Positions 1-64,000 of a DNA stretch of 64,000 nucleotides are shown here, piece after piece. The stretch lies in contig NZ_CP007161.1 in assembly GCF_000725285.1 (NCBI RefSeq), positions 2,890,213 through 2,954,212 of the forward strand, given 5' to 3'. The notes beneath the pieces are model-generated. The model was given only the letters and a program-made list of their open reading frames with translations. It was not told the DNA's origin and made no database searches. Position numbers and translations under genes: made by a program. This stretch comes from Virgibacillus sp. SK37 (GTDB lineage: Bacteria > Bacillota > Bacilli > Bacillales > Amphibacillaceae). Each line of letters starts with the position of its first letter. The stretch's first letter is position 1.

Positions 1-170
1 TCTGTAGCGGTCATGGAGACTTTTTCATTCGGTTGTTTACTGTCCACTTTCGTAATCTGATCAGATGCTACTACGTTGGAGTTGCTTTCTTTGATGACAA
101 ACGGAATACATACAAGTGCAATAATAAGTACTGTAAAAAGAATGTTCCTCATCTTTTTGCTAAAACACAT
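1..170 (-). CDS. Secreted or membrane-anchored protein, 5' end only
   Basis: The ATG at 168-170 is preceded by a near-perfect AAGGAGGA ribosome binding site. The 56 visible codons begin with a basic stretch (MCFSKKMRN), then a hydrophobic segment (ILFTVLIIALVCIPFVI), then a polar region rich in Ser, Asn and Lys. This is a signal peptide or single N-terminal membrane anchor. The mature protein lies outside the window, so no function can be given. Confidence 0.7.
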   Translation of the reverse strand, partial: MCFSKKMRNILFTVLIIALVCIPFVIKESNSNVVASDQITKVDSKQPNEKVSMTAT

Positions 171-659
171 TAGCCTGTCCTCCTTATTGAAATTAGATTA
201 TTCAGAATTATACCACTATATAACAGCATCTCCTATGGATTACAAAAAAAGGGTTCTAAGTACCCAATGTAGTTTTGACCAGTCAAACCAATTCAATACT
301 TTCAGCATATGTAAAAAAAGAAACAACAATAACCTTTTGTGCAAAGGATTTAATTTTTTTACTATTGTTTCCATTCTGTCTAACAGGACAAGCACATATA
401 ATTAGAAGGGGTGCTCCTATGGATGCATGGAAAAACAAGATCACAAACGATACAATGGTAATGCTTAATACTTTACTAACTTCCAAAAAAATTTACGGAA
501 ATTAAAAGACTTACAAAAAATTTATTTACGAAACTTAGTTTAAATTGAATTAACAAATTTCATTTTCCACTGTGCGAATCAAAACTCAGTACTTTTGTTT
601 ATGTTAAAATTAAATTAATGAGTAAGAAATACATAAATTCTTTTTAAGGGGTCTATCGA
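171..659. other. Intergenic region between divergent genes
   Basis: This AT-rich gap separates the leftward secreted-protein gene from the rightward YitT gene and must hold both promoters, but I see no convincing pair of promoter boxes. One 28-codon open frame (ATG at 419, stop at 505, starting MDAWKNK) has an AGAAGGGG sequence 6 bases before it and could be a micropeptide; nothing else supports it. Longer open frames here overlap one another and have no ribosome binding site. Confidence 0.4.
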
Positions 660-1526
660 ATGAGGGAACATACCAAACAAAAAAGCAGGATTTCAATTAT
701 ATTTAAATACATACAAATGATTGCAGGTGCAGCCATTACAGCTGCCTCCCTTGAATTATTCCTCATACCTAATTCGATTATCGATGGAGGGATTATTGGA
801 ATATCGTTATTAATCAATCATTTATCGGGACTGAATTTTGGTATTCTTATCTTAATTATTAACGCTCCCTTTCTTGTGGCAGGATACAAACACATAGGAA
901 AAAGCTTCTTTATTGCTTCCATTCTCAGTATTGTTGCTCTATCCATTCTTGAAGCTCCTCTAGAGCATGTTGCCCCAGTGACAAATGAGCCCCTTTTAGC
1001 TACTGTTTTCGGCGGGTTGATTCTTGGGATTGGTGTCGGTACGGTCATTCGGGCTGGAGGTGCACTCGATGGGACTGAAATACTTGGAATACTTCTGACG
1101 AAAAGGCTTCCTTTTTCTGTTGGGGAATTTGTTATGTTTCTTAATGTATTCATCTTTGGTTGGGCCGGATTCGTGTTAGGATGGGAACAGGCAATGTACT
1201 CCATTCTAACGTATTATATTGCTGCAAAAGCAATCGATGCGGTTGGGCAAGGCTTCACCGGTGATACAAAAGCTGCAGTAATTGTCTCTAATGAATATGA
1301 AGAGGTTGCCTCTGCAATTAATGACAGACTTGGCCGGATGGTTACGAAGCTACACGGTCAAGGTGGCTATATAGAGAAAGATAAGGATGTTATTTTTGTA
1401 GTTGTAACACGTCTGGAGCTTTCAAAATTAAAAACAGTTGTACATGATATTGATGAAAAAGCGTTTATTACAATTATGGACGCCCAAGAAGTCCACGGTG
1501 GCAGATTTAAATCAGCTATACACTAA
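660..1526 (+). CDS. YitT family membrane protein (DUF161/DUF2179)
   Basis: This 288-aa integral membrane protein has five to six hydrophobic segments in residues 10-185 with family signatures such as IPNSIIDGGIIGIS and ALDGTEILG. A soluble C-terminal DUF2179 domain follows (about 205-285, with TKLHGQGGYIEKDK and FITIMDAQEVHGG). The start has an AAGGGG site 7 bases upstream. YitT proteins are common in Firmicutes, often several per genome; their substrate is not established. A second member lies at 25598-26434. The gene is monocistronic and ends in a hairpin shared with the converging gene. Confidence 0.9.
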   Translation: MREHTKQKSRISIIFKYIQMIAGAAITAASLELFLIPNSIIDGGIIGISLLINHLSGLNFGILILIINAPFLVAGYKHIGKSFFIASILSIVALSILEAPLEHVAPVTNEPLLATVFGGLILGIGVGTVIRAGGALDGTEILGILLTKRLPFSVGEFVMFLNVFIFGWAGFVLGWEQAMYSILTYYIAAKAIDAVGQGFTGDTKAAVIVSNEYEEVASAINDRLGRMVTKLHGQGGYIEKDKDVIFVVVTRLELSKLKTVVHDIDEKAFITIMDAQEVHGGRFKSAIH

Positions 1527-1532
1527 GAAAGA

Positions 1533-1558
1533 GAAGGATAGGGAATCCCCTATCCTTC
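1533..1558. terminator. Bidirectional terminator hairpin
   Basis: An 11-bp perfect inverted repeat (GAAGGATAGGG / CCCTATCCTTC) with a 4-base loop lies between converging genes. The stop codon of the leftward quinone-oxidoreductase gene (1550-1552) sits inside the stem. Flanking T runs are short on both sides. Confidence 0.65.
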
Positions 1559-2536
1559 TTCATTTACTTTAAGTATGATCTTACCAATATTTTTATTTTC
1601 CTCCATATGCCTGTGTGCTTCCTGCACATCCTCTAATTTAAAAACCTTATCAATAATTGGCTTTACCTTATTCTCTTTAATTAATGGAAGTACTTTTCTA
1701 GAGAAACCTTGCGTTAATTGCTGTTTATATGCATCGCTTCTAGGCGTCAAAAGCGTCCCTTTTAGTTGCACTCGTTTTAACATGAGATGCATCAAATTTA
1801 CTTTTTCGATTTCTGTTCCACCAAGTACCCCGATCAGAATCCAGCGTCCATCCGTTCGGATACTTTGCAAATTTTTCTCCCAATACGATCCACCAATGAA
1901 GTCCAGAATGAGATCTGCCCCTTGGTCATTTGTAGCTTTTAGTACTTCTTCTGGAAAAGATTCTCCTTTATAATTAATACAAACATCTGCACCTAGCGAT
2001 CGGCAAAAATCGAGTTTTTCAGCTGAACCGGCTGTAGTAATAATTTTTGCTTTAGTCAACTGCTTAGCAAGCTGAATAGCTGCAGTTCCTACACCGCTGC
2101 CTCCAGCATGGATGAGCACGGTATCTTCATCAGTCAATTCGCCGAGCCAAAACAAGGTCTGGTATGCGGTGAGAAAAACTTCCGGAATAGCTGCTGCCTC
2201 TTCAAACGAAAGATTATCTGGTATAATCATCGCTCGATCAGCAGGCATCACAGCATATTCTGCATATGCTCCCCCATTTACAAGTCCCATTACCCTTGTT
2301 CCTTTTTCAATGTTTGCATCTGGATCGGAATCCACTACCTCCCCCGCAACTTCAATGCCTAATATCGGATTTGTGTTATAACCAGACTTTCCTTCCCTAT
2401 TCACGATATCTGTACGATTTACAGCTGCTGCGCTTACCTTTATTAGAATTTCTCCCTGTTTTGGAACAGGCTTGGGGAATTCTTTCACCTGTAACTGTTC
2501 CGTCCCGCCAGGTTGTTTTACATTAACTGCTTTCAT
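1550..2536 (-). CDS. NADPH:quinone oxidoreductase-like zinc-free MDR enzyme
   Basis: This 328-aa member of the medium-chain dehydrogenase/reductase superfamily belongs to the quinone-oxidoreductase (QOR/PIG3-like) branch. The GroES-like N-terminal domain carries AAAVNRTDIVNREG and LGIEVAGEVV. The Rossmann domain has the nucleotide-binding motif HAGGSGVGTAAIQLAK near residues 143-158. The cysteine ligands of zinc alcohol dehydrogenases are absent, which fits QOR. The family reduces quinones or enones with NADPH; the true substrate is unknown. The ATG follows AAGGAG. A flavin monooxygenase gene lies 90 bp upstream on the same strand. Confidence 0.85.
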   Translation of the reverse strand: MKAVNVKQPGGTEQLQVKEFPKPVPKQGEILIKVSAAAVNRTDIVNREGKSGYNTNPILGIEVAGEVVDSDPDANIEKGTRVMGLVNGGAYAEYAVMPADRAMIIPDNLSFEEAAAIPEVFLTAYQTLFWLGELTDEDTVLIHAGGSGVGTAAIQLAKQLTKAKIITTAGSAEKLDFCRSLGADVCINYKGESFPEEVLKATNDQGADLILDFIGGSYWEKNLQSIRTDGRWILIGVLGGTEIEKVNLMHLMLKRVQLKGTLLTPRSDAYKQQLTQGFSRKVLPLIKENKVKPIIDKVFKLEDVQEAHRHMEENKNIGKIILKVNEEG

Positions 2537-2628
2537 ACGACGACTCCTTTCTTTAGAGAAAATTGAGCAAGTGGACTTCTTTTCTATTAAATGAAAAATA
2601 GCTTATATAATACTTAGACCTCTTTGCT

Positions 2629-3624
2629 CTATAAATCAAAAGCCTCTGCAAGCAGTTGATATGACCTCCGCTTTTTTGCATGGTCATGAATATTTGTAAT
2701 GATCATAAATTCATCTGTCTGATAAAATTCACTTAAGCGAAGAAGTTCATTTTTTACTTCTTGTAGATTCCCAATTACACAACGCTTGCGATTTTCCTGC
2801 ATGATTTCCAATTCTTCCTGAGTGAATTCCTTCTTTTTTACTTCCTCCAATGTTGGCACTTTTGTATCTGCGCCTTTTCCCACACTTAATAACCATTTAT
2901 CCTGTGTCAATGCTAGTTCTTCCGCTTCTTCCGTCGTATCTGCACACACAACAAATATACATACCATTGTTTGAGGGGTGTTCATAGATACTGATGGCGT
3001 AAAAGACTTCCGGTATGTTTCCAAGGCCTCTTTTCCATTTTTTGGCGAAATAAAGTGGCCGAAGACGAACCCTGTTCCCAATGCAGCCGCATTACTCGCG
3101 CCACGTTCTGAAAGACCGAGTACCCACATTGGCGGGATCTTTTCTACACGTGGTCCTGCTTTTACCAACCGAAACTCATGGTCTTTTGGTAACGTATTAT
3201 GAAGAAATCCCTGCAAATCTGCCAATTGACGCGGGAAATCCTGTAAGCTTTTATTCATGTTATCCGTTATTGCTAACCTTGTTAGCTGGGAACCCCCAGG
3301 CGAACGGCCAACACCCAAATCAATGCGTTCCGGGAAAAATGCTGCTAATGTTTTGAAGTTTTCCGCTATTTTATATGGGCTATATTGAGGGAGCAGCACA
3401 CCACCTGCACCAACACGTATCCTCTTAGTGACTGAAGCGATTCGAGTAATCATAATTTCAGGAGAGGAACTAGCAAGCCCATTCGTATTATGATGCTCTG
3501 CCACCCAATATCGATGGTAACCTAATTCTTCTGTCCATCTGGCAAGCTCCAATGATTGCTGTAATGCTTCCTCAGGGCTGGAATGACGAGAGATGGGTGC
3601 CTGATCCAACACACTTAACTTCAT
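2629..3624 (-). CDS. Luciferase-like (LLM class) flavin-dependent oxidoreductase
   Basis: This roughly 331-aa member of the bacterial luciferase/alkanal monooxygenase superfamily is typical in length for the MsnO8/YvbT-type subgroup. Diagnostic parts are the N-terminal LSVLDQAPIS strand, WVAEHHNT near residue 42, VGAGGVLLPQYSP and DLGVGRSPGG. Such enzymes use reduced FMN and oxygen on small organic substrates; the substrate here cannot be read from sequence. I chose the ATG at 3624 because GGAGG lies 7 bases before it; an in-frame TTG immediately upstream is too close to that site. The gene lies 81 bp downstream of lutC and could be read through from the lactate operon, but no functional link is evident. 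Confidence 0.85.
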   Translation of the reverse strand: MKLSVLDQAPISRHSSPEEALQQSLELARWTEELGYHRYWVAEHHNTNGLASSSPEIMITRIASVTKRIRVGAGGVLLPQYSPYKIAENFKTLAAFFPERIDLGVGRSPGGSQLTRLAITDNMNKSLQDFPRQLADLQGFLHNTLPKDHEFRLVKAGPRVEKIPPMWVLGLSERGASNAAALGTGFVFGHFISPKNGKEALETYRKSFTPSVSMNTPQTMVCIFVVCADTTEEAEELALTQDKWLLSVGKGADTKVPTLEEVKKKEFTQEELEIMQENRKRCVIGNLQEVKNELLRLSEFYQTDEFMIITNIHDHAKKRRSYQLLAEAFDL

Positions 3625-3705
3625 CAATCTCCCTCCTTCTGTTACTAGTCTATATAATTAGAAGGTAAAATGGAAATGATCAATATGGTTCTGCTTACTT
3701 TAATC

Positions 3706-4410
3706 TCAATCATCAACAACAATATAAGTTGCTCTTACAGGCCCATGCACACCAACAATCAAGTTCATTTCAATATCGGCACTATTGCTCGGTCCTGAAA
3801 TGAAACTTACACAGGAAGAAACATCATGCCCTTGTTCATGAGCTTTGTGAATATGTTTTGCTGCTTGTGTCATGCGAGGTACAATTGTACTTTTAGGGAT
3901 AATCGCAATAAAATTTTCTGGTAACAGGCTGATCGATCTCCCGTTATCTTTGTTATTGAATAAAGTTACGGTACCAGATTCTGCAAGGGTTATGTCACTA
4001 AAGTTAATGCCTACATCGGCCCGCTCTGCAATGATTTGATTTTCCTTTCCTGCTTTAGAATCCCATTCATGTACTTCCTTACCTTCCGTACGTAATCTAT
4101 CAAAAAGAAAATCCAGCCCGAACTCTTTGTTGCGATTGTCCCTTGCCGTAATCATTCTGTTCCCATATTCGGTAATTGTGTCTTCCAATGCTTGAGGTAA
4201 TCCGGCAATAGTTGTCCGTTTAAAATCTGTGTGGATTGCCTTACATTGATTTTCCAATACATCGACCAATTCATCCTGGCTGCACCCTTCCAATGCTTGC
4301 CACTGGGGCTGAACACTCCATTCAGGTCGTTCAACCCCTTCAGTTCTCCGTGGCCTTCCCAAATTGTTCGCCAACTTATTTAAAAAGTGATCCCTGTTTT
4401 GAATTGCCAT
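3706..4410 (-). CDS. lutC: L-lactate utilisation protein C
   Basis: This 234-aa LUD-domain (DUF162) protein is the third subunit of the LutABC complex, which oxidises L-lactate to pyruvate at the membrane. Family features visible are DVGINFSDITLAESGTV and SLLPENFIAIIPKSTIVP, followed by SFISGPSNSADIEMNLIVGVHGP near the C-terminus. The start overlaps the lutB stop as TAATG, indicating translational coupling. Length and gene order match B. subtilis lutC (yvbY). Confidence 0.93.
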   Translation of the reverse strand: MAIQNRDHFLNKLANNLGRPRRTEGVERPEWSVQPQWQALEGCSQDELVDVLENQCKAIHTDFKRTTIAGLPQALEDTITEYGNRMITARDNRNKEFGLDFLFDRLRTEGKEVHEWDSKAGKENQIIAERADVGINFSDITLAESGTVTLFNNKDNGRSISLLPENFIAIIPKSTIVPRMTQAAKHIHKAHEQGHDVSSCVSFISGPSNSADIEMNLIVGVHGPVRATYIVVDD

Positions 4411-5834
4411 TACGCTCGCTCCCCCTTCTGTCTCTCTTTAAACCAGGCTCGGAAGCTTTGTTTACTTGGTGCAGGAAAATCACGGACATCTGTCCAACCT
4501 TTTAAAGGACCAGGTCCATTGGAGATTTTTTCATGCTTTGTCCATGGCTTGAGTGCCATTCGAGCCATCTTTGCACTCATTTTATATGCAGCCGGATTGG
4601 ATGCCCAGTTTGCATATCCTTTCATAGCTACTTTTTCCCCGGCAGGTGCCATATTTTCTTTTTCCACAATTATTTCCCGGTGACGAATTAATTGCTCATG
4701 AAGAGGGATTTTTACAGGACAGGCTTCCGTGCATGCTGCACATAATGTGGAAGCATATGGTAATTCCTTATGATCCTCATACCCATCCAAAAGAGGTGTG
4801 AGCACTGCACCAATCGGACCGGGGTAAATGGAGCCATATGCATGACCGCCAACATGGCGATAAACCGGACATACATTTATACATGCAGCACAACGAATGC
4901 AATGAAGTGCAGACTGAAATTCAGTCCCAAGAATCTTTGAACGACCATTGTCAACGATCACTAAATGATAGTCATCAGGACCGTCTATTTCCTCTTTCAA
5001 ACGTGCCCCGGTCACTGATGTCACATAGCTTGTCAACTTTTGTCCAACAGCGGCACGGGTTAGCAAGCTTACTAGTACCTCCAGTTCTTCCCAAGTTGGA
5101 ACAATCCGCTCCATACCCATCACCGTAATCTGTGTGTCTGGTAATGCAGTAACTAATCGTGCATTCCCTTCATTGGTCACAAGTGTCACCGCACCCGACT
5201 CTGCAACAGCAAAATTACAACCAGTAATCCCAATATCCGCAGATAAAAATTCCTTACGCAGTTGTTCACGGGCAAACAATGCGAGTTCTTCCGGCTTATC
5301 CGATTTTTGGTAACCCTTTTTATTCTCAAATGTTTCTTGTATTTGCTTTCTATTTTTGTGAAGGGCGGGGGCAACAATATGAGAGGGTGGATCTTCATCC
5401 AATTGCAGGATCCATTCGCCCAGATCGGTCTCCACTACTTCAGCACCTGCATCTTCGAGGGCTTCGTTCAGACCAATTTCCTCTGTAACCATCGATTTAG
5501 ATTTAGCTACTTTTTTTCCATTTTTCTTTTTAACCACATTCTTGATATATTCATTGGCCTCTTCAGCTGTTTCAGCAAAAAAGACCTTCCCACCACGATT
5601 AGCTACCTGCTCACTCAATTGTTGTAAATAGTAATCGAGATTTTCCATGGTATGTGTGCGGATTTCTTCCCCAAGTGTGCGCCAGTCCTCCCAATCACCT
5701 AATTCCTCTGCGGCATTTAGTCGTCCATTTCTTAGCCGTCCTTGGGCAGACGAAACAGCCTGGCGCATAAAGTCGTTCTTTAGACCTTCTTGGACACGTT
5801 CCTTAAAAGAAGCATCTCCGATTTGTAAACCCAT
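4410..5834 (-). CDS. lutB: L-lactate utilisation iron-sulfur protein B
   Basis: This 474-aa protein has an N-terminal LUD domain (about residues 60-300, [22 protein letters not shown]) and a ferredoxin-like region with two cysteine clusters, [12 protein letters not shown] near residue 310 and CAACTEACP near 365, which should bind two 4Fe-4S centres. With LutA and LutC it forms an iron-sulfur L-lactate dehydrogenase that needs no flavin Lld enzyme (family knowledge from B. subtilis yvfW). It is translated 14 bp after lutA and overlaps lutC by one base, so the three are one transcript. Confidence 0.95.
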
Positions 5835-5848
5835 TCAGCTCCACTCCT

Positions 5849-6565
5849 TTATTGATGATTTAATACCTCTGTTATATGAAGAACCTTAATATTTTTCCCT
5901 TCTCTTGTCATCCGACCACCAATGTTATATAGACAAGCCATATCTCCACCGATCAGATATTCCGCCCTTGTCTCTGAAACATGCTGCGATTTTTCTTTTA
6001 CCATTTCTCCTGATATCACGGAATTCTTTACAGCAAATGTACCACCAAACCCACAGCAATCTTCTGCAAGCGGCAGTTCAATCAGATCCATCCCTTTTAC
6101 ATTTCTTAATAGCTTTTGCGGTGCGTCCTTTACCCCTAGTACTCTCGTCATGTGGCAGGATGGATGATACGTCACTCGACCATTAAAAACCGCACCAACA
6201 TCTTCTACACCTAACACATCAACCAGAAACTGAGTGATTTCATACGACTTTGCTGCAAGCTTATTCGCTTGTTCCTCCCATTCCGGATCACCACGGAAGA
6301 CTTTTGGGTATTCTCTTAGCATCCCCACACATGATCCAGAAGGGCCGACTACATATTTAGCGTCTTTGAAAGCACGCATCATCTGCTTCATCGCTTCTTT
6401 AGAATCCTGCAAATAACCGCTGTTAAATGCTGGCTGGCCGCAGCATGTCTGGGCCTCTGGAAAATCTACCTCACAGCCGGCTTTTTCCAAAAGTTCTACT
6501 GTATGCTTGCCAACATCTGAACCTATAATGTCACACATACAAGTAATGAATAATGATACTTTCAT
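5849..6565 (-). CDS. lutA: L-lactate utilisation protein A (CCG-domain)
   Basis: This 238-aa protein of the glycolate oxidase iron-sulfur (GlcF-like) family has two cysteine-rich CCG motifs: [10 protein letters not shown] at residues 41-50 and CCGFGGTF near 170. These bind an iron-sulfur cluster in succinate dehydrogenase C/heterodisulfide reductase-type subunits. It is the first gene of lutABC. Only 33 bp separate it from lutR upstream, and I see no clear promoter in that gap, so lutABC may be co-transcribed with lutR or lutP. Confidence 0.94.
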
Positions 6566-6598
6566 GGCATTACCTCCCCCTTATTTACCGATAACTTT

Positions 6599-7303
6599 CT
6601 ATAAATACTTGAATAATAGTTGTTCTACACCTACTAAATGTTTCAACATATACTCTCTAGCCCGACCAGCGTCCCCTGTCTTGATTGCATCATAAATTAA
6701 TTGGTGCTCTGAGAGTAACTGTTCATCTCTACCTTCTGTATATAATAATAGCTTCCGAGTTTCCAAAATTGTTTCTACCATAATTTCCGAGACACTGCTT
6801 AACAAATTGACTAACATCTCATTATGGCTAGCATGGACAATTGCCAGGTGAAAATTGAAATCAGCCCGTTCCCCAAGCTCCCCATCGCCAATTGCAGCCT
6901 CCATGTCTTTTAATATTTGCTCCAAATTTCTTAAATCCTCTTCCTCATGATTATCAGCCGCAGAAGCTGCAGCTCCTGCTTCCAAGATTCGTCTCACTTC
7001 AAATAACTCTTTAACATCCTCTTTTTTCATAAGAAATGCTGTTGTAACAGGAAGATAGAATTTAGATGCATCATATTCTGTTACATATGTACCTTCTCCC
7101 TGTCTCATTGTCAGCAACCCCATCGCACGAAGACCGCTTAACGCTTCTCGAATAACAGACTGGCTTACCTCGAAGTTTTTGGCCAGTTGAGAAACGGATG
7201 CCAATTTATCTCCAGGGTTTAAGTCACCAGTCTTTATCCAATTTAGGATTGTATCAGCTACTTCCTCGTAAATCTTTTTTGTCTTGATTGGTTTATATTC
7301 CAT
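6599..7303 (-). CDS. lutR: GntR/FadR-family regulator of lactate utilisation
   Basis: This 234-aa protein has a winged-helix GntR domain at residues 8-78 (LAKNFEVSQSVIREALSGLRAMGLL) and an all-helical FCD effector domain at about 95-225 (FEVRRILEAGAA, RADFNFHLAIVHASHN). B. subtilis LutR (YvfI) is the same size, represses the lut genes and responds to L-lactate. Its position between lutP and lutA and the LutR-type operator before lutP support the name. The ATG is preceded by GGAGAGA. Confidence 0.9.
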   Translation of the reverse strand: MEYKPIKTKKIYEEVADTILNWIKTGDLNPGDKLASVSQLAKNFEVSQSVIREALSGLRAMGLLTMRQGEGTYVTEYDASKFYLPVTTAFLMKKEDVKELFEVRRILEAGAAASAADNHEEEDLRNLEQILKDMEAAIGDGELGERADFNFHLAIVHASHNEMLVNLLSSVSEIMVETILETRKLLLYTEGRDEQLLSEHQLIYDAIKTGDAGRAREYMLKHLVGVEQLLFKYL

Positions 7304-7350
7304 GTATATCTCTCCAGTGTTTTTACTCTATTGTACAATAAGAAGCTTTT

Positions 7351-8937
7351 TTAAAAGAAGAATAACAATACGAACCCTCCTAGCCCCGCCAAAATTCCAT
7401 ACAAAATAGCCGGTCCTAGAGTTTTTCTTATAATATCTCCTTCCCTTCCAGTCATCCCTACTACAGCAGAAGCTGCAACTACATTATGGACACAAATCAT
7501 ATTTCCTGCTGCTGCTCCGACTAGTTGAACAGCAAGTACAATGTCTGAATTAATAGCCGTTTGATTAGCAATATTTAATTGGATTGGTGAAAAAGTTAAT
7601 GTTGATACAGTGGCACTGCCAGTAATAAAGGCTCCCAGCTCTCCTAAAAACGGTGCCGCAAATATCCACATAGAACCAAACGTACTTGCAAGTGCTTGAG
7701 CTATGTACTGTGGCATACTTATCAAATCATGCATGTTTATTCCCGAATTTGTAAATACCTGCACTAAAGCAAGTGTCGCAATCAGTGATATCCCAGCACT
7801 ACGCACTGATAGAAGGGACTCTTTAGATGCTTCAATAAAATTCTTAATTGATTTGCGTTGAACTATAGTTGCTAGAATAGCAGAAACAATAAGAATAGAT
7901 CCTGGTGAATATAATAGCTCCCAACCGGAAGTAACGCCTTCTACACCTAAGATATTCGACCATGTAAGGTCAATTGCATACTTTGTAAATTCGGTTACTG
8001 CAGGTATAACTCTAGTAATTAATAATAATACAATTACAATCACGTAAGGCATCCATGCTCTAAAAAGACTTATGTCTGACCTCTTTGTTGTAACCTTGAA
8101 ATTATCCTGAAGTGCTTCCTTCCATTCGCTATTTGGTAGCAACCATTTCTTTTTAGCCGTAATTGCTGCAACAACTAAACCAGTTAAGGAGGCAAAGATA
8201 GAAACAAACTCAGGACCGAATAAAACAGCGTAAAGCAATGCAGATCCTGTGTATGTAATCCCTATTACTAACGTCCAAGGAAGCATCTCTAAAAAGTTAG
8301 AGAACTTTTTCTTTTTACCAAAGAAGGTGGTCAAGATAATTACCAAAATAAAAGGGATAAACGTTCCACCGAATAGATCAACCATTGTTGTCTTTATAGC
8401 AATATCATGATAAAAGCTGGGTCCTGCCCCAGTAAGATTACTCAGCCCAACATTTACCGGAGTACCTACCGCCCCAAAAGGTACTGCTGAACTATCAGCA
8501 ATCAATGCTAAGGCTGCTGCTGCAATCGGATTAAAACCCAGTGCATACATTAATGGACCTGTTACCGCTGCGGGGGTTCCAAACCCTGATGCACCTTCAA
8601 TTAAGGATCCAAATAAAAAAGCAACAATAATAACTTGAATTCGCATATCCCCTGTAATCCCTCTAAAACCTTCATTAATTCGGTCAACAGCTCCTGTATT
8701 TTTTAAGGTATTTAATAAAACAATGGCCCCAAATAAAATAAAAACGATTGTTAACGCTTTATGAATACCTTGTAGAACTGAAGCTGTTATCACTATTCCT
8801 TCCATTCCCCACACCATGACAGCCAATAAAATCACAATTATTGCACTTAGCGACATTCCTTTTACTGCTGACATTTTTAAAAGCACCAAAAAAATAAAAG
8901 GACCAATAATGGCACTTAATGCTACAAGTAATAACAT
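7351..8937 (-). CDS. lutP: L-lactate permease
   Basis: This is a LctP/GlcA-family lactate permease of about 528 aa with 12-14 hydrophobic segments and family signatures [34 protein letters not shown] and [15 protein letters not shown]. It imports L-lactate for LutABC. I favour the ATG at 8937, which has GTGAGG 6 bases before it. A GTG at 8949 is in frame but poorly served. It lacks the roughly 30-residue N-terminal extension (starting MQWTQ) I remember in other LctP proteins, so the true N-terminus is uncertain. It is the first gene of the lut locus. Confidence 0.92.
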
Positions 8938-8973
8938 ACCAATCCTCACTTTCCATAATAGTTCCTCTTAGAA

Positions 8974-8987
8974 TTGAATCGCTTTCA
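8974..8987 (-). promoter_or_regulatory. Candidate cre site in the lutP leader
   Basis: The minus-strand sequence TGAAAGCGATTCAA matches the CcpA cre consensus at 12 of 14 positions and lies about 40 bases upstream of the lutP start, downstream of the promoter. This would fit carbon catabolite repression of lactate use. The match is imperfect, so confidence is moderate. Confidence 0.45.
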
Positions 8988-9010
8988 TAATTACTTACCT
9001 TGTCATTAGG

Positions 9011-9021
9011 TCATCCGATGA
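9011..9021. promoter_or_regulatory. LutR operator TCATC-C-GATGA
   Basis: A perfect 5-bp inverted repeat around one base (TCATCCGATGA) lies about 20 bp downstream of the lutP -10 box, near +15. As I recall, the B. subtilis LutR operator is TCATC-N1-GATGA, which this matches exactly. Binding here would block early elongation from the lutP promoter. Confidence 0.75.
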
Positions 9022-9040
9022 GTAACTTTGCATATAAAAC

Positions 9041-9067
9041 ATTATACAATTGTTTTAATTCTGTCAA
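9041..9067 (-). promoter_or_regulatory. lutP promoter
   Basis: On the minus strand a TTGACA -35 box (9062-9067) and a TATAAT -10 box (9041-9046) are both perfect sigma-A hexamers but are separated by only 15 bp. The short spacer suggests a weak or activator-dependent promoter, or use of the overlapping TAATGT with 17 bp. Confidence 0.6.
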
Positions 9068-9134
9068 TACTTTTTCTGAAACTTTATTAATTAGCTGTCA
9101 GTAAGATTAGTTTACTGCTGCCATAATTTCATTT

Positions 9135-9178
9135 AAAAAAGGATGAACGTCTCACTTTAGAGAGATGTTCATCCTTTT
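9135..9178 (-). terminator. Rho-independent terminator of the CofE-like gene
   Basis: On the minus strand the arms AAAAGGATGAAC and GTTCATCCTTTT are followed by a T run, 26 bp after the stop codon of the CofE-like gene. It separates that gene from the lutP promoter. Confidence 0.85.
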
Positions 9179-9203
9179 CAGTTTAAGAAATTTATTTAAT
9201 TCT

Positions 9204-10394
9204 TTATTTCGTATAGTTATCAAAGTACCCTTGTATATAAACAATTGGCGTACCTTTGTCTCCACTTCCAGTAGTTAGATCAGAAAGTGAGCCAATAAGA
9301 TCTGTCAGCTTACGAGGAGTTGTTCCCTGAGCCTCCATTGCACCAACAAGGTCTTCTCCTTTATTGTCAATGAACTCGGAAATCGCCTTTTGCAGCTCTT
9401 CACCTTTTAACTCAGAAAAGCTATTATCTGCAAGGTACTTTAATTTAATTTCGTTTGGCCTGCCGTCAAGTCCTTTTGTATAAGCTGGAGATACAACTGG
9501 ATCAGCTAATTCCCAAATCTTACCAACTGGATCCTTAAACGCGCCGTCACCAAAAACCATTACTTCAACATTCTTGCCGGTCTTCTCCAAAATCATTTGC
9601 TGGATCCGTTCAACGACTGGCTGACAGTCTCTAGGAAAAAGCTTTACAGCTTCATCAGTAGATTTATTAGAGCCGAGCAAACCGTATTCTTCATTATAGC
9701 CACTTCCATTTACAGGAGCTGAAAGAATATCGTCAAGACCGTAGACTTTCTTGCCACCATTTTCTTTTAGAATACGTTTTGTCCGATTTCTAGTATGAAT
9801 ATCGCAAGCAAGTACGCTTGTCGTATAATCTAAGATTGTCCTCGGACTATTGGAGAAGATTACCTCACATTCAATTCCCTGCGCTTCTACAAGGGACTTA
9901 TAGTATTCAATATAATCTACACCAGTGAAGGTATGCTTCATAAATCCAAAATGGGTACGAAAGTCATCTTCGGATAGCACATCTGTCCACGGATTAATTC
10001 CCTTTTCGTCTAAGGAATCTAAGTCCACAAGATGGTTTCCTACCTCATCAGACGGATAGCTCAACATAAGAACCATCTTTTTCGCTCCCTTCGCAATACC
10101 TGTTAAGCAATTGGAGAAGCGATTTCGGCTCAAAATTGGAAAAATCACTCCAACTGTATCTTCGCCAAATTTAGTTGAAACATCTTTTGCTATATCCTCA
10201 ACAGAAGCATAATTACCTTGCGCGCGTGCTACAATCGATTCGGTTAACGTTACAATATCACGTTCCTGTATTGCGAATTTTTCCGTTTCGGATGCTTTCA
10301 ACACACTATCGACGACAATTTCTTCTATTTGATCACCTTCATTAATAATTGGACAACGAAGCCCTCTAACAACGGTTCCCACAACTCTTTCCAC
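9204..10394 (-). CDS. CofE-like protein (coenzyme F420-0 gamma-glutamyl ligase family)
   Basis: This 396-aa protein resembles the F420-0:L-glutamate ligase family (PF01996-type): an N-terminal [20 protein letters not shown] segment, [18 protein letters not shown] near residue 55, [11 protein letters not shown] near 200 and a [20 protein letters not shown] region. Authentic CofE adds glutamates to coenzyme F420-0 using GTP. No other F420 gene is present here and most Bacillaceae are not known to make F420, so it may glutamylate another substrate. The start is GTG with AAGGAGAGA upstream; it is monocistronic. Confidence 0.7.
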
Positions 10395-10683
10395 AAAAAT
10401 CTCTCCTTGTATGTAAACTGCATATGTACTATATAACTATACGCGTTTTTTAGTGTAGAAGTAAAGGGAAAAGTTAGGATTCTATGGTGTTGGAAGGCAT
10501 TAAAGTATGAAGATTTTGATTTAGTTTTGGGTGGGCTTTTATTTGTGGTGCTGGGTCTCTCATCTCTCATTTGAGTGGCTGCGTCTCTCATATTTCCATC
10601 ATTATTGTCGTTTACTTCCAATAATCTAGAAACCCCATTGTTTAACATAGAACAATGGGTTTCTAGGTTCTAACTATATTTAG
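10395..10683. other. Intergenic region with TCTCA-type repeats
   Basis: Besides the terminator at 10625-10666 the gap holds TCTCTCAT at 10556, 10563 and 10584, with CATTTGAG at 10569-10576 (TTTGAG at 10571). These are the same TTTGAGA/TCTCA words as the tandem array at 11637-11785 on the other side of the ROK kinase gene, here more degenerate. A 107-codon frame on the minus strand has no ribosome binding site and low-complexity content, and is not called. Confidence 0.5.
10625..10666 (-). terminator. Terminator of the ROK kinase gene
   Basis: A long inverted repeat (CTAGAAACCC / GGGTTTCTAG extended by CATTGTT / AACAATG) lies 18 bp after the kinase stop codon. The T tract after it on the minus strand is weak. 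Confidence 0.7.
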
Positions 10684-11580
10684 CTATTCAAATTTATCCA
10701 TAAAATGCTTTGCTGCTCCTAAGAGATTAGCTTTATTATCATTCTCTGCTAGTTTTATGGAAAGCTGTTTTCGATGGTTAGGCATTAATTTATCATACAA
10801 AGATGACTGGATAGCATCCAAAAGGAAATCACCCTGCCCTGTAATGCCTCCACCAATGACGATTAATTCTGGGTTAAAAATATGAACAAGTGACTGAAGA
10901 CCAGTAGTCAGATCATCTACCCAGCTTTCAAAGACTTTTACACATTGTGCATCCCCTTCTTTGACCAATTGAAAGAAATGTGGAAGCGACATCTCACTAC
11001 CTGTAGATTCGGCAACTAATTCAGCTAATGCCGCACTAGAAGCGTATCGCTCATAGCAGCCATTATTACCACACGTACATGGCTTGCCATCCTTATACAA
11101 ATTTATATGTCCAAATTCACCTGCTGAAAAATTAGAACCGGTATAAAGCTTTCCATTCATAAATAGAGCGCCCCCAATACCAGTGCCAATGGTTACACAG
11201 ATAAAGTCATCATAGCCTTTAGCTGCCCCCTTCCAATGCTCTCCAATTGCAGTACAATTCACATCATTCTCGACACTTACTCTCAGGCCCGTATGTTCTG
11301 ACACTAGCTGGGAAACTGAAATACCCGTATACCCTGGGATTGTATCTGTTGCATGAACAACCACACCGTTTATACCATCGATCTGACCTGCAGAACTAAT
11401 AGCCACCCCGGAGACCACCCAGCTTTTCATGAGTTTATCACAAATATCAATAATTTTTTTAACTAGCGCCATACCACCTTGATGTGCCTCTGTAGGCATA
11501 CTGTCATGATATAGAAGCTCTCCATCTTTCGTAAGCACACCAAACTTAATTGCTGTTCCACCAATATCAATTACAATCAT
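10684..11580 (-). CDS. nanK: ROK-family sugar kinase, probable N-acetylmannosamine kinase
   Basis: This 298-aa ROK kinase has the N-terminal ATP-binding motif DIGGTAIKFG at residues 4-13, the ROK signature GIGGALFMNGKLYTGSNFSAGEFGH (about 133-157) and a zinc-binding cluster CTCGNNGCYE near 170. In sialate catabolism ManNAc released by NanA is phosphorylated by NanK before NanE acts. The position beside nanA and nanE makes ManNAc the likely substrate, though glucose or another hexose cannot be excluded. It is separated from nanA by a terminator and a 41-bp repeat array, so it probably has its own promoter. Confidence 0.75.
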   Translation of the reverse strand: MIVIDIGGTAIKFGVLTKDGELLYHDSMPTEAHQGGMALVKKIIDICDKLMKSWVVSGVAISSAGQIDGINGVVVHATDTIPGYTGISVSQLVSEHTGLRVSVENDVNCTAIGEHWKGAAKGYDDFICVTIGTGIGGALFMNGKLYTGSNFSAGEFGHINLYKDGKPCTCGNNGCYERYASSAALAELVAESTGSEMSLPHFFQLVKEGDAQCVKVFESWVDDLTTGLQSLVHIFNPELIVIGGGITGQGDFLLDAIQSSLYDKLMPNHRKQLSIKLAENDNKANLLGAAKHFMDKFE

Positions 11581-11636
11581 GATTTTAACTCCTTTTAAAT
11601 ATGTAACTACTTTCCTAGATGAGAGGAAATCTTCCT

Positions 11637-11785
11637 CATTTGAGACGCAAAACTTTTATTTGAGAGAACCCCCTTCTCATTTGAGAAACAAAGCCCTTAT
11701 TTGAGAGAGCACCCCTCCCATTTGAGACACAAAGCCTTTATTTGAGAGAGCACCCATCTCATTTGAGACACACACCCTGAAAGAT
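11637..11785. repeat. 41-bp tandem array of TTTGAGA motifs (3.5 copies)
   Basis: CATTTGAGA begins at 11637, 11678, 11719 and 11760, an exact 41-bp period. A second TATTTGAGA sits about 21 bp into each unit, so TTTGAGA recurs every 20-21 bp, close to two helical turns, always on one DNA face. Units read CATTTGAGA-ACAAAGCC-TTATTTGAGAGAGCACCC with minor changes. The array lies just upstream of the ROK kinase gene and downstream of the nanA terminator. Confidence 0.9.
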
Positions 11786-11833
11786 CGCCAACCTTCCACT
11801 TCAAAAGTTACAGCCAGCAGCATCCAATTGAAT

Positions 11834-11866
11834 TGAAAAAAGAAGGAGGAAAAATTAATTCCCTCC
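11834..11866 (-). terminator. Terminator of nanE-nanA
   Basis: On the minus strand a GGAGGGAA / TTTCCTCC stem with a short AT loop is followed by TTCTTTTTT, 11 bp after the nanA stop. Confidence 0.75.
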
Positions 11867-11877
11867 CCCCTTAATAA

Positions 11878-12744
11878 TTACATGTATTTTTCTGCTAATT
11901 CTTTCGCACGGGCAACCTTTTCAGCTGAAATCTGCTTCATCGGCTTACGACAATAGCCTGCATCGACACCTTTAGTCTTTAACATTTCTTTAATTGTTTG
12001 ATAAAGACCGTTTGCCAGAATAGCACTGATAAGATCATTCGTTGTACGTTGGATTTCCAACGCCTCCGTGATGTTACCTTGTTGTGCTAATTCAAAGATT
12101 TCACGGGCTCGCTTTCCGTTTACATTAAATGTGCTGCCGATTGCTCCATCAATGTTTAATACACTTGCAGGAAGTAGCATTTCATCAAATCCGGAATAGA
12201 TTAATTTATCCGGGAATGCATGACGTAAACGCTCTAATAGATAGAAATCAGGTGCAGTAAACTTCACACCAATAATCCGATCATGTGCTAGTAACTCACC
12301 AAATTGGTCTAAGCTCATATTTACACCAGTTAATGCAGGGATGGAATAAATAATCATGTCATTATTTACTTCGTTAATGATTGTTTCATAATAATCTTTG
12401 ATTTCTTCAAAATCAAATTTGTAATAGAAAGGAGTTACAGCTGAAATAGCATCATATTTTAACTCTGTAACAAATTTCCCAAGTTCTACTGCCTCATCAA
12501 TATTAAGTGAACCTATTTGAGCAATTAGCTTCACTTGGTCTCCAGCTTCATCTTTAACAATTTCAAAAATACGTTTCTTCATTTCCGTAGTAATCAGGAA
12601 GTTTTCTCCCGTACTGCCATTAACATATAATCCGTCAACCTTTGATTGATCAATGTTGTGGCGGACGATTTCCCGAAGTCCCTGTTCGTTAATATTTCCT
12701 TGCTCATCAAATGAACACATTAGTGCTGTAAAAATACCTTTCAT
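11878..12744 (-). CDS. nanA: N-acetylneuraminate lyase
   Basis: This 288-aa DapA-family aldolase splits N-acetylneuraminate into ManNAc and pyruvate. Visible markers are VNGSTGENF (carboxylate binding), the catalytic tyrosine in IIYSIPALTGVN, the Schiff-base lysine in GVKFTAPDF and GAIGSTFNVNGKRA. The S. aureus enzyme is very similar from memory. I start it at the ATG at 12742-12744, one base after the nanE stop, with GGAAGGG 9 bases upstream; MKGIFTALM then aligns with the family N-terminus. An ATG 9 bases earlier is too close to that site. Confidence 0.95.
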   Translation of the reverse strand: MKGIFTALMCSFDEQGNINEQGLREIVRHNIDQSKVDGLYVNGSTGENFLITTEMKKRIFEIVKDEAGDQVKLIAQIGSLNIDEAVELGKFVTELKYDAISAVTPFYYKFDFEEIKDYYETIINEVNNDMIIYSIPALTGVNMSLDQFGELLAHDRIIGVKFTAPDFYLLERLRHAFPDKLIYSGFDEMLLPASVLNIDGAIGSTFNVNGKRAREIFELAQQGNITEALEIQRTTNDLISAILANGLYQTIKEMLKTKGVDAGYCRKPMKQISAEKVARAKELAEKYM

Positions 12745-12745
12745 A

Positions 12746-13429
12746 TTACTCATCCCTTCCTTTAATTGCTTGGACAAATTTTTCAGTTATACATTTAGGC
12801 CGAGTAATGGCACTTCCCACTACAACTGCATGTGCACCGACCTCTAAAGCCATTTTTGCCTTTTCAGGTGTGTCAAAATTCCCTTCAGCGATAACTGGAA
12901 CATCTACATGCTCCACAAGCTGCCGAACTAACTCAACAGGCTTTGTTCCCTTAGAATAAGGTGTATAGCCTGCTAAAGTCGCTGCAACAATATCGACTCC
13001 TGCTTCCGCGGCCATTACACCTTCTTTTAATGTAGACACATCAGCCATAAACAACTGATTTGGATACTTTTCACGAACCTCTGTAAAGAATTCCTTAAAA
13101 TCTTTACCATCCGGGCGCTCTCTATCTGTCCCATCAAAAGCAATAATGTCTGCACCTTCTTGATGAAGTTCATCTATCTCTTCAATCGTCGGTGTAATAA
13201 AAACTTCATTATTCGGATAATCCTTTTTAATGATTGCGATGATAGGAAGATCTACCTCTTGTTTAATCGCCTTAATATCTTTTACCGTGTTGGCACGAAT
13301 ACCAGCAGCTCCGCCAAGCTTCGCTGCTAATGCCATCTTGCTCATAATAAAATCGCTATGCAGTGGTTCATCTTCCAATGCCTGACACGAAACAATTAGT
13401 TGATTTTTTACTTTTTCCAGTATTTCCAT
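12746..13429 (-). CDS. nanE: N-acylglucosamine-6-phosphate 2-epimerase
   Basis: This 227-aa TIM-barrel protein converts ManNAc-6-phosphate to GlcNAc-6-phosphate. Family features are the N-terminal [34 protein letters not shown] with the catalytic lysine, [13 protein letters not shown] and [13 protein letters not shown], ending in [13 protein letters not shown]. It is the first gene of a nanE-nanA pair with its own strong promoter and palindromic operator. The ATG follows TGAGGAG. Confidence 0.95.
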
Positions 13430-13502
13430 ATAAAAACTCCTCAGTAGCCTTTTCGGTTTCCCATAATAAATGGATCACTTACTATTTTTTTCTTCTGTTG
13501 TC

Positions 13503-13531
13503 ATTGTAGTCTTATGAAAGTTAGTTGTCAA
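13503..13531 (-). promoter_or_regulatory. nanEA promoter
   Basis: On the minus strand TTGACA (13526-13531), a 17-bp spacer and TACAAT (13503-13508) make a near-ideal sigma-A promoter about 70 bp before the nanE start. The -35 box lies inside the palindrome at 13519-13558. Confidence 0.85.
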
Positions 13532-13558
13532 TATCTTCAAAATTATTGACAACTAACT
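13519..13558. promoter_or_regulatory. 15-bp inverted repeat, candidate RpiR (NanR) operator
   Basis: AGTTAGTTGTCAATA and its exact reverse complement are separated by 10 bp. One arm covers the nanE -35 box, and the next gene upstream encodes an RpiR/SIS regulator. A repressor dimer site is the simplest reading. A copy of one arm with two changes occurs at the sialidase promoter (54082-54096). Confidence 0.75.
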
Positions 13559-13588
13559 AATATTTTCTTGTTAACGAAAGGAGTTCGT

Positions 13589-14437
13589 TTAATATAATTT
13601 ATTTGCAGCATTTTCACTGATCTTCATTTTAATTTGTTTTGCCCTATCCATATTTTTCATGGTTAACCCTGTACAAATCAAATCAATTAAGTATAGCTGA
13701 GAAATTTTCGATACCAATGTACCATTATCCAACGGACTTTCCTTCACAGAGGATAAAAGTACATAATCAGACAAGCGAGTGAGCGGTGATTTTACGTAGT
13801 TTGTTAACGCTATCACCTTTGCTCCGTTCATTTTGGCAATTTCCACCGTATCGTACACGTCTTTCGTACTTCCTGAAAGGCTTACCGCAATAACCACCGT
13901 ATCAGCCGTCATGGTCGATGCCCTCATTACTTGAAAATGCGGATCGGTCAGAACTTCCGCATGTTTACCTATACGCATCAACCGATTATGCATATCCTCA
14001 CATGCTATACCAGAAGATCCAACACCAATGATAACTACATCTTGACTGTCATCGATGATATCCACACATTGATTTAATACGTCCAGATCGACCATTTCAG
14101 CAGAATCGTTGACAGCCTGAACAATGTGACTGCGGATTTTCTCCACGATGGTCCGATCATTATCATGATTTGGTACCATTATTTGTTCCTGGGCTAATAA
14201 AAATTTAAAATCCTGGAAGCCTTTAAAACCAAGTTTTCGAAAAAAACGCAGTACAGTGGCTTCCGCAACACCGCTTGCTTCGGATAGTTCTGTCAAAGAA
14301 TTATAAATTACCGCATCTTTATTTTCATTAATATAGTTGTATATTTTATGCTCTGATTTCGTAAAACCCGGTTTGTTCTGCTCCATGATTAATGTTGGCT
14401 TTCGTTTATTCCCCTGAACAGCATTCTTATTTAACAT
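13589..14437 (-). CDS. RpiR-family transcriptional regulator of sialate genes
   Basis: This roughly 282-aa regulator has an N-terminal HTH_6 domain (about residues 20-80; LSEASGVAEATVLRFFRKLGFKGFQDFK) and a C-terminal SIS sugar-phosphate-binding domain (about 115-245; VIIGVGSSGIACEDMHNRL, AVSLSGSTKDV). RpiR regulators of sialate operons sense phosphorylated amino sugars such as ManNAc-6-P (family knowledge). The ATG at 14437 has AAAGGA 10 bases before it, while the ATG at 14458 has none. It lies between the TRAP operon and nanE and probably controls both. Confidence 0.85.
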   Translation of the reverse strand: MLNKNAVQGNKRKPTLIMEQNKPGFTKSEHKIYNYINENKDAVIYNSLTELSEASGVAEATVLRFFRKLGFKGFQDFKFLLAQEQIMVPNHDNDRTIVEKIRSHIVQAVNDSAEMVDLDVLNQCVDIIDDSQDVVIIGVGSSGIACEDMHNRLMRIGKHAEVLTDPHFQVMRASTMTADTVVIAVSLSGSTKDVYDTVEIAKMNGAKVIALTNYVKSPLTRLSDYVLLSSVKESPLDNGTLVSKISQLYLIDLICTGLTMKNMDRAKQIKMKISENAANKLY

Positions 14438-14543
14438 CCCATCCCCGTCCTTTACCATAAATAGTTAATAATTACTATAAGTATATCAAAGCATACATAG
14501 AAAAGCGCAAGTGCCTATTCTTGAATATTCCATATCCTTAAAA

Positions 14544-14578
14544 AAGGAGAAAAATACATGAAGGTATTTTTCTCCTTA
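14544..14578 (-). terminator. Terminator of the TRAP transporter operon
   Basis: AAGGAGAAAAATAC and GTATTTTTCTCCTT form a 14-bp perfect stem followed on the minus strand by TTTT. It lies 5 bp after the siaM stop codon. Confidence 0.9.
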
Positions 14579-14582
14579 CCCC

Positions 14583-15863
14583 TTATGGATTCAGTAAGTT
14601 TGGTAAAAACAGTACAAGCTGCGGGAACAGTGTAAGTAATAGCAAGGTTACTGCAAGTGGAATTAAGAACGGTATAACTCCTCTTGTAATGACATGCATT
14701 GGAATGTTCCCTACCTTGGATACCACAAACAAGGCCATACCCATTGGTGGTGTTAAAATACCTATCATTAAGTTTAAAATGACAATAATTCCAAAGTGTA
14801 CCGGATCTATTCCTGCGCTTACCACAACCGGAACCAAAATAGGAATTAATAAGATCAATAATGCTAAGGATTCAATAAACATACCAAGGAATATCAGCAG
14901 TACGTTAATGAGCAATAATAGCAAGATTGGATTAGATGTTACATTCAAGAAGAAATCAGCAACTTGAATTGGAATTTGCTCAATAGCAATCATTTGGCCA
15001 AAGAACTCCACACCAATAATCATTAATACTGCAATTCCGGTTAAACGCATAGAGTCTACGACATTGATAAAAAATTTCTTTAATGTTAGTTCCTTGTATA
15101 CAAAGAACCCTAGGAACATCGCATACAGTGTAGCAATTACTGCCGCTTCTGTTGGTGTAAAGAAGCCGGAGAAAATTCCGCCTATAATAATTACTGGTGT
15201 CAGTAATGCCCAAAAAGATTTCTTAAAATAATTAAATCGTTCTTTTCCTGATGCTTTCTCTGCCTTTTGATAACCACGTTTCTTTGCCAGAAAGTAAGCC
15301 ATAACCATCAAGCTCGCTGTCATAATTAAACCAGGAATGACCCCTGCTAAAAATAAAGAAGCAATGGATTGGTCTGACACTACACCATAAATAATTAACG
15401 GGATACTTGGAGGAATAATTGGTCCAATAATTGCTGAAGCAGCTGTTAATCCTCCAGCATAATCATCATCATACTTCTCATCACGCATGGACTTAATTTC
15501 CAACTGACCGATACCACCAGCATCTGCTAATGCGGAACCGGACATACCGGAGAAAAGAAGACTTGCCATGATATTTACATGACCTAATCCGCCAGTAAAA
15601 TGACCGACAAATGACTTTGCAAAGTTAAAAATACGCTCTGTAATTCCTGATGAATTCATTAACGAACCAGTTAAAATAAAGAAAGGAACTGCCAATAAAG
15701 AGAACGTATCAATACTGTCAATTAACTTAGCAGCAGAGAAATACGCCATGTTCCAATCATTGGTAGCGAAATAAACGAGCGCAGCAATAATTAGCGTGAA
15801 TCCAACCGGCATTCCAAGAAATAGTAGTACGAGCCAACCAATAAGAATTGCAACTGCACTCAT
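14583..15863 (-). CDS. siaM: TRAP transporter large membrane subunit (DctM family)
   Basis: This 426-aa DctM-type permease has about 11-12 membrane spans. Family features include the N-terminal LIGWLVLLFLGMPVGFTL, the FSGMSGSALADAGGIGQLE motif near residue 105, and IGPIIPPSIPLIIYGV. It couples sodium influx to uptake of the solute delivered by SiaP. It follows siaQ with no gap. Assignment to sialic acid rests on the neighbouring nan genes, not on a residue-level signature. Confidence 0.85.
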   Translation of the reverse strand: MSAVAILIGWLVLLFLGMPVGFTLIIAALVYFATNDWNMAYFSAAKLIDSIDTFSLLAVPFFILTGSLMNSSGITERIFNFAKSFVGHFTGGLGHVNIMASLLFSGMSGSALADAGGIGQLEIKSMRDEKYDDDYAGGLTAASAIIGPIIPPSIPLIIYGVVSDQSIASLFLAGVIPGLIMTASLMVMAYFLAKKRGYQKAEKASGKERFNYFKKSFWALLTPVIIIGGIFSGFFTPTEAAVIATLYAMFLGFFVYKELTLKKFFINVVDSMRLTGIAVLMIIGVEFFGQMIAIEQIPIQVADFFLNVTSNPILLLLLINVLLIFLGMFIESLALLILLIPILVPVVVSAGIDPVHFGIIVILNLMIGILTPPMGMALFVVSKVGNIPMHVITRGVIPFLIPLAVTLLLLTLFPQLVLFLPNLLNP

Positions 15864-16331
15864 TTACTCCACCTCCCCTTTCTTCTTGATGTGTTTTACG
15901 TTTACTTCTATCAATCTATAAAGCATAAGAATTGAGATGATAGGTAAAGCCGCATACATATACATATAGGAAATATGCAAGGAAACGATTTCTACAGGCA
16001 CCTTACGCAATGCCATAATATATCCCAAATAACCAATCACGGCAATTGCCACAAAGATTGCCAATTGGAAGATATAATAGATCGCATTTCGAATAACAGG
16101 GGGAAACTTATTGACAAAATAATCAATGAGTACATGGTTGCTTTCTTTGATCCCAAATGAGATAGACAGATAACCAACATACACAAAAATAAATTTCGCC
16201 AATGCTTCCGACCATGTTAATGGTATATCAAATATTTGCCGGGAAAAAATCTGCAGGGTCAATATCATCAACATAATGATGAATAATGACCCTCCAATAA
16301 TTTCTTCCAGGTTAGCAAAAAGCTTTTTCAT
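15864..16331 (-). CDS. siaQ: TRAP transporter small membrane subunit (DctQ family)
   Basis: This 155-aa protein has four predicted membrane spans, including LEEIIGGSLFIIMLMILTLQIFSRQIF, and the DctQ-type WSEALAKFIFVYVGYLSISFGIKE segment. It partners with SiaM in a tripartite ATP-independent transporter. The stop is directly followed by the siaM start, and siaP ends 19 bp upstream, so the three are one operon. Confidence 0.85.
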   Translation of the reverse strand: MKKLFANLEEIIGGSLFIIMLMILTLQIFSRQIFDIPLTWSEALAKFIFVYVGYLSISFGIKESNHVLIDYFVNKFPPVIRNAIYYIFQLAIFVAIAVIGYLGYIMALRKVPVEIVSLHISYMYMYAALPIISILMLYRLIEVNVKHIKKKGEVE

Positions 16332-16350
16332 AAGACTTCACCTTAACTTT

Positions 16351-17376
16351 TTATTTTGCTTCCTGAATTTGTTTTAGATAATCTTCAGCTCCGTCGCCGA
16401 TTTCTTTCAAGTAACTCGGGTATGCTTCAGATACTGCTTCTTTAAATGGCGCTAGATCCGGTTCGGTAACGGTTACACCTTCGTCCTCAAACTTGGAAAC
16501 AAGCTCTTCTTCTTGCTTTTTAACCATCTTTGTATGCTCATCTGCTGCCATGTTAATTCCGTCGATTAAGATTCCTTGTAAATCTTCTGGTAATTTTTCA
16601 AGTGTTTTTGTACTCACAACATACTCGTTATCATTTACAACATGATTTGTCATTGCAAGGTAATCCTGTACTTCATAGAACTTCTGTGCATCGATTGTAG
16701 TCAATGGATTTTCCTGTCCATCTACTGCATTTGTTTGTAAAGCTGTGTATACTTCTGTAAATGCCATTGGAGTCGCAGATGCGCCAGTATACTTTGCATA
16801 GTCTAACAATGTTTCTGCTTCAGGTACACGTAATTTTAAACCTTTCATGTCCTCAAGCTTTTCAATTGCACGATTGGAAGTAGTTTGACGTGTACCATTA
16901 TATGCACTCGCAACAACCTTCCAGTTATGCTTTTCTTCTAAATCCTTTAATAAGTTCTTGCCGTAATCTGTATTGTTAATTGCTGCTTTCAATTGTTCGA
17001 AATCATCTACTACGTATGGAAGTGCCAATAGAGATGCACGCGGTTCCCAAATTCCAAAACGTCCAGCTTCTGCCAATGTCACATCCAATGTACCTTCTTG
17101 AAGTTGTTCAAGCATTGCACGGTCATCACCCAACTGAGAACTTGGGTAGATTTTAATTGACAATTGTCCGTCACTTTCTTTATCAACATATTCAGCTAAT
17201 TTTTCAGCAGCTTTATATTCTACTTGCTGATTACCAGCAACCATACCAAATTTCAATTCATAGCTTTCTTTGGAGTCTCCTCCCTCTGCTGATCCTTCTC
17301 CACTATCATCAGAGCAGGCCGCTAAACCTACTAATGCTAGAAGTAGAATTCCTAAGTAAAGTAAACTTTTCTTCAT
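16351..17376 (-). CDS. siaP: TRAP solute-binding lipoprotein (DctP family), probable sialate-binding
   Basis: This 341-aa extracytoplasmic receptor has a type II signal peptide with lipobox LVGLAAC, the modified cysteine being residue 21. The DctP fold is indicated by LKFGMVAGNQQVEYKAAEKLAEYV, IYPSSQLGDDRAMLEQLQEGTLDVTLA and LKLRVPEAETL; the arginine in RVPEAE is where DctP receptors grip the ligand carboxylate. Neighbouring nanA/nanE and a sialidase in the same window make sialic acid the likely ligand. It is the promoter-proximal gene of siaPQM and follows a cre site. Confidence 0.85.
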   Translation of the reverse strand: MKKSLLYLGILLLALVGLAACSDDSGEGSAEGGDSKESYELKFGMVAGNQQVEYKAAEKLAEYVDKESDGQLSIKIYPSSQLGDDRAMLEQLQEGTLDVTLAEAGRFGIWEPRASLLALPYVVDDFEQLKAAINNTDYGKNLLKDLEEKHNWKVVASAYNGTRQTTSNRAIEKLEDMKGLKLRVPEAETLLDYAKYTGASATPMAFTEVYTALQTNAVDGQENPLTTIDAQKFYEVQDYLAMTNHVVNDNEYVVSTKTLEKLPEDLQGILIDGINMAADEHTKMVKKQEEELVSKFEDEGVTVTEPDLAPFKEAVSEAYPSYLKEIGDGAEDYLKQIQEAK

Positions 17377-17409
17377 TTATAAGTCCCCCTTTGAAATTTG
17401 AAAAGCAGC

Positions 17410-17424
17410 TAAAAGCGCTTTCAT
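17410..17424 (-). promoter_or_regulatory. cre (CcpA) site of the siaPQM operon
   Basis: ATGAAAGCGCTTTTA on the minus strand fits the cre consensus with its central CG and dyad. It lies just downstream of the siaP promoter, about +7 to +21, the usual position for CcpA repression. Confidence 0.75.
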
Positions 17425-17437
17425 TTAATTTACATAC

Positions 17438-17467
17438 ATACTATCATTAATGATGATCAATTGTCAA
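17438..17467 (-). promoter_or_regulatory. siaPQM promoter with palindromic spacer
   Basis: On the minus strand TTGACA (17462-17467) and TAGTAT (17438-17443) are 18 bp apart. The spacer contains a perfect 12-bp palindrome, ATCATTAATGAT, a possible second operator. Confidence 0.7.
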
Positions 17468-17564
17468 CATTATTTTTTATTTGATTATGAAATGTCATGA
17501 AATTAAAAGAAACATAATTAACGAGATTTGTTAATTATTACAAAAATAGCTTAGCTTGATAGAT

Positions 17565-18497
17565 CTATCTATTATAGAAAGCAAATCTCAAAGCAGAGAT
17601 ATATTCGCTTTCAGCTTTTTTGCTAATAGCTGCTTCCGGTACCATTGATTCGAAACCATGAAAGCAACCCGGATACAGATGAAATTCAACCGGCACACCA
17701 GCTTCACTTAGCTTTTGTACATAATCCAATGTTTCATCTTTAAATGGATCCAAGTCGCCAACACACGTGTATATTGGAGGAAGATTACGATAATTTTCTG
17801 CAAGAATCGGTACGGCATACATATCTATTGATTCCATTGGTAAGTCACCTAAATAGTGTTTCCATGCCTTTTGTGTAAATATTCCATTCCAAATTCGCAG
17901 GTCGGAAATTTCTTGACTGGAAGATGTTGCAATACGGTTATCTACCATTGGATACAATGGCATCTGGAAGGCTATCTTGGGTCCTTTTCGATCTCTTGCC
18001 AGGAGGGATAGTGCCGCAACTAAACCACCGCCTGCACTTACTCCTGCAATGGCAACTTTTTCAGGATTTATTTTTAACTCTGTTGCATAATCCGTAATCC
18101 ATTTTAATGATGTATAACAATCATTTAATGCCGCAGGATAGGGATTTTCAGGAGCTAAACGATAGGCAACAGAAACCACAGTACAATTTGCTTCTAACAC
18201 AAATCGTTGGCATAAACGATCGTTAATTTCCGGCTTACCACTAATGTAACCGCCACCATGAATCCATAAAAGACACGGCTTTTCGCCTTGATCAGCCTCT
18301 ATGTTTGTATACATCCTTAACCGGATTTCATGCTCTTTCTCTCCCTGTATGTATCGATTCGTAATCTCTATGTTTTCATGTACCGGCACAGCTTCTCTTT
18401 CATCGCCAGCACGCAGTTCTTGCACGTTGTCTATATTATTCTCTGTTAATCCTTGAAAATAATTCTTTAAATCCGGATGGACCCGCTCTTCTATCAT
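17565..18497 (-). CDS. Alpha/beta-hydrolase, hormone-sensitive lipase type esterase
   Basis: This 310-aa carboxylesterase carries the oxyanion-hole motif IHGGGYISG (about residues 79-87) and the nucleophile elbow GVSAGGG near 157, typical of the HSL (family IV) group; the catalytic histidine is likely in GCFHGFE. No signal peptide is visible, so it acts in the cytoplasm. It lies upstream of siaPQM on the same strand with its own ribosome binding site (AGGGGA). Removing O-acetyl groups from imported sialic acids is a plausible role, but this is inference from position only. Confidence 0.8.
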   Translation of the reverse strand: MIEERVHPDLKNYFQGLTENNIDNVQELRAGDEREAVPVHENIEITNRYIQGEKEHEIRLRMYTNIEADQGEKPCLLWIHGGGYISGKPEINDRLCQRFVLEANCTVVSVAYRLAPENPYPAALNDCYTSLKWITDYATELKINPEKVAIAGVSAGGGLVAALSLLARDRKGPKIAFQMPLYPMVDNRIATSSSQEISDLRIWNGIFTQKAWKHYLGDLPMESIDMYAVPILAENYRNLPPIYTCVGDLDPFKDETLDYVQKLSEAGVPVEFHLYPGCFHGFESMVPEAAISKKAESEYISALRFAFYNR

Positions 18498-18660
18498 TTT
18501 CTTTTCCCCTTTTTGAATTTAATATTTTTAGAAAAGGACTGGTTTAAAAAGCAGTCTATCAATTTGATAACTTACTGTCAATTACACTTTTATAAAAGAC
18601 TGATAGCTTACAGAAGGAGTATATAGGTCTCCTCTCCTTCATTTAAGTGAGATTTGAAGA

Positions 18661-18690
18661 AAAAGAACAAGCATGTTGCCGCTTGTTCTC
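18661..18690 (-). terminator. Terminator of the cupin gene
   Basis: AGAACAAGC / GCTTGTTCT stem followed on the minus strand by TTTTTCTT, 12 bp beyond the cupin stop codon. Confidence 0.85.
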
Positions 18691-18701
18691 CATCCAGCCA
18701 T

Positions 18702-19223
18702 TTATTCCGGTATATGCTCATATGCCAACTTTTTAATAATTTCTTTATGCTGAGGATAATTGGATAACAATTGTTCCTGAGTAAATAACTCAAAATCCTG
18801 AAAATCAAATCCAGGTGACACCATACAACCAACAAGTGAATAAGTATGCTTCTCCATAACAGACGAACCAAAAATAGTGCCTTTAGGAACTACCACTTGT
18901 GGAATTTCACCATCTTCAAGATTTAACCCAAGCTTTACCTCCTCATATTGCCCATCTCGCTTAATCATATGAATGGTTAAGGGACTACCTGCATGAAAAT
19001 ACCACAACTCATCAGACTTCAACCGATGAAAATGGGACACATCTTCAGAGGTAAGCAGAAAATAAATGCTCGTATACAGTTTACGTTGTTCTTCAAAGTT
19101 AACGGTTAGTTCCTTATCGGAAATCGCCTCCTCCGACTCATAGGTGCTTTTATAATATCCTCCTTCAGGATGGGCTTCCAGGCCAAGCTTGGAAATGTAA
19201 TACGCAGCTTCTCGTTTATTCAT
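18702..19223 (-). CDS. Cupin-fold protein, DUF985 family
   Basis: This 173-aa protein matches the DUF985 (YML079w-like) cupins: LEAHPEGGYYKSTY near the start, SIYFLLTSEDVSHFHRLKSDELWYFHAG as the first cupin motif, VPKGTIFGSSV, and a terminal SLVGCMVSPGFDFQDFEL. The fold suggests a small-molecule-binding or isomerase role, but the function of the family is not known. It is monocistronic with its own terminator. Confidence 0.85.
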   Translation of the reverse strand: MNKREAAYYISKLGLEAHPEGGYYKSTYESEEAISDKELTVNFEEQRKLYTSIYFLLTSEDVSHFHRLKSDELWYFHAGSPLTIHMIKRDGQYEEVKLGLNLEDGEIPQVVVPKGTIFGSSVMEKHTYSLVGCMVSPGFDFQDFELFTQEQLLSNYPQHKEIIKKLAYEHIPE

Positions 19224-19297
19224 GATACACTCTCCTTTGTATTATCTTTAACTAAAATACTAATCCTATTTATCGTTAATTTCACTCATCACGAACA

Positions 19298-19327
19298 AAA
19301 ATAGCAGCCTTTTAGTGGCTGCTATTT
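19298..19327. terminator. Terminator after yjfB
   Basis: AAAATAGCAGCC and GGCTGCTATTTT form a 12-bp stem with A and T tails on both sides, 9 bp beyond the yjfB stop. It can work in either direction. Confidence 0.85.
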
Positions 19328-19335
19328 TAAATTTC

Positions 19336-19536
19336 CTATCCTTTTATATCTACATTACCACCTATATGCGGCTGAGCAGCACGTTGAATGGTTGATGCAT
19401 CTGTTGTACCAAGTAATTCTCGCATTGCTGCTCCCTCTTGCTTTGCATCTCCCATAGCCATTTTCATTACAGACAAAGAGGCTTGTTGTTGTACTTTACC
19501 TTGACTAAGAGCCATCGACATTAACGCAACATCCAT
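19336..19536 (-). CDS. yjfB: YjfB-family putative motility protein
   Basis: This 66-aa protein matches the YjfB family: MDVALMSMALSQGKVQQQASLSVMKMAMGDAK at the N-terminus and a short hydrophilic tail. The family is linked to motility in Bacillus because of SigD control; the molecular role is unknown. Here a GCCGATAA box, the sigma-D -10 element, lies 63 bp upstream on the coding strand. The ATG has a strong AAAGGAGG. Confidence 0.85.
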   Translation of the reverse strand: MDVALMSMALSQGKVQQQASLSVMKMAMGDAKQEGAAMRELLGTTDASTIQRAAQPHIGGNVDIKG

Positions 19537-19598
19537 TTTAGCTTACCTCCTTTTTGTTGTTTTTAAATTATTGTACTAGTGTGGAGCAATTGTTGTTA

Positions 19599-19606
19599 TT
19601 ATCGGC
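19599..19606 (-). promoter_or_regulatory. Sigma-D type -10 box before yjfB
   Basis: GCCGATAA on the minus strand matches the motility sigma factor -10 element. The -35 region at the expected 15-bp distance (TTTA) is only a partial TAAA match. The same octamer lies before the chemotaxis receptor gene (51086-51093). Confidence 0.55.
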
Positions 19607-19736
19607 TAATTTTTATTTATGTAAAGGTATTATAGAATTAAGCGGGAAGATATTTTTTCCTATTTCTTTTTTAGATAGCAAGATTCTTCAAGTTAAGTGG
19701 AGTAAATTGCTGCTATGCAAGTTTACACGTATTTGA

Positions 19737-20420
19737 CTAGTAATCATTTAAAAATTTAACCTTCGTTCTCCCGGGTACGACGGTAGCAATATTAAAAATG
19801 AATAGAACGAGTGCAAAGATCATAAAAAACAACAATACCATTATATTTCCAAATTCAATAAACAGTGCAACACTAAGAATATTGAACGCTAAAATAAATA
19901 AGTAGCCAAATATAAACTTAAGAAAATGTTTAATAGACTTTGGTCTAATTCTAATTTTTTCCATTTTTATATTCTCTATCTCAGTTATATTGCATAAACT
20001 TTTTTTGTTTATTTTACCTAAATACTTTCTAATTGAAATGATTATAAAAAAAGCAAATAAAAGAATTGAATAAGTAAACAGTGGTGTTATTTGTATATTA
20101 AAATAGTCCATTAGTGGTCTTAGTAAATTAGCCAGAAGTATGGATACGCCAACTCCAAGAAAACTAAATAACCTTGATTTAGATTGAGAATCTTTAGGAT
20201 TTTTAAGTTGATCTATTTTACTTTTGTCGTCTATTCTAAAAACATAGTGTGAGGTCAACCAAATAGCAAATGGAAAGAAAAACACCCAGAAAGAACGATC
20301 TTTATCAAAAATGTATGTTTCCCCATTAATTGTAAGCAAATTATATCTCATATTTTTATTTACAAATTCAACCTCACAATTCACGGTTTGTGCATTACCC
20401 TTCTTTTGTCTATGAAACAT
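19737..20420 (-). CDS. DUF443 (tandem five-TM) membrane protein, candidate T7SS immunity protein
   Basis: This 227-aa polytopic protein of the DUF443 family has an N-terminal soluble strand region (NMRYNLLTINGETYIFDKDRS) followed by about five hydrophobic segments (FWVFFFPFAIWLTSHYVFRID through FMIFALVLFIFNIAT). DUF443 includes S. aureus TsaI, the immunity protein against the membrane-depolarising LXG toxin TspA (from memory of published work). It starts immediately after the stop of the upstream paralogue, so the pair is translationally coupled. They are transcribed away from an LXG toxin operon. Being a spare or orphan immunity copy is possible. Confidence 0.75.
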   Translation of the reverse strand: MFHRQKKGNAQTVNCEVEFVNKNMRYNLLTINGETYIFDKDRSFWVFFFPFAIWLTSHYVFRIDDKSKIDQLKNPKDSQSKSRLFSFLGVGVSILLANLLRPLMDYFNIQITPLFTYSILLFAFFIIISIRKYLGKINKKSLCNITEIENIKMEKIRIRPKSIKHFLKFIFGYLFILAFNILSVALFIEFGNIMVLLFFMIFALVLFIFNIATVVPGRTKVKFLNDY

Positions 20421-21065
20421 TTAATTCTCCTTGTGTATTGAATGTGAGATTACTTTTCCTACAGGAATAGCTAATAAGCTTATTAAAAATAAAAAGGCTA
20501 ACAAAAATAAAGTAATTACCAACACCAATGCATTTCCGTGGATCAAATAGATCGAGCTCCCCATTACGATAAACAATAAAATAAAAAAATAACTGAATAG
20601 GAATTTAATTATATATTTTAAAGACTTCGGCCTTACTAATAGTTTGCTCTTTTGAAATTCGTTTATATTTACTTTCGAGTTTAAATGACGCTGGAACATC
20701 TTGTTCAAATAAGATAAAAAAATAAAACTAACAATCAACAGGAATACAATGACTGAAATATTAAACGTCAAAGATGTAGGTATATCAAAAAAGTTGATAA
20801 AGGGAGTGATTAAGCTAGCAATCAAAATAGATATTCCAGTTCCGAATATAGGTCGCGTATTGCTCGGTTTAACAGATGGGCTAATTAGTTTTTCAACAAT
20901 TTGATAATCTTCAATTTTATATGCCGTATGAGGCAGAAACCAATATACAAACGGAAATAAAATTTTCCATAATGAGTGTCCAACATCGATAATATAACTA
21001 CTATTGTTCATGCTCAAAATCCGGTATCTTGGATTTTTGTATACTCCTTTTATATCACCGCGCAT
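20421..21065 (-). CDS. DUF443 (tandem five-TM) membrane protein, candidate T7SS immunity protein
   Basis: This 214-aa paralogue of the following gene shares the layout NPRYRILSMNNSSYIIDVGHSLWKILFPFVYWF, then KIEDYQ and four further membrane segments. The conserved block around VRPKSLKYIIKFLFSYFFIL is nearly the same in both proteins (RPKSIKHFLKFIFGYLFIL in the second), so they arose by duplication. As a DUF443 protein in front of an LXG toxin it is the best candidate for TsaI-type immunity. It faces the toxin operon across a 417-bp divergent promoter region. Confidence 0.75.
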   Translation of the reverse strand: MRGDIKGVYKNPRYRILSMNNSSYIIDVGHSLWKILFPFVYWFLPHTAYKIEDYQIVEKLISPSVKPSNTRPIFGTGISILIASLITPFINFFDIPTSLTFNISVIVFLLIVSFIFLSYLNKMFQRHLNSKVNINEFQKSKLLVRPKSLKYIIKFLFSYFFILLFIVMGSSIYLIHGNALVLVITLFLLAFLFLISLLAIPVGKVISHSIHKEN

Positions 21066-21482
21066 TAACTAAATCATCCTCAGTAAACAAAAATAATTAT
21101 AACAACTATAGTAACCTACTATTTTGATTAATGTATCATATAATTTGAGATATTAACATTAGGATGAGCGATTTTCTAATGTATAAAATACCAAGCGTCT
21201 CCCTTCACTTAACTATATCCCCTGAATATCCTATGATTTTCATTTATGATTCTTATCGGATTGATGAACAGTCCTAGTATAGAATTATGAAAGTTCGTTC
21301 TTTTTTACACATTGCTTAATTAGGTATTAACGACTAATTATTTAAAAACCCCACAATATCCAAGTATTTTATACTAGATATAAAGCATCAATTCATTTAA
21401 AACTTATTTCTTAAATTATCCATTTTGTATATACTCATATGGAAGTAAAATTTACCATTATTTATTATGAGGAGTAGTAGAA
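21066..21482. promoter_or_regulatory. Divergent promoter region of the LXG island
   Basis: This very AT-rich 417-bp gap lies between the leftward DUF443 pair and the rightward toxin operon. A TATACT -10-like box lies about 50 bp before the first toxin-operon gene, but no good -35 accompanies it. No terminator or repeat was found. The length leaves room for separate control of immunity and toxin. Confidence 0.4.
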
Positions 21483-21875
21483 ATGGATCATTCATATCAG
21501 ATTCTTTTATTAACTAATGGAATTCATGCTTTAAATAGTCAAATCACCAATAATAATGCTGATATTGCGAAATTAAAAAAAGCACAAACGAATATAATTG
21601 CTGATCAAAAAGAACTTGGGTCGAAGAAAACCCTTGTTACTGAACCGAACCTAAGTAATGATACATGGCAGGGTAAATATGCAACAGAGTTTTTGGAAAT
21701 AAGAGAGGAAGTTGGAAATCAATTTACTAATATTCTACAATCACAAATTGAAACACTTCTTGATAATATCTCTTCTAAAATAGCTGTATTAGAAAATTCT
21801 AATGACCAATTAAGTAGTACAATCATATCTAAAAGAAACGAGATACGTTTTCTACAACAAAATGATGGAGGTTAG
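21483..21875 (+). CDS. YwqH-like (DUF5082) LXG-associated small helical protein
   Basis: This 130-aa, mostly alpha-helical protein has a central WQGKYATEF segment near residue 62, like the WxG turn of ESAT-6-type proteins, flanked by coiled-coil-forming stretches. Size and position as first gene before an LXG toxin fit YwqH/DUF5082 proteins, which act as LXG-associated partners that bind the toxin N-terminus for type VII export (family inference). The start follows GAGGAG; the next gene starts 6 bp after its stop. Confidence 0.75.
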   Translation: MDHSYQILLLTNGIHALNSQITNNNADIAKLKKAQTNIIADQKELGSKKTLVTEPNLSNDTWQGKYATEFLEIREEVGNQFTNILQSQIETLLDNISSKIAVLENSNDQLSSTIISKRNEIRFLQQNDGG

Positions 21876-21881
21876 TTACTA

Positions 21882-22166
21882 ATGCCAGAAATTAAAGTGA
21901 ACCAATCAGTCGTTTCCCCTGTATTGCAACGATTAAATGAGCGTACACAGGAATTGGATACGACTAACCCACAACCAGAATTCTCCCAATCAACTGTAAA
22001 CTTCATAGATAAAATCCAATCAGTCGAAGAAAGTTATTACGCAGCAATAAAGCAATATAAATCTGCCTTACTTCATGTGGAAAAAGATATAGAGTCGAGT
22101 ATTCAAACATATGTAGAGAAGGATGAACAATTAGCAGGTCAAATGGGGCCACAGAGAATAGATTAA
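21882..22166 (+). CDS. YwqI-like (DUF5344) LXG-associated small helical protein
   Basis: This 94-aa helical protein has the layout of YwqI/DUF5344: an N-terminal PEIKVNQSVVSPVLQRL, a middle SQSTVNFIDKIQSVEESYYAAIKQYKSALL and a polar tail. Such proteins are encoded directly before LXG toxins and are thought to form a presecretion complex with the LXG domain. It follows the YwqH-like gene by 6 bp and precedes the toxin by 32 bp, forming one operon. Confidence 0.75.
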   Translation: MPEIKVNQSVVSPVLQRLNERTQELDTTNPQPEFSQSTVNFIDKIQSVEESYYAAIKQYKSALLHVEKDIESSIQTYVEKDEQLAGQMGPQRID

Positions 22167-22198
22167 AGATAACTGATAATAAGCAAGGAGCGGGAGAA

Positions 22199-23791
22199 AT
22201 GAAGGCGATTAAAATATCCGAAGTAAAGGATGGATTGAATCAGCTCATTCAAAATAAAGAAACCGAAAAAGAGCAAATACTTGCTTTAAGGGATGCAATT
22301 AACAGTTTTATAAATTTGGATAGTGCTTTAGAAGGTGAAGGCGGAGATGCCATAAGAGATCACTTTGTAACATTGCATCTGAATGCAGTAATTCTATTCA
22401 ATCTATTTCTTGAAGAATATATAAGTGCGTTAAAAGAGATTAAAAATTCAGTGGATGCTTTTGAAAATAATGACGCATTTATTCAAACTGAATTTATTGA
22501 AACAACAGTTAAAACGAAATTAAACCAGTTAGAGGATATGTCTAGTACACTTATTGAAAGTATTAATAATGAGTATAATCTAGTTAGCGACATTGCAGGT
22601 GCTGGATCTGTATCTTCTTATTTTTTCAATCAAGAGATAGCCAATGCTAGAGAGAAGTGTGATAGTACCGTAAACAAGTTGGGGACACTTGATGAAGTAA
22701 ATACCGCAAGTCTCGAAAATTCGGAGGAGTCTATAAATGAAGTTGCAAAGTTTACCAGCAAAATAAAGACCTGGACGAATAGTGGCGTATTTTTGACTGA
22801 TAAACAACTAAAGGAAATAGAAACCTATTATTCTGAATCGGATATGATTGAGAAGATGATAGAAAATGCTACAAAACTTTCCATTGAGCAAGGAGACAGC
22901 ACGATACAAGGTGAAGTTGCTAATTGGATAGGTAGTATGGGTAATGCTTCTAAGGCATACGGAGTCGCAAAAGGAGCTATCGCTTTTCAAATTATGAATA
23001 GTAACATGCTTGAAATGACGAAAGATGGAAAAGGTAATTTTGTTGTTACCGCTTCTTCAAAATGGAAAAAGGTAAATGGTAAATATGGCTCAAAGTTAGC
23101 AGAAAATATTCATAAACTATTAAAACAAGGTGACCCTGCTTCGGCCAACCCTTTAAGGAAATACCTATCCAAGTATAACAACGCCCCCAGTGGTGTTCTT
23201 AAACAACTAATTGGAATGAAACCAGGCACAACAAAACTCAGTTTTGGAAAAGTTGCCAACAATTATTCTAATGTTCTTGTGCTCGATAAAAATAGCTTAA
23301 AGGACTATAGTATGAAAGTAGATTGGAAGAAGACTGCAGAACAAGTAACCGATGCTAGTAAAGCTAAGAATTTATTAAAGAGAGTTCCTTATGTAGGAAT
23401 GGCTTTATCTATCGGCTTTAATACTACCGAGTTTATTAAAGATGAAAACAAAAACCTTTCAGGCTCAGAAAAGACTGGTAGATTTGTAGCAGGTCTTGGT
23501 TTGGATATAGGTGCTGCCGGCCTTACAACGACCGGGGCCCTTATTGGTACTGCTATCGCTCCAGGTATAGGCACTATAGTTGGTGGAGCTGTTGGTGCTG
23601 GGATAAGTATAGTAGGGTCAATTTTAATAGAAGAAAATATAAAAGAAGTAGGAGAGGAAGTTGGTGGATGGATTGGTGATCGCTACCAAGATAGTAAAGA
23701 AGCGGTTATTAATACCACAAAAAAGTTGACAGAAGAAGTAGGAGACTTTATTTCTGATTCAACAAAATTTCTGTCTGGCATTTTTAATTGA
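22199..23791 (+). CDS. LXG-domain type VII secreted toxin with glycine-zipper C-terminus
   Basis: This 530-aa protein has an N-terminal helical LXG domain (about residues 1-200; the LXG-like LEGEGGDAIRDHF at 45-57), a middle segment (200-425) and a C-terminal glycine-rich hydrophobic stretch at about 427-480 (AGLGLDIGAAGL, GTAIAPGIGTIVGGAVGAG) with amphipathic helices after it. Glycine zippers of this kind are found in pore-forming or membrane-depolarising LXG toxins such as S. aureus TspA. No nuclease or NADase motif is visible. The target is presumably the membrane of competing cells. The start has AAGGAGCGGGAG. No T7SS machinery gene is in the window. Confidence 0.85.
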   Translation: MKAIKISEVKDGLNQLIQNKETEKEQILALRDAINSFINLDSALEGEGGDAIRDHFVTLHLNAVILFNLFLEEYISALKEIKNSVDAFENNDAFIQTEFIETTVKTKLNQLEDMSSTLIESINNEYNLVSDIAGAGSVSSYFFNQEIANAREKCDSTVNKLGTLDEVNTASLENSEESINEVAKFTSKIKTWTNSGVFLTDKQLKEIETYYSESDMIEKMIENATKLSIEQGDSTIQGEVANWIGSMGNASKAYGVAKGAIAFQIMNSNMLEMTKDGKGNFVVTASSKWKKVNGKYGSKLAENIHKLLKQGDPASANPLRKYLSKYNNAPSGVLKQLIGMKPGTTKLSFGKVANNYSNVLVLDKNSLKDYSMKVDWKKTAEQVTDASKAKNLLKRVPYVGMALSIGFNTTEFIKDENKNLSGSEKTGRFVAGLGLDIGAAGLTTTGALIGTAIAPGIGTIVGGAVGAGISIVGSILIEENIKEVGEEVGGWIGDRYQDSKEAVINTTKKLTEEVGDFISDSTKFLSGIFN

Positions 23792-23815
23792 GAACTATAG
23801 AATTGGGGTATAAAT

Positions 23816-24445
23816 ATGAAGAAGCATTTAAACAAAAAAAAGAAAGCGGCTTTCTCTGTTTTCAAAAGTTTTTTTTTCTTTCTAAAAGCAAACTGCATTC
23901 TCGGCATAGTTTTATTGTTATTTCTCATTAATTACAAAAGTTGGGACTGGGATGGTGCTGATTATATTTATATATTTATGTTATTCCCTCAAGCCTTCCT
24001 TGTTCTGTTAGCAATAATCGCTGGTTTCCGTAAAACGGAGAATAAATTTACTTACCATTTTAGAAATAGCAGAAATGAATGGATTGGTTTAGTGAGTGCG
24101 ATTACAGCTGTATTATTATTCTCCCTTCTATTTTTGGGAGCCGGTGTTGCTTTTCCAAGTACCGTTGTCTTTCTTGCTATTACAACTAACTTCATGGTTG
24201 CGGCATTCTCAGTTATCTTTCATCCATTAACCATAGCTTTATATGAAGCCAATGTATTTGATAAATGCAATACAAAGATGGATTACTTTTATAAGTACAT
24301 AGCTATATTTACGACTGGAATTAATTACCACACTCAGCAATTATTGCGTTCTGTGCCGTTAGTGATAAACAAGTTATTAGCAGTAATTTTTGTCCTATTA
24401 CTGATCTGGCAGTTATTTGGAGTTAATATGATTTTTGGTGATTAA
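23816..24445 (+). CDS. Small polytopic membrane protein, candidate immunity or accessory factor
   Basis: This 209-aa protein begins with a very basic stretch (KKHLNKKKKAAF) and has about five hydrophobic segments, at roughly residues 18-40, 45-66, 85-107, 110-132 and 180-200. I do not recognise a named family. It begins 24 bp after the toxin stop, in the usual place for a cognate immunity gene, and a membrane protein would suit a membrane-acting toxin. The DUF443 pair across the promoter is the alternative immunity candidate. Confidence 0.6.
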   Translation: MKKHLNKKKKAAFSVFKSFFFFLKANCILGIVLLLFLINYKSWDWDGADYIYIFMLFPQAFLVLLAIIAGFRKTENKFTYHFRNSRNEWIGLVSAITAVLLFSLLFLGAGVAFPSTVVFLAITTNFMVAAFSVIFHPLTIALYEANVFDKCNTKMDYFYKYIAIFTTGINYHTQQLLRSVPLVINKLLAVIFVLLLIWQLFGVNMIFGD

Positions 24446-24475
24446 AAATTACTTATAGGAAGGATGGAGATTATT

Positions 24476-25276
24476 ATGTCAGCAACCGGTGTAATCAAAT
24501 TAACAGTTAATGAATTAGCTGCATCCTTGTCCCTTTGTGGATATGAGAGTATCGCTAGTCAGATAATTAATGACCACGGCTTAGTTAATGGCGAAGAGCA
24601 GTTTTCCCGTTTCGTACAAGAAACAGAAACCTCTTTAACTCAAAAGGGCTATTGGGATTCTAATCAAAAAGCAGGTGTTGCTCGAGGATTAGAGGATCTC
24701 CTATATTTGCTTGTCCATGCCAAGAAAAAGATCCGTTCTATTAATATGCAAACACGTAAAGTGTTAATTATTCATTTTTTAAACAAAGATAATATACTTG
24801 TTCAACAAATTAAAGAAGCCGAACACCGTTTTTCCTTTTCAGATAAAGCTGATAAGCTTAGTGATCTACTACGGACTCACTATGATATGCCGAATACTGA
24901 TAGGGTAATGAACGGTTGGCAGCCCTTGCAACTCTCTGAACAACTTGTTGACGAGTTCCACACATCTCCTGCTCCTGTAGTTCAGGCTATGGCAGATGAT
25001 CTTAATCAACCAGCTTCGATACGTCACTTTGCTTCTGATTTTCTGAGGAATGGACAAGAATTTAATAATATATCGTTTATGGAAACAAATTATGTAAAAG
25101 ACCACTCTGAATTTGATAATGTGCAATTCTTTGTTCCTGGAGATCATTGTATCTGGCATATGGATTATGAAGGACTAGAAAAGAACCAGCATGTTATGAT
25201 GCAGCCTGTTCCCGTAAATACATATTTCGAAGGAGTTCAGCATGCAATCTATGCTTTTTTTGGAATTTCTCAGTAA
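24476..25276 (+). CDS. Unrecognised protein of the LXG island
   Basis: This 266-aa soluble protein has no signal peptide or membrane span. It begins SATGVIKLTVNELAASLSLCGYESIASQIIND and has a mixed alpha/beta composition; the C-terminal part (VQFFVPGDHCIWHMDYEGLEKNQHVMMQPVPV) looks like beta strands. I do not recognise the family. Size and gene position recall EspG-type secretion chaperones, but this is only a guess. I prefer the ATG at 24476, which has GGAG 6 bases upstream, over the ATG at 24464 that abuts AGGAAGG. It is last in the operon, before a clear terminator. Confidence 0.6.
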   Translation: MSATGVIKLTVNELAASLSLCGYESIASQIINDHGLVNGEEQFSRFVQETETSLTQKGYWDSNQKAGVARGLEDLLYLLVHAKKKIRSINMQTRKVLIIHFLNKDNILVQQIKEAEHRFSFSDKADKLSDLLRTHYDMPNTDRVMNGWQPLQLSEQLVDEFHTSPAPVVQAMADDLNQPASIRHFASDFLRNGQEFNNISFMETNYVKDHSEFDNVQFFVPGDHCIWHMDYEGLEKNQHVMMQPVPVNTYFEGVQHAIYAFFGISQ

Positions 25277-25597
25277 AATTATATTGTCAAAACATGTAGT
25301 TTGCCACAGATATTTCTGTGGCTTTTTATATAGTGTATAAATCTACCCGCGTCTCAAAAGTTTATCGCCATGAATTAATCCTTGTTGTATTATTTCTTCA
25401 AGAACTGAAATGTTAATTTAACAAGTAGTTAATTTTAAAATTTATACTCTTTAATAAGACTGATGGTGTTCCCCAAATCAACTCCCCTCCCCTACTAAAC
25501 AATCTCTCTCCACGCGTTTTATATTTTATAAATAGGGAAAAATGCGATTTAGGTGAGCATTTTATTCCTAATTATTATATGGACAAGGAGCTTTGGG
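25277..25597. other. Intergenic region before the second YitT gene
   Basis: It begins with the terminator of the LXG operon (25303-25327) and otherwise is AT-rich sequence with a short C-rich run near 25480-25495. I see no RNA gene or repeat in it. It must contain the promoter of the following gene, but no convincing boxes are visible. Confidence 0.4.
25303..25327 (+). terminator. Terminator of the LXG operon
   Basis: GCCACAGA / TCTGTGGC stem with a short loop followed by TTTTT, 27 bp after the last stop codon of the LXG operon. Confidence 0.9.
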
Positions 25598-26434
25598 ATG
25601 GGAAATATATTTAGAGATATTATATTTATTACGCTTGGAGCACTGGCTTATGCGTTATCCGTCACGTTTTTAATTATCCCAAATAATCTTGGTGACGGGG
25701 GCCTAACCGGTATATCAGTTATCCTCCACTATGCGTTTGGATGGTCCCCAGGTATCGTAAATTTCATATTAGCTACAATCGTTATTTTAATTGGTTACCG
25801 TGTGCTGCCAAGACGTAATATTTTTTTAACTGTACTTGCTGCACCTCTTATATCTTTATTTATTTTTATTACGGAAAACAACATCGAGCCATTAGGTGAT
25901 CCACTTGTTTCTGCAATCTTCGCCGGGTTTTTCGGTGGGATAGGTACAGGGCTTATTTTTCGAACAGGTAGTTCTATGGGTGGGACAAGTGTCATTGCAC
26001 GTATGTTCCATCACACGCTTGGTTGGGATTTAACAAGAACAAATTTTGCATTTGATGCAGTTGTTGTATTATCAGGACTGTTTATTATCGGAACTCTAAA
26101 TACAATGTATACGATCATTCTTTTATTTATTGGAAAGAAAGCATCTGATCTCATAATTGAAGGGCTTGATCCACGAAAGGCTGTCAGTGTCATTTCGACA
26201 CAAGCCCCTGAAATTACGGATGAAGTCATTCGTCAGATGGATACGAGTGCAACAGTATTTAAAGGGTATGGGGGATATTTAAAAAAAGAAGCAGATATGT
26301 CTTATATTATTATTAATAAATACCAGCTGATGAAGTTAAAGCGAATCATTCATTCCGTTGATGATAAAGCCTTTGTTGTTATCCACGATGTCCGTGACGT
26401 ATTTGGCGGAAGCTTCTCATGGGGGAAAAAGTAA
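25598..26434 (+). CDS. YitT family membrane protein (DUF161/DUF2179)
   Basis: This 278-aa protein is a second YitT-family member in the window. The membrane half has FITLGALAYALSVTFLIIP, NNLGDGGLTGISVIL and GTGLIFRTGSSMGGTS; the C-terminal DUF2179 domain has TVFKGYGGYLKKEAD and FVVIHDVRDVFGGSF. The ATG at 25598 has AAGGAG 7 bases upstream; an ATG 45 bases earlier has no ribosome binding site. Substrate unknown. The gene is monocistronic, with a terminator overlapping the stop codon. Confidence 0.9.
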   Translation: MGNIFRDIIFITLGALAYALSVTFLIIPNNLGDGGLTGISVILHYAFGWSPGIVNFILATIVILIGYRVLPRRNIFLTVLAAPLISLFIFITENNIEPLGDPLVSAIFAGFFGGIGTGLIFRTGSSMGGTSVIARMFHHTLGWDLTRTNFAFDAVVVLSGLFIIGTLNTMYTIILLFIGKKASDLIIEGLDPRKAVSVISTQAPEITDEVIRQMDTSATVFKGYGGYLKKEADMSYIIINKYQLMKLKRIIHSVDDKAFVVIHDVRDVFGGSFSWGKK

Positions 26435-26475
26435 AAAGCAGTGGAAAGGAATTTATCTTCCTTTCCACTGCTTTT
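26434..26475. terminator. Bidirectional terminator
   Basis: AAAAGCAGTGGAAAGGAA and TTCCTTTCCACTGCTTTT form an 18-bp perfect stem with a 6-base loop directly after the YitT stop codon. Confidence 0.9.
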
Positions 26476-26586
26476 CGTTCGTTGGAAATATAATCGCAAA
26501 CATGGAATTCTTACTGACGATGCGCTCAGCCTAAGGAAGATTTCCCTTACTTAGTGCTGATACCTCCTCTTTTGTAGAACCATCCT

Positions 26587-27018
26587 CTAATTTAGCAAGG
26601 TACTATTCAGCAAATAATCTACTTGATACTTCTCAGCGAGCAATCTGATAAACATGACTAGTTCCTGCTTATCCGACACTTCATTCTGAAATTGTTCAAG
26701 CTTTTCTTGAAAAGCAATTTTTTCTTCCCTTGTAGCATATTTTTTAAAATATCCCCACATATGCTGATACGTATTAATTACAGATCCCTTAGTTGGCTGG
26801 ACGTGAATAGCTTCATCTATTAATCTTTTAATTTCTTCAAGGGAGGAATCTTGTTTGAGCGCCTCCCTAATATGATTATAATACCGTTGGCTATGGAACA
26901 TAACGCGATATTTCTCCTGGCTCCATAATTTTTCTGTGACAGCTCTACTGGACATAGGTCTTCGCCCCCACTTATTTGAACAAGTTACATGTAAACGTCG
27001 CATAGATTCTTTACCCAT
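26587..27018 (-). CDS. DUF1722 (YbgA-like) protein
   Basis: This 143-aa protein corresponds to the DUF1722/YbgA domain: AVTEKLWSQEKYRVMFHSQRYYNHIREAL at residues 27-55 and VINTYQHMWGYFKKYATREEKIAFQEKLEQF near 80-110. The domain is often linked to photolyase or DUF523 genes and its biochemical role is unknown. Its start overlaps the stop of the upstream SDR gene (TAATG), so the two are translationally coupled, an unusual pairing. Confidence 0.8.
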   Translation of the reverse strand: MGKESMRRLHVTCSNKWGRRPMSSRAVTEKLWSQEKYRVMFHSQRYYNHIREALKQDSSLEEIKRLIDEAIHVQPTKGSVINTYQHMWGYFKKYATREEKIAFQEKLEQFQNEVSDKQELVMFIRLLAEKYQVDYLLNSTLLN

Positions 27019-27809
27019 TAAATTGTTTTAATCATTCCGCCATCAACCAGAAAGGACTGACCGGTAATGTACGTATTTGCACCGGAACAAAGGAAAATAG
27101 CCATTTTGGCAAATTCCTCTGGCGTACCTAATCGGCCTAAAGGTATCGCCTGTTCAGCCCCACTTCGAACTTCTTCATAGCTTTTCCCTGTTTTTTCTGC
27201 AATCAATTGATCTAAGTGTGCTACTCTGTCAGTAGCTATTCTGCCAGGACCAATTGTATTTATTAAAATATTATCCTGTCCCAATTCCTGTGACAAGCTT
27301 TTGGACAGTCCTGCAATCCCTGGACGAAACGTGTTTGAAAGAATGAGGTTATCAATAGGCTGCTTTATAGAGGAGGAGGCAATATTAACAATACGCCCTG
27401 TCCTATTCTTTCGCATGATTGGAAGTACCGCCCGAATCGTTCGCACAAAACTAAGAACGTTCAGCTCAAAAGCGTATTGCCAATCTTCATCAGTCATACT
27501 ATCAAAATCTCCAGCAGGCGGCCCTCCGGTATTATTTACTAAAACATCAATGCTACCATGAAGTTCTTCTACTCTCAAAACAAGATTTTTTATGTCTTCC
27601 GGCTTGGTTAGATCACAAATAACATAATTAACATGGGAATTCCCTGTCTCCGAATTGATTTCAGTTATGGCTCTTTTTAAATTTTCCTCATTACGGCTGG
27701 CGATCACAACGTGCGCACCTTCTGAAGCAAATTGCTTAGCCATTGCTTTTCCAAGTCCTTTACTTCCTGCAGTTACAATGACAGATTTTCCTTTAAGCTG
27801 TAAATCCAT
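27018..27809 (-). CDS. Short-chain dehydrogenase/reductase
   Basis: This 263-aa classical SDR has the cofactor motif TAGSKGLGKAMA at residues 11-22, NNTGG (variant of NNAG) near 92, the catalytic serine in NIASSSIKQP, and an unusual active-site region. The usual YxxxK tyrosine is not apparent: the aligned stretch reads NLILSNTFRPGIAGLSKSLS, with Phe or Asn where Tyr would be. The end has the PEEFAKMAIFLCSGANTYITGQSFLVDGG signature. This matches a known divergent SDR subgroup that may act on other substrates or lack dehydrogenase activity. The ATG follows AAGGAG. Confidence 0.85.
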   Translation of the reverse strand: MDLQLKGKSVIVTAGSKGLGKAMAKQFASEGAHVVIASRNEENLKRAITEINSETGNSHVNYVICDLTKPEDIKNLVLRVEELHGSIDVLVNNTGGPPAGDFDSMTDEDWQYAFELNVLSFVRTIRAVLPIMRKNRTGRIVNIASSSIKQPIDNLILSNTFRPGIAGLSKSLSQELGQDNILINTIGPGRIATDRVAHLDQLIAEKTGKSYEEVRSGAEQAIPLGRLGTPEEFAKMAIFLCSGANTYITGQSFLVDGGMIKTI

Positions 27810-27844
27810 ATCAACCGCTCTCCTTCATTTTATAATTACTTGCA

Positions 27845-29146
27845 TTACTTAAATCGAGTTGTTTTATCCCAACCTATAACCCGTTTTTCTCTTTTCGCTT
27901 TCATATACATAAACGTACTTTTTACGAACAGGTAAGAAAATAACTGAGCATACGTAAAGTACATGATAAAACTGACCAGAATGTTTTGTGGTGTAAAGGT
28001 ATTTTCCGCTGATTGAGCACTCAGCAGTTGAATGGTATACACAACATAAGCGATGTACCAAATAACCATAAGAGGAATGGTAATAATCACATGAAAATAG
28101 CCAAATACACCGAGAACAAACCAAATATAAGAAATAACTAAAAATATCCAGAAAATAACGTAGACCATTAATTGATGCAGAGAATGAACGAGCAGCTTCC
28201 CTTTAAAGTATCCCGGCTCCAGCAATGTTTTTTCTACAATATAAAGATTTCCAAGCAGCCACCTGGTCCGTTGTTTAATATAAACAGGCATCGTTTCCGG
28301 TTCCTGCTCCCAGGTAATGGAATGTGGCACAATTGGCAAGAACATTCCTTGTCTTGTTATCCGTAATGTTAGTTCCGCATCTTCTGCAATTGCGTATGGA
28401 TCATAGCCTCCAAGATCTTCAATGACTGATCTTTTTACAAGCATATTCGTCCCCGTCAAAGAGCCTGTTTTAAAAAGCTGCCATCTTCCGGCTTGCATTA
28501 ACAGCTGAAACACTTGAAACTCTATGGAAATCATCCGGGTTAGCAAATTTTTCTCTTCGTTCATCGTTCGAACATGTCCGACAGCACCGCCTGCATTCGG
28601 ATAATTTTCTGCCATTTCAACCAGTTGGATTAGAGCATCAGGTTCTGGTTGGTTATCTGCATCGTAAACACAAAAATAGGTTCCATCGGAGATTTCCAGG
28701 CCATGATTTAGTACACGAGATTTTCCTTTAGGCTCTCCTGCAGGTACGCGAATATGACGAACACGCTGATAGGTTTGTTCAAAGTCATCAGCGATATCTG
28801 CGGTGTCATCACTTGAATTATCGTTAAGCACATATATCGTTAGTCTTCCTGGATACCTGATCCTTACCATAGCTTCCAAGGTCTGCTCCAATACAATTCC
28901 TTCATTATGTGCTGGAATCAATATGTCAACACTCGGATAGTATTCCAGGGTTGACACATTACTCTTTCGTTTTGAACGGTAATATAATCCGGCTAGAGCA
29001 AGTACCGAATAATAGAGTAATAGGACAATAAATAAACCAGTAATAAATAATAAAATGCCACGAAAGGAAATGATTTCGAAATAAAAGCTTACTCCTACAA
29101 ATATAAGAAGCCCAATAAAAGAAGCTGTAAATAGCCATTTTTTCAT
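27845..29146 (-). CDS. ydaM: Membrane glycosyltransferase family 2 (YdaM-like)
   Basis: This 433-aa processive-type GT2 has two N-terminal membrane helices, then the GT-A domain with VLNDNSSDDT (about 105), YDADNQP (about 162), EDAELTL (about 254) and the QxxRW motif QRTRWLLGN (about 292), then about four membrane helices. This is the layout of cellulose/chitin/hyaluronan-type synthases. With the YdaK-like gene upstream it matches part of the B. subtilis ydaJKLMN exopolysaccharide operon; the ydaN-like and ydaL-like genes are missing. It overlaps the upstream gene by 4 bp (ATGA). Confidence 0.85.
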   Translation of the reverse strand: MKKWLFTASFIGLLIFVGVSFYFEIISFRGILLFITGLFIVLLLYYSVLALAGLYYRSKRKSNVSTLEYYPSVDILIPAHNEGIVLEQTLEAMVRIRYPGRLTIYVLNDNSSDDTADIADDFEQTYQRVRHIRVPAGEPKGKSRVLNHGLEISDGTYFCVYDADNQPEPDALIQLVEMAENYPNAGGAVGHVRTMNEEKNLLTRMISIEFQVFQLLMQAGRWQLFKTGSLTGTNMLVKRSVIEDLGGYDPYAIAEDAELTLRITRQGMFLPIVPHSITWEQEPETMPVYIKQRTRWLLGNLYIVEKTLLEPGYFKGKLLVHSLHQLMVYVIFWIFLVISYIWFVLGVFGYFHVIITIPLMVIWYIAYVVYTIQLLSAQSAENTFTPQNILVSFIMYFTYAQLFSYLFVKSTFMYMKAKREKRVIGWDKTTRFK

Positions 29147-29916
29147 TGAGAATCCCCTTCTTTCACAGCTACCTGTCTCTCATACCCGATCATCTCTTTA
29201 TCCCATTCTATCTTACTAATAATCTCTGTTGTAAAGACATCCTCCAAGCGGCTGTTAATACGTTCTTTTACAATATGTAGACCCTCTTCCCCTGTGTTCT
29301 GAAGAAGAATTAAAATGGTGTCCTTGTCCTGTTTACCAACAACGTCAAAATGTTCCCTGACAGAAGCGTATACACTTTCTGCCAATAGATCCATTCCTGA
29401 CTTTTTCACTCTCCTTGCCCACTTATTCATTCGAAGTGTTAGCAGATAACCTGTTTCTTTTCTCCGCACCATTGCATTTTTAATTAATTCTTTTTGTTTA
29501 TTAAATTCTCTAAGAGAAAGTACTCTTGTATTGGCAATGTATTCTGCAAGCTCATTTACTCGTTTTTGCAATTGCCGGTTTTCTATGGCTAGTGTTTTTA
29601 TCCATCTTGTTAAAACGTAAACTGTTCCAATATGAGCAACAACCACAGCATGTATACCTACAGATAACAATTGTACCGGAGTCTCCCATGCTTGCTGAAA
29701 AGCATAAGTTAGCAAGGCAAAGGAGCTAACCAATATAAAGCTTATGAAAACTAAAAACGCCAATTTATCTTTTAGATTTATAAAAACAACAAAAGGAATA
29801 ATCGAAATTATAACTAAATAAAGTGGTGAAATGATAGGTTGTGTAATATAAAACAGTAGCAAAAATGTGCCAATCCACACGAATGCCGCCATACTTAATT
29901 TGTTTATACGATCCAT
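29143..29916 (-). CDS. ydaK: YdaK-like membrane protein with degenerate GGDEF domain
   Basis: This 257-aa protein has four hydrophobic segments in residues 8-100, a short coiled coil (IENRQLQKRVNELAEYIANT), and a C-terminal domain of GGDEF fold (SLREFNKQKELIKNAMVRRKETGYLLTLRMNKW onward) with no GGDEF signature. B. subtilis YdaK has this architecture and is a c-di-GMP receptor controlling the ydaJKLMN polysaccharide genes. Activity control of the overlapping glycosyltransferase by c-di-GMP is a reasonable inference. An RxxD inhibitory site is not clearly present. Confidence 0.7.
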   Translation of the reverse strand: MDRINKLSMAAFVWIGTFLLLFYITQPIISPLYLVIISIIPFVVFINLKDKLAFLVFISFILVSSFALLTYAFQQAWETPVQLLSVGIHAVVVAHIGTVYVLTRWIKTLAIENRQLQKRVNELAEYIANTRVLSLREFNKQKELIKNAMVRRKETGYLLTLRMNKWARRVKKSGMDLLAESVYASVREHFDVVGKQDKDTILILLQNTGEEGLHIVKERINSRLEDVFTTEIISKIEWDKEMIGYERQVAVKEGDSQ

Positions 29917-30120
29917 TTATGCACACTCCTTACAAAATTGATAAAAACGAGTATATTAAGGCAGTATATCATAGCCCCTTTCCTTCTTCCATGGGAATTA
30001 AGGGTAAAGAACAAAGGTGTAAATGGACCTATAAGCAATATTCTGAATATAGTTTGACAAAAAAACCAATCCATGGTCCAATAAGATCAAAAGAAGCTTT
30101 AGGATGTATACTTAAGTTAT

Positions 30121-30819
30121 TTAAAATGCTTTTGGTTTACCTAAAAAATAACCTTGCCCGTGGGTAATCCCAACATCGTTTGCTGCCTTCAATTCTTCTC
30201 CTGTCTCAATCCCTTCCAACACGATTAATTTATCCTTTCCAAAGATTTCAACGATTCTTCGCATATATTCCCGTTTCTTTTGAAAGGATACAATACCACG
30301 AGCAAAGAAACGATCAAATTTAAGAATATCCGGATCCAATTCAATAATAGCTTCTAATGTGGAATCTCCTCTTCCAATATCATCTAATGCGATTGCAAAT
30401 CCCCGATTTTTCAAGTCATTTACCCACTCTGTTAAAAGACCCAAATCTTCCTTTTTCTCTGCTTCACTAATTTCCAATATAGTACTCTGCGGAGAAATAG
30501 TCGTGTCTTCGATAATTTCATTCATCATTTCAGGGAACCTGGAAGAAATAATGGTGGATGGGCATATATTTACGAACAATTCCTCTTTATTTGATAACCG
30601 TTTGTATTGTAAACAAGCTCTATAGATGGAAGTCATATCAAGCTCAAACAAATAGTTATTCTTTTTTGCGTCAATAAAATGTAGTTCAGGATTATCAAAG
30701 TTTTTTGGTCTAAGTAATGCTTCATACCCGTAGATCTTAAACTCATTTAACGCGCATATTGGTTGAAATACATGATGGAAATCTAGTCTATCCTTCTCCC
30801 CATTCATCGTTTGAAACAT
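30121..30819 (-). CDS. EAL-domain c-di-GMP phosphodiesterase
   Basis: This roughly 232-aa single EAL domain has YGYEALLRP (the EAL signature), FVNICPST (Mg-binding Asn), LEISEAE (for LEITE), ALDDIGRGDST (for DDFGTGYSS), LKFDRFF (for LKID), LEGIETGEE and HGQGYFLGKP. Core metal and catalytic residues appear kept, so it probably hydrolyses c-di-GMP. No sensor domain is attached. I chose the ATG at 30819, after AGGTGA; an adjacent TTG is in frame. It lies just upstream of the YdaK/YdaM-like pair on the same strand, suggesting local control of c-di-GMP for polysaccharide synthesis. Confidence 0.85.
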   Translation of the reverse strand: MFQTMNGEKDRLDFHHVFQPICALNEFKIYGYEALLRPKNFDNPELHFIDAKKNNYLFELDMTSIYRACLQYKRLSNKEELFVNICPSTIISSRFPEMMNEIIEDTTISPQSTILEISEAEKKEDLGLLTEWVNDLKNRGFAIALDDIGRGDSTLEAIIELDPDILKFDRFFARGIVSFQKKREYMRRIVEIFGKDKLIVLEGIETGEELKAANDVGITHGQGYFLGKPKAF

Positions 30820-31125
30820 CAAATCACCTAGTATCCTTTTTGACTTTTAATCTAATTTCCCTTCAATTACCTTAGCTTGTCATGTTCCTTATTACTTCGA
30901 TAAACTAGATAAATAGTGGGCTATAATTTCGGACAAATATTCTACACATACATTAATTGTTTCCCTATTACTCCATATGCTAAAACATTTTAATACAACA
31001 CAAGCGCCAATGTTATGGTAAATACATACATAATTACCACATAGTTATATATTTGTGTAATAGTAAATAAGAGAACACGCTTTTACATTATAATTAAAGT
31101 ATTTTGAGAAAAGGGAGGAATCCAA
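30820..31125. other. Intergenic region between divergent genes
   Basis: AT-rich divergent promoter region between the EAL gene and the small winged-helix gene. A perfect TATAAT (about 31089-31094) lies 30 bp before the latter's ATG, without a good -35. I see no repeat or RNA structure. Confidence 0.4.
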
Positions 31126-31374
31126 ATGAAAATCGGTAGAGAACTACGGAAGCAAAATAATCTTAATTTATTCGAAGTGAGTATCCTTGTCAATCTACGC
31201 AAAAATCGCGGTAGATTGGTAACTGTGGATTTAATTAGTAAAGATCCAGATGATCAATTAGTTATACATAGATATATAGATGGTCTAGTGGAAAAAGGGT
31301 TCGTTGAGAGAATTGGAGAAGAGAAATATCGATTAAGCACATATGGCGCTGAATTGGAGATTCTGCAGGCATGA
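31126..31374 (+). CDS. Small winged-helix protein
   Basis: This 82-aa protein looks like a bare winged helix: LFEVSILVNLRKNRGRLVTVDLISKDPDDQLVIHRYIDGLVEKGFVERIGEEKYRLSTYGAELEIL matches the helix, helix, recognition helix and beta-hairpin wing of a MarR/DprA-like DNA-binding fold. No effector domain is attached. A strong GGGAGG precedes the ATG. Its target is unknown; the nearby c-di-GMP/polysaccharide genes and LuxR-type gene are possible. Confidence 0.6.
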   Translation: MKIGRELRKQNNLNLFEVSILVNLRKNRGRLVTVDLISKDPDDQLVIHRYIDGLVEKGFVERIGEEKYRLSTYGAELEILQA

Positions 31375-31511
31375 ATAGCAAGACATCCCTACGTCTGATA
31401 TATTTTTCACTGGAAATAAAGAGTTTTTCCTTTCTGGGTAGACGCTTACATTAATAAGAAAAGACGAGATCGTTTAGGACCTCCCCTCTATACACGCTCC
31501 ACAACATTAGA

Positions 31512-32183
31512 CTACACCTCCCTCTCTTTTATCATAATTTCATTTAAAAAAAGAATAACACGCTTGCGTCCTTTCATCTTTAGCTTTTGATAAATTTGAC
31601 TAACATGGATTTTAACTGTGCCTTCTGACAAACGAAGAAGTTCAGCTATTTCCTTATTACGAAGTCCTTTTTTCAACAAATAAGCCACCTCTATTTGTCT
31701 TGGTGATAATTCAATCTGATGGGCGTATAAGCGGTACTGAAATAATTCCATATTCCATTCCTTTTTTTCCTGTAGAAGATCTACCAGCTTCTTCGTAAAT
31801 GTAGCTGGAAAAATAAATTGGTCAGGCAGGTTCGTGTTGATTGCTTCATTTATTGTCTCAGCGATCTCGTTCGTTTGAACCAAAATACTATCTGTATTAA
31901 TGAGCAGGATATCATGCAAATCATCTGACGAAAAAGGGGCTATTAAAAGGAATGTGCGTATTTCCTTCCAGTACTCCTTCGCTTCCTGAATTATTTTGTC
32001 AGCTTCTTGAAAGTGCAAACCATCCATATCTAGAAGCATGAGTTTCGGTTGAAAAACACGCAGTTCTTCATTGTTTGGTTGCTTGATTCCTGTAAATTTC
32101 ACCAAGTCAACAAGTGGGTTTTCTTCTAAAACTTTTATTATTTCATGGGGGAAAATCGTATTTGATACATACAATATATTCAT
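31512..32183 (-). CDS. LuxR/NarL-type regulator with degenerate receiver-like domain
   Basis: This 223-aa protein has a C-terminal LuxR HTH at about residues 150-215 (LSPRQIEVAYLLKKGLRNKEIAELLRLSEGTVKIHVSQIYQKLKMKGR). The N-terminal half looks like a receiver fold, with LMLLDMDGL in the phospho-acceptor position, but the acidic pair expected at the end of the first strand is missing (MNILYVSNTIF). Typical phosphorylation is therefore doubtful. There is no partner kinase next to it. It resembles CsgD/YhcZ-like biofilm regulators in layout; control of the nearby polysaccharide genes would be inference. Confidence 0.75.
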   Translation of the reverse strand: MNILYVSNTIFPHEIIKVLEENPLVDLVKFTGIKQPNNEELRVFQPKLMLLDMDGLHFQEADKIIQEAKEYWKEIRTFLLIAPFSSDDLHDILLINTDSILVQTNEIAETINEAINTNLPDQFIFPATFTKKLVDLLQEKKEWNMELFQYRLYAHQIELSPRQIEVAYLLKKGLRNKEIAELLRLSEGTVKIHVSQIYQKLKMKGRKRVILFLNEIMIKEREV

Positions 32184-32435
32184 CGCTGCGCCAGCTCTCT
32201 CTTATTTTTATTTCATATTGTTTGCTATATATATCGGCTCATTACAAAAATATATAAGCCAAATTTCCTATATTTATTTTATAACAGGAAAAAGTGGTTA
32301 TTCTATCATCATAATTGACGTTTTATTATTCATGAATACCCCTTTAACAGTTACCTCTTTTTTCCAAAACGCTGTATAATATTTACCACTTCATGTATAC
32401 TTATTTCGTATAGGTAAATAGTAGGAGGTAATTAG

Positions 32436-33684
32436 ATGTCGAACAAGCAAAAAGGCTTTATTTTTGGAGCTATTGCCATTATTGTAACTGCATTTATATT
32501 GTTTTTAGCAATTACTCAAAATGAGCCAACTTCACCTGCAGAAGCTAAACAGAATGAGGATGAGTCTGAAAAGGCAAGTCCTGTCTCTGATCCGGCTGAA
32601 CAGGATAAATCCAAAATGGAAATAGCGAATAAAGAAAAAGACAAAAATGAAGAGAAAACAAAGGAAGAAAGCAAGGAAAAAGAAATACCTGCAGAACCGA
32701 AAAAAGATGCTACAAAGAAAAAGAAGAGTGAAGAGGAAAACATATCTTTTGAAAAGAAATACATAACGGTTGCATCTTTAAATTTACGATCTGATCCAAA
32801 TGCGCAATCTGACGTGTTGGGTGTTCTCATGCTAAATGAAGAAATTCAAGCAGCAGAAACAACTCTAGACAACGGCTGGGTAAAAGTAAAAACAAAATCT
32901 GGTAAACAGTAAATATTTATCCAATAAGAAAAAAGAAACCAAAACCACGACGCAAGTGATGAAAGAAAAAACAACCGAAAAATCAACGAACAGCAAAAAT
33001 TCACAGGCTCAAAAGCAAACGAGTACATCAAACGAAAAAGCACCTACAAAAAAAGAGCAAGAAAAGCCAGTGAAAACAACTCCAACAAATGATGCTGAAA
33101 AACTGAGCTCAGTTGGCAATAATAATCAATTAATCTTAGTTACAACAAATGGGTATGGCACAAGTTCAGCAAAAGTACAGACATTTGAGCGTGGGTCCTC
33201 TGGAGATTGGCAGAGAGTTATGCAAACAAATGGCTTTATTGGTAAAAACGGCTTCGCAGGAAGCAAAGTGGAGGGCGATGGAAAAAGCCCTACAGGAAAA
33301 TACAGCATAGGCACTGCATTTGGCAGAGCTGGAAACCCCGGAACGAAGCTTCCTTTTCGAAGCATAAGTTCCGATGATGTGTGGGTAGACGATCCCAACT
33401 CAAGTCTTTATAATTCCTGGCAATCCAGAAAGGCAACAGAAGGGCAATGGAATAGTGCAGAAAATATGGATATTGCTCTCTATACGTATGGGTTTGTAAT
33501 CAACTATAATACGGCTCGCACACCAGGAAAAGGAAGTGCTATTTTCTTTCACGTAGCGAACGGACATACACTCGGCTGCACAGGAGTTTCGCAGTCTCAT
33601 ATGATCTCCATTTTAAAGTGGATCAATCCAGCCAAAAATCCTGTGATTATCCAGACACCTGAGAGTAAGCTATCCAATTATTAA
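32436..33684 (+). pseudogene. SH3-domain L,D-transpeptidase, broken by a small deletion
   Basis: Two open frames together make one protein. Frame 1 (32436-32912) gives an N-terminal membrane anchor (FIFGAIAIIVTAFILFLAI), a Lys/Glu-rich linker and most of a bacterial SH3 domain (ITVASLNLRSDPNAQSDVLGVL ... WVKVKTKSGK), then stops. The frame shifted by one continues from 32908 (SKYLSNKKKE, the usual end of such SH3 domains) through a Thr/Lys linker into a YkuD/L,D-transpeptidase domain with the catalytic FFHVANGHTLGCTGVSQ near 33545-33600. Loss of 14 bp encoding roughly TGWVS would explain both the gap and the shift. The second part alone (ATG at 32956) lacks a secretion signal, so the gene is probably inactive unless this is a sequencing error. 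Confidence 0.75.
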
Positions 33685-33744
33685 GAGCCTGGATGCTATT
33701 TATATTTTCATTGTATAACGCCAACACATATATTTCACCAACAA

Positions 33745-33793
33745 TAAAAGCCCAAATCCGATGCTTTATTCCATCAGGATTTGGGCTTTTTTC
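33745..33793. terminator. Bidirectional terminator
   Basis: AAAAGCCCAAATCC and GGATTTGGGCTTTTTT form a 14-bp stem between the converging transpeptidase and aminotransferase genes, with T runs on both strands. Confidence 0.9.
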
Positions 33794-33798
33794 GAGTA

Positions 33799-35013
33799 CT
33801 ATTTAATGACTTCTGTCACTACTTGTTTAATGATTTTAGCTATCTTTCTGCAATCTTCCAATGAAAAGGTTAATGGAAGACGGAAATCACACATAAAGTT
33901 AAGTACTTCTGTCGTCTGTGGAAGCGGCTCTGTTTCTCCAAAATATTCCCAGCTTTCATACCTGCTTGTGAAACCCTTAGGCTCCATGCTTCCAAACCAC
34001 TTTAGCTCCACACCTCGATCCGCACAGGTGGTAATGAATGTTTCCACCTTTTCTATTGTTGTGTTTTTTAATGTAAATTGGAAAGAAGATGCTACATAGC
34101 CTTCCTTTGCGGGCCGCTTCGGTAAATAGATACGCTCCACCTCTGTTAATTCGGCTTCGATTGCTTTGTAGCGCTCATTCCACCGCTCGCCTTGCCTTTT
34201 TAATGAAGGCAATTGTATACGGATGAGTGCGGCAACAAGGTTGGACATTCGAAGACTGAAATTTGGTGTTAGTTTTTTGTATTTCTCAAAAACTTCTAAT
34301 CCAGGTCTGGCAATATGCTTCTCATAAAGCATATAGGAGCCCGAATAAAGAATGGCCTGTGCTGCTACATCGGCATCATTTGTTACCAGTAGGCCACCTT
34401 CACCGGAATTAAGATGTTTATACGTTTGTGTAGAAAAGCAGCCTACTTTACCGAAAGTACCAGTAAATTTCCCATCCCATGTTGCTCCCATCGTATGGGC
34501 ACAATCCTCTACTACCACGATGTCATAACGATCGCAAATTTCCATTACTTGGTCCATATCTACAATATGCCCCCGCATATGTGATAACAGGAAAAATTTC
34601 GCCTGAGACTCTTTTGCTTTTTTCTCTAAATCATTAAGATCTGTAACATAGTCTTCGGTAATTTCCACAAATACAGGCTCCGCTTCAGCGTTTTTGATGG
34701 CTCCCGGGACTGGTGCCAAGGTAAAAGCATTCGATAAAACCTTATCACCAGGGCGGACGCCAACACTTTTTAACGCAACATAGATGGCACTTCCACAGGA
34801 AGAAAAGCCTGCACAGTATTTCGAACCAACATAATCTGCATATTCCTGTTCCAAAAGACTTGCCTCAGCCACCTCGCCCTTCACCGTGTTATAGCGATGA
34901 AGTCTACCAGATTGCAAGATTTCAGTTACTCGTTCGATAGCAGCTTGGGGAAGTGGTTCTTGCCTTGTAAATTCCTTTTCGAAAATTAATGTATCTTCAG
35001 ATGTTCCCTTCAA
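33799..35013 (-). CDS. DegT/DnrJ/EryC1-family PLP aminotransferase
   Basis: This 404-aa fold-type I aminotransferase of the sugar-aminotransferase family has AGFSSCGSAIYVALKSVGVRPGDKVL, the PLP-binding aspartate in VVVEDCAHTMGA, and the Schiff-base lysine in FSTQTYKHLNSGEGG. The family usually aminates keto sugars, but here the gene ends an operon with an APC amino-acid permease and a HisD-like dehydrogenase and no sugar-nucleotide genes. An amino or amino-alcohol catabolic role is more likely. The start is TTG at 35013 after GGAGGGG. It begins 15 bp after the dehydrogenase gene. Confidence 0.8.
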   Translation of the reverse strand: MKGTSEDTLIFEKEFTRQEPLPQAAIERVTEILQSGRLHRYNTVKGEVAEASLLEQEYADYVGSKYCAGFSSCGSAIYVALKSVGVRPGDKVLSNAFTLAPVPGAIKNAEAEPVFVEITEDYVTDLNDLEKKAKESQAKFFLLSHMRGHIVDMDQVMEICDRYDIVVVEDCAHTMGATWDGKFTGTFGKVGCFSTQTYKHLNSGEGGLLVTNDADVAAQAILYSGSYMLYEKHIARPGLEVFEKYKKLTPNFSLRMSNLVAALIRIQLPSLKRQGERWNERYKAIEAELTEVERIYLPKRPAKEGYVASSFQFTLKNTTIEKVETFITTCADRGVELKWFGSMEPKGFTSRYESWEYFGETEPLPQTTEVLNFMCDFRLPLTFSLEDCRKIAKIIKQVVTEVIK

Positions 35014-35028
35014 AATAACCCCTCCAGA

Positions 35029-36309
35029 CTACACATTAAGTTTGCTAAACTTCTTTCCTCTCACATCTGCAGTGACAGCATGTGCTGCCATTCCTTCATA
35101 TCGGCATTGATTCCCAATAATCGGTGCAAGCTTGCTACTGGCTTCCTGTGTACATCTTTGATATGTGACTGTTTTAATAAACTTACCTACCCACAAGCCG
35201 CCTGTATACTTTGCTGCTTCTCCAGTTGGCAGAATATGATTTGTTCCAATCCCTTTATCTCCATAAGTAACAGTCGTTTCTTCTCCAAGAAAGAGAGAGC
35301 CGTAGTTTTTCAGGTTTGTAAGATAATAGTCCAGATCCTCTGCTTGTACCTGTACATGCTCAATAGCATACTCATCCGCCACTTTAACCGCTTCTTCTTT
35401 ATCTGCAACCAAAATAATCATACCATTTCGATCCCAGGACCCTTGAGCTACCTCTGCTGTTTCTAGAGTACTGATTTGTCTATTCATTTCTTCCTGTACA
35501 TCTTCTGCCAGTTTTCTGGAAGTAGTGACAAGAATACTAACCGCGTTTAAATCATGTTCACATTGCCCCCAGATATCTGCTGCTACTAGCACCGGATCAG
35601 CCTGTTCATCCGCAATAATAAGGTTTTCACTTGGACCTGCAATTTGATCAATGCCTACCTTACCAAAAACCTGTCTTTTTGCTTCAGCAACAAACGCATT
35701 ACCTGGGCCTACAATAAAATCAACTGGGTCAATTCCTTCTACACCATATGCCATTGTACCAATTGCCTGAATGCCTCCAAGGGAATAAACTTCATCTACC
35801 CCTGCCAGATGCATTGCATATAAAACACCTGGATGAATGCCTTCTCCGTCACGGGCAGGTGAGCATGCAATCACTCGATCTACTCCGGCAACCTTAGGCG
35901 GGATCGTACTCATTTGTACAGAGGATACAATTGGATAGCGTCCCCCTGGTACATAAGCACCTACATTGGAAAGGGGAATTAGCTTTTGGCCTAAAAATGT
36001 ACCTGGCTGAATTTCCTTCTCAAATTCAGATAAGCTTTCCAGCTGTGCTTGAGCAAATGCCCTTACTTGTGCTTGGCAATATTGCGTGTCTTGCTTAAAC
36101 GTTTCCGGCACTTTCTTTACAGCCTGCTCAATTTCTTCCTGGGAAACGCGGAACGACTCAGGGTTCCACTTATCAAATTTCTCTGATAAACCTCGAACTG
36201 CTTTTATCCCATCTTTTCTTATATCAGACAATGCTTTCGTAACAATTTCCTTTACATTTCCTGTATCCTGCTTTTCTATATGCTGACTTTGCTTTATAAA
36301 TTCTGCCAT
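35029..36309 (-). CDS. Histidinol dehydrogenase family enzyme, probably catabolic
   Basis: This 426-aa NAD-dependent zinc enzyme of the HisD family retains VGAYVPGGRYP, VDFIVGPGNAFVAEAKR, IAGPSENLIIAD, the zinc-site GQCEHD (HisD proteins have SQAEHD), GTNHILPT and a C-terminal EGMAAHA (HisD has EGLDAHA). No other his gene is near, and it is co-transcribed with an APC permease and a DegT aminotransferase. HisD paralogues outside his operons oxidise other alcohols, for example HpsN acting on dihydroxypropanesulfonate. The real substrate is probably an amino or hydroxy compound imported by the neighbouring permease. Confidence 0.8.
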   Translation of the reverse strand: MAEFIKQSQHIEKQDTGNVKEIVTKALSDIRKDGIKAVRGLSEKFDKWNPESFRVSQEEIEQAVKKVPETFKQDTQYCQAQVRAFAQAQLESLSEFEKEIQPGTFLGQKLIPLSNVGAYVPGGRYPIVSSVQMSTIPPKVAGVDRVIACSPARDGEGIHPGVLYAMHLAGVDEVYSLGGIQAIGTMAYGVEGIDPVDFIVGPGNAFVAEAKRQVFGKVGIDQIAGPSENLIIADEQADPVLVAADIWGQCEHDLNAVSILVTTSRKLAEDVQEEMNRQISTLETAEVAQGSWDRNGMIILVADKEEAVKVADEYAIEHVQVQAEDLDYYLTNLKNYGSLFLGEETTVTYGDKGIGTNHILPTGEAAKYTGGLWVGKFIKTVTYQRCTQEASSKLAPIIGNQCRYEGMAAHAVTADVRGKKFSKLNV

Positions 36310-36327
36310 GTTTTTTCTCTCCTCTGC

Positions 36328-37806
36328 TTAATTGTGCATTTGTTTGCTTAAATCAACCACTTGGCTATTTTTTTCTTGTTCTTGTTCTTTTCTTACTTTC
36401 ATAATGTCATCACCAAGAATGTAGTAATCCAACGTTTCCTTTGGTATTTGGTTGTATCTTTTTCCATTTATTAAATAAAACAAAACCCCAACTAAAATCC
36501 ACGCTCCTAATGCAATTAGGGATGGTGCTGCTAAAAAGGCTGGTGAACCAGGTATAAATAAGAGACCTAGGAACACGAGACTTATTGCTGTACCCAATAA
36601 GGAAAAGAATTTTCGTAATGGGTTCTCGCCCCATGCGAAGAAGCGATATGCTGATGCACATGTATACAAATAAGCAATCGCTACCCCTGTTGCAGTCATA
36701 TCAACAATCCAAAGAAGAGCCTGACGACCGAACCATGGTGTGATAAAGCAAACGATGACTGCTGTAATAATCCCAATATGTGGGGTTTTATATTTTGGAT
36801 GTATTTTAGTAAAAGCTGCTGGTAAAATACGTGCTCTCCCCATAGCTAGTAGCATTCTGCTTGATGAAACAAGAAAGCCGTTAATACCAGTGAAGATTCC
36901 CATACATAGTGCTGCAGTAAGTAGCATCAAGCCTACATTTCCGAATAAGCTTGTAACAACATCACCTGTTCCCCAAATCGGCTTGCTTTCCACTAATGGC
37001 TGCCAAGGTGCCCCCATTGCCGTAGCATAGACCATTACTGAATAGACAATACCGCCGCAGGCAAGTGCTAATATCATAAGCTTGAACGCTTTTTTTGCGG
37101 AAAAGTTAAATTCCTCCGATGCTTGCGCAATATTATTAAATCCTGAATATAGAAATGGTGCTGTTGCGACGATTACTAGAATGGATGACCAACCACCAAT
37201 TTCCGTATTAAATGCAGGCTTCAGATTAGCAAAGGACGTATCAGGGTGGAGCGTCATACCAATACCGATACCAATTGCGCCTAGGAATAATACCGTACTG
37301 AAAATAAATTGCATTCTTCCAGTTAATGTGATCCCTTTTATATTTGCATAGCCAAAAATGATTAAGGCAATGGTTGCCAATACAATCTGACTGAAATAAA
37401 TATCCCAACCAGCGATCGAGTACATATAGCCGATCTCCACAATACTTGGGTAGAGGAATTTGAATAAAACAATAATCGCAGAGGCATTTAAAGCAACAGA
37501 TGTCACATACGATAATGTTACAAACCAACCACAGATGTAGGCATTGATTCTACCAAACCCAAGGTAAGTAAATACAAATTCTCCCCCAGATACCGGGAAT
37601 TTTTCCACCATAAATCCATAGCTAATAGCGATGATCATAACTAGTAAAGACCCGATTAGAACACCGAGTATTACTCCTAGTGGCCCTGCTTCCCTTATCC
37701 AGTCTGCCGGAAGCACGAAGGCACCCCATCCAATAGCGGAACCGAAAGCAATAGCGACAACCCAGTGTGGTTTTAACGTTTTTAGTAGTTCCGTTTGTTC
37801 TTTCAA
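36328..37806 (-). CDS. APC-family amino acid permease
   Basis: This 492-aa secondary transporter has 12-13 hydrophobic segments and the APC signature at helix 1 (VVAIAFGSAIGWGAFVLPADWI), SGGEFVFTYLGFGRINAYICGWFV, and APFLYSGFNNIAQASEEF in the helix 6 region. It probably imports the substrate of the operon. The start is TTG after GAGGAGG. It is the first gene of an operon with the HisD-like (19 bp gap) and DegT genes, under a perfect cre site, so this uptake system should be repressed by glucose. Confidence 0.88.
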   Translation of the reverse strand: MKEQTELLKTLKPHWVVAIAFGSAIGWGAFVLPADWIREAGPLGVILGVLIGSLLVMIIAISYGFMVEKFPVSGGEFVFTYLGFGRINAYICGWFVTLSYVTSVALNASAIIVLFKFLYPSIVEIGYMYSIAGWDIYFSQIVLATIALIIFGYANIKGITLTGRMQFIFSTVLFLGAIGIGIGMTLHPDTSFANLKPAFNTEIGGWSSILVIVATAPFLYSGFNNIAQASEEFNFSAKKAFKLMILALACGGIVYSVMVYATAMGAPWQPLVESKPIWGTGDVVTSLFGNVGLMLLTAALCMGIFTGINGFLVSSSRMLLAMGRARILPAAFTKIHPKYKTPHIGIITAVIVCFITPWFGRQALLWIVDMTATGVAIAYLYTCASAYRFFAWGENPLRKFFSLLGTAISLVFLGLLFIPGSPAFLAAPSLIALGAWILVGVLFYLINGKRYNQIPKETLDYYILGDDIMKVRKEQEQEKNSQVVDLSKQMHN

Positions 37807-37849
37807 AAGTGTTCCTCCTCACCTATCTTCTGCCGTGGAAACGACCCTT

Positions 37850-37864
37850 TGGTAACGTTTCCAT
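37850..37864 (-). promoter_or_regulatory. Perfect cre (CcpA) site before the APC/HisD-like operon
   Basis: ATGGAAACGTTACCA on the minus strand fits WTGNAANCGNWNNCW at every position, 44 bp upstream of the permease start. TGGAAACG recurs inverted at 37836-37843, giving an 8-bp inverted repeat with a 12-bp gap that may be a second regulator site. Confidence 0.75.
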
Positions 37865-38012
37865 TTTCGGGTTAAATATACTTATTATTCAGATATTTTA
37901 GTGTAAGAAAAGTATAAACGCCTTCTCATCTTCCAGTAAATTTCAATCATGTACCAACATACGCCTTATGTCTCAGAATAGATTGATTTTATCCTCGGAG
38001 AAAGTAGCGTTT

Positions 38013-38061
38013 GCAGGTAAGATCCCATACCCAGCCCGTCGAAGCTGGATATGGTGCCTGC
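38013..38061. ncRNA. Stepped stem-loop, possible structured RNA element
   Basis: Three nested perfect stems, GCAGG/CCTGC, CCATA/TATGG and CCAGC/GCTGG, are separated by a 7:2 internal loop and a 1:1 mismatch, with an 8-base loop CCGTCGAA (TTCGACGG on the other strand). It stands about 200-255 bp upstream of the APC permease start. It fits no riboswitch or RNA class I know. It may be a regulatory leader, part of a repeat or a fortuitous dyad. Confidence 0.3.
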
Positions 38062-38111
38062 TATTATCTTGCTTTCGAAGTTTCTAGATTATTAGATAGT
38101 AAAAAGTAGTT

Positions 38112-38142
38112 GTGACGCCCCCTTGGAGGGAGAAGGCACCAC
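38112..38142 (-). terminator. Possible terminator of the YheO/RidA/lyase operon
   Basis: A dyad GTG-GCC/GGC-CAC encloses a CCCTCC/GGGGG stem, 5 bp after the stop codon of the PLP lyase. It is followed on the minus strand by ACTACTTTTTAC, a weak T tract. Confidence 0.5.
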
Positions 38143-38146
38143 AGGA

Positions 38147-39379
38147 TTACTTGCTTGTCGTTGCTTGTTTAATAATTTTTTCATCTTTTTGCAGGATAGG
38201 TGCATCTACTTCCACCGTGTTCGGATATTTAATTCCTGCACCAGTATTTAATACGACAACTTTTTCTCCATCCTTAATCCAGTTTTGCGCACGCAATTCC
38301 TTGGCTGCCGCAAATGCTGCTGCACCTTCTGGACAAACGAACGCTCCATCCGCTTTAGCCACGGAAGCGACTTCATCTAAGATTTTCATATCGTTTACGG
38401 CAATAGCACATCCATCCGTTTCACGAATCGCATCAAGGATAAGGAAATCTCCTAACGCTTTCGCAACATTAATTCCAAATGCTACCGTTTCTGCATTTTC
38501 CCAAGGCTCCGCGCTTGTTTTCCCTTCTTCCCATGCTTTTACAATTGGGGCACACCCTTCTGATTGAACAGCGACCAATCTTGGCATTTTACCTTCAGCG
38601 ATCCAGCCTAATTCCTGTAATTCGCGAAGTGCCTTATAGATACCAATTAAGCCGACACCTCCACCTGTTGGGTAAAGAATAACATCAGGGACTTCCCAGT
38701 TAAATTGCTCGGCAATCTCTAAGCCCATTGTCTTTTTACCTTCAATACGGTAAGGCTCTTTAAGTGTTGAAGCATCAAACAGGTTATAATCCTTAACGGC
38801 TTGTCCAACGATTTTGCCAGCATCTCCGATCAGCCCATTTACCAAATATAAATCTGCTCCTGCAGCAACACATTCTTTCCGTGTGATCTCCGGTGCATCT
38901 AGTGGCATAACAACAGTAGAAGTTATCTCAGCTTGCGCACAATATAGTGACCAAGCTGCTCCAGCGTTGCCATTTGTAGGCATCGCTAATTCCTTCACTC
39001 CCACTTCTTTCGCCTTGGATACACCAACTGCAGCTCCTCTTGATTTGAATGAACCAGATGGAATTAAGCCTTCATCCTTCATATAAAGATTAGGGATATC
39101 CATCTCTTTTCCCGAATTTTTCATATGCAGCATTGGTGTCATTCCTTCTCCCAATGTAACACGGTTTTCCGGGTCTTCCACTGGAAGCAACTCATGGTAG
39201 CGCCACAGATCCGGTGTTCTTTTTAACAAATCCTCTTTGCTGAAATTGCTTTTTAATTCATCCATTTTATAAGATACGAGCAATGGTGAACCACATTTGC
39301 ATAATTGCTGCTTTTCCTTCGTGCTATATGTTTCTTCACATTTTGGACAATATAGATGAGAGACATAACTATAAGTCAT
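38147..39379 (-). CDS. Threonine synthase-like fold-type II PLP enzyme
   Basis: This 410-aa enzyme has an N-terminal zinc ribbon (YCPKCEETYS...LCKCGSPLL), then the PLP fold with the Schiff-base lysine in IPSGSFKSRGAAVG near residue 125, the phosphate loop YPTGGGVGLIG, and a terminal LNTGAGIKYP. Database names would likely be threonine synthase, but no hom/thr biosynthetic gene is nearby. It follows ridA and a YheO-type regulator, and RidA clears reactive enamines made by PLP dehydratases. A catabolic amino-acid ammonia-lyase or dehydratase role is therefore more likely. The ATG follows AGGAGG. Confidence 0.75.
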   Translation of the reverse strand: MTYSYVSHLYCPKCEETYSTKEKQQLCKCGSPLLVSYKMDELKSNFSKEDLLKRTPDLWRYHELLPVEDPENRVTLGEGMTPMLHMKNSGKEMDIPNLYMKDEGLIPSGSFKSRGAAVGVSKAKEVGVKELAMPTNGNAGAAWSLYCAQAEITSTVVMPLDAPEITRKECVAAGADLYLVNGLIGDAGKIVGQAVKDYNLFDASTLKEPYRIEGKKTMGLEIAEQFNWEVPDVILYPTGGGVGLIGIYKALRELQELGWIAEGKMPRLVAVQSEGCAPIVKAWEEGKTSAEPWENAETVAFGINVAKALGDFLILDAIRETDGCAIAVNDMKILDEVASVAKADGAFVCPEGAAAFAAAKELRAQNWIKDGEKVVVLNTGAGIKYPNTVEVDAPILQKDEKIIKQATTSK

Positions 39380-39413
39380 TTTAAAACCTCCTGATCATGA
39401 TAGATTAATAGAT

Positions 39414-39788
39414 TTAGCGAATGGCAATAGATTCAATTTCAATTTGTGCACCCTTAGGTAACTCTTTCACACCAACCATTGCACGGGCAGGCTTATACTC
39501 ACCGAAGAAGCGAGCATATACTTCATTAACCTCGGCAGCTTTCTCTAAGCTAGTCATAAAAATCGTATTTTTTACAACGTTTTCTAAGCTAAGACCTGAT
39601 TCCTTAAGGATTGCTTCAATATTTTTAAGTGATTGCTCTGCCTGTTCTACGACATTCTCACTCATTTCATTTGTGTTTGCATCAATAGGCAATTGACCTG
39701 AAACAAATACCATATTATTCTTTTCCACTGCCTGGGAATAAGCTCCTACCGCCGCAGGTGCATGTTCTGTATGGACTTTAGTAAACAT
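39414..39788 (-). CDS. ridA: RidA-family enamine/imine deaminase
   Basis: This 124-aa protein is full length for RidA (YjgF). Key features are APAAVGAYSQAV at the start, VFVSGQLPID, the ligand-binding arginine in KPARAMVGV near residue 103 and the catalytic glutamate in IEIESIAI. It hydrolyses 2-aminoacrylate-type enamines to 2-keto acids. Its ATG overlaps the regulator stop (TAATG) and it is followed by the PLP lyase, so it probably handles that enzyme's intermediate. Confidence 0.93.
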   Translation of the reverse strand: MFTKVHTEHAPAAVGAYSQAVEKNNMVFVSGQLPIDANTNEMSENVVEQAEQSLKNIEAILKESGLSLENVVKNTIFMTSLEKAAEVNEVYARFFGEYKPARAMVGVKELPKGAQIEIESIAIR

Positions 39789-40450
39789 TATCTCAACTCC
39801 TGTGTTTGATTAAAATTAGATTCTGTACGGATCTTTTGTAAATAATTATAAATTGTAAATTTAGACACACCCAGCACACTTGCCGAGTATTCTGTGGCTC
39901 CCTTAATCAGGTAAGCCCCTTTGGATTCTAATTCTTTAACCACTTCAATCTTTTCCTCTGTGTCTAAAAGTGCCGGGGCTTTATGGTATTTTTGCAATGC
40001 TTGATTTGTCATTGTTTCAATTACGTCATGAACATCTGTATGAAAGCTTTCTTTACTTTGTCCGTCATCTGCAAAGCTTATAAAGTCTTTAATCTCCCCC
40101 CCTATTTGAATTAACAGGCTGATATCGATATTAATACACAGAGCACCAATTACGGCATCTTCGCTATCCCGAAGGAAAACAGTGGAAGACTTCATCACCA
40201 ACCCTTTGTTGGAGGTAGTCTTATAATTTGCGAAATCGGTTACATTTTCACTCCGTAATTGTTCCAAAACTAAATCCGTAATGGGTGATCCTATTTCTCT
40301 GCCTGTGATCGTTCCTGCCAAATGAATGAGTGAGCTTTCTAAATTACTAAAATCATGTACTGCTACTTCACATTTGGCACCAAACATTTTCACTAAAATA
40401 TCTGCTGTTCTAATCGCCTGATCAAAGATTATATCCTTTTCATTTTTCAA
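39788..40450 (-). CDS. YheO/DauR-type PAS-HTH regulator
   Basis: This roughly 220-aa protein has a YheO-like PAS domain at about residues 1-115 (VAVHDFSNLESSLIHLAG, STVFLRDSEDAVIGALCINIDIS) and a C-terminal DauR-like HTH (KGATEYSASVLGVSKFTIYNYLQKIR). DauR regulates D-amino acid use in Pseudomonas, and relatives sit beside ridA-type and amino-acid lyase genes. The start is probably TTG at 40450, with AGGAG 7 bases before it; the longer in-frame TTG at 40468 lies upstream of that site. It is the first gene of the ridA-lyase operon. Confidence 0.82.
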   Translation of the reverse strand: MKNEKDIIFDQAIRTADILVKMFGAKCEVAVHDFSNLESSLIHLAGTITGREIGSPITDLVLEQLRSENVTDFANYKTTSNKGLVMKSSTVFLRDSEDAVIGALCINIDISLLIQIGGEIKDFISFADDGQSKESFHTDVHDVIETMTNQALQKYHKAPALLDTEEKIEVVKELESKGAYLIKGATEYSASVLGVSKFTIYNYLQKIRTESNFNQTQELR

Positions 40451-40616
40451 ATTAATTCTCCTAAACAAATACTTTCAAATTATTAGTTAATTTGATAATT
40501 CATATAATAACAAAGAAATTTTATATTTGCAACAATTTTTTAATGCTTAAAATTTTTTAGTAAGTATGGATTATTTTTAAGCATTAGAACCCATTCTTAA
40601 AGTTACCTAAGCAAAT

Positions 40617-40662
40617 AAAAAAACCTCCCTTTATCACCTAAATCGCGATAGTAGAGAGGGTA
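40617..40662 (-). terminator. Terminator of the BCCT transporter gene
   Basis: On the minus strand a CCTCTCT / AGGGAGG outer stem with an inner TATC / GATA pair is followed by seven T residues, just after the transporter stop codon. Confidence 0.75.
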
Positions 40663-40666
40663 CATA

Positions 40667-42169
40667 TTATCTTTCCGATTTCTTCTTGAGTTCTGCTTTT
40701 CCTGCCTTTAAAAACGAGAGGCCCATCATAATAATAATTATGGAAAATGGCAGTGCAGAAATAATAACCGTGTTCTGCAATCCTTGCGTTCCTCCAAAAT
40801 ATACCACGATTGCCGCTACAGCTGCCTGGGTAAATCCCCAGATCACTTTTACCGTGTTTGCGGGATTTACAAGTCCGTTTGTCGTTAGCATTCCTAACAC
40901 AAAGGTTGCTGAATCTGCTGATGTTATGAAGAAAATGCTGACAACTAAAATAGTTAATATCGACATCACCATACCAAGCGGATATTGTTCAAGCATGCCG
41001 AATGTCATTGTTTCAAGATTTAACTTGGATAGTTCAGCCATACCATTCCCTTCTACATACAGAGCTGAAACTCCAAAGATGGAAAAGAAGATAAAACAAA
41101 CAAGGGCTGGGACAAATAGCACTCCCATCATAAACTCTTTCACCGTACGTCCTCGGGAAATTCTTGCAATAAATGTACCGACAAACGGAGACCAGGAAAT
41201 CCAGAACGCCCAATAAAACAATGTCCAGTTGTTAATCCAGGTACGTTCATCTGCACTTTGTGGAGCAAGTCGAAAGCTCATTTGTACAAAATCAGCGATA
41301 TAGTTGCCAAGTGTATTTGTAAACATGTTAAGAATATACATCGTTGGTCCAATAACAAATAGCATGACAAATAAAATAAAGCCAATTCCCATATTGATAT
41401 TACTTAAATACTTAATTCCCTTACCTACTCCGGACCATGCAGAAATAATAAACAGTACCGTTGTAATGGTTAACACAAGTAGCTGTACAGCGAAGGTCTG
41501 TGGTGTATCAAATAAGAAGTTGAAACCACCAGTTATTTGAGCTGACCCAAATCCGAGAGCTGCTGCCACGCCAACAACTGTAGCAAAAACAGCGAGCACA
41601 TCGATCACTTTACCGAGTGCTCCTTTCATTAAATCTTCACCAAGTAACGGGATTAGCGTAGCACTGATCAAACCTGGGTAACCTTTATGAAATTTAAAAT
41701 AGGCAAGTACCATACCAACAATGGCATAAATCCCCCATGCACTTATTCCCCAATGTAGGAAAGTATATTTTAAGGCATCATCAATGGCTTGATCCGTACC
41801 AAGTTCTGCAGTAGGGGCTGATTTAAACGCATAGGTGATCGGTTCTGCTGTTGACCAAAATACAACACCGATCCCCATCCCTGCACTGAATAGCATGGCA
41901 AACCAGGATGACAGACTGAATTCAGGTTTTTCATTTGTTTTTCCTAGTCTAATTTTACCAAACCTCGAGAAAATCAGATAAATACAAAATAATAAAATTG
42001 CTGTGACAAGTAATAAATAATACCAGCCAAATCGCTCAGAAATAAATGTAGTAAGACTTGATGTCACACTTTCTAAATGCTTTGGGGCAATTGATCCCCA
42101 TGCCACTAACGCCAAACACCCTGCTAACGCATACCAGAAAACAGAAGTTACCTGTTTCATTTCCTCCAC
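40667..42169 (-). CDS. BCCT-family betaine/carnitine/choline transporter
   Basis: This 500-aa transporter has 12 membrane spans and BCCT signatures: AMLFSAGMGIGVVFWSTAEPI near residue 92, LHWGISAWGIYAIVGM near 134, and WTLFYWAFWISWSPFVGTFIARISRGRT near 312. GMGIGVVFW is the glycine-rich helix 3 segment that binds quaternary ammonium substrates and Na+ or H+. It has little cytoplasmic tail, so osmotic sensing through a long C-terminal domain as in BetP is not expected. The gene is alone with its own terminator; whether it serves osmoprotection or the nearby catabolic cluster is open. Confidence 0.92.
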   Translation of the reverse strand: MEEMKQVTSVFWYALAGCLALVAWGSIAPKHLESVTSSLTTFISERFGWYYLLLVTAILLFCIYLIFSRFGKIRLGKTNEKPEFSLSSWFAMLFSAGMGIGVVFWSTAEPITYAFKSAPTAELGTDQAIDDALKYTFLHWGISAWGIYAIVGMVLAYFKFHKGYPGLISATLIPLLGEDLMKGALGKVIDVLAVFATVVGVAAALGFGSAQITGGFNFLFDTPQTFAVQLLVLTITTVLFIISAWSGVGKGIKYLSNINMGIGFILFVMLFVIGPTMYILNMFTNTLGNYIADFVQMSFRLAPQSADERTWINNWTLFYWAFWISWSPFVGTFIARISRGRTVKEFMMGVLFVPALVCFIFFSIFGVSALYVEGNGMAELSKLNLETMTFGMLEQYPLGMVMSILTILVVSIFFITSADSATFVLGMLTTNGLVNPANTVKVIWGFTQAAVAAIVVYFGGTQGLQNTVIISALPFSIIIIMMGLSFLKAGKAELKKKSER

Positions 42170-42386
42170 CTCAATATAAATTATGTATGTAAAACTTTTA
42201 AACTGCTTAACCCTAATTTCCCTAATTTATAAAAGAAAAACCAAAAATCAAAAATTTCCTAATGGTAGTAGTTACCTTTTTATCCATCCAGCAAAAAAAA
42301 TGCTAAAACTTTTTTAATTGCTCCAAAGTTTAATCCGCATTCAAAAAAGGAATCGATGGAAATAAAGAGAGAAAGGATGGGATACC

Positions 42387-42740
42387 ATGCTAGAGGTTAA
42401 TGCTACAGAGCATAGTGCTATGATGAAAATAATACTTCATGGGAAAGTAACAAAAGAAGACATCCAGCGTTTTGAAGGCGAATTCAAAAGGAAAATTCTT
42501 GAACAAGAACCGATTAACCTTTTACTTATTATAAAAGATTGGGAGGGAATCACCTTAGATGGTCTGATGGAGGATATGAAAATGGTGCAATATGTAAAAA
42601 GCATTAAAAAGATGGCAGTGGTTTCTGACGAAAAATGGGTCAAGGCAGATGCGAAAATAGAGAATCAACTGCCTGGTGTTCAAGTAGTCTATTATCCACC
42701 AGAGGAAATACAATCGGGGAAGAATTGGCTGTATGCTTAA
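42387..42740 (+). CDS. SpoIIAA-like (STAS-related) protein
   Basis: This 117-aa protein matches the SpoIIAA-like family (PF11964): KIILHGKVTKEDIQRFEGEFKRKI, LLLIIKDWEGITLDGLMEDMKMVQYVKSIKKMAVVSDEKWVK and a final ENWLY-like GKNWLYA. The fold is STAS-like with a lipid-type pocket in known members; no anti-sigma role is implied. AAAGGATGGG precedes the ATG. It is monocistronic and ends at a bidirectional terminator. Confidence 0.8.
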   Translation: MLEVNATEHSAMMKIILHGKVTKEDIQRFEGEFKRKILEQEPINLLLIIKDWEGITLDGLMEDMKMVQYVKSIKKMAVVSDEKWVKADAKIENQLPGVQVVYYPPEEIQSGKNWLYA

Positions 42741-42752
42741 TCAGGATCTAAG

Positions 42753-42803
42753 AATAATAAAATTGGAGGGACAATAAGCTGTGTTTGTCCCTCCAATTAT
42801 TCT
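42753..42803. terminator. Bidirectional terminator
   Basis: AATTGGAGGGACAA and TTGTCCCTCCAATT form a long stem between converging genes. T tracts are modest; the arm overlaps the stop of the DUF3006 gene. Confidence 0.85.
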
Positions 42804-43033
42804 TTATGCATATGCTTAGCAACTTCTTGTGTGTCCTCGGCTGTTTTTTCCGACTCTCCTATTAATGTGCGATAGTTTTTTACTCCACTTCGATCATCTT
42901 CAACAATTAGATCACCCTGCTGGACATCGAGTGGAAGTTTTCCCATATCTATTTCTTTGGTTATCCTTTCATTTTCCTGATCTAGTAAAATCACTGTATC
43001 ACCTATAATATTATCAACGATATATTTTTTCAT
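42797..43033 (-). CDS. DUF3006 family protein
   Basis: This 78-aa protein has the DUF3006 pattern: KKYIVDNIIGDTVILLDQENERI, then LPLDVQQGDLIVED and a charged helical tail ending in His-rich MHKE. It is predicted to be a small OB/SH3-like barrel. Function unknown. The ATG has a strong GGAGGG. Confidence 0.8.
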   Translation of the reverse strand: MKKYIVDNIIGDTVILLDQENERITKEIDMGKLPLDVQQGDLIVEDDRSGVKNYRTLIGESEKTAEDTQEVAKHMHKE

Positions 43034-43218
43034 GCTTGTTCCTCCCTGAATAAAAGATTCTCTATTAATTGCTTTCCCAAATTTAAGTTGTATGAAACAA
43101 CAACCTACTTATGAACTAGGGACAGAAAGAATTATGATTGTGATCTTTTATCCAGTCAAAGGCAACTGGTCCTAACGGTGCCAAACTATCTTGCCTAGAG
43201 AGCAAAGGTCACTAACCT

Positions 43219-44658
43219 TTACTCTTTATCCAAAAAGTTTGAGATTCTTTCTACAAATAAGGAACGGTCATAGGATTGGTAGAGTCCACTTGCTAATTTG
43301 ACAGGATCCCCGAAGAAAAAACGTTCATATTGAATTTCACGCGTGCCAAATGCGCTCATGGAAACTTCCCAGGCAAGACGGAAAAGCTTCACCCGCGATA
43401 ACGCGTCATCAGCTTTTGACTGTAAATAATGATCTAAATCTTTCCTTATCTCAGAATCAAATGCTGCTTCTGTAGGAATGGAAATTAGCCCGCTCGCTCC
43501 TAATTGTTGGATAATCTCTGTGAAACGCGCATACGCTTTCGGGAAGATATTGCAGGCCACAGCAAGCGTAGCCTGGTCTGGTCGCATATATCCCCATTCA
43601 TCCAGTTCCGCTTCCGCTTCTGCTTTAAGAAGCAATGCTTTCAATGTCTCCAAAGCAATAATAATCTCTGTAGTTTTTTCCTGTACATGTTGATATTCGC
43701 CAATACAAATACTATTAATAATAGACTGAACAAGTCCCAGAATAAATTCCGTTTTTATAATCTGTCTGGATACAGCTTGATGTAAGGTAAAAGGCAAAAA
43801 AGAACTTGATGCCATAAATGTGTTTGAAACAGGAATATTATTGTAATAAAACACACGCTCCCATGGCACAAGCACCTGATCAAACACTACGACCATATCC
43901 ATCTCTTCATACCTTGAGCTTAGCGGATAATTAAATGCCGAATCTCCTCCGACAAATGACTCTCTGGCAATAAATCGAAGTCCTTTTGTGTTACTTGGAA
44001 TAGAAAAAGCGAATCCATTTGCTTTATCCTGAATGCCGCCAGCAGCTAATACAAGTATTTCATCTGTTATTCCACCTTGTGTTGCAAGTAATCTGGCTCC
44101 ATTTACTACCATTCCTTCATCGGTTTCTTTAATCACTTTTGCGGCTATTGGCTGCTCCGTATCTTCTATATAGAAAGTTTGTCGATTTACTTGTGGGCTA
44201 ATAAAGGTATGCGTCATGGAAATATCATTTTCCCGAGCGTATTCATAAAATCGAAGTAAATTTTCCGGGTAACAGTTCTCCTTATCCTCTAAAAATCTTG
44301 CCGATGATGCTAATGCCATTAGTACTGTATTCATATAATCAGGGCTTCTCCCCATCATGCCATTACTTGCTAGGGCCCATTGCTGAATCATCTTTCGTCT
44401 TTTTACTAAATCCTCTTTTGTCTTTGGCTGCAAATAAGACATCCCTACTCGCTCGCCCGTTAACGGGGAAGAATATGTCATGATATCCTTTAATTTGGGC
44501 ATAAATTGAAGATCATATAATGCCCCCTGGCTTTTTATAATTCCTCTGCAAGCCGGATGTTCAGAAACATTTCCTTTTACCTGAGTTCCATCGATCCAAA
44601 TCTCTGCCTGCATTTGATCTATCCGTTTCTTATACTCATTTCCTCTGATTGCCGGCAT
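43219..44658 (-). CDS. 4-hydroxyphenylacetate 3-hydroxylase (HpaB) family flavin monooxygenase
   Basis: This 479-aa member of the HpaB/acyl-CoA dehydrogenase-fold monooxygenases starts GNEYKKRIDQMQAEIWIDGTQVKGNVSEHP, the usual N-terminus, and has VNRQTFYIEDTEQPIAAKVIKETDEGMVVNGARLLATQGGITDE near 155-200 and DQVLVPWERVFYYNN near 270. HpaB enzymes hydroxylate phenols with FADH2 from a separate reductase (HpaC); no reductase gene is near. The open frame extends 130 codons further upstream with non-coding-like content, so I start at the ATG at 44658, after GGGGTGGG. Confidence 0.85.
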   Translation of the reverse strand: MPAIRGNEYKKRIDQMQAEIWIDGTQVKGNVSEHPACRGIIKSQGALYDLQFMPKLKDIMTYSSPLTGERVGMSYLQPKTKEDLVKRRKMIQQWALASNGMMGRSPDYMNTVLMALASSARFLEDKENCYPENLLRFYEYARENDISMTHTFISPQVNRQTFYIEDTEQPIAAKVIKETDEGMVVNGARLLATQGGITDEILVLAAGGIQDKANGFAFSIPSNTKGLRFIARESFVGGDSAFNYPLSSRYEEMDMVVVFDQVLVPWERVFYYNNIPVSNTFMASSSFLPFTLHQAVSRQIIKTEFILGLVQSIINSICIGEYQHVQEKTTEIIIALETLKALLLKAEAEAELDEWGYMRPDQATLAVACNIFPKAYARFTEIIQQLGASGLISIPTEAAFDSEIRKDLDHYLQSKADDALSRVKLFRLAWEVSMSAFGTREIQYERFFFGDPVKLASGLYQSYDRSLFVERISNFLDKE

Positions 44659-44881
44659 ACACCCACCCCTGACTTTTTGTAACTGTTGTCGTGATTCTCT
44701 TGCAATGATAATTGAACTTTCCTTATTATTTATTTTATTTATCGAGCCCAAATGCGTTACTAATTTTCTTATTTCAATACAAGCTGTTACCCGTCCCCTA
44801 TACCTTCTACTTGCTTTTCCCCATTGAACGAGTAGACTTAAAAGAGAATAATTAACAACCTTTTTGACAGGAGTATACCAA

Positions 44882-46615
44882 ATGGAAAACACCAGACCGA
44901 CTAGCATCAAACCCTTTTTCTCTCTTATTTTTTCTACCGGATTGCCTAAGCTGCTATTGAGCATTGGGCTTTTGACAAGTATCATTACAACTCTCGCTGG
45001 CTTAGTTGTTCCTTTATTAACTAAAAATCTTGTTGATAACTTCTCCACAGCAACACTAAGTACTCCACTAATAATCGCAATTGCGATCGCTTTTATTTTT
45101 CAAGCTATCATGAACGGGGTATCTATTTATGCATTATCTGCGGTAGGTCAGCATGTTGTTGCAAAACTTCGTGAAAGGATGTGGCTGAAGCTCATTCGTT
45201 TGCCAATTCGCTTTTTTGATACGACATCAAGCGGGAAAACAGTCAGCCGTGTAGTCAATGATACGAACGTGGTTCGCGATTTAATATCTGATCAATTCCC
45301 ACAATTCATAACTGGAATCGTTTCTATCATTGGGGCAATCACCATTCTGCTTATCATGGATTGGAAGATGACACTAGTAATGCTTGTAAGTGTTCCATTC
45401 ATCGTTTTAATTCTTTTACCACTTGGAAGACAAATGGGAAAAATCTCCCGAAGCCTGCAGGATGAAACAGCTATTTTTACTGGTGATGTGCAACAGACGC
45501 TTAGTGAAATTCGCTTAATGAAAGCATCCAACGCAGAGAAATCAGAAGCGACGAAAGGAAAACTAGGAATTAAGAAACTTTTAAACCTTGGCTTGAAGGA
45601 AGCTAAAATCTACGCACTTATTGCTCCAATAATGTATTTCGTCATGATGGTGGTTATCGTCATGATTATTTCCTATGGCGGTATGCGCGTAGCAAGCGGG
45701 AGTATGTCCACAGGTTCTTTGGTCGCGTTTTTACTCTATCTGTTTCAAATTATTATGCCTGTCACCACATTTGCGATGTTCTTTACACAACTGCAAAAAG
45801 CAAAAGGAGCGACAGAGCGCATTATTGAAATTCTGGATCAACAATTAGAAAAAGGACAGGAGGGCATGGTCCGAGATATTACAGGTGAAAGTGTGCATGT
45901 GAGACATGTATCTTTTGCTTATGGTAATGAAGAAAAAGTGTTGGAGGATGTGACATTTTCAGCAGCTCCAGGTGAAATGGTTGCCTTTGCCGGACCAAGT
46001 GGCGGTGGAAAAACTACTTTGTTCGGTATGCTTGAGCGTTACTATATTCCAGATACGGGAGAAATTTTGATAGGTGATATACCCATTCAGGAGATGTCGC
46101 TTACATCCTGGCGGCAGCAAATTGGCTATGTTTCTCAGGATAGTCCGATGATGGCTGGAACGATTAGGGAAAATCTTTGTTATGGACTGGAAGAAAAACA
46201 GATTCCTGATGACCAACTTTGGGCGGTTGCTAAGATGGCATATGCATCACAGTTTATCCAAGAATTTCCGCAAGGGTTGGATACAGAAGTTGGTGAACGT
46301 GGCATTAAGCTTTCCGGAGGGCAACGACAACGTATCGCTATTGCCCGTGCTTTTCTAAGAGATCCGAAAATTCTAATGATGGACGAGGCGACAGCCAGTC
46401 TTGACAGTCAATCGGAAGGTATTGTACAGCAAGCATTAAGCCGATTAATGGAGGGGAGAACTACCTTTATAATCGCTCATAGGCTCTCGACGATTGTCGA
46501 TGCAGATAAAATCGTGTTCATTGAAAAGGGGAAGGTTACCGGAATGGGAACTCATCAGGAATTAATCAAGCAACATGCCCTCTATCGTGAATTTGCTGAG
46601 CAACAATTAACCTAA
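44882..46615 (+). CDS. bmrA: Multidrug ABC exporter (half transporter), BmrA-like
   Basis: This roughly 577-aa half-transporter has a six-helix membrane domain (about 20-305) fused to an ATPase domain: Walker A GPSGGGKTT near residue 370, Q-loop YVSQDSPMMAGTIRENLCYGLE, signature LSGGQRQR near 478, Walker B ILMMDEA and the H-loop AHRLS. Similarity to B. subtilis BmrA runs the whole length, including GMRVASGSMSTGSLVAFLLYLFQIIMP. It exports hydrophobic drugs as a homodimer. The ATG at 44882 follows AGGAG by 8 bases. It is divergent from the HpaB-like gene. Confidence 0.9.
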   Translation: MENTRPTSIKPFFSLIFSTGLPKLLLSIGLLTSIITTLAGLVVPLLTKNLVDNFSTATLSTPLIIAIAIAFIFQAIMNGVSIYALSAVGQHVVAKLRERMWLKLIRLPIRFFDTTSSGKTVSRVVNDTNVVRDLISDQFPQFITGIVSIIGAITILLIMDWKMTLVMLVSVPFIVLILLPLGRQMGKISRSLQDETAIFTGDVQQTLSEIRLMKASNAEKSEATKGKLGIKKLLNLGLKEAKIYALIAPIMYFVMMVVIVMIISYGGMRVASGSMSTGSLVAFLLYLFQIIMPVTTFAMFFTQLQKAKGATERIIEILDQQLEKGQEGMVRDITGESVHVRHVSFAYGNEEKVLEDVTFSAAPGEMVAFAGPSGGGKTTLFGMLERYYIPDTGEILIGDIPIQEMSLTSWRQQIGYVSQDSPMMAGTIRENLCYGLEEKQIPDDQLWAVAKMAYASQFIQEFPQGLDTEVGERGIKLSGGQRQRIAIARAFLRDPKILMMDEATASLDSQSEGIVQQALSRLMEGRTTFIIAHRLSTIVDADKIVFIEKGKVTGMGTHQELIKQHALYREFAEQQLT

Positions 46616-46621
46616 GAACGA

Positions 46622-46668
46622 TAAAGAAGCTCTGCTGTTCCAATTAATCGGACAGTAGAGCTTTTTTT
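46622..46668. terminator. Bidirectional terminator after bmrA
   Basis: AAGCTCTGCTGTTC and GGACAGTAGAGCTT form an imperfect stem followed by TTTTTTTA on the plus strand, between converging genes. Confidence 0.85.
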
Positions 46669-47167
46669 ATTTTAATAAATCGGTGAGAAATCCACCACTT
46701 CCCGTACTCTTTGTTAAAAAATCCATTCCATAATAGGAAGCAAAGCCCATAATAAGTGTCCATGCCACAACACTAATGGTCATCCAAACAGCTATCTGTG
46801 TTTTGGAACCACCAAAACCCATCGCTAAAATGGCACCAAGATGACTTCCGGTAATAAATGGAGCTACTAATGCAAGACCAGGAAGACCGTATTTCTTCCA
46901 TACCCCTGCTGCGCGTTTTTCCTTCTTCTCGGAAACATGCTCCCCGTTTTGGATCTTCTTTTCTTTTCGACGATGCAACCATGCTTTTACCTTGTCTGTT
47001 AATAGAATCAATAAATAGATTGTTAGTATATTTCCACTGAATGCCAAAATGGTAACCGGTAGAGCATCTAAACCTGCGGCTACACCAATTGGAATGACAC
47101 CCACCACTTCAAAAAACGGTGTCGCCCCTAGCAAGAAAATAACAAGATAAGCTACATAAATACTCAT
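46667..47167 (-). CDS. Small multidrug export family membrane protein
   Basis: This 166-aa membrane protein matches the COG2426/Sm_multidrug_ex family: FLLGATPFFEVVGVIPIGVAAGLDALPVTILAFSGN at residues 11-46, a basic cytoplasmic loop (WLHRRKEKKIQNGEHVSEKKEKRAAG), then YGLPGLALVAPFITGSHLGAILAMGFGG. Five to six membrane spans. The family name rests on little evidence. GGGGGAG precedes the ATG. Confidence 0.8.
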   Translation of the reverse strand: MSIYVAYLVIFLLGATPFFEVVGVIPIGVAAGLDALPVTILAFSGNILTIYLLILLTDKVKAWLHRRKEKKIQNGEHVSEKKEKRAAGVWKKYGLPGLALVAPFITGSHLGAILAMGFGGSKTQIAVWMTISVVAWTLIMGFASYYGMDFLTKSTGSGGFLTDLLK

Positions 47168-47216
47168 TTTATTCTCCCCCTCTACCTCACATACTTCTCA
47201 CTTCAAAATAAAAGCC

Positions 47217-47249
47217 TCCGAACACAGAAGAAAAATGTGTTCGGAGGGA
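47217..47249 (-). terminator. Terminator of the aldehyde dehydrogenase gene
   Basis: TCCGAACACA and TGTGTTCGGA form a 10-bp stem followed on the minus strand by GGCTTTTATTTT, about 50 bp after the aldA-like stop. Confidence 0.85.
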
Positions 47250-47297
47250 TGTGCTACTAAATCAATACTGTCGGCCATTTCCCACATTCAACATATA

Positions 47298-48752
47298 TTA
47301 GCTTTTATCTTTATTATACTGCATATAAACAACCTGAGTAACAAGGAAGTCTTCAACACCATGCTTCCCGTCTGTGCCTCCAAGACCTGACTTACGCATA
47401 CCTGCATGATAACCTTGTACTGCTTCAAAGTTTTCGCGGTTTACGTACGTTTCACCGAATTTCAGCTCGTTAATCACACGCATGGCTTCATTCATGTCAT
47501 CCGTATAAACAGAAGAAGATAGTCCATACACCGTGTCATTACCTTTTTGAATTGCTTCATCCAGCGTTTTAAACGTATCAATAGGAATTACTGGACCAAA
47601 AATCTCATCCTGCATAATAGCTGATTGATGGTCTACATTTGTTAGAATGGTTGGCTTATAGAAATAACCCTTTTCGCTTTCTGCACGTTCACCACCAGTG
47701 ACTACCTTTGCACCATCTTCTTTTGCTTGCTCTACCATGGAGGATACAGCTTCCAGACGATCTTTACTAATTAAAGGACCTACATCTGCATCTTTATTTT
47801 TTCGAGGATCGCCAATGGTTTTATTTTCGAAGCTTTCTTTCAGCTTGCTCACAAACGTGTCGGCAATATCTTCATGGACATATACACGCTCTGCATTGGT
47901 ACATGCTTGTCCATTATTTGCTAACCGTGATGTTACAACATTCTCAATTGCTACCTCAAGATCAGCATGCTTCGTCACAATCGCCGGAGCCTTTCCACCT
48001 AGCTCGAGATTGACTTTTGTAATGTTTTGCGCAGCAGCCTCCATTATTTTTGTTCCAGCAGGGATACTTCCTGTCATAGAAACCATCGCAACTTTTTCAT
48101 GCCTTGTCAGTGCATCACCGACTTCTGAGCCAGTTCCTGTTACAACATTATAAACACCTTTAGGAATGTCATCCATGCTATCAACAATTTCAGTGAAGGC
48201 CATTGCCGTATTTGGTGTTTTTTGGCTTGGTTTTAACACAATTGTACAGCCTGTGACGAGTGCTGTGGCTACTTTCCTGGCGAGAATGAATACTGGGAAA
48301 TTCCATGGAACGATTCCCGCAATGACGCCAATTGGCTTTTTATAAATATAAATGTTTTCATTTGGACGATCACTTGGAACAATTTCTCCTTCTATTCTGC
48401 GTGCCCATTCGGACATATACTGAAAATAATCAATGGCCAGATCTACTTCGCCCTGTGCCAGCTCATAATCTTTTCCTTGCTCCTCCTGTAACAATTCAAT
48501 AAAGGTTTCCCGCTTTTCTTGAATTGCTTCTCCTAATTTACGGACGATTTTCCCGCGTTCAATGTTAGGGGTAAGCTCCCACGATTTTTGTGCTTCAAAT
48601 GCCGCCTCAACTGCTCGATTAACATCTTCATTTGTTCCTCGTTGAGCTTGTGAAATTACTTCCTCTGTAGCAGGATTAATAATATCCAGCCAGTCGTTTC
48701 CTGTAGAGTCCGTATATTCTCCATTAATGTATAAATGATGTCTTTTCATCAT
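47298..48752 (-). CDS. aldA: Aldehyde dehydrogenase, AldA (lactaldehyde/glycolaldehyde) type
   Basis: This 484-aa NAD-dependent aldehyde dehydrogenase has the catalytic glutamate in LELGGKAP (about 247), the catalytic cysteine in NNGQACTNAERVY (about 282) and GYFYKPTILTNV. The C-terminal FGETYVNRENFEAVQGYHAGMRKSGLGG closely matches what I remember of E. coli AldA, which oxidises L-lactaldehyde and glycolaldehyde. Substrate choice is inferred from that similarity. The ATG follows GGAGGAG. The gene is monocistronic. Confidence 0.85.
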   Translation of the reverse strand: MMKRHHLYINGEYTDSTGNDWLDIINPATEEVISQAQRGTNEDVNRAVEAAFEAQKSWELTPNIERGKIVRKLGEAIQEKRETFIELLQEEQGKDYELAQGEVDLAIDYFQYMSEWARRIEGEIVPSDRPNENIYIYKKPIGVIAGIVPWNFPVFILARKVATALVTGCTIVLKPSQKTPNTAMAFTEIVDSMDDIPKGVYNVVTGTGSEVGDALTRHEKVAMVSMTGSIPAGTKIMEAAAQNITKVNLELGGKAPAIVTKHADLEVAIENVVTSRLANNGQACTNAERVYVHEDIADTFVSKLKESFENKTIGDPRKNKDADVGPLISKDRLEAVSSMVEQAKEDGAKVVTGGERAESEKGYFYKPTILTNVDHQSAIMQDEIFGPVIPIDTFKTLDEAIQKGNDTVYGLSSSVYTDDMNEAMRVINELKFGETYVNRENFEAVQGYHAGMRKSGLGGTDGKHGVEDFLVTQVVYMQYNKDKS

Positions 48753-48872
48753 CTAGCTCCTCCTTCACCCTATTTAAGTGGTTTGTTGTCTATTAATGCT
48801 ATTCCACTTAAAAAAAGGAGTTAAACAAGAGAGGTGCTATGGCAAATGTTATTTAATACATTCCTAGTAAGC

Positions 48873-48918
48873 AAAAAGACGGTTCTCCTGCCCCATTTGG
48901 GTCAAGAGAACCGTCCCC
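48873..48918 (-). terminator. Terminator of the chemotaxis receptor gene, repeat-like
   Basis: GACGGTTCTC and GAGAACCGTC form the stem, with TTTTTGC on the minus strand after it, 11 bp past the receptor stop. The GGGGACGGTTCTC words resemble the dyad at 57372-57413, suggesting both derive from a dispersed repeat. Confidence 0.75.
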
Positions 48919-48928
48919 TCGGTCCATT

Positions 48929-51031
48929 TTATTCTACTTTAAAACGATTAACTACTTCCTGTAGCTCATTCGCGATTTTATCCATTCGCTCTGTGGAAGA
49001 AGCTACTTGATGCATTTGTGTCTGTTGTTCTGCAGCAGAAGCACTTACTTCCTCTGCAGATGCGGCTGTTTCCTGAGATATAGCTGATACGCTTTGAATT
49101 GCAGCCATTGCCTGTTCTTTATAGTCCATCATATCCGTAAGCTTTTCGGCCAATTGATTCACAGATTGGCCAAGCTGTTTGGCCATTTCCGCGTTCTTAT
49201 TGAAAGCTTCCTCTGTATTAGAAACAGAATGATTATTTTGCTCCATTAATTTTCCATTTTCAGCAATTAATGCAACGGTCTGTTCCGACTCATTTAAAAT
49301 CTCTTGAACAGTCTCTTGGATCACCTTCGTTTCATTACTGGATTCCTCTGCAAGCTTGCGAACTTCCTCAGCAACAACAGCAAATCCTTTGCCATGTTCA
49401 CCCGCACGTGCTGCCTCAATACTAGCATTCAATGCAAGTAAATTTGTTTGTGCTGTAATACCATGAATGGTCTCGATTACTTTATCAATAGCTGCAATCC
49501 GGCTGGTCAAAGACTGAATTTGCTGCTGAACCTTTTTATTCATATCATTGGTAGCCTCGTTGTGCTCACGCAATTGTGTTACTTGCTTAATGCCTTGGCT
49601 AGTAGACTCTTTAGCATTGATGGAGAACTGGTCCATTTCCCTCGACAAATAAGATAACACATCAATTTGTGTTGATAAATCAGCCATTTGTTGATTTGTA
49701 TTCTCTGCATCAGCAGATTGCTGCGATGCACCCTGTGCAATCTCATCTACTGCAAGCGCCACCTCTTCACTGGCAGCCGTTACTTCATTTACTGTACGTG
49801 AAACATCTGTGGATGATTCATTTAAATTTGTGGATGACTCCTTGACGACTTGAATGACTTTACTAGTTTCACTTAGCATATCATTAAATGCCAATGCGAC
49901 TGCACCAATTTCGTCTTTACGAATTTTTCCTGGGTCAACTCTTTTCGTTAGATCTCCTGAGGCTGCTGTTTCCATGGATTCATATAAAAATCTTAATGGG
50001 CGTAAATTACGATGGATGAACATGGAAGAAGCTCCAGCCATAAGTAAAATCATTGCTGCACCGGCAATAATTGTAATTAACGCAAAATCTGTAAATGTCT
50101 TGACAATGGTTGATCTACTAATAACTGTCTGGATCGCCCAAACTTCATCAATCCCCTCTAGCTTAACTGGAGCAAACGCATTAAATGCCTTTTCCTGCAG
50201 TTGTTTAGAATCGACATACGTATTTGTTACATTTCCAGCCATTAATCCCTCTTTAAGGGGCGCCCAGTCTAAAGCCTCCGCCATATTAGAGCCGGTCAAT
50301 TTCTGATTAATGCTGTTGGCAACAACTAATCCTTGATCCGTAATAATGGAGGAATATCCTCCGTCTGGTTGCATCTCTTTGACCAACTCATCTAAAAATC
50401 CCATATCAAAATGTGCAGAGATTACTCCGAGGAATTGATCATCCTTTGAAATTAATGGAATAGCAATAGAAGAAGCAGATCTTGTCTCATCTCCCATTTT
50501 ATATGATATAGGTTCAGTTAAAACAGACCTTTTTTCCTTCTTAGGAATCAAATACCAATCGCCATCGCCTGCTTTATCTAATCCGGAGGCAGGGTTTGTA
50601 TAAACCTCTCCCTTCACTTTAGAAGCATAAGGGATAAAGCGATCTTGTTGATCTACCAAATTGAAATCAATGGAATCTTTCTCTGGTAATACCCCCTCTT
50701 CCAAAACAGTTGCGATCCCAGAAATGGAAGGATTGTTCATCAGTACATTTTCCATCATCGATAGGACACCATCAGCTGTTATGGTGTTGTCATTATAAGT
50801 TCCTTCGACTACAATTTTCATTGTATCCAATGTCTTCTTTGTTTGATTCAAATTATCACTTAAATTCGCAGCATAATATCTCGTATGCTCATTTGCAAAG
50901 TTCTCCCCATCTTCTACCGCTTTGGTGTGCAGAATGCTGCTGGAAATGGTTGCATAAGCAATGAACAACACGAGAAATAAGCCGATAATAAGTCCTGATA
51001 ATCTCCATGAAATACTATTTCTTTTCTTCAT
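48929..51031 (-). CDS. Methyl-accepting chemotaxis protein with dCache sensor
   Basis: This 700-aa transmembrane receptor has a first membrane helix (about 12-34), an extracellular double-Cache region (about 40-300, with [38 protein letters not shown]), a second helix (about 315-337), a HAMP domain (338-392) and a cytoplasmic signalling domain with the hairpin [50 protein letters not shown]. dCache receptors bind amino acids or organic acids; the ligand is unknown. A sigma-D -10 box lies 55 bp upstream. It sits between aldA and the sialidase but is transcribed alone. Confidence 0.93.
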
Positions 51032-51085
51032 AATTAAGTCCTTTCTTTCCTGTTGTCTAGTAAATAAGTACTAGTTACCATAATG

Positions 51086-51093
51086 TTATCGGC
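51086..51093 (-). promoter_or_regulatory. Sigma-D type -10 box before the chemotaxis receptor
   Basis: GCCGATAA on the minus strand is the motility sigma factor -10 element, 55 bp before the receptor ATG. The -35 at 15-bp distance reads TCAT, a poor TAAA match. The same octamer precedes yjfB. Confidence 0.6.
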
Positions 51094-51263
51094 GGGGATG
51101 GAAGAAATATGAAGGATATTGAATAGAGTTCTAACAAAATAGTGATATATAGCTATATTCAATTACTACAACTTTAATGGAGCTGTTGCAATTGTTGGAG
51201 TATAAACTAAAATCGTACACTATACATAGTTGGAGGAAATTGTGAACTAGAGAAAAAAACTAA

Positions 51264-51333
51264 CGGCAGCAAGGAAAGGGAGAGTCCGCCGCACAATAGA
51301 TTAATCGGCTGCAGAGCGAAGTAATCCGCCGCA
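51264..51333. repeat. GC-rich array with 20-bp period
   Basis: GGCAGCA (51264), CCGCCGCA (51286), CGGCTGCA (51306) and CCGCCGCA (51326) recur every 20-22 bp in AT-rich surroundings. TCCGCCGCA repeats exactly at a 40-bp distance. The spacing is like that of the TTTGAGA array at 11637 although the words differ. Confidence 0.55.
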
Positions 51334-51486
51334 GATATTCAGGGACTAGCTATATCTGCTTACCATACACTACTTTCTAAAATAGCATCTACAAACAAGC
51401 TAGTTCGCAGCTTATCCATTTTCCAAAACATTGAATAACCTCAACATTTATATTAGAACCAATTTGTTTAGCGAAATAGGGAATGC

Positions 51487-51518
51487 AAAAGACCTCTATT
51501 AAAGCATAGAGGTCTTTC
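51487..51518 (-). terminator. Terminator of the sialidase gene
   Basis: AAAGACCTCTA and TAGAGGTCTTT form an 11-bp stem followed by TTTT on the minus strand, about 48 bp after the sialidase stop. Confidence 0.9.
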
Positions 51519-51565
51519 CAACAAATTGAATATTATTTTCCAGACAAATATCTTCCCTATTCAAA

Positions 51566-53986
51566 CTATCTTTTCCCTTTGCCGTTAGCTCGGATGCGCA
51601 CGTCATCTGTCAGTTTTGAATTTTCTTCCTTCTTATCTAAAACTTTTCCATAAACATTGTATACATCTATGTTATTGCTAAACGCAAGATCTAACTCTCG
51701 TTTTCTTGGACGAATTTCAGGGATTGTCCCTTCAAACAAAAATGTAGTGGCAGAAACTTGCTCTGCTAACTTAAATTCAATTTCCGAGTCACCGATCGTT
51801 CCAGAGAGCTTCCGATCACCCGTTAACATGACATAGCTATCAAATGTCATTTCCACCTGAATAGTTTCTCCAGGCCGATAAACATTTGGGGTTTTCTTTA
51901 CTGTACCAAAAGCTTCAACTCGTGGTGCGGGAGCCTCTTTCTCCTTTTTCCACTTAACAAAGTCGGTATTAAATTTCCTAAAATCCATGACAGTATTTGG
52001 GGTACCTTCATAAAAAAGACCAATATTTCCATCTGTTAAATTAGTAAGACTGGAATAGCCGTAATGCCCTTCTTTGACAAGCTGATCATATTTCCAATCA
52101 ATTGAATATTTTTTATGCCCATTTTCATAGGTTCCTGATTCTTCTATTAGCCCTATTCGTACTGTTCCATTCACTCTGCTCACAGAGTTATTGGCACTGG
52201 AGAAGATAAGTGCCTCTTTGCCATCAACATTACCATCATAGCGAATAACAGACATCTGGCTATATGGCGCAACCAGATCCTTTTCTGTTACAACTTCGTC
52301 ATCCCATGTTTCTCCACCGTCAAAGCTTGTAGCAATTTGCGCATAACCAGAACGGTTTCTCATAAACAATTTCAGCTGACCATCAGGCATTTCAACAACC
52401 TGTGACTCAGTAACCTCGTAGGCATTATTATTAAAGTCCTTCTCATGAATGACCTCTCCGTTTCCTACAACTCTTCCTTCATTAGGTGATGCACCGCGGT
52501 GCCATGTCTTACCATTATCGTCACTATAAACAACGGCACTCGCCTGTTTAAAGTTATCATTTAAAAAGTACACTGGGAAAACAAGTCTTCCTTTATGTTC
52601 ACCTTCTGTTAATTGAATACCGTTACCTGGTCCAGTACCTAGGAATGCCATCCACTCTTCTTTTACCTCATCATTTAAGTCAATCGTTCCTTCCCATGTT
52701 TCCCCTTCATCATCACTATAATAGAGTTCGAGATAGGAAGTTTTATATGGCTTCAAAGGTGTCGTCTTACTGAATATATTGTCTATTTTTTCTCCATTTA
52801 AGTATAGGTTCCTTCTTTCATCAACCTTGTAATTCGTTTGATTTCCTTTATTATCATACACTTGTCCACCATCGCGAACAGTATATTCCTTTCCGGATTC
52901 ATCTGTTAGAAGCATATACTTTTCCCCATCAATTGATTTAAAACCAGTTCCTTTATAGGAATTCACTCCAAAACCACCCATTAGACCTGCACCATGCGGA
53001 AAGCCATCTACTAAGGCGAATACGCGTTCATTTGTCTTGTCCTGAAGAAAAGCTAAATCAATATTAGAAGCTTGGTCAGGATAGTCGTTGACCATAATAC
53101 CGTTCTTTTCCCAAGTGTCTCCATCATCAAAGCTTCTCCGAATAACCGCATCAATATTATTTGGAGAATCAGCTCCATTTTCTACCCGGCGGTCAATTCC
53201 GGCAATCAATGTACCTTTTTCTGTATAAAATAGTGCTGGAATTCGATAATTATTGGAGTCCATAAAGCCTGGGTAAAAAATACTTTCAGGGTCCGTTACA
53301 TAGGCTTCGTCTGGCATTGGATTTACAAGTGGTGCAGCACTTGTCACTCCTGTAATTGCCGTCAAAGTTTCGTCAGAGAGTGGCTGATTGTAAATCTTTG
53401 CAAAGTCAATATCCCCCTTGAAAGGATAATTGTTCCCACCAGCTGCTCTCTCTGTTCTGCCAAGTTGAGCACTGTTCGGCTTGTGTATATTGTTTAAAAA
53501 TTTCCTAGGTGACGTGGTGTCTTCTTTAATTAATTCTCCATCCAGGAAGTATTTATATCCTGCTTCTTTATCTACCACCATTGCCAGTGTATAGACATGT
53601 CCTTCTTTTAGGTTTGCAGCAGCAGATGTATGAACGTTTTCTTGGGGTTCCCCTGGCTTTTGAAATCGATTTTCACTACCAATGGACGATGGGGAGATGT
53701 ATAAATGGAAATGACCATTAGCGAGATTACTATTACTTAGTGAAAATAATGACATAATAGAAGATCCCGTATAACGAAAGCGTACAACAATCGTCCCTTC
53801 TTCCAATTTCTTCAGCTTATCAATTTCACTATTAAGATTTGTGAAATACCCATTTTCTATTTGCTCATTCTCTACACTTACTATTGGTTCAGCATTAGGT
53901 GCAGATGCTTCAACTAGCTTCTGATCTGCTCCTATGAAAACAAGAATTAACACCGAAAAAATGATAACGTATACATTTTTCTTCAA
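51566..53986 (-). CDS. nanH: Secreted exo-alpha-sialidase (GH33) with N-terminal lectin domain
   Basis: This 806-aa protein has a signal peptide (residues 1-28, cleavage after VEASA), a concanavalin-like sialidase N-terminal/CBM40 domain (about 35-215; YFLDGELIKED, FKGDIDFAKIYNQPLSDE), then the GH33 propeller with YRIPALFY (about 247) and four Asp boxes: SFDDGDTW (290), SDDEGETW (428), SDDNGKTW (488) and SFDGGETW (557). A C-terminal beta-sandwich-like region (about 690-800) follows. No LPXTG or membrane anchor is present, so the enzyme is released. It frees terminal sialic acids for uptake by the SiaPQM-like system and NanA/NanE at 11-17 kb. Confidence 0.95.
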   Translation of the reverse strand: MKKNVYVIIFSVLILVFIGADQKLVEASAPNAEPIVSVENEQIENGYFTNLNSEIDKLKKLEEGTIVVRFRYTGSSIMSLFSLSNSNLANGHFHLYISPSSIGSENRFQKPGEPQENVHTSAAANLKEGHVYTLAMVVDKEAGYKYFLDGELIKEDTTSPRKFLNNIHKPNSAQLGRTERAAGGNNYPFKGDIDFAKIYNQPLSDETLTAITGVTSAAPLVNPMPDEAYVTDPESIFYPGFMDSNNYRIPALFYTEKGTLIAGIDRRVENGADSPNNIDAVIRRSFDDGDTWEKNGIMVNDYPDQASNIDLAFLQDKTNERVFALVDGFPHGAGLMGGFGVNSYKGTGFKSIDGEKYMLLTDESGKEYTVRDGGQVYDNKGNQTNYKVDERRNLYLNGEKIDNIFSKTTPLKPYKTSYLELYYSDDEGETWEGTIDLNDEVKEEWMAFLGTGPGNGIQLTEGEHKGRLVFPVYFLNDNFKQASAVVYSDDNGKTWHRGASPNEGRVVGNGEVIHEKDFNNNAYEVTESQVVEMPDGQLKLFMRNRSGYAQIATSFDGGETWDDEVVTEKDLVAPYSQMSVIRYDGNVDGKEALIFSSANNSVSRVNGTVRIGLIEESGTYENGHKKYSIDWKYDQLVKEGHYGYSSLTNLTDGNIGLFYEGTPNTVMDFRKFNTDFVKWKKEKEAPAPRVEAFGTVKKTPNVYRPGETIQVEMTFDSYVMLTGDRKLSGTIGDSEIEFKLAEQVSATTFLFEGTIPEIRPRKRELDLAFSNNIDVYNVYGKVLDKKEENSKLTDDVRIRANGKGKR

Positions 53987-54066
53987 TTCACTTCCTCCTT
54001 CTTAAACTGTATAAACATTTTTTCGTCATACCTCCTTCTAATGTTTACCAATTTTAATTAGTTGAA

Positions 54067-54095
54067 ATATTATCATAATGATAGTTAGGTGTCAA
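54067..54095 (-). promoter_or_regulatory. Sialidase promoter with operator-like sequences
   Basis: On the minus strand TTGACA (54090-54095), a 17-bp spacer and TAATAT (54067-54072) form a strong sigma-A promoter. AGTTAGGTGTCAAAA (54082-54096, plus strand) matches one arm of the nanE operator at 13 of 15 positions. The spacer also holds the palindrome TATCAT-A-ATGATA (54070-54082). Confidence 0.8.
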
Positions 54096-54254
54096 AATGA
54101 TAAATAATAAGAACAGCGATTATCATTAAAGAAAAAATGATGGTATGTAAACATCTTGCAATAAATATAGTGCATAAGTCCTTTGCTAATCTGTTATTCC
54201 ACTAAAAGAAAATTAAAAAATGATCCATCAGCCTCTTAATTATTTCTTAAACAG

Positions 54255-54283
54255 GAAAAAAGCACCCTTTTAAAAAGAGTGCT
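54255..54283 (-). terminator. Terminator of the LacI-family gene
   Basis: AGCACTCTTTT / AAAAGGGTGCT stem followed by TTTTTT on the minus strand, roughly 100 bp after the regulator stop. Confidence 0.85.
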
Positions 54284-54379
54284 GAAGTCTGTATAGATAT
54301 ATTCGGAAAAATTACCTTAAGTATTAGCAGATAGTTTATAAAAGAACTAAACGAAACGACCTGCTTCTGATTAAGCAAG

Positions 54380-55378
54380 TCAGAAACACCATTCCCCAGA
54401 TTCCTTTGTGGATGCTCTTAAAATTAACTCCACATCATGAATTTCTGATTTAACTTCTGTTTCAGGATCTTCAATTTGTTTAATCAGTAGTTCAGCAGCT
54501 TGCTTCCCAATTGCATAAATTGGTTGCTTTATTGTCGTTAATGGAGGCGAGGTAATCTTGCCTAGCTCTATATCATCAAATCCAATTACTGAAAGCTTTT
54601 CTGGTACTGGGATGTTTAAATACTCAGCGGCTTTCAGCACGCCTATTGCCATTAGGTCGTTCGCTGCAAAGATACCGTCTATGGATGGATTATTCTTGAG
54701 CATTTCCAGACCAGCATGAAAACCTCCACGAATATTGTAATCACCAACCTGTACAAAGTCACTTGTCAACCAGTCTTCTTTTTTTACAACATCCAAGTAA
54801 CCTTGCAGCCTGTTTCTAGAGCTACTTACATTTTCCGGACCACAAATATGTCCAATTTGTTTACAACCTATCGATTGCAAATGCTCGACAGCTTGTCTTG
54901 CCCCATCTCGATTATCTACGGTGACGGAAGCGAGTCCAGAACTAATTTTTCTATCCAATGCCACCATTGGCACATTCACATTTTCAATTTGTATGGCTTT
55001 GATCGTATTTGAGACAAAAATAAAGCCATCAATCGACTTTTGTAATAATGCCTGTAAATAGTCCATTTCCTTTTGGTTATCGTTATCTGTATTACATAAA
55101 ATAAATGTATATCCCCTCTTATTTGCCATATCCTCCACAGCTCTGGCCAGCTCTGAAAAAAAGGGGTTTTGAATATCAGGTACAAATAATGCAATCATTT
55201 TTGACCTTCCTTTAAATAAACTACGGGCAACATCATTTGGCCGATAATCCAATTGCTTTATTGCTTCTTCCACCTTTTGCTTTGTATTTTCATTTACATA
55301 TCCGTTTGCATTGATGACTCGAGAAACAGTTGCTACAGATACATTTGCTAATTTGGCAACATCTCTAATTGTTGACAT
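54380..55378 (-). CDS. LacI-family transcriptional regulator
   Basis: This roughly 332-aa repressor has the LacI HTH at residues 2-50 (TIRDVAKLANVSVATVSRVINANGYVNENT, hinge YRPNDVARSL) and a periplasmic-binding-protein-like effector domain (IALFVPDIQNPFFSELARAVED ... VIGFDDIELGKITSPPLTTI). The ATG at 55378 follows GAGGTGAG by 7 bases; 16 codons of open frame upstream have no ribosome binding site. Two TGTAACNCGTTACA-like operators in its promoter indicate self-repression. The effector is probably a sugar. I see no copy of its operator at the sialidase promoter, so its targets may lie outside the window. Confidence 0.88.
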   Translation of the reverse strand: MSTIRDVAKLANVSVATVSRVINANGYVNENTKQKVEEAIKQLDYRPNDVARSLFKGRSKMIALFVPDIQNPFFSELARAVEDMANKRGYTFILCNTDNDNQKEMDYLQALLQKSIDGFIFVSNTIKAIQIENVNVPMVALDRKISSGLASVTVDNRDGARQAVEHLQSIGCKQIGHICGPENVSSSRNRLQGYLDVVKKEDWLTSDFVQVGDYNIRGGFHAGLEMLKNNPSIDGIFAANDLMAIGVLKAAEYLNIPVPEKLSVIGFDDIELGKITSPPLTTIKQPIYAIGKQAAELLIKQIEDPETEVKSEIHDVELILRASTKESGEWCF

Positions 55379-55398
55379 CTGTAAACTCACCTCACTAT

Positions 55399-55446
55399 GT
55401 AACGCGTTATACATCCACTTATACAAAATATGTGTAACCCGTTACA
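55399..55446. promoter_or_regulatory. Two LacI-type operators
   Basis: TGTAACGCGTTATA (55399-55412) and TGTAACCCGTTACA (55433-55446) are dyads with the central CG-type core of LacI-family sites, 34 bp apart. The second lies directly at the start of transcription, the first in the leader. They should be sites of autorepression. Confidence 0.8.
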
Positions 55447-55449
55447 TAA

Positions 55450-55478
55450 ATAATAAATTGATTTTGTAAGCTTGTCAA
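55450..55478 (-). promoter_or_regulatory. Promoter of the LacI-type regulator
   Basis: On the minus strand TTGACA (55473-55478), a 17-bp spacer and TATTAT (55450-55455). Confidence 0.8.
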
Positions 55479-55700
55479 TAGTGCAAAAACTGAAGAAATT
55501 GAAGTTTGTTTATGTATAGCTGAACTCTTACTAAAATTTAACTCATTTCTTCATCCTTGAATAAATGAAGAAGCGAAATGTAAAATGAGTATAAAGTTAA
55601 ATGCACACGATTTCTATTTTATCTATTAGTCCAATCACCCTGCTTAGGAAAATTAAGACATATCCTGTGTAATCTATATTTAAAAGGAGATGAGTATGAA

Positions 55701-56246
55701 ATGACTTTATCTTATACAAATTTTCGTGGTGAAGCATATTATTTGCATAGTAGTGCGACAAAGAAAGGAAATTTAACCTATCATTTTTCTAAAAAAGTTA
55801 AAGATAATGCAATAGATCAATTACCTAAGGGTTATGAAATATATGAAAATCCAAATGGGAAAGTATATTTACGAAAAGAACAGAAACAGATTGTTAGTGA
55901 TCAGGAAATAAAAACGATTAAAAAAGGTCTTGAATACTACTCTCCTATAAAGGATATAAAGCTCGATGTAAAAAAGGAATATATTTATATTTATTACGCA
56001 AATAAAGAATTAGGGGAAGTTTTACCGTTTATGGATTCCCATACACAGGATAAATATAAGCAATATGAGACGGAACTGCGATTAGTATTAATTGACGAGG
56101 ATGAACGATGTTTTGTAATGGAACGCTTCTGTTTTTTGGGGGGTGTTGATGATTGGATTGATTTGGAAGATTCGACAGATATAGAGGCTCTTCTAGCAAA
56201 GTATGCTCCACATATTGGACAAGAGACACTATTTGAGTTTGGGTAA
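55701..56246 (+). CDS. Hypothetical protein
   Basis: This 181-aa soluble, acidic protein of mixed alpha/beta composition has no signal peptide or membrane span. It contains YYLHSSATKKGNLTYHFSKKV near the start, YEIYENPNGKVYLRK, and ERCFVMERFCFLGGVDDWIDLED near residue 140. I do not recognise a characterised family. The ATG is preceded by AAAGGAG at 11 bases; the ATG triplets between are out of frame or lead to a quick stop. Coding quality is good throughout. Confidence 0.7.
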   Translation: MTLSYTNFRGEAYYLHSSATKKGNLTYHFSKKVKDNAIDQLPKGYEIYENPNGKVYLRKEQKQIVSDQEIKTIKKGLEYYSPIKDIKLDVKKEYIYIYYANKELGEVLPFMDSHTQDKYKQYETELRLVLIDEDERCFVMERFCFLGGVDDWIDLEDSTDIEALLAKYAPHIGQETLFEFG

Positions 56247-56255
56247 AAATATCAA

Positions 56256-56295
56256 ACAGGGGCGTATAGAAAGTACTTTTCGTAACGCCCCTGTT
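56256..56295. terminator. Bidirectional terminator
   Basis: ACAGGGGCGT and ACGCCCCTGT form a 10-bp GC-rich stem with a 19-base loop between converging genes. T tracts are short. Confidence 0.75.
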
Positions 56296-56298
56296 CTG

Positions 56299-57342
56299 TT
56301 ATCGGTTTAAAGCTGCTCCCTTTTCCTGTGCGGCACGTTTTCTAGGTCGTTGCTTCTTTTCACTATCTATCGGCATCGTTCCATTTTCAATGCCTAATTC
56401 ATCCAACCATCGCCGATAGGCAATGGTAAGTGCATCTGACTTTAAATGCATTTCTGCTTGCAGGTCTAACGGAAGCAATTCCGGCTTTTGGCTTTCTACT
56501 ATATCCAGGTCCTGATAAAAAATTGTATCCTGAAATTCCCTGAATGGCTCGTCGGGCTGATTCAGGTCGTAGTTTCTCGTTAAAAGCATAAAAACATTAC
56601 ATTGCTCATTGTCTTCTTGGTTAACTACTGTCAAAATCGTGAATTCCTCGTCCGACCCCTCTGTTGTTTTCGTAAATCTGGCAGCTGTTGGACTTAAAAT
56701 TTCATATACATAATCTGTATAACCACCTTTTGACCGGCCATCTGCGTTTGGCTGGTATACAGGGATCTTACTTGTAATAAAGCGGCCATCTATAAAATCA
56801 ACATCATAATCTACTATTTCAGCATGCTCCGCATCTCCTAGCATTCCTTCATGTACGAACATTAAATGAGAAACATCAAGGAAATTTTCTATAATTCTAG
56901 GTGCATTTGCTTTTACCTCATAGGAGCCGCAAATAATTGTTCGGTAGCCTTCCTGGTTATATTCCGGATAGTTAATTAATTGGATTGGTTCATCACCAAG
57001 GTTTACCCAAATGAGTCCTAAATACTCCTGACAATGGTACACCGTTGCTTTTGCTTTCTTCGGGATTGGCCGCTCACATGGGAGTGCAGGAATCTTAACA
57101 CACGTGCCCTCTGAATTATATTCCCACGCATGGTATGCACAAACTAAATTCCCATCAACAACTTTACCTAGTGAGAGGGCAGCTCCACGATGAATACACA
57201 GGTCCTTAAAAGCATGAACGCCTTTCTCATTTCGAAAAATAACTACCTTTTCTCCAAGCACGTATACCTGCTTCGGATCTTCTTGCAGTTCCTCCGATTT
57301 ACATACAGGGTGCCATTCGTTCCACAATCTATCTTGCTGCAT
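56299..57342 (-). CDS. Rieske non-heme iron oxygenase, large subunit
   Basis: This 347-aa Rieske oxygenase has the 2Fe-2S motif CIHRGAAL ... CAYHAWEY (C-x-H about residue 45, C-x2-H about 66) and the catalytic domain with bridging aspartate and iron ligands in RIIENFLDVSHLMFVHEG near residue 150. Such enzymes hydroxylate or demethylate aromatic and heterocyclic rings with electrons from a reductase, which is not encoded nearby. It lies directly downstream of a purine permease, so a purine or methylxanthine substrate is plausible (inference). The ATG at 57342 is favoured over 57348, which touches the AGGAGG. Confidence 0.85.
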   Translation of the reverse strand: MQQDRLWNEWHPVCKSEELQEDPKQVYVLGEKVVIFRNEKGVHAFKDLCIHRGAALSLGKVVDGNLVCAYHAWEYNSEGTCVKIPALPCERPIPKKAKATVYHCQEYLGLIWVNLGDEPIQLINYPEYNQEGYRTIICGSYEVKANAPRIIENFLDVSHLMFVHEGMLGDAEHAEIVDYDVDFIDGRFITSKIPVYQPNADGRSKGGYTDYVYEILSPTAARFTKTTEGSDEEFTILTVVNQEDNEQCNVFMLLTRNYDLNQPDEPFREFQDTIFYQDLDIVESQKPELLPLDLQAEMHLKSDALTIAYRRWLDELGIENGTMPIDSEKKQRPRKRAAQEKGAALNR

Positions 57343-57371
57343 AACCATTCCTCCTCAGATAAATTAAATTG

Positions 57372-57413
57372 GTTCAGGGGGACGGTTCGCTTGTCCCCGA
57401 GACAGAAGAACCT
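57372..57413. repeat. Dispersed GC-rich dyad element
   Basis: Nested arms GGTTC/GAACC and GGGGAC/GTCCCC form a cruciform between the permease and Rieske genes. GGGGACGGTTC also occurs at the terminator at 48878-48918. I recognise this as a type of dispersed intergenic repeat of Bacillaceae, from memory. Confidence 0.55.
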
Positions 57414-57429
57414 TCCCTCTGTATCAGCC

Positions 57430-58791
57430 TTACTTACTAACACTTATTGGAATTACGTTACTATCTTGCTTTTTTTCAGGAAGTACGAAATTAAGTACTA
57501 ATGCGGCAATTGCTCCTACGGCTATACCAGAAGAAACAAAGTAAGTTACCAGATTTGGTAACCCATTCGCTATCTCTGCTGGCATAAGAACAGCAGATAA
57601 TGCAAGCATGATAGGAAGTCCAATAACAATCATATTTCTTTCTGTAAATGGCGCATTTTTAATTACTTTAAAACCGTTCATCATAATAACAACACATAAA
57701 ATCGCAAATACACCATTAATTACTGGGGCCGGAATGCTCGCAATAACATTCATGATTTTTGGCATCATTCCAAGTGCAATCAAAATAGCACCACCTGCAA
57801 TAATCGGTTTACGGCTCTTTACACCTGTAATTGCTATGATTCCGGCATTAGAAGAATATCCTGTCACAGGTGTTCCGCCAAAGAAGGATCCAACAAAGCA
57901 ACCAAGACCCTCTCCAAACGCTCCGCCATTTAATCGCTTCCCATCCAGTTTTTCATCCGCTACTTCACCTACCGTAAACCATGTGCCTGTTGTTTCAATT
58001 ACGATAATCAAATAAATGGCAAGCATAATTAAAATCGCATCTATTTCAAATGTTGGTGTACCAAATGCAAATATACTTGGCAAAGCGAACCATGGAACCT
58101 CACTAACATGTGAAAAATCTACAAGACCAAAGAAAGCTGCTACTAAAGTTCCAATTCCTAATGAAAGCATGACAGAAGCTACTTTCATAAATTTAAATTT
58201 TGTTTTCACGTTGTCTCCTATATACATACAAGCAATAAGTACGGCTGCTGTAATGAAAGCAACCAGGATATTCACTTGGAAGCTTCCAGGTGCATTATAA
58301 ATGGAATTAATCGCAGCGGGCATCAGGGAAATCCCTACAACGACGATAACCGTCCCTGCAACAAGTGGTGGAATGAATTTTAATACAAGCTTACTAAATA
58401 TGTTTAACGGTTTGCCAAGTAGAGAAATGAGTATGGCTCCAGGTATCAGACTACCAATCATTGCTCCTATTCCTGATGTTGTGCCAATCGCTGCCAATGC
58501 GCTAATCGGAACAAACGAAGGTCCCTGCATCACAGGCAGCTTCATAGCAAAGCCAGCCTGAATGATTGTTGCAATACCACATGCAATAAACGTCATTTGG
58601 ATCAATAACGCACTATCAGCTACAGAAAAGGATAATAATCCAGCCAATATAATTGGAGGAATAAAGAGGTCCATTGCGAGTACATGCTGTAGTCCAACAA
58701 AGAGCGACTTTCCAACAGAGATTTCTGCTTCCTTATCCTGCTGTTCCACCTCGTTAATTTCTGTTTCTTGTTTTCTAGCTGTGTTATCCAT
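57430..58791 (-). CDS. NCS2-family purine permease
   Basis: This 453-aa nucleobase:cation symporter-2 protein has 14 hydrophobic segments, with VGLQHVLAMDLFIPPIILAG at helix 1, VMQGPSFVPISALAAIG at helix 3, the substrate glutamate in IETTGTWFTVGEVAD near helix 8, and the NAT signature GGTPVTGYSSNAGIIAITGVKSR near helix 10. It imports a purine (xanthine, urate or guanine type). The start at 58791 follows GGAGGGAG; the open frame upstream is leader sequence. The nearest promoter signals are those of the guanine-type riboswitch about 800 bp upstream. Confidence 0.9.
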   Translation of the reverse strand: MDNTARKQETEINEVEQQDKEAEISVGKSLFVGLQHVLAMDLFIPPIILAGLLSFSVADSALLIQMTFIACGIATIIQAGFAMKLPVMQGPSFVPISALAAIGTTSGIGAMIGSLIPGAILISLLGKPLNIFSKLVLKFIPPLVAGTVIVVVGISLMPAAINSIYNAPGSFQVNILVAFITAAVLIACMYIGDNVKTKFKFMKVASVMLSLGIGTLVAAFFGLVDFSHVSEVPWFALPSIFAFGTPTFEIDAILIMLAIYLIIVIETTGTWFTVGEVADEKLDGKRLNGGAFGEGLGCFVGSFFGGTPVTGYSSNAGIIAITGVKSRKPIIAGGAILIALGMMPKIMNVIASIPAPVINGVFAILCVVIMMNGFKVIKNAPFTERNMIVIGLPIMLALSAVLMPAEIANGLPNLVTYFVSSGIAVGAIAALVLNFVLPEKKQDSNVIPISVSK

Positions 58792-58959
58792 ATTTCTAAC
58801 TCCCTCCAATTTATATACATAGGTGATAATAATGAGCTTACGAATAAATTTATTTAGTTCTACTGCAAATACTAGGGCACAAACCTTATCCCGTACATTC
58901 ATAGTAGGAGTAAAATGCGAACTAGAGAAAACTTACTTTTCTTTTTAATGTTAAATAAC

Positions 58960-59155
58960 ACCGCTACGGAAAAATACTGCGTTTTCGGGGGCGGCTGATG
59001 AGCCTCGGGCCAACACGATGTTGGTCATGAAGGCGTTGCGACAGGACGTCGCGACTTTAGCCTTCCAACCCCTATAACGCATTCCGGGGTCTCACCTATG
59101 CCTCATCTCCCCCAGAAGTCTCCGTATTTTTCCTTCGCTAAGGTTTATTTTTTTG
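58960..59155. repeat. Dispersed intergenic repeat, about 195 bp, with inverted ends
   Basis: It starts CCGCTACGGAAAAATAC and ends GTATTTTTCCTTCGCTAAGG, an imperfect terminal inverted repeat. Inside are GGGGGCGGCTGATGAGCCTCGGG and a dyad CAACACGATGTTGG, and it is clearly GC-richer than its surroundings. From memory similar elements are scattered in Bacillaceae genomes. No coding frame is present; it may be a MITE or a REP-like RNA element. Confidence 0.65.
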
Positions 59156-59204
59156 CGAGCTAATAAATATAAATCTTTAAAAAACCTCTATACCAATTGA
59201 TTGG

Positions 59205-59320
59205 AATGAAAGATGACGACTCCTGCCGGAATAGCATGAGCTGAAGACCCTGCACGGAGCGTAGCGGAGGAAGCGGCTGAAGCCATGCCGGCGGAAAGCG
59301 TTCATCTGTAATGGAAATCA
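59205..59320. repeat. Dispersed intergenic repeat, about 115 bp
   Basis: GACTCCTGCCGG ... GAGCTGAAGACCCTGC ... GGCTGAAGCCATGCCGGCGGAAAGCG is a GC-rich, hairpin-forming element. From memory it is a member of a common intergenic repeat of Bacillus-type genomes. It has no open frame of note. Confidence 0.65.
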
Positions 59321-59504
59321 ATGTCGATAGGTGATCTCCTAAGAGTATTAAGACAACTGATTAGCCCCTATAACTCTGCTACAAGTTGAATACTCTCATA
59401 CCTCAAAACACAAGAGCGAAGTGTATTTTCCGAAACGGCCGTCCACTTTCCCGAATCATTGAATAACCCCACCAATATATTAGGAACATTTTCACTACCA
59501 ATAC

Positions 59505-59554
59505 AAAAAAGCCCGGAATACATGCTTTTCTATGAATAAGCATGTATCCCGGGC
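59505..59554 (-). terminator. Riboswitch expression-platform terminator
   Basis: On the minus strand GCCCGGGATACATG and CATGTATTCCGGGC form a near-perfect 14-bp stem followed by TTTTTT, about 60 bp downstream of the purine aptamer. A guanine-type riboswitch would form it when ligand is bound. Confidence 0.85.
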
Positions 59555-59613
59555 CTCGAATGAACCGAAATAAGAATAACATCTAAAGATACATAGACGT
59601 CACCCATACAAGC

Positions 59614-59684
59614 TTTTCATAGTCAGTTCATTTACGGTAAACTGGTAGAAACTCGCAGGCCATATCCCTGCTATTATATGAAAA
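59614..59684 (-). ncRNA. Purine (guanine-type) riboswitch aptamer
   Basis: On the minus strand the P1 arms TTTCATA / TATGAAA enclose the conserved core words TATAAT, GATATGG, AGTTTCTACC, ACCGTAAAT and GACTATG. The hairpins GCAGG/CCTGC (P2) and CAGTT/AACTG (P3) are formed. The specificity base in GACTATG is C, as in guanine/hypoxanthine riboswitches (adenine types have U). Ligand binding should stabilise the downstream terminator and turn off the transcript leading to the NCS2 permease. Confidence 0.95.
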
Positions 59685-59704
59685 ACATCATTAAGTTTGT
59701 CTTT

Positions 59705-59732
59705 AGTATAACATCCATTTTCTATTAAACAA
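59705..59732 (-). promoter_or_regulatory. Promoter of the purine riboswitch transcript
   Basis: On the minus strand TATACT (59705-59710) is a good -10, with TTGTTT (59727-59732) 16 bp upstream as a weak -35. The start of transcription would be about 15 bp before the aptamer. Confidence 0.6.
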
Positions 59733-59904
59733 GTATTTTTTTTGAAAAACTTCTACTCTATCCCTTGTCATAAACCTTGAATCCCTTAATCTATCTAGGT
59801 TTATCTCAAATATTAAAAAGCTGCACAGCCCACTGGACTTCCATATTCCATTCCATTATAATGGCTACTATAATTAACAAAATACGAACAATAAGGTGAT
59901 TGAT

Positions 59905-61269
59905 ATGTATAATTATTCGTTAATTTTTCAAGGAACTGCATTTACAAGCAAATCTGCTAAGGAAATAAATATAGTAAAAGACCATCTCTTTTGTGTTGAC
60001 AATAACGGAATGATTGCAGATGTCCTATCCCCTGAAGATTCACTTTACCACTCCATCATCCAGGAGTACGAAGGCAAAAGTAACTTTTACCGTCTAGAGG
60101 AAGGTCAATATCTTTTACCAGGGTTTATCGATCTACACATTCATGCACCACAATGGGCACAGGCTGGAACAGCTTTGGACCTTCCTTTGAATGATTGGTT
60201 GCAGACATACACCTTTCCACTGGAAGCTAAATTTGAGGATACGACCTTTGCCAAAAAAGTGTATGAAGATCTTGTTCATACATTATTAAAAAATGGGACG
60301 ACCACCGGATTATTTTTTGCTACCGTACACAGAGAAGCAAGCTATCTATTAGCTGAAATATGTGCAGAAAAAGGGCAACGGGGATTAGTTGGTAAAGTAG
60401 TCGCAGATGATCCAGAGCAAAATCCGGATTATTACAGGGACCAGGATGCTGCCACCGCATTAACGGAAACAGAACAATTTATTATCGATGTAAAGGAATT
60501 AGCAAAAACATCCAAACAAGGTGTTTATCCAGTTGTAACCCCAAGATTCATTCCGAGCTGCACCGATGAAGCGCTAAAAGGGTTGGGTGAACTTGCTGCC
60601 AAATATGACACACATATCCAGTCCCATTGTAGTGAAAGCGACTGGGAACATGGCTTTGTTAAAGATCGATTCCATAAAACCGATACAACTGCATTAAACG
60701 ACTTTGGTTTATTACAGGATAAATCAGTGATGGCGCATTCGGTATTTTTGGAAGACAACGATGTGAAATTATTTGCTGAAACAGGCACAGCTATTGGACA
60801 TTGTCCCTTATCTAATGCTTATTTCGCGAACGCTGTGATGCCCCTTCGCCACTTCCATTCCCGTGGTGTGGACATCGGCTTAGGAACAGACATTTCAGCT
60901 GGAGCAACCCCTAGTCTATATGATAATGCAAAGCAAGCAGTCGTATCGTCACGCATGCTGGAGGATGGGGTAGACACCTCCCTCTCTCCCGAAGCGCGAG
61001 GTGTAGACGATTCACGCATCACAATTAAGGAAGCATTTTATTTTGCAACAGCTGGTGGTGGTAAAAGCCTGAGTCTGCCGATCGGTCGTTTGGAGAAAGG
61101 CTATGCATGGGATGTGCAAATTATTAATACAAAAGCAAGTGGAAATACCCTTCCAATTTTTGATGAAAAGGAAGACTTGGATGATGTGTTTCAAAAGATC
61201 ATGTATCTCGTTAAACCCGAAAATATTAAAGAGGTATGGGTGCAAGGGGAAAAAGTAGTAGGTGATTGA
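59905..61269 (+). CDS. guaD: Guanine deaminase (amidohydrolase type)
   Basis: This 454-aa enzyme converts guanine to xanthine. Features of the zinc amidohydrolase fold are PGFIDLHIHAPQWAQAGTALDLPLNDWLQTYTFPLE (HxH metal site near residue 75 and the guanine deaminase substrate loop), SHCSESDWEH (metal histidine), MAHSVFLED and LGTDISAGATPSLYDN (metal aspartate). The ATG at 59905 has AAGGTG 6 bases upstream; a GTG at 59896 lies within that site. It diverges from the purine riboswitch transcript and ends at a strong terminator. Confidence 0.93.
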   Translation: MYNYSLIFQGTAFTSKSAKEINIVKDHLFCVDNNGMIADVLSPEDSLYHSIIQEYEGKSNFYRLEEGQYLLPGFIDLHIHAPQWAQAGTALDLPLNDWLQTYTFPLEAKFEDTTFAKKVYEDLVHTLLKNGTTTGLFFATVHREASYLLAEICAEKGQRGLVGKVVADDPEQNPDYYRDQDAATALTETEQFIIDVKELAKTSKQGVYPVVTPRFIPSCTDEALKGLGELAAKYDTHIQSHCSESDWEHGFVKDRFHKTDTTALNDFGLLQDKSVMAHSVFLEDNDVKLFAETGTAIGHCPLSNAYFANAVMPLRHFHSRGVDIGLGTDISAGATPSLYDNAKQAVVSSRMLEDGVDTSLSPEARGVDDSRITIKEAFYFATAGGGKSLSLPIGRLEKGYAWDVQIINTKASGNTLPIFDEKEDLDDVFQKIMYLVKPENIKEVWVQGEKVVGD

Positions 61270-61316
61270 TTAGAATTGTAGCAAGCCTACTGTTAATAAT
61301 TATTCAAAATACAAGC

Positions 61317-61360
61317 AGGGAAGCTTTCGATCGAAATAGATGGAAAGCTTCCCCTTTTTT
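61317..61360 (+). terminator. Terminator of guaD
   Basis: GGGAAGCTTTC and GAAAGCTTCCC form an 11-bp stem followed by TTTTTT, about 50 bp after the guaD stop. Confidence 0.92.
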
Positions 61361-61412
61361 ACTGCAAGAGAATCTCTTCACTAAAATGAAATTGCTTTTT
61401 GAGCTCCTTTCC

Positions 61413-61694
61413 TCACATCAACTTATCTTTGATCTTTAAATACACTTCATCTGTTCCAATCCCTGTAAGCAATGGAACCCCGTCAATCACATTTTCCTTC
61501 CAATCATCAGGGACAATGGTTGTTGACACGATAAATGCATAGTCATCACTTCTGCTATGTGCATCACTGATGTTCGCTTGATGGAGCTCTACCTGTGAAA
61601 TTAAATTTTCCTTGGACAAGTATTCCTTCACTTTCCCTAAAACAACAGTTGAAGTAGCAACTCCAGTTCCACATACAATTAGTCCCTTTTTCAT
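61413..61694 (-). CDS. PTS galactitol-type IIB component
   Basis: This 93-aa phosphocarrier has the active-site cysteine in IVCGTGVATSTVV (Cys8), the P-loop typical of galactitol/lactose-class IIB proteins, and a C-terminal helix LKIKDKLM. It receives phosphate from IIA and passes it to the sugar during import by IIC. It overlaps the IIC gene by 4 bp. The sugar cannot be read from the sequence and may be a polyol or pentose derivative. Confidence 0.88.
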   Translation of the reverse strand: MKKGLIVCGTGVATSTVVLGKVKEYLSKENLISQVELHQANISDAHSRSDDYAFIVSTTIVPDDWKENVIDGVPLLTGIGTDEVYLKIKDKLM

Positions 61695-63022
61695 AACTGG
61701 TCCCCTTTCTTCCTGATTTTATTGACATATAGTAGCCCGGCAAATGCAACGATTCCAACAGCTGCAACCCCGTACCAGCTCGCCATTTTTCCAACGCCAA
61801 CAAATAAACCGGTTGTCCAAAGCGCTCCGTCTACTAATGCTGAAATACTGTGATTGTTTCCAGCATCGAATCCGGCATTGTTTGCCATTTCTGTAAATAA
61901 CGGAGAAACCCATGTAGCAATATACAGACCTGCACTTATGTAAATGGTTGCAGCAATAACTGTTCGAATTATATTCCCCTTAAATACAGGGACCATTAAG
62001 CAGATTAGAAATGGGATGGTAGCCAAATCGCCAAATGGCAATACCGTATTTCCTGGTAAGATAACTGCCAAAAAAAGAGTAATCGGCACCATTAATAAGG
62101 AGGCGGACAGGACTGCAGGATGACCAACTGATATGGCACTGTCCATCCCAATGAATAAATCTCTATTCGGAAATCTTTTTTTCATCATTTCCCCAGCCGC
62201 TTCCGAAACGGGCGTTAGCCCCTCCATCAGTAATGCAACCATTTTCGGCATCAAAACAAGTACAGCACCTGTCTGTATGGCCAATTGGAGTGTTTCCTGA
62301 AGGTTATAACCTGCCAGTACACCAATAACAATACCTAATAAGACACCGAGAATCATAGAATCTCCAAGTAACCCAAACCGTTTCTGGATGGTCTCATGAC
62401 TAGCCTCCAATTTATTAAACCAAGGGATGCGGTCAAAAACATAATTTAGCGGTTTTGCTAAAAAATAGGACGGTGCAGAAGCTGCATGTGGGAAGGTAAT
62501 TTGCTTGAACCCATAGTAGGATTGAACATCTGAGGCAAGCAGATCACCCAAGAGAAAAATCACAATGACATGTACAGCGATGGTAAGTAATCCCAATGAA
62601 AAGCTATTTGTGACCGCATAAACAAGGGAGCCTGTAAATGCGAAATGCCAATAATTCCATATATCCACATTTAACGTCTTGGTTAGTCCGGAAAGCAACA
62701 ACAAAACATTTATTCCTATGCCTATGGGAATGGCTAGACTGCCTAGTGTTGTTCCATAGGAGATAGCCGCTGCGGCTGGCCAGCCAACATCAATCGTATG
62801 TAGATCGAAACCAAGATAATCAACCATCGACTTTGCTGCAGGTCCTAAGCTGCTCGTTAACAATTCAAGAACCAAATTCAATCCGACAAAACCAATTCCT
62901 ACAGTAAGCCCTGCTTGAATCGCTTTTTTCAATTTCGTTCCAAGTATAAGTGCAAAAATAAAAATGATGACAGGGAGCATAACGGAAGCTCCCAGATCAA
63001 CAAACCATTGTAAGCCTTCCAT
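61691..63022 (-). CDS. PTS galactitol-type IIC permease
   Basis: This 443-aa membrane protein of the GatC family has about 10-12 hydrophobic segments with VDLGASVMLPVIIFIFALILGTKLKKAIQAGLTVGIGFVGLNL at the N-terminus and MDSAISVGHPAVLSASLLMVPITLFLA near residue 290. It forms the sugar channel of the PTS. It lies between IIA (17 bp upstream) and IIB (4-bp overlap) in one operon. Confidence 0.88.
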   Translation of the reverse strand: MEGLQWFVDLGASVMLPVIIFIFALILGTKLKKAIQAGLTVGIGFVGLNLVLELLTSSLGPAAKSMVDYLGFDLHTIDVGWPAAAAISYGTTLGSLAIPIGIGINVLLLLSGLTKTLNVDIWNYWHFAFTGSLVYAVTNSFSLGLLTIAVHVIVIFLLGDLLASDVQSYYGFKQITFPHAASAPSYFLAKPLNYVFDRIPWFNKLEASHETIQKRFGLLGDSMILGVLLGIVIGVLAGYNLQETLQLAIQTGAVLVLMPKMVALLMEGLTPVSEAAGEMMKKRFPNRDLFIGMDSAISVGHPAVLSASLLMVPITLFLAVILPGNTVLPFGDLATIPFLICLMVPVFKGNIIRTVIAATIYISAGLYIATWVSPLFTEMANNAGFDAGNNHSISALVDGALWTTGLFVGVGKMASWYGVAAVGIVAFAGLLYVNKIRKKGDQL

Positions 63023-63039
63023 AAACCCACCCCAGCAAA

Positions 63040-63492
63040 CTATGTTTCTATGTTATTGATTAATTGAAGCAAATGACTTTTCTTTTTTATTTGGTTGAGC
63101 TGCTGCATAAATGTAGTGTCCTGCAAACATAGAAACAACTTTTGTACATGTTGTAAATGCTCTGTCGGATCCCGAAAAGCAAGCATAAAAATAAAAGATA
63201 CATCTATGTCTTGCTGATCGTTGCCCATTTGCTGGAAAACTACTGGCCTTCTTAAAGCCGCAAATACGACCTGACTTTCGATAACGTGCTTGCTGTCAGC
63301 ATGGGGAACCGCCACCCCGTATGGTTGTACAGGTAATCCTGTGGGAAAGCTTTGCTCCCTTTTTAAAATTGCCTCCATATAATTTGGTGTCACATACCCT
63401 GTATTTATTAACATGCTGCTCATAGCAGATAGTGCCTGTTCCTTCGTGTCCACTGTCAGATCCATCATTAAAATATCGTTCAAATTCATCAT
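63040..63492 (-). CDS. PTS fructose/mannitol-class IIA component
   Basis: This 150-aa EIIA type 2 domain has the phosphorylatable histidine in PYGVAVPHADSKHV near residue 63 and VSFIFMLAFRDPTEHLQHVQKLFLCL. It takes phosphate from HPr and transfers it to the adjacent IIB. The ATG lies 14 bp after the stop of a ThiF-like gene, so that gene may be co-transcribed with the PTS. Confidence 0.87.
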   Translation of the reverse strand: MMNLNDILMMDLTVDTKEQALSAMSSMLINTGYVTPNYMEAILKREQSFPTGLPVQPYGVAVPHADSKHVIESQVVFAALRRPVVFQQMGNDQQDIDVSFIFMLAFRDPTEHLQHVQKLFLCLQDTTFMQQLNQIKKKSHLLQLINNIET

Positions 63493-63506
63493 CCTAAAAC
63501 TTTCAA

Positions 63507-64000
63507 CTACCCTAAATAGCGGTGATATAGTGATCTGGCTCTCGCGGCATCATTGGTTCCATGTACAAGCACCCGTCCGTCACGGAATAACACCAGGCGA
63601 TCCTCACCGATTACAAACTGCAGTAAATAAGGGTTCTGCTTGACCTTTCCCAACTTGGCCAGTTGAACAGCCAATGTTTCTAAGTCTTTTGTCTCCCTGG
63701 AGCTTGGTCGAATCTGTACCGTTTCTCTACCACATAAGATTTCCGCTTTGGTTGTATTCTCATAATCCAAAAACGGATAGATGGCATGATCCCCACATGA
63801 CTTGCACTGTTGCTGTTTTAAAGACTGTACTTGGATAGTTGATTGCTGATTTTTCCATAAATCGAAAGAAATTAATTCCTGCCGCAACATATCCGTATTT
63901 TCCGTCAATATCTTTAAAGCTTCTGCCGTTTGGTGAGCTACAACCATCTGTACAACCGGACTTATAACGCCTAACGTATCACAGGTCATGCCACCAATGG
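63507..64000 (-). CDS. ThiF/MoeB-type adenylyltransferase, C-terminal part
   Basis: This frame runs off the window end; the visible C-terminal 164 residues include GGMTCDTLGVISPVVQMVVAHQTAEALKIL, typical of the region after the catalytic core of E1-like enzymes, then a zinc cysteine pair in QQCKSCGDHA and a C-terminal beta-rich tail. ThiF/MoeB proteins adenylate the C-terminus of ThiS/MoaD sulfur carriers. The ATP-binding half and true start lie beyond position 64000. Having a galactitol-type PTS directly after it is probably positional only. Confidence 0.8.
   Translation of the reverse strand, partial: IGGMTCDTLGVISPVVQMVVAHQTAEALKILTENTDMLRQELISFDLWKNQQSTIQVQSLKQQQCKSCGDHAIYPFLDYENTTKAEILCGRETVQIRPSSRETKDLETLAVQLAKLGKVKQNPYLLQFVIGEDRLVLFRDGRVLVHGTNDAARARSLYHRYLG

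Follow-up and report, generated by a model that had tools for sequence, protein, structure and literature searches.

In Bacillus subtilis, a guanine riboswitch precedes the xpt-pbuX operon, which encodes a purine permease and a phosphoribosyltransferase, and turns it OFF through a choice between a terminator and an antiterminator. A different purine-sensing RNA, the NMT1 xanthine/urate riboswitch, is described in the pertinent part of PMC7373994 as lying upstream of hpxDE-like Rieske-type purine oxygenase genes. Repeats can also be part of bacterial transcripts. The Bacillus cereus repeats bcr1-bcr18 are transcribed in about half of cases, and untranslated regions are among their sites, according to the section of PMC3446304 that deals with them. 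Bacillaceae-1 (RF01690; Rfam type Gene; sRNA) appears in a listing in PMC2864571 as an RNA that is not cis-regulatory, and an enumeration in PMC9029176 counts it among small RNA (sRNA) families.

The window analysed here is a 64,000-nt stretch of the genome of Virgibacillus sp. SK37 (contig NZ_CP007161.1, positions 2,890,213 to 2,954,212). In it, a guanine-type riboswitch and a purine permease gene are separated by repeats. An earlier, sequence-only reading offered two explanations for this distance: an exceptionally long leader, or a repeat insertion that uncoupled the riboswitch from the permease. It appears from sequence comparison and modelled folds that a guanine-OFF transcriptional riboswitch still governs the permease/Rieske oxygenase operon via a repeat-lengthened leader of ~900 nt, a reading to which we give a probability of roughly 0.75. 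In other words, the riboswitch itself is of a familiar kind and unremarkable, repeat insertion explains the distance, and control is most likely unbroken. The aptamer, the terminator, the antiterminator pairing, the conservation, and the short leader of most relatives are computed features. The more novel part of the analysis is a nested-module view of Bacillaceae-1, a copy of which lies inside the leader.

The permease operon and the divergent guanine deaminase gene

The permease gene (57430-58791, minus strand) encodes an NCS2 protein of the Xan_ur_permease type. Its best NCBIfam model is the PbuX xanthine permease, TIGR03173, and the protein is called only PbuX-like because its score of 374.4 bits lies under the cut-off of 414.15 bits. 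A longer in-frame ORF starts at 58902, and this start was rejected because a ribosome-binding site, GGAGGGAG, at 58807-58800 fits the ATG at 58791.

The second gene of the operon (56299-57348, minus strand) encodes a Rieske non-heme iron oxygenase with Rieske and VanA_C domains. A Rieske gene is found downstream of the permease gene in 20 of 20 relatives' loci (L031-L050). On the other side, a guanine deaminase gene, guaD (59896-61269, plus strand), is divergent from the riboswitch operon, and its product scores 411.9 bits against a TIGR02967 cut-off of 375.4 bits. Guanine deaminase of more than 70% identity is encoded upstream in 14 of these 20 loci, and in five there was no match within the fetched stretch. 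In V. chiguensis, a distant amidohydrolase (L044:6545-7627; 25% to guanine deaminase) is encoded between the permease and Rieske genes.

What might the Rieske protein act on? Its nearest solved structures are SxtDIOX/SxtT (1.4e-54) and the methylxanthine demethylases NdmB (2e-40) and NdmA (5e-40). This proximity, together with the hpxDE precedent as given in the same part of PMC7373994, suggests a putative purine-acting oxygenase, which would be under guanine control. Through the conserved riboswitch-permease-Rieske operon, a putative purine oxygenase would then be linked to the sensing of guanine. A search of open-licence papers found none that links Rieske, guanine deaminase, and xanthine permease.

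The riboswitch and its expression platform

The Rfam scan placed a purine riboswitch aptamer (RF00167) at 59701-59600 on the minus strand. It scores 86.8 bits, where the gathering score is 37, and covers model positions 1-102 of 102. Its J3/1 core reads GACTAT, here and in every one of the 32 rows of the locus comparison described below. The ligand-pairing position of J3/1 holds a C, not a U, which we take to mark the guanine type. The aptamer thus has the sequence features of the guanine class of purine riboswitches, and guanine is its predicted ligand. A promoter for the riboswitch transcript is predicted at 59732-59705 on the same strand (TTGTTT, 16 nt, TATACT, with an extended -10 TG).

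Past the aptamer lies an intrinsic terminator (59555-59505, minus strand), whose hairpin of -26.6 kcal/mol is followed by CTTTTTTG. The two arms (59554-59538 and 59527-59511) are 94% complementary, with six T next to them. The earlier claim of a complete guanine-type riboswitch and terminator facing the NCS2 permease is therefore sustained by a full-length model match and a located terminator.

Fold predictions indicate that the terminator and an antiterminator are mutually exclusive, as expected of an expression platform. When the full 186-nt RNA from aptamer to terminator is folded, P1 and the terminator both form (-69.6 kcal/mol). When the RNA ends at the terminator loop, the antiterminator forms: the 3' strand of P1, CUAUGAAAAGC (59622-59612, minus strand), pairs with GCUUAUUCAUAG (59541-59530), which lies inside the terminator and spans its 5' arm and loop. 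The predicted energy of this duplex is -11.6 kcal/mol. The re-pairing involves 9 of 9 P1 nucleotides in all six rows with a long gap before the gene. Of all 32 rows, 27 form 6-9 of the 9 pairs and five (four of them distinct) form none, while P1 is absent from the full fold in three; no long-gap row is among those that lack the antiterminator pairs or P1.

In the mechanism that we infer from these folds, transcription would start at the predicted promoter and guanine would be the signal that shuts it off. Without guanine, the P1 3' strand would pair with the terminator 5' arm and loop, and the polymerase would read through the repeats into the permease gene. With guanine bound, P1 would form, the terminator would fold, and transcription would stop ~720 nt short of the gene. 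Distance to the gene should be irrelevant to the switching because the decision is taken at the terminator.

Dispersed repeats between the terminator and the permease gene

The distance of ~720 bp given in the sequence-only reading holds: about 718 nt were counted from the terminator to the permease ATG, and 808 nt from the end of the aptamer. Most of this gap is repetitive. Counted by distinct places (100 entries correspond to 63 places), 638 of its 718 bases match three or more other places in the same genome, 610 match five or more, and 527 match ten or more. The loci behind these figures came from queries with the gap sequence or with RF01690, so the figures describe repetition and are not an unbiased sample. 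By segment, 58945-59165 has at least 61 own-genome matches and 59180-59335 at least 41 (each from 40 scored candidates), and 59330-59508 has 37, short pieces for the most part.

These matches corroborate the two GC-rich dispersed repeats and the third repeat segment noted before. In the direction of transcription (all on the minus strand), the first is the third, mostly fragmentary repeat stretch, at 59489-59372. It is followed by E2, a GC-rich dispersed repeat at about 59325-59194, and by E1, another GC-rich dispersed repeat at about 59143-58960; each of the latter two was scored at no fewer than 40 places. E1 forms a long inverted-repeat hairpin with arms of 36 nt that are 72% complementary, and it carries a nested Bacillaceae-1 RNA at 59076-59010, co-directional with the leader (67.5 bits against a gathering score of 35, model positions 1-67 of 67). 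An ATG-proximal segment at 58940-58845 also recurs in the genome and is common to the leader of V. halodenitrificans.

E2 and E1 lie close to each other in several copies elsewhere in the genome. In its inverted repeat, its non-coding nature, and its high copy number, E1 resembles a MITE. By eye, no clear target-site duplication was seen in aligned copies of E1 and E2. The position of 30 copies of each repeat relative to ORFs was classed with a crude ORF caller. E1 copies were tandem in 18 cases, convergent in 10, divergent in one, and within an ORF in one; E2 copies were tandem in 16, convergent in nine, divergent in three, and within an ORF in two. The window's own E1 and E2 copies were both classed as divergent. 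The counts, which have no genome-wide baseline, hint that insertions between divergent genes are uncommon. No paper on dispersed repeats in Oceanobacillus and Virgibacillus was found among open-licence papers.

Can the polymerase cross these repeats? Readthrough is uncertain because weaker hairpin-plus-T sites lie inside the gap on the leader strand, with energies of -8.5, -17.4, -9.0, -10.2, and -10.1 kcal/mol compared to -26.6 kcal/mol for the terminator. The strongest of them (-17.4 kcal/mol) has a poor T run, TCTTTCAT. A consensus scan from 59505 to 58791 found no leader-strand terminator, and the same scan also missed the real one.

Leader length and filler in related genomes

The sequence-only reading had proposed a comparison with related genomes to see whether the repeats are insertions. 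Thirty-two permease loci were compared: the window, a congener locus (L002), 20 loci from genome contigs, and 10 from a family search in which 12 of 159 genomes passed 1e-150. Six pairs were alike in gap, identity, and terminator energy and are apparently from the same species, which leaves 26 distinct loci. Permease homologues of 38% identity or less were left out of this riboswitch survey. Rfam scans found a guanine-type riboswitch upstream of the permease and on the same strand in all 32 loci (26 distinct). On this sequence evidence, the partnership between riboswitch and permease is old, because it is present at every one of them.

The distance from aptamer to gene, measured to the start of the protein match, was 114-259 nt in 22 of the 26 distinct loci. 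Only four loci exceeded 500 nt: the window with 808 nt, V. halodenitrificans with 561 nt, V. chiguensis with 558 nt, and L165 with 502 nt. The protein match starts at residue 8 in L044, L164, and L165, so that their true gaps are probably 15-21 nt shorter, and at residue 20 in L041 and L042. Two further features were seen near such loci. A second purine riboswitch (Salirhabdus sp., L033:3113-3214) lies ~1.5 kb upstream of the one adjoining the permease, and a group II intron match of 48 bits (Allobacillus saliphilus, L042:1403-1473) lies near the permease locus.

The long leaders are filled differently. Past the terminator, collinearity between the leaders of the window and V. halodenitrificans is confined to roughly 36 nt at the start and 132 nt at the end, the latter at 88% identity (L031). 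Both contain E2, which is inverted in one relative to the other, with a minus-strand match of 86% over 133 nt to L031. The V. halodenitrificans leader has 63 matches in its own genome and none to E1, and Rfam scans found no Bacillaceae-1 at L031 or L002. The leader of V. chiguensis has no match to the window's gap and is filled by another repeat, with at least 47 matches in its genome (from 40 scored candidates). The L165 leader is nearly identical to that of V. chiguensis, and the two are therefore counted as one lineage. Since relatives' leaders are short and the fillers of the long ones differ or lie in opposite orientation, sequence comparison indicates that the ancestral leader was short and that repeats, themselves subject to turnover, lengthened it in two lineages. 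The insertion of E1 may be young because the sister leader has no match to it.

These comparisons bear on two other explanations. One is that the gap is an assembly artefact or hides an unrecognised gene. Although such repeats are where assemblies err, the genome is in 4 contigs with the locus interior to C1, and the separately assembled V. halodenitrificans also has a long repeat-filled leader. Neither strand of 58903-59504 holds an ORF of at least 60 aa, which speaks against a gene in the window, and the 22 short-gap loci leave no room for the different gene that the sequence-only reading had envisaged between riboswitch and permease in relatives. Both forms of this explanation are exceedingly improbable.

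The other is that the Bacillaceae-1 module or the E1/E2 hairpins add a second control over mRNA stability, processing, or partial termination. Leader-strand folds of the stretches that contain E1 and E2 are strong (-73.5 and -44.3 kcal/mol, respectively, as raw energies with no shuffled baseline), Bacillaceae-1 is a conserved structure, and the account of bcr3 in PMC3446304 correlates its presence in a transcript with mRNA decay in B. cereus. However, the leader of V. halodenitrificans has no match to E1 and an inverted E2, and nothing in that of V. chiguensis matches the gap, so no function borne by E1 or E2 is conserved at the locus. Binding of CsrA by the leader's module was also rejected, since the match in the portion of PMC4333381 that raises this hypothesis is the reverse complement of Bacillaceae-1, which is the other strand here. 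A second control of this kind seems very unlikely.

Conservation of the riboswitch and the question of uncoupling

Does the riboswitch still control the permease? Compared with V. halodenitrificans, the window has one change in the 31 sites of the promoter, one in the 102 of the aptamer, and seven in the 90 of the platform between aptamer and terminator. There are 29 changes in 169 sites of the adjacent intergenic DNA on the guaD side, and 182 in the 515 fourfold sites of three genes (permease, guaD, and Rieske). Against the 29/169 background, Fisher tests gave p 1.0e-5 for the aptamer and p 0.039 for the platform. This is the pattern that a working switch would be expected to leave, and the first genes downstream of it are those of the permease operon. 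The evidence is indirect, since the pattern would look no different if coupling had been lost only recently. In the same comparison, the 125 nt before the ATG differ at 11 sites. This stretch (58930-58792) is largely repeat-derived, yet it has changed no more than that, and the ribosome-binding site alone was seen as a specific reason.

If the riboswitch were uncoupled, the permease would be transcribed from a promoter past the terminator, and the riboswitch would yield a short terminated RNA or a minor share of the message. The scan found one leader-strand candidate there, a weak promoter-like site at 59501-59474 (TTGGTA, 16 nt, TATATT), which has a counterpart with identical hexamers at the corresponding position in V. 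halodenitrificans. Riboswitch conservation would also outlast a recent uncoupling for a while. However, such sites are expected by chance (a mean of 1.98 per shuffled gap and 2.6 per shuffled 1.2-kb region, both strands), and of the 49 aligned bases past the terminator 9 differ, which is the background rate. An uncoupling in the distant past would not be expected to leave the riboswitch strongly conserved between two species. Uncoupling is thus not favoured, and we consider it unlikely.

The sequence-only reading had joined repeat insertion and uncoupling in one alternative. Insertion gains from the short and differently filled leaders of relatives, uncoupling loses ground to the conserved promoter, aptamer, and platform, and the separate promoter directly before 58791 that it had named as a counter-test comes down to one candidate no better than those in shuffled sequence.

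Continued control by the riboswitch, our preferred reading, suggests that hundreds of bases of repeats inserted between terminator and gene do not disable a riboswitch that acts by terminating transcription. Two lineages with different fillers and a conserved aptamer and platform would then constitute a natural test of local, distance-blind switching.

Bacillaceae-1 as a nested module

RF01690 occurs in 43 of 61 relatives, with up to 69 copies in one. In the window's genome, its copies sit inside the two larger repeats. Of 40 scored E1 places, 21 have the Bacillaceae-1 stretch and 19 do not. Alignment of chosen copies shows that the module replaces a short loop sequence in E1, while in E2 it is inverted and inserted after GGAGTC. 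Some copies have a further, third-level insert of 33-34 nt in the module's first loop. Among the best 30 of 48 module matches, 16 have both E1 flanks, four have both E2 flanks, and 10 have one clear flank, where a clear flank is a score of at least 39 (30 shuffled controls reached at most 18). At least one flank thus assigns each of these 30 best matches to E1 or E2.

Similar evidence comes from 20 further module copies in five other genomes (L166-L185), whose flanks were compared by eye. Four of the genomes contributed several copies each; within each of these the same flanks return (as two kinds in one genome), and from one genome to the next they are mostly different. The fifth genome contributed a single copy. 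One flank, gactttttgaaca, is common to two genomes. In two of these genomes, the module-flanking repeats were found at up to 40 scored places, and in one genome (G051) two copies of the host repeat are without most of the module.

One model that accommodates these findings sees Bacillaceae-1 less as a free-standing small RNA than as a hairpin module, presumably mobile, that inserts into other dispersed repeats. It would have two hosts in this genome (the E1 loop and, inverted, E2), each of which also occurs module-free, and genome-specific hosts in other genomes. Its nesting in the riboswitch leader would place two structured RNAs in series on one message. We put this model, in all these parts, at slightly better than even odds, on the strength of aligned copies and their flanks. 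Passages on Bacillaceae-1 from a few open-licence papers gave no description of it as a module nested in repeats. The model has a consequence for Bacillaceae-1 as an orphan Rfam family: should its copies spread as part of composite repeats, neither their number nor their conservation would by itself be good evidence for an sRNA.

Comparison with known systems

Like bcr1-bcr18 of the B. cereus group, Bhal-1, BOX, and RUP, as characterized in parts of PMC3446304 and PMC2267715, E1 and E2 are short, non-coding, multi-copy intergenic stem-loops. The likeness is one of description, not of sequence, and E1 and E2 differ from these repeats in being composite, often side by side, with an optional Bacillaceae-1. 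The module itself departs from the catalogued Bacillaceae-1 RNA in that it is nested here in larger dispersed repeats. As with NMT1, a purine-sensing RNA stands ahead of Rieske genes in the Virgibacillus relatives, but the aptamer class and the ligand are different, the family here being that of the guanine riboswitch.

Another close counterpart is the xpt-pbuX riboswitch of B. subtilis. The window shares with it an RF00167 aptamer with a guanine-type core, an OFF logic as predicted by folding, and a purine permease gene downstream. It differs in that the second gene of the operon encodes a Rieske oxygenase, not a phosphoribosyltransferase, and in that ~718 nt, mostly dispersed repeats, lie between the terminator and the gene.
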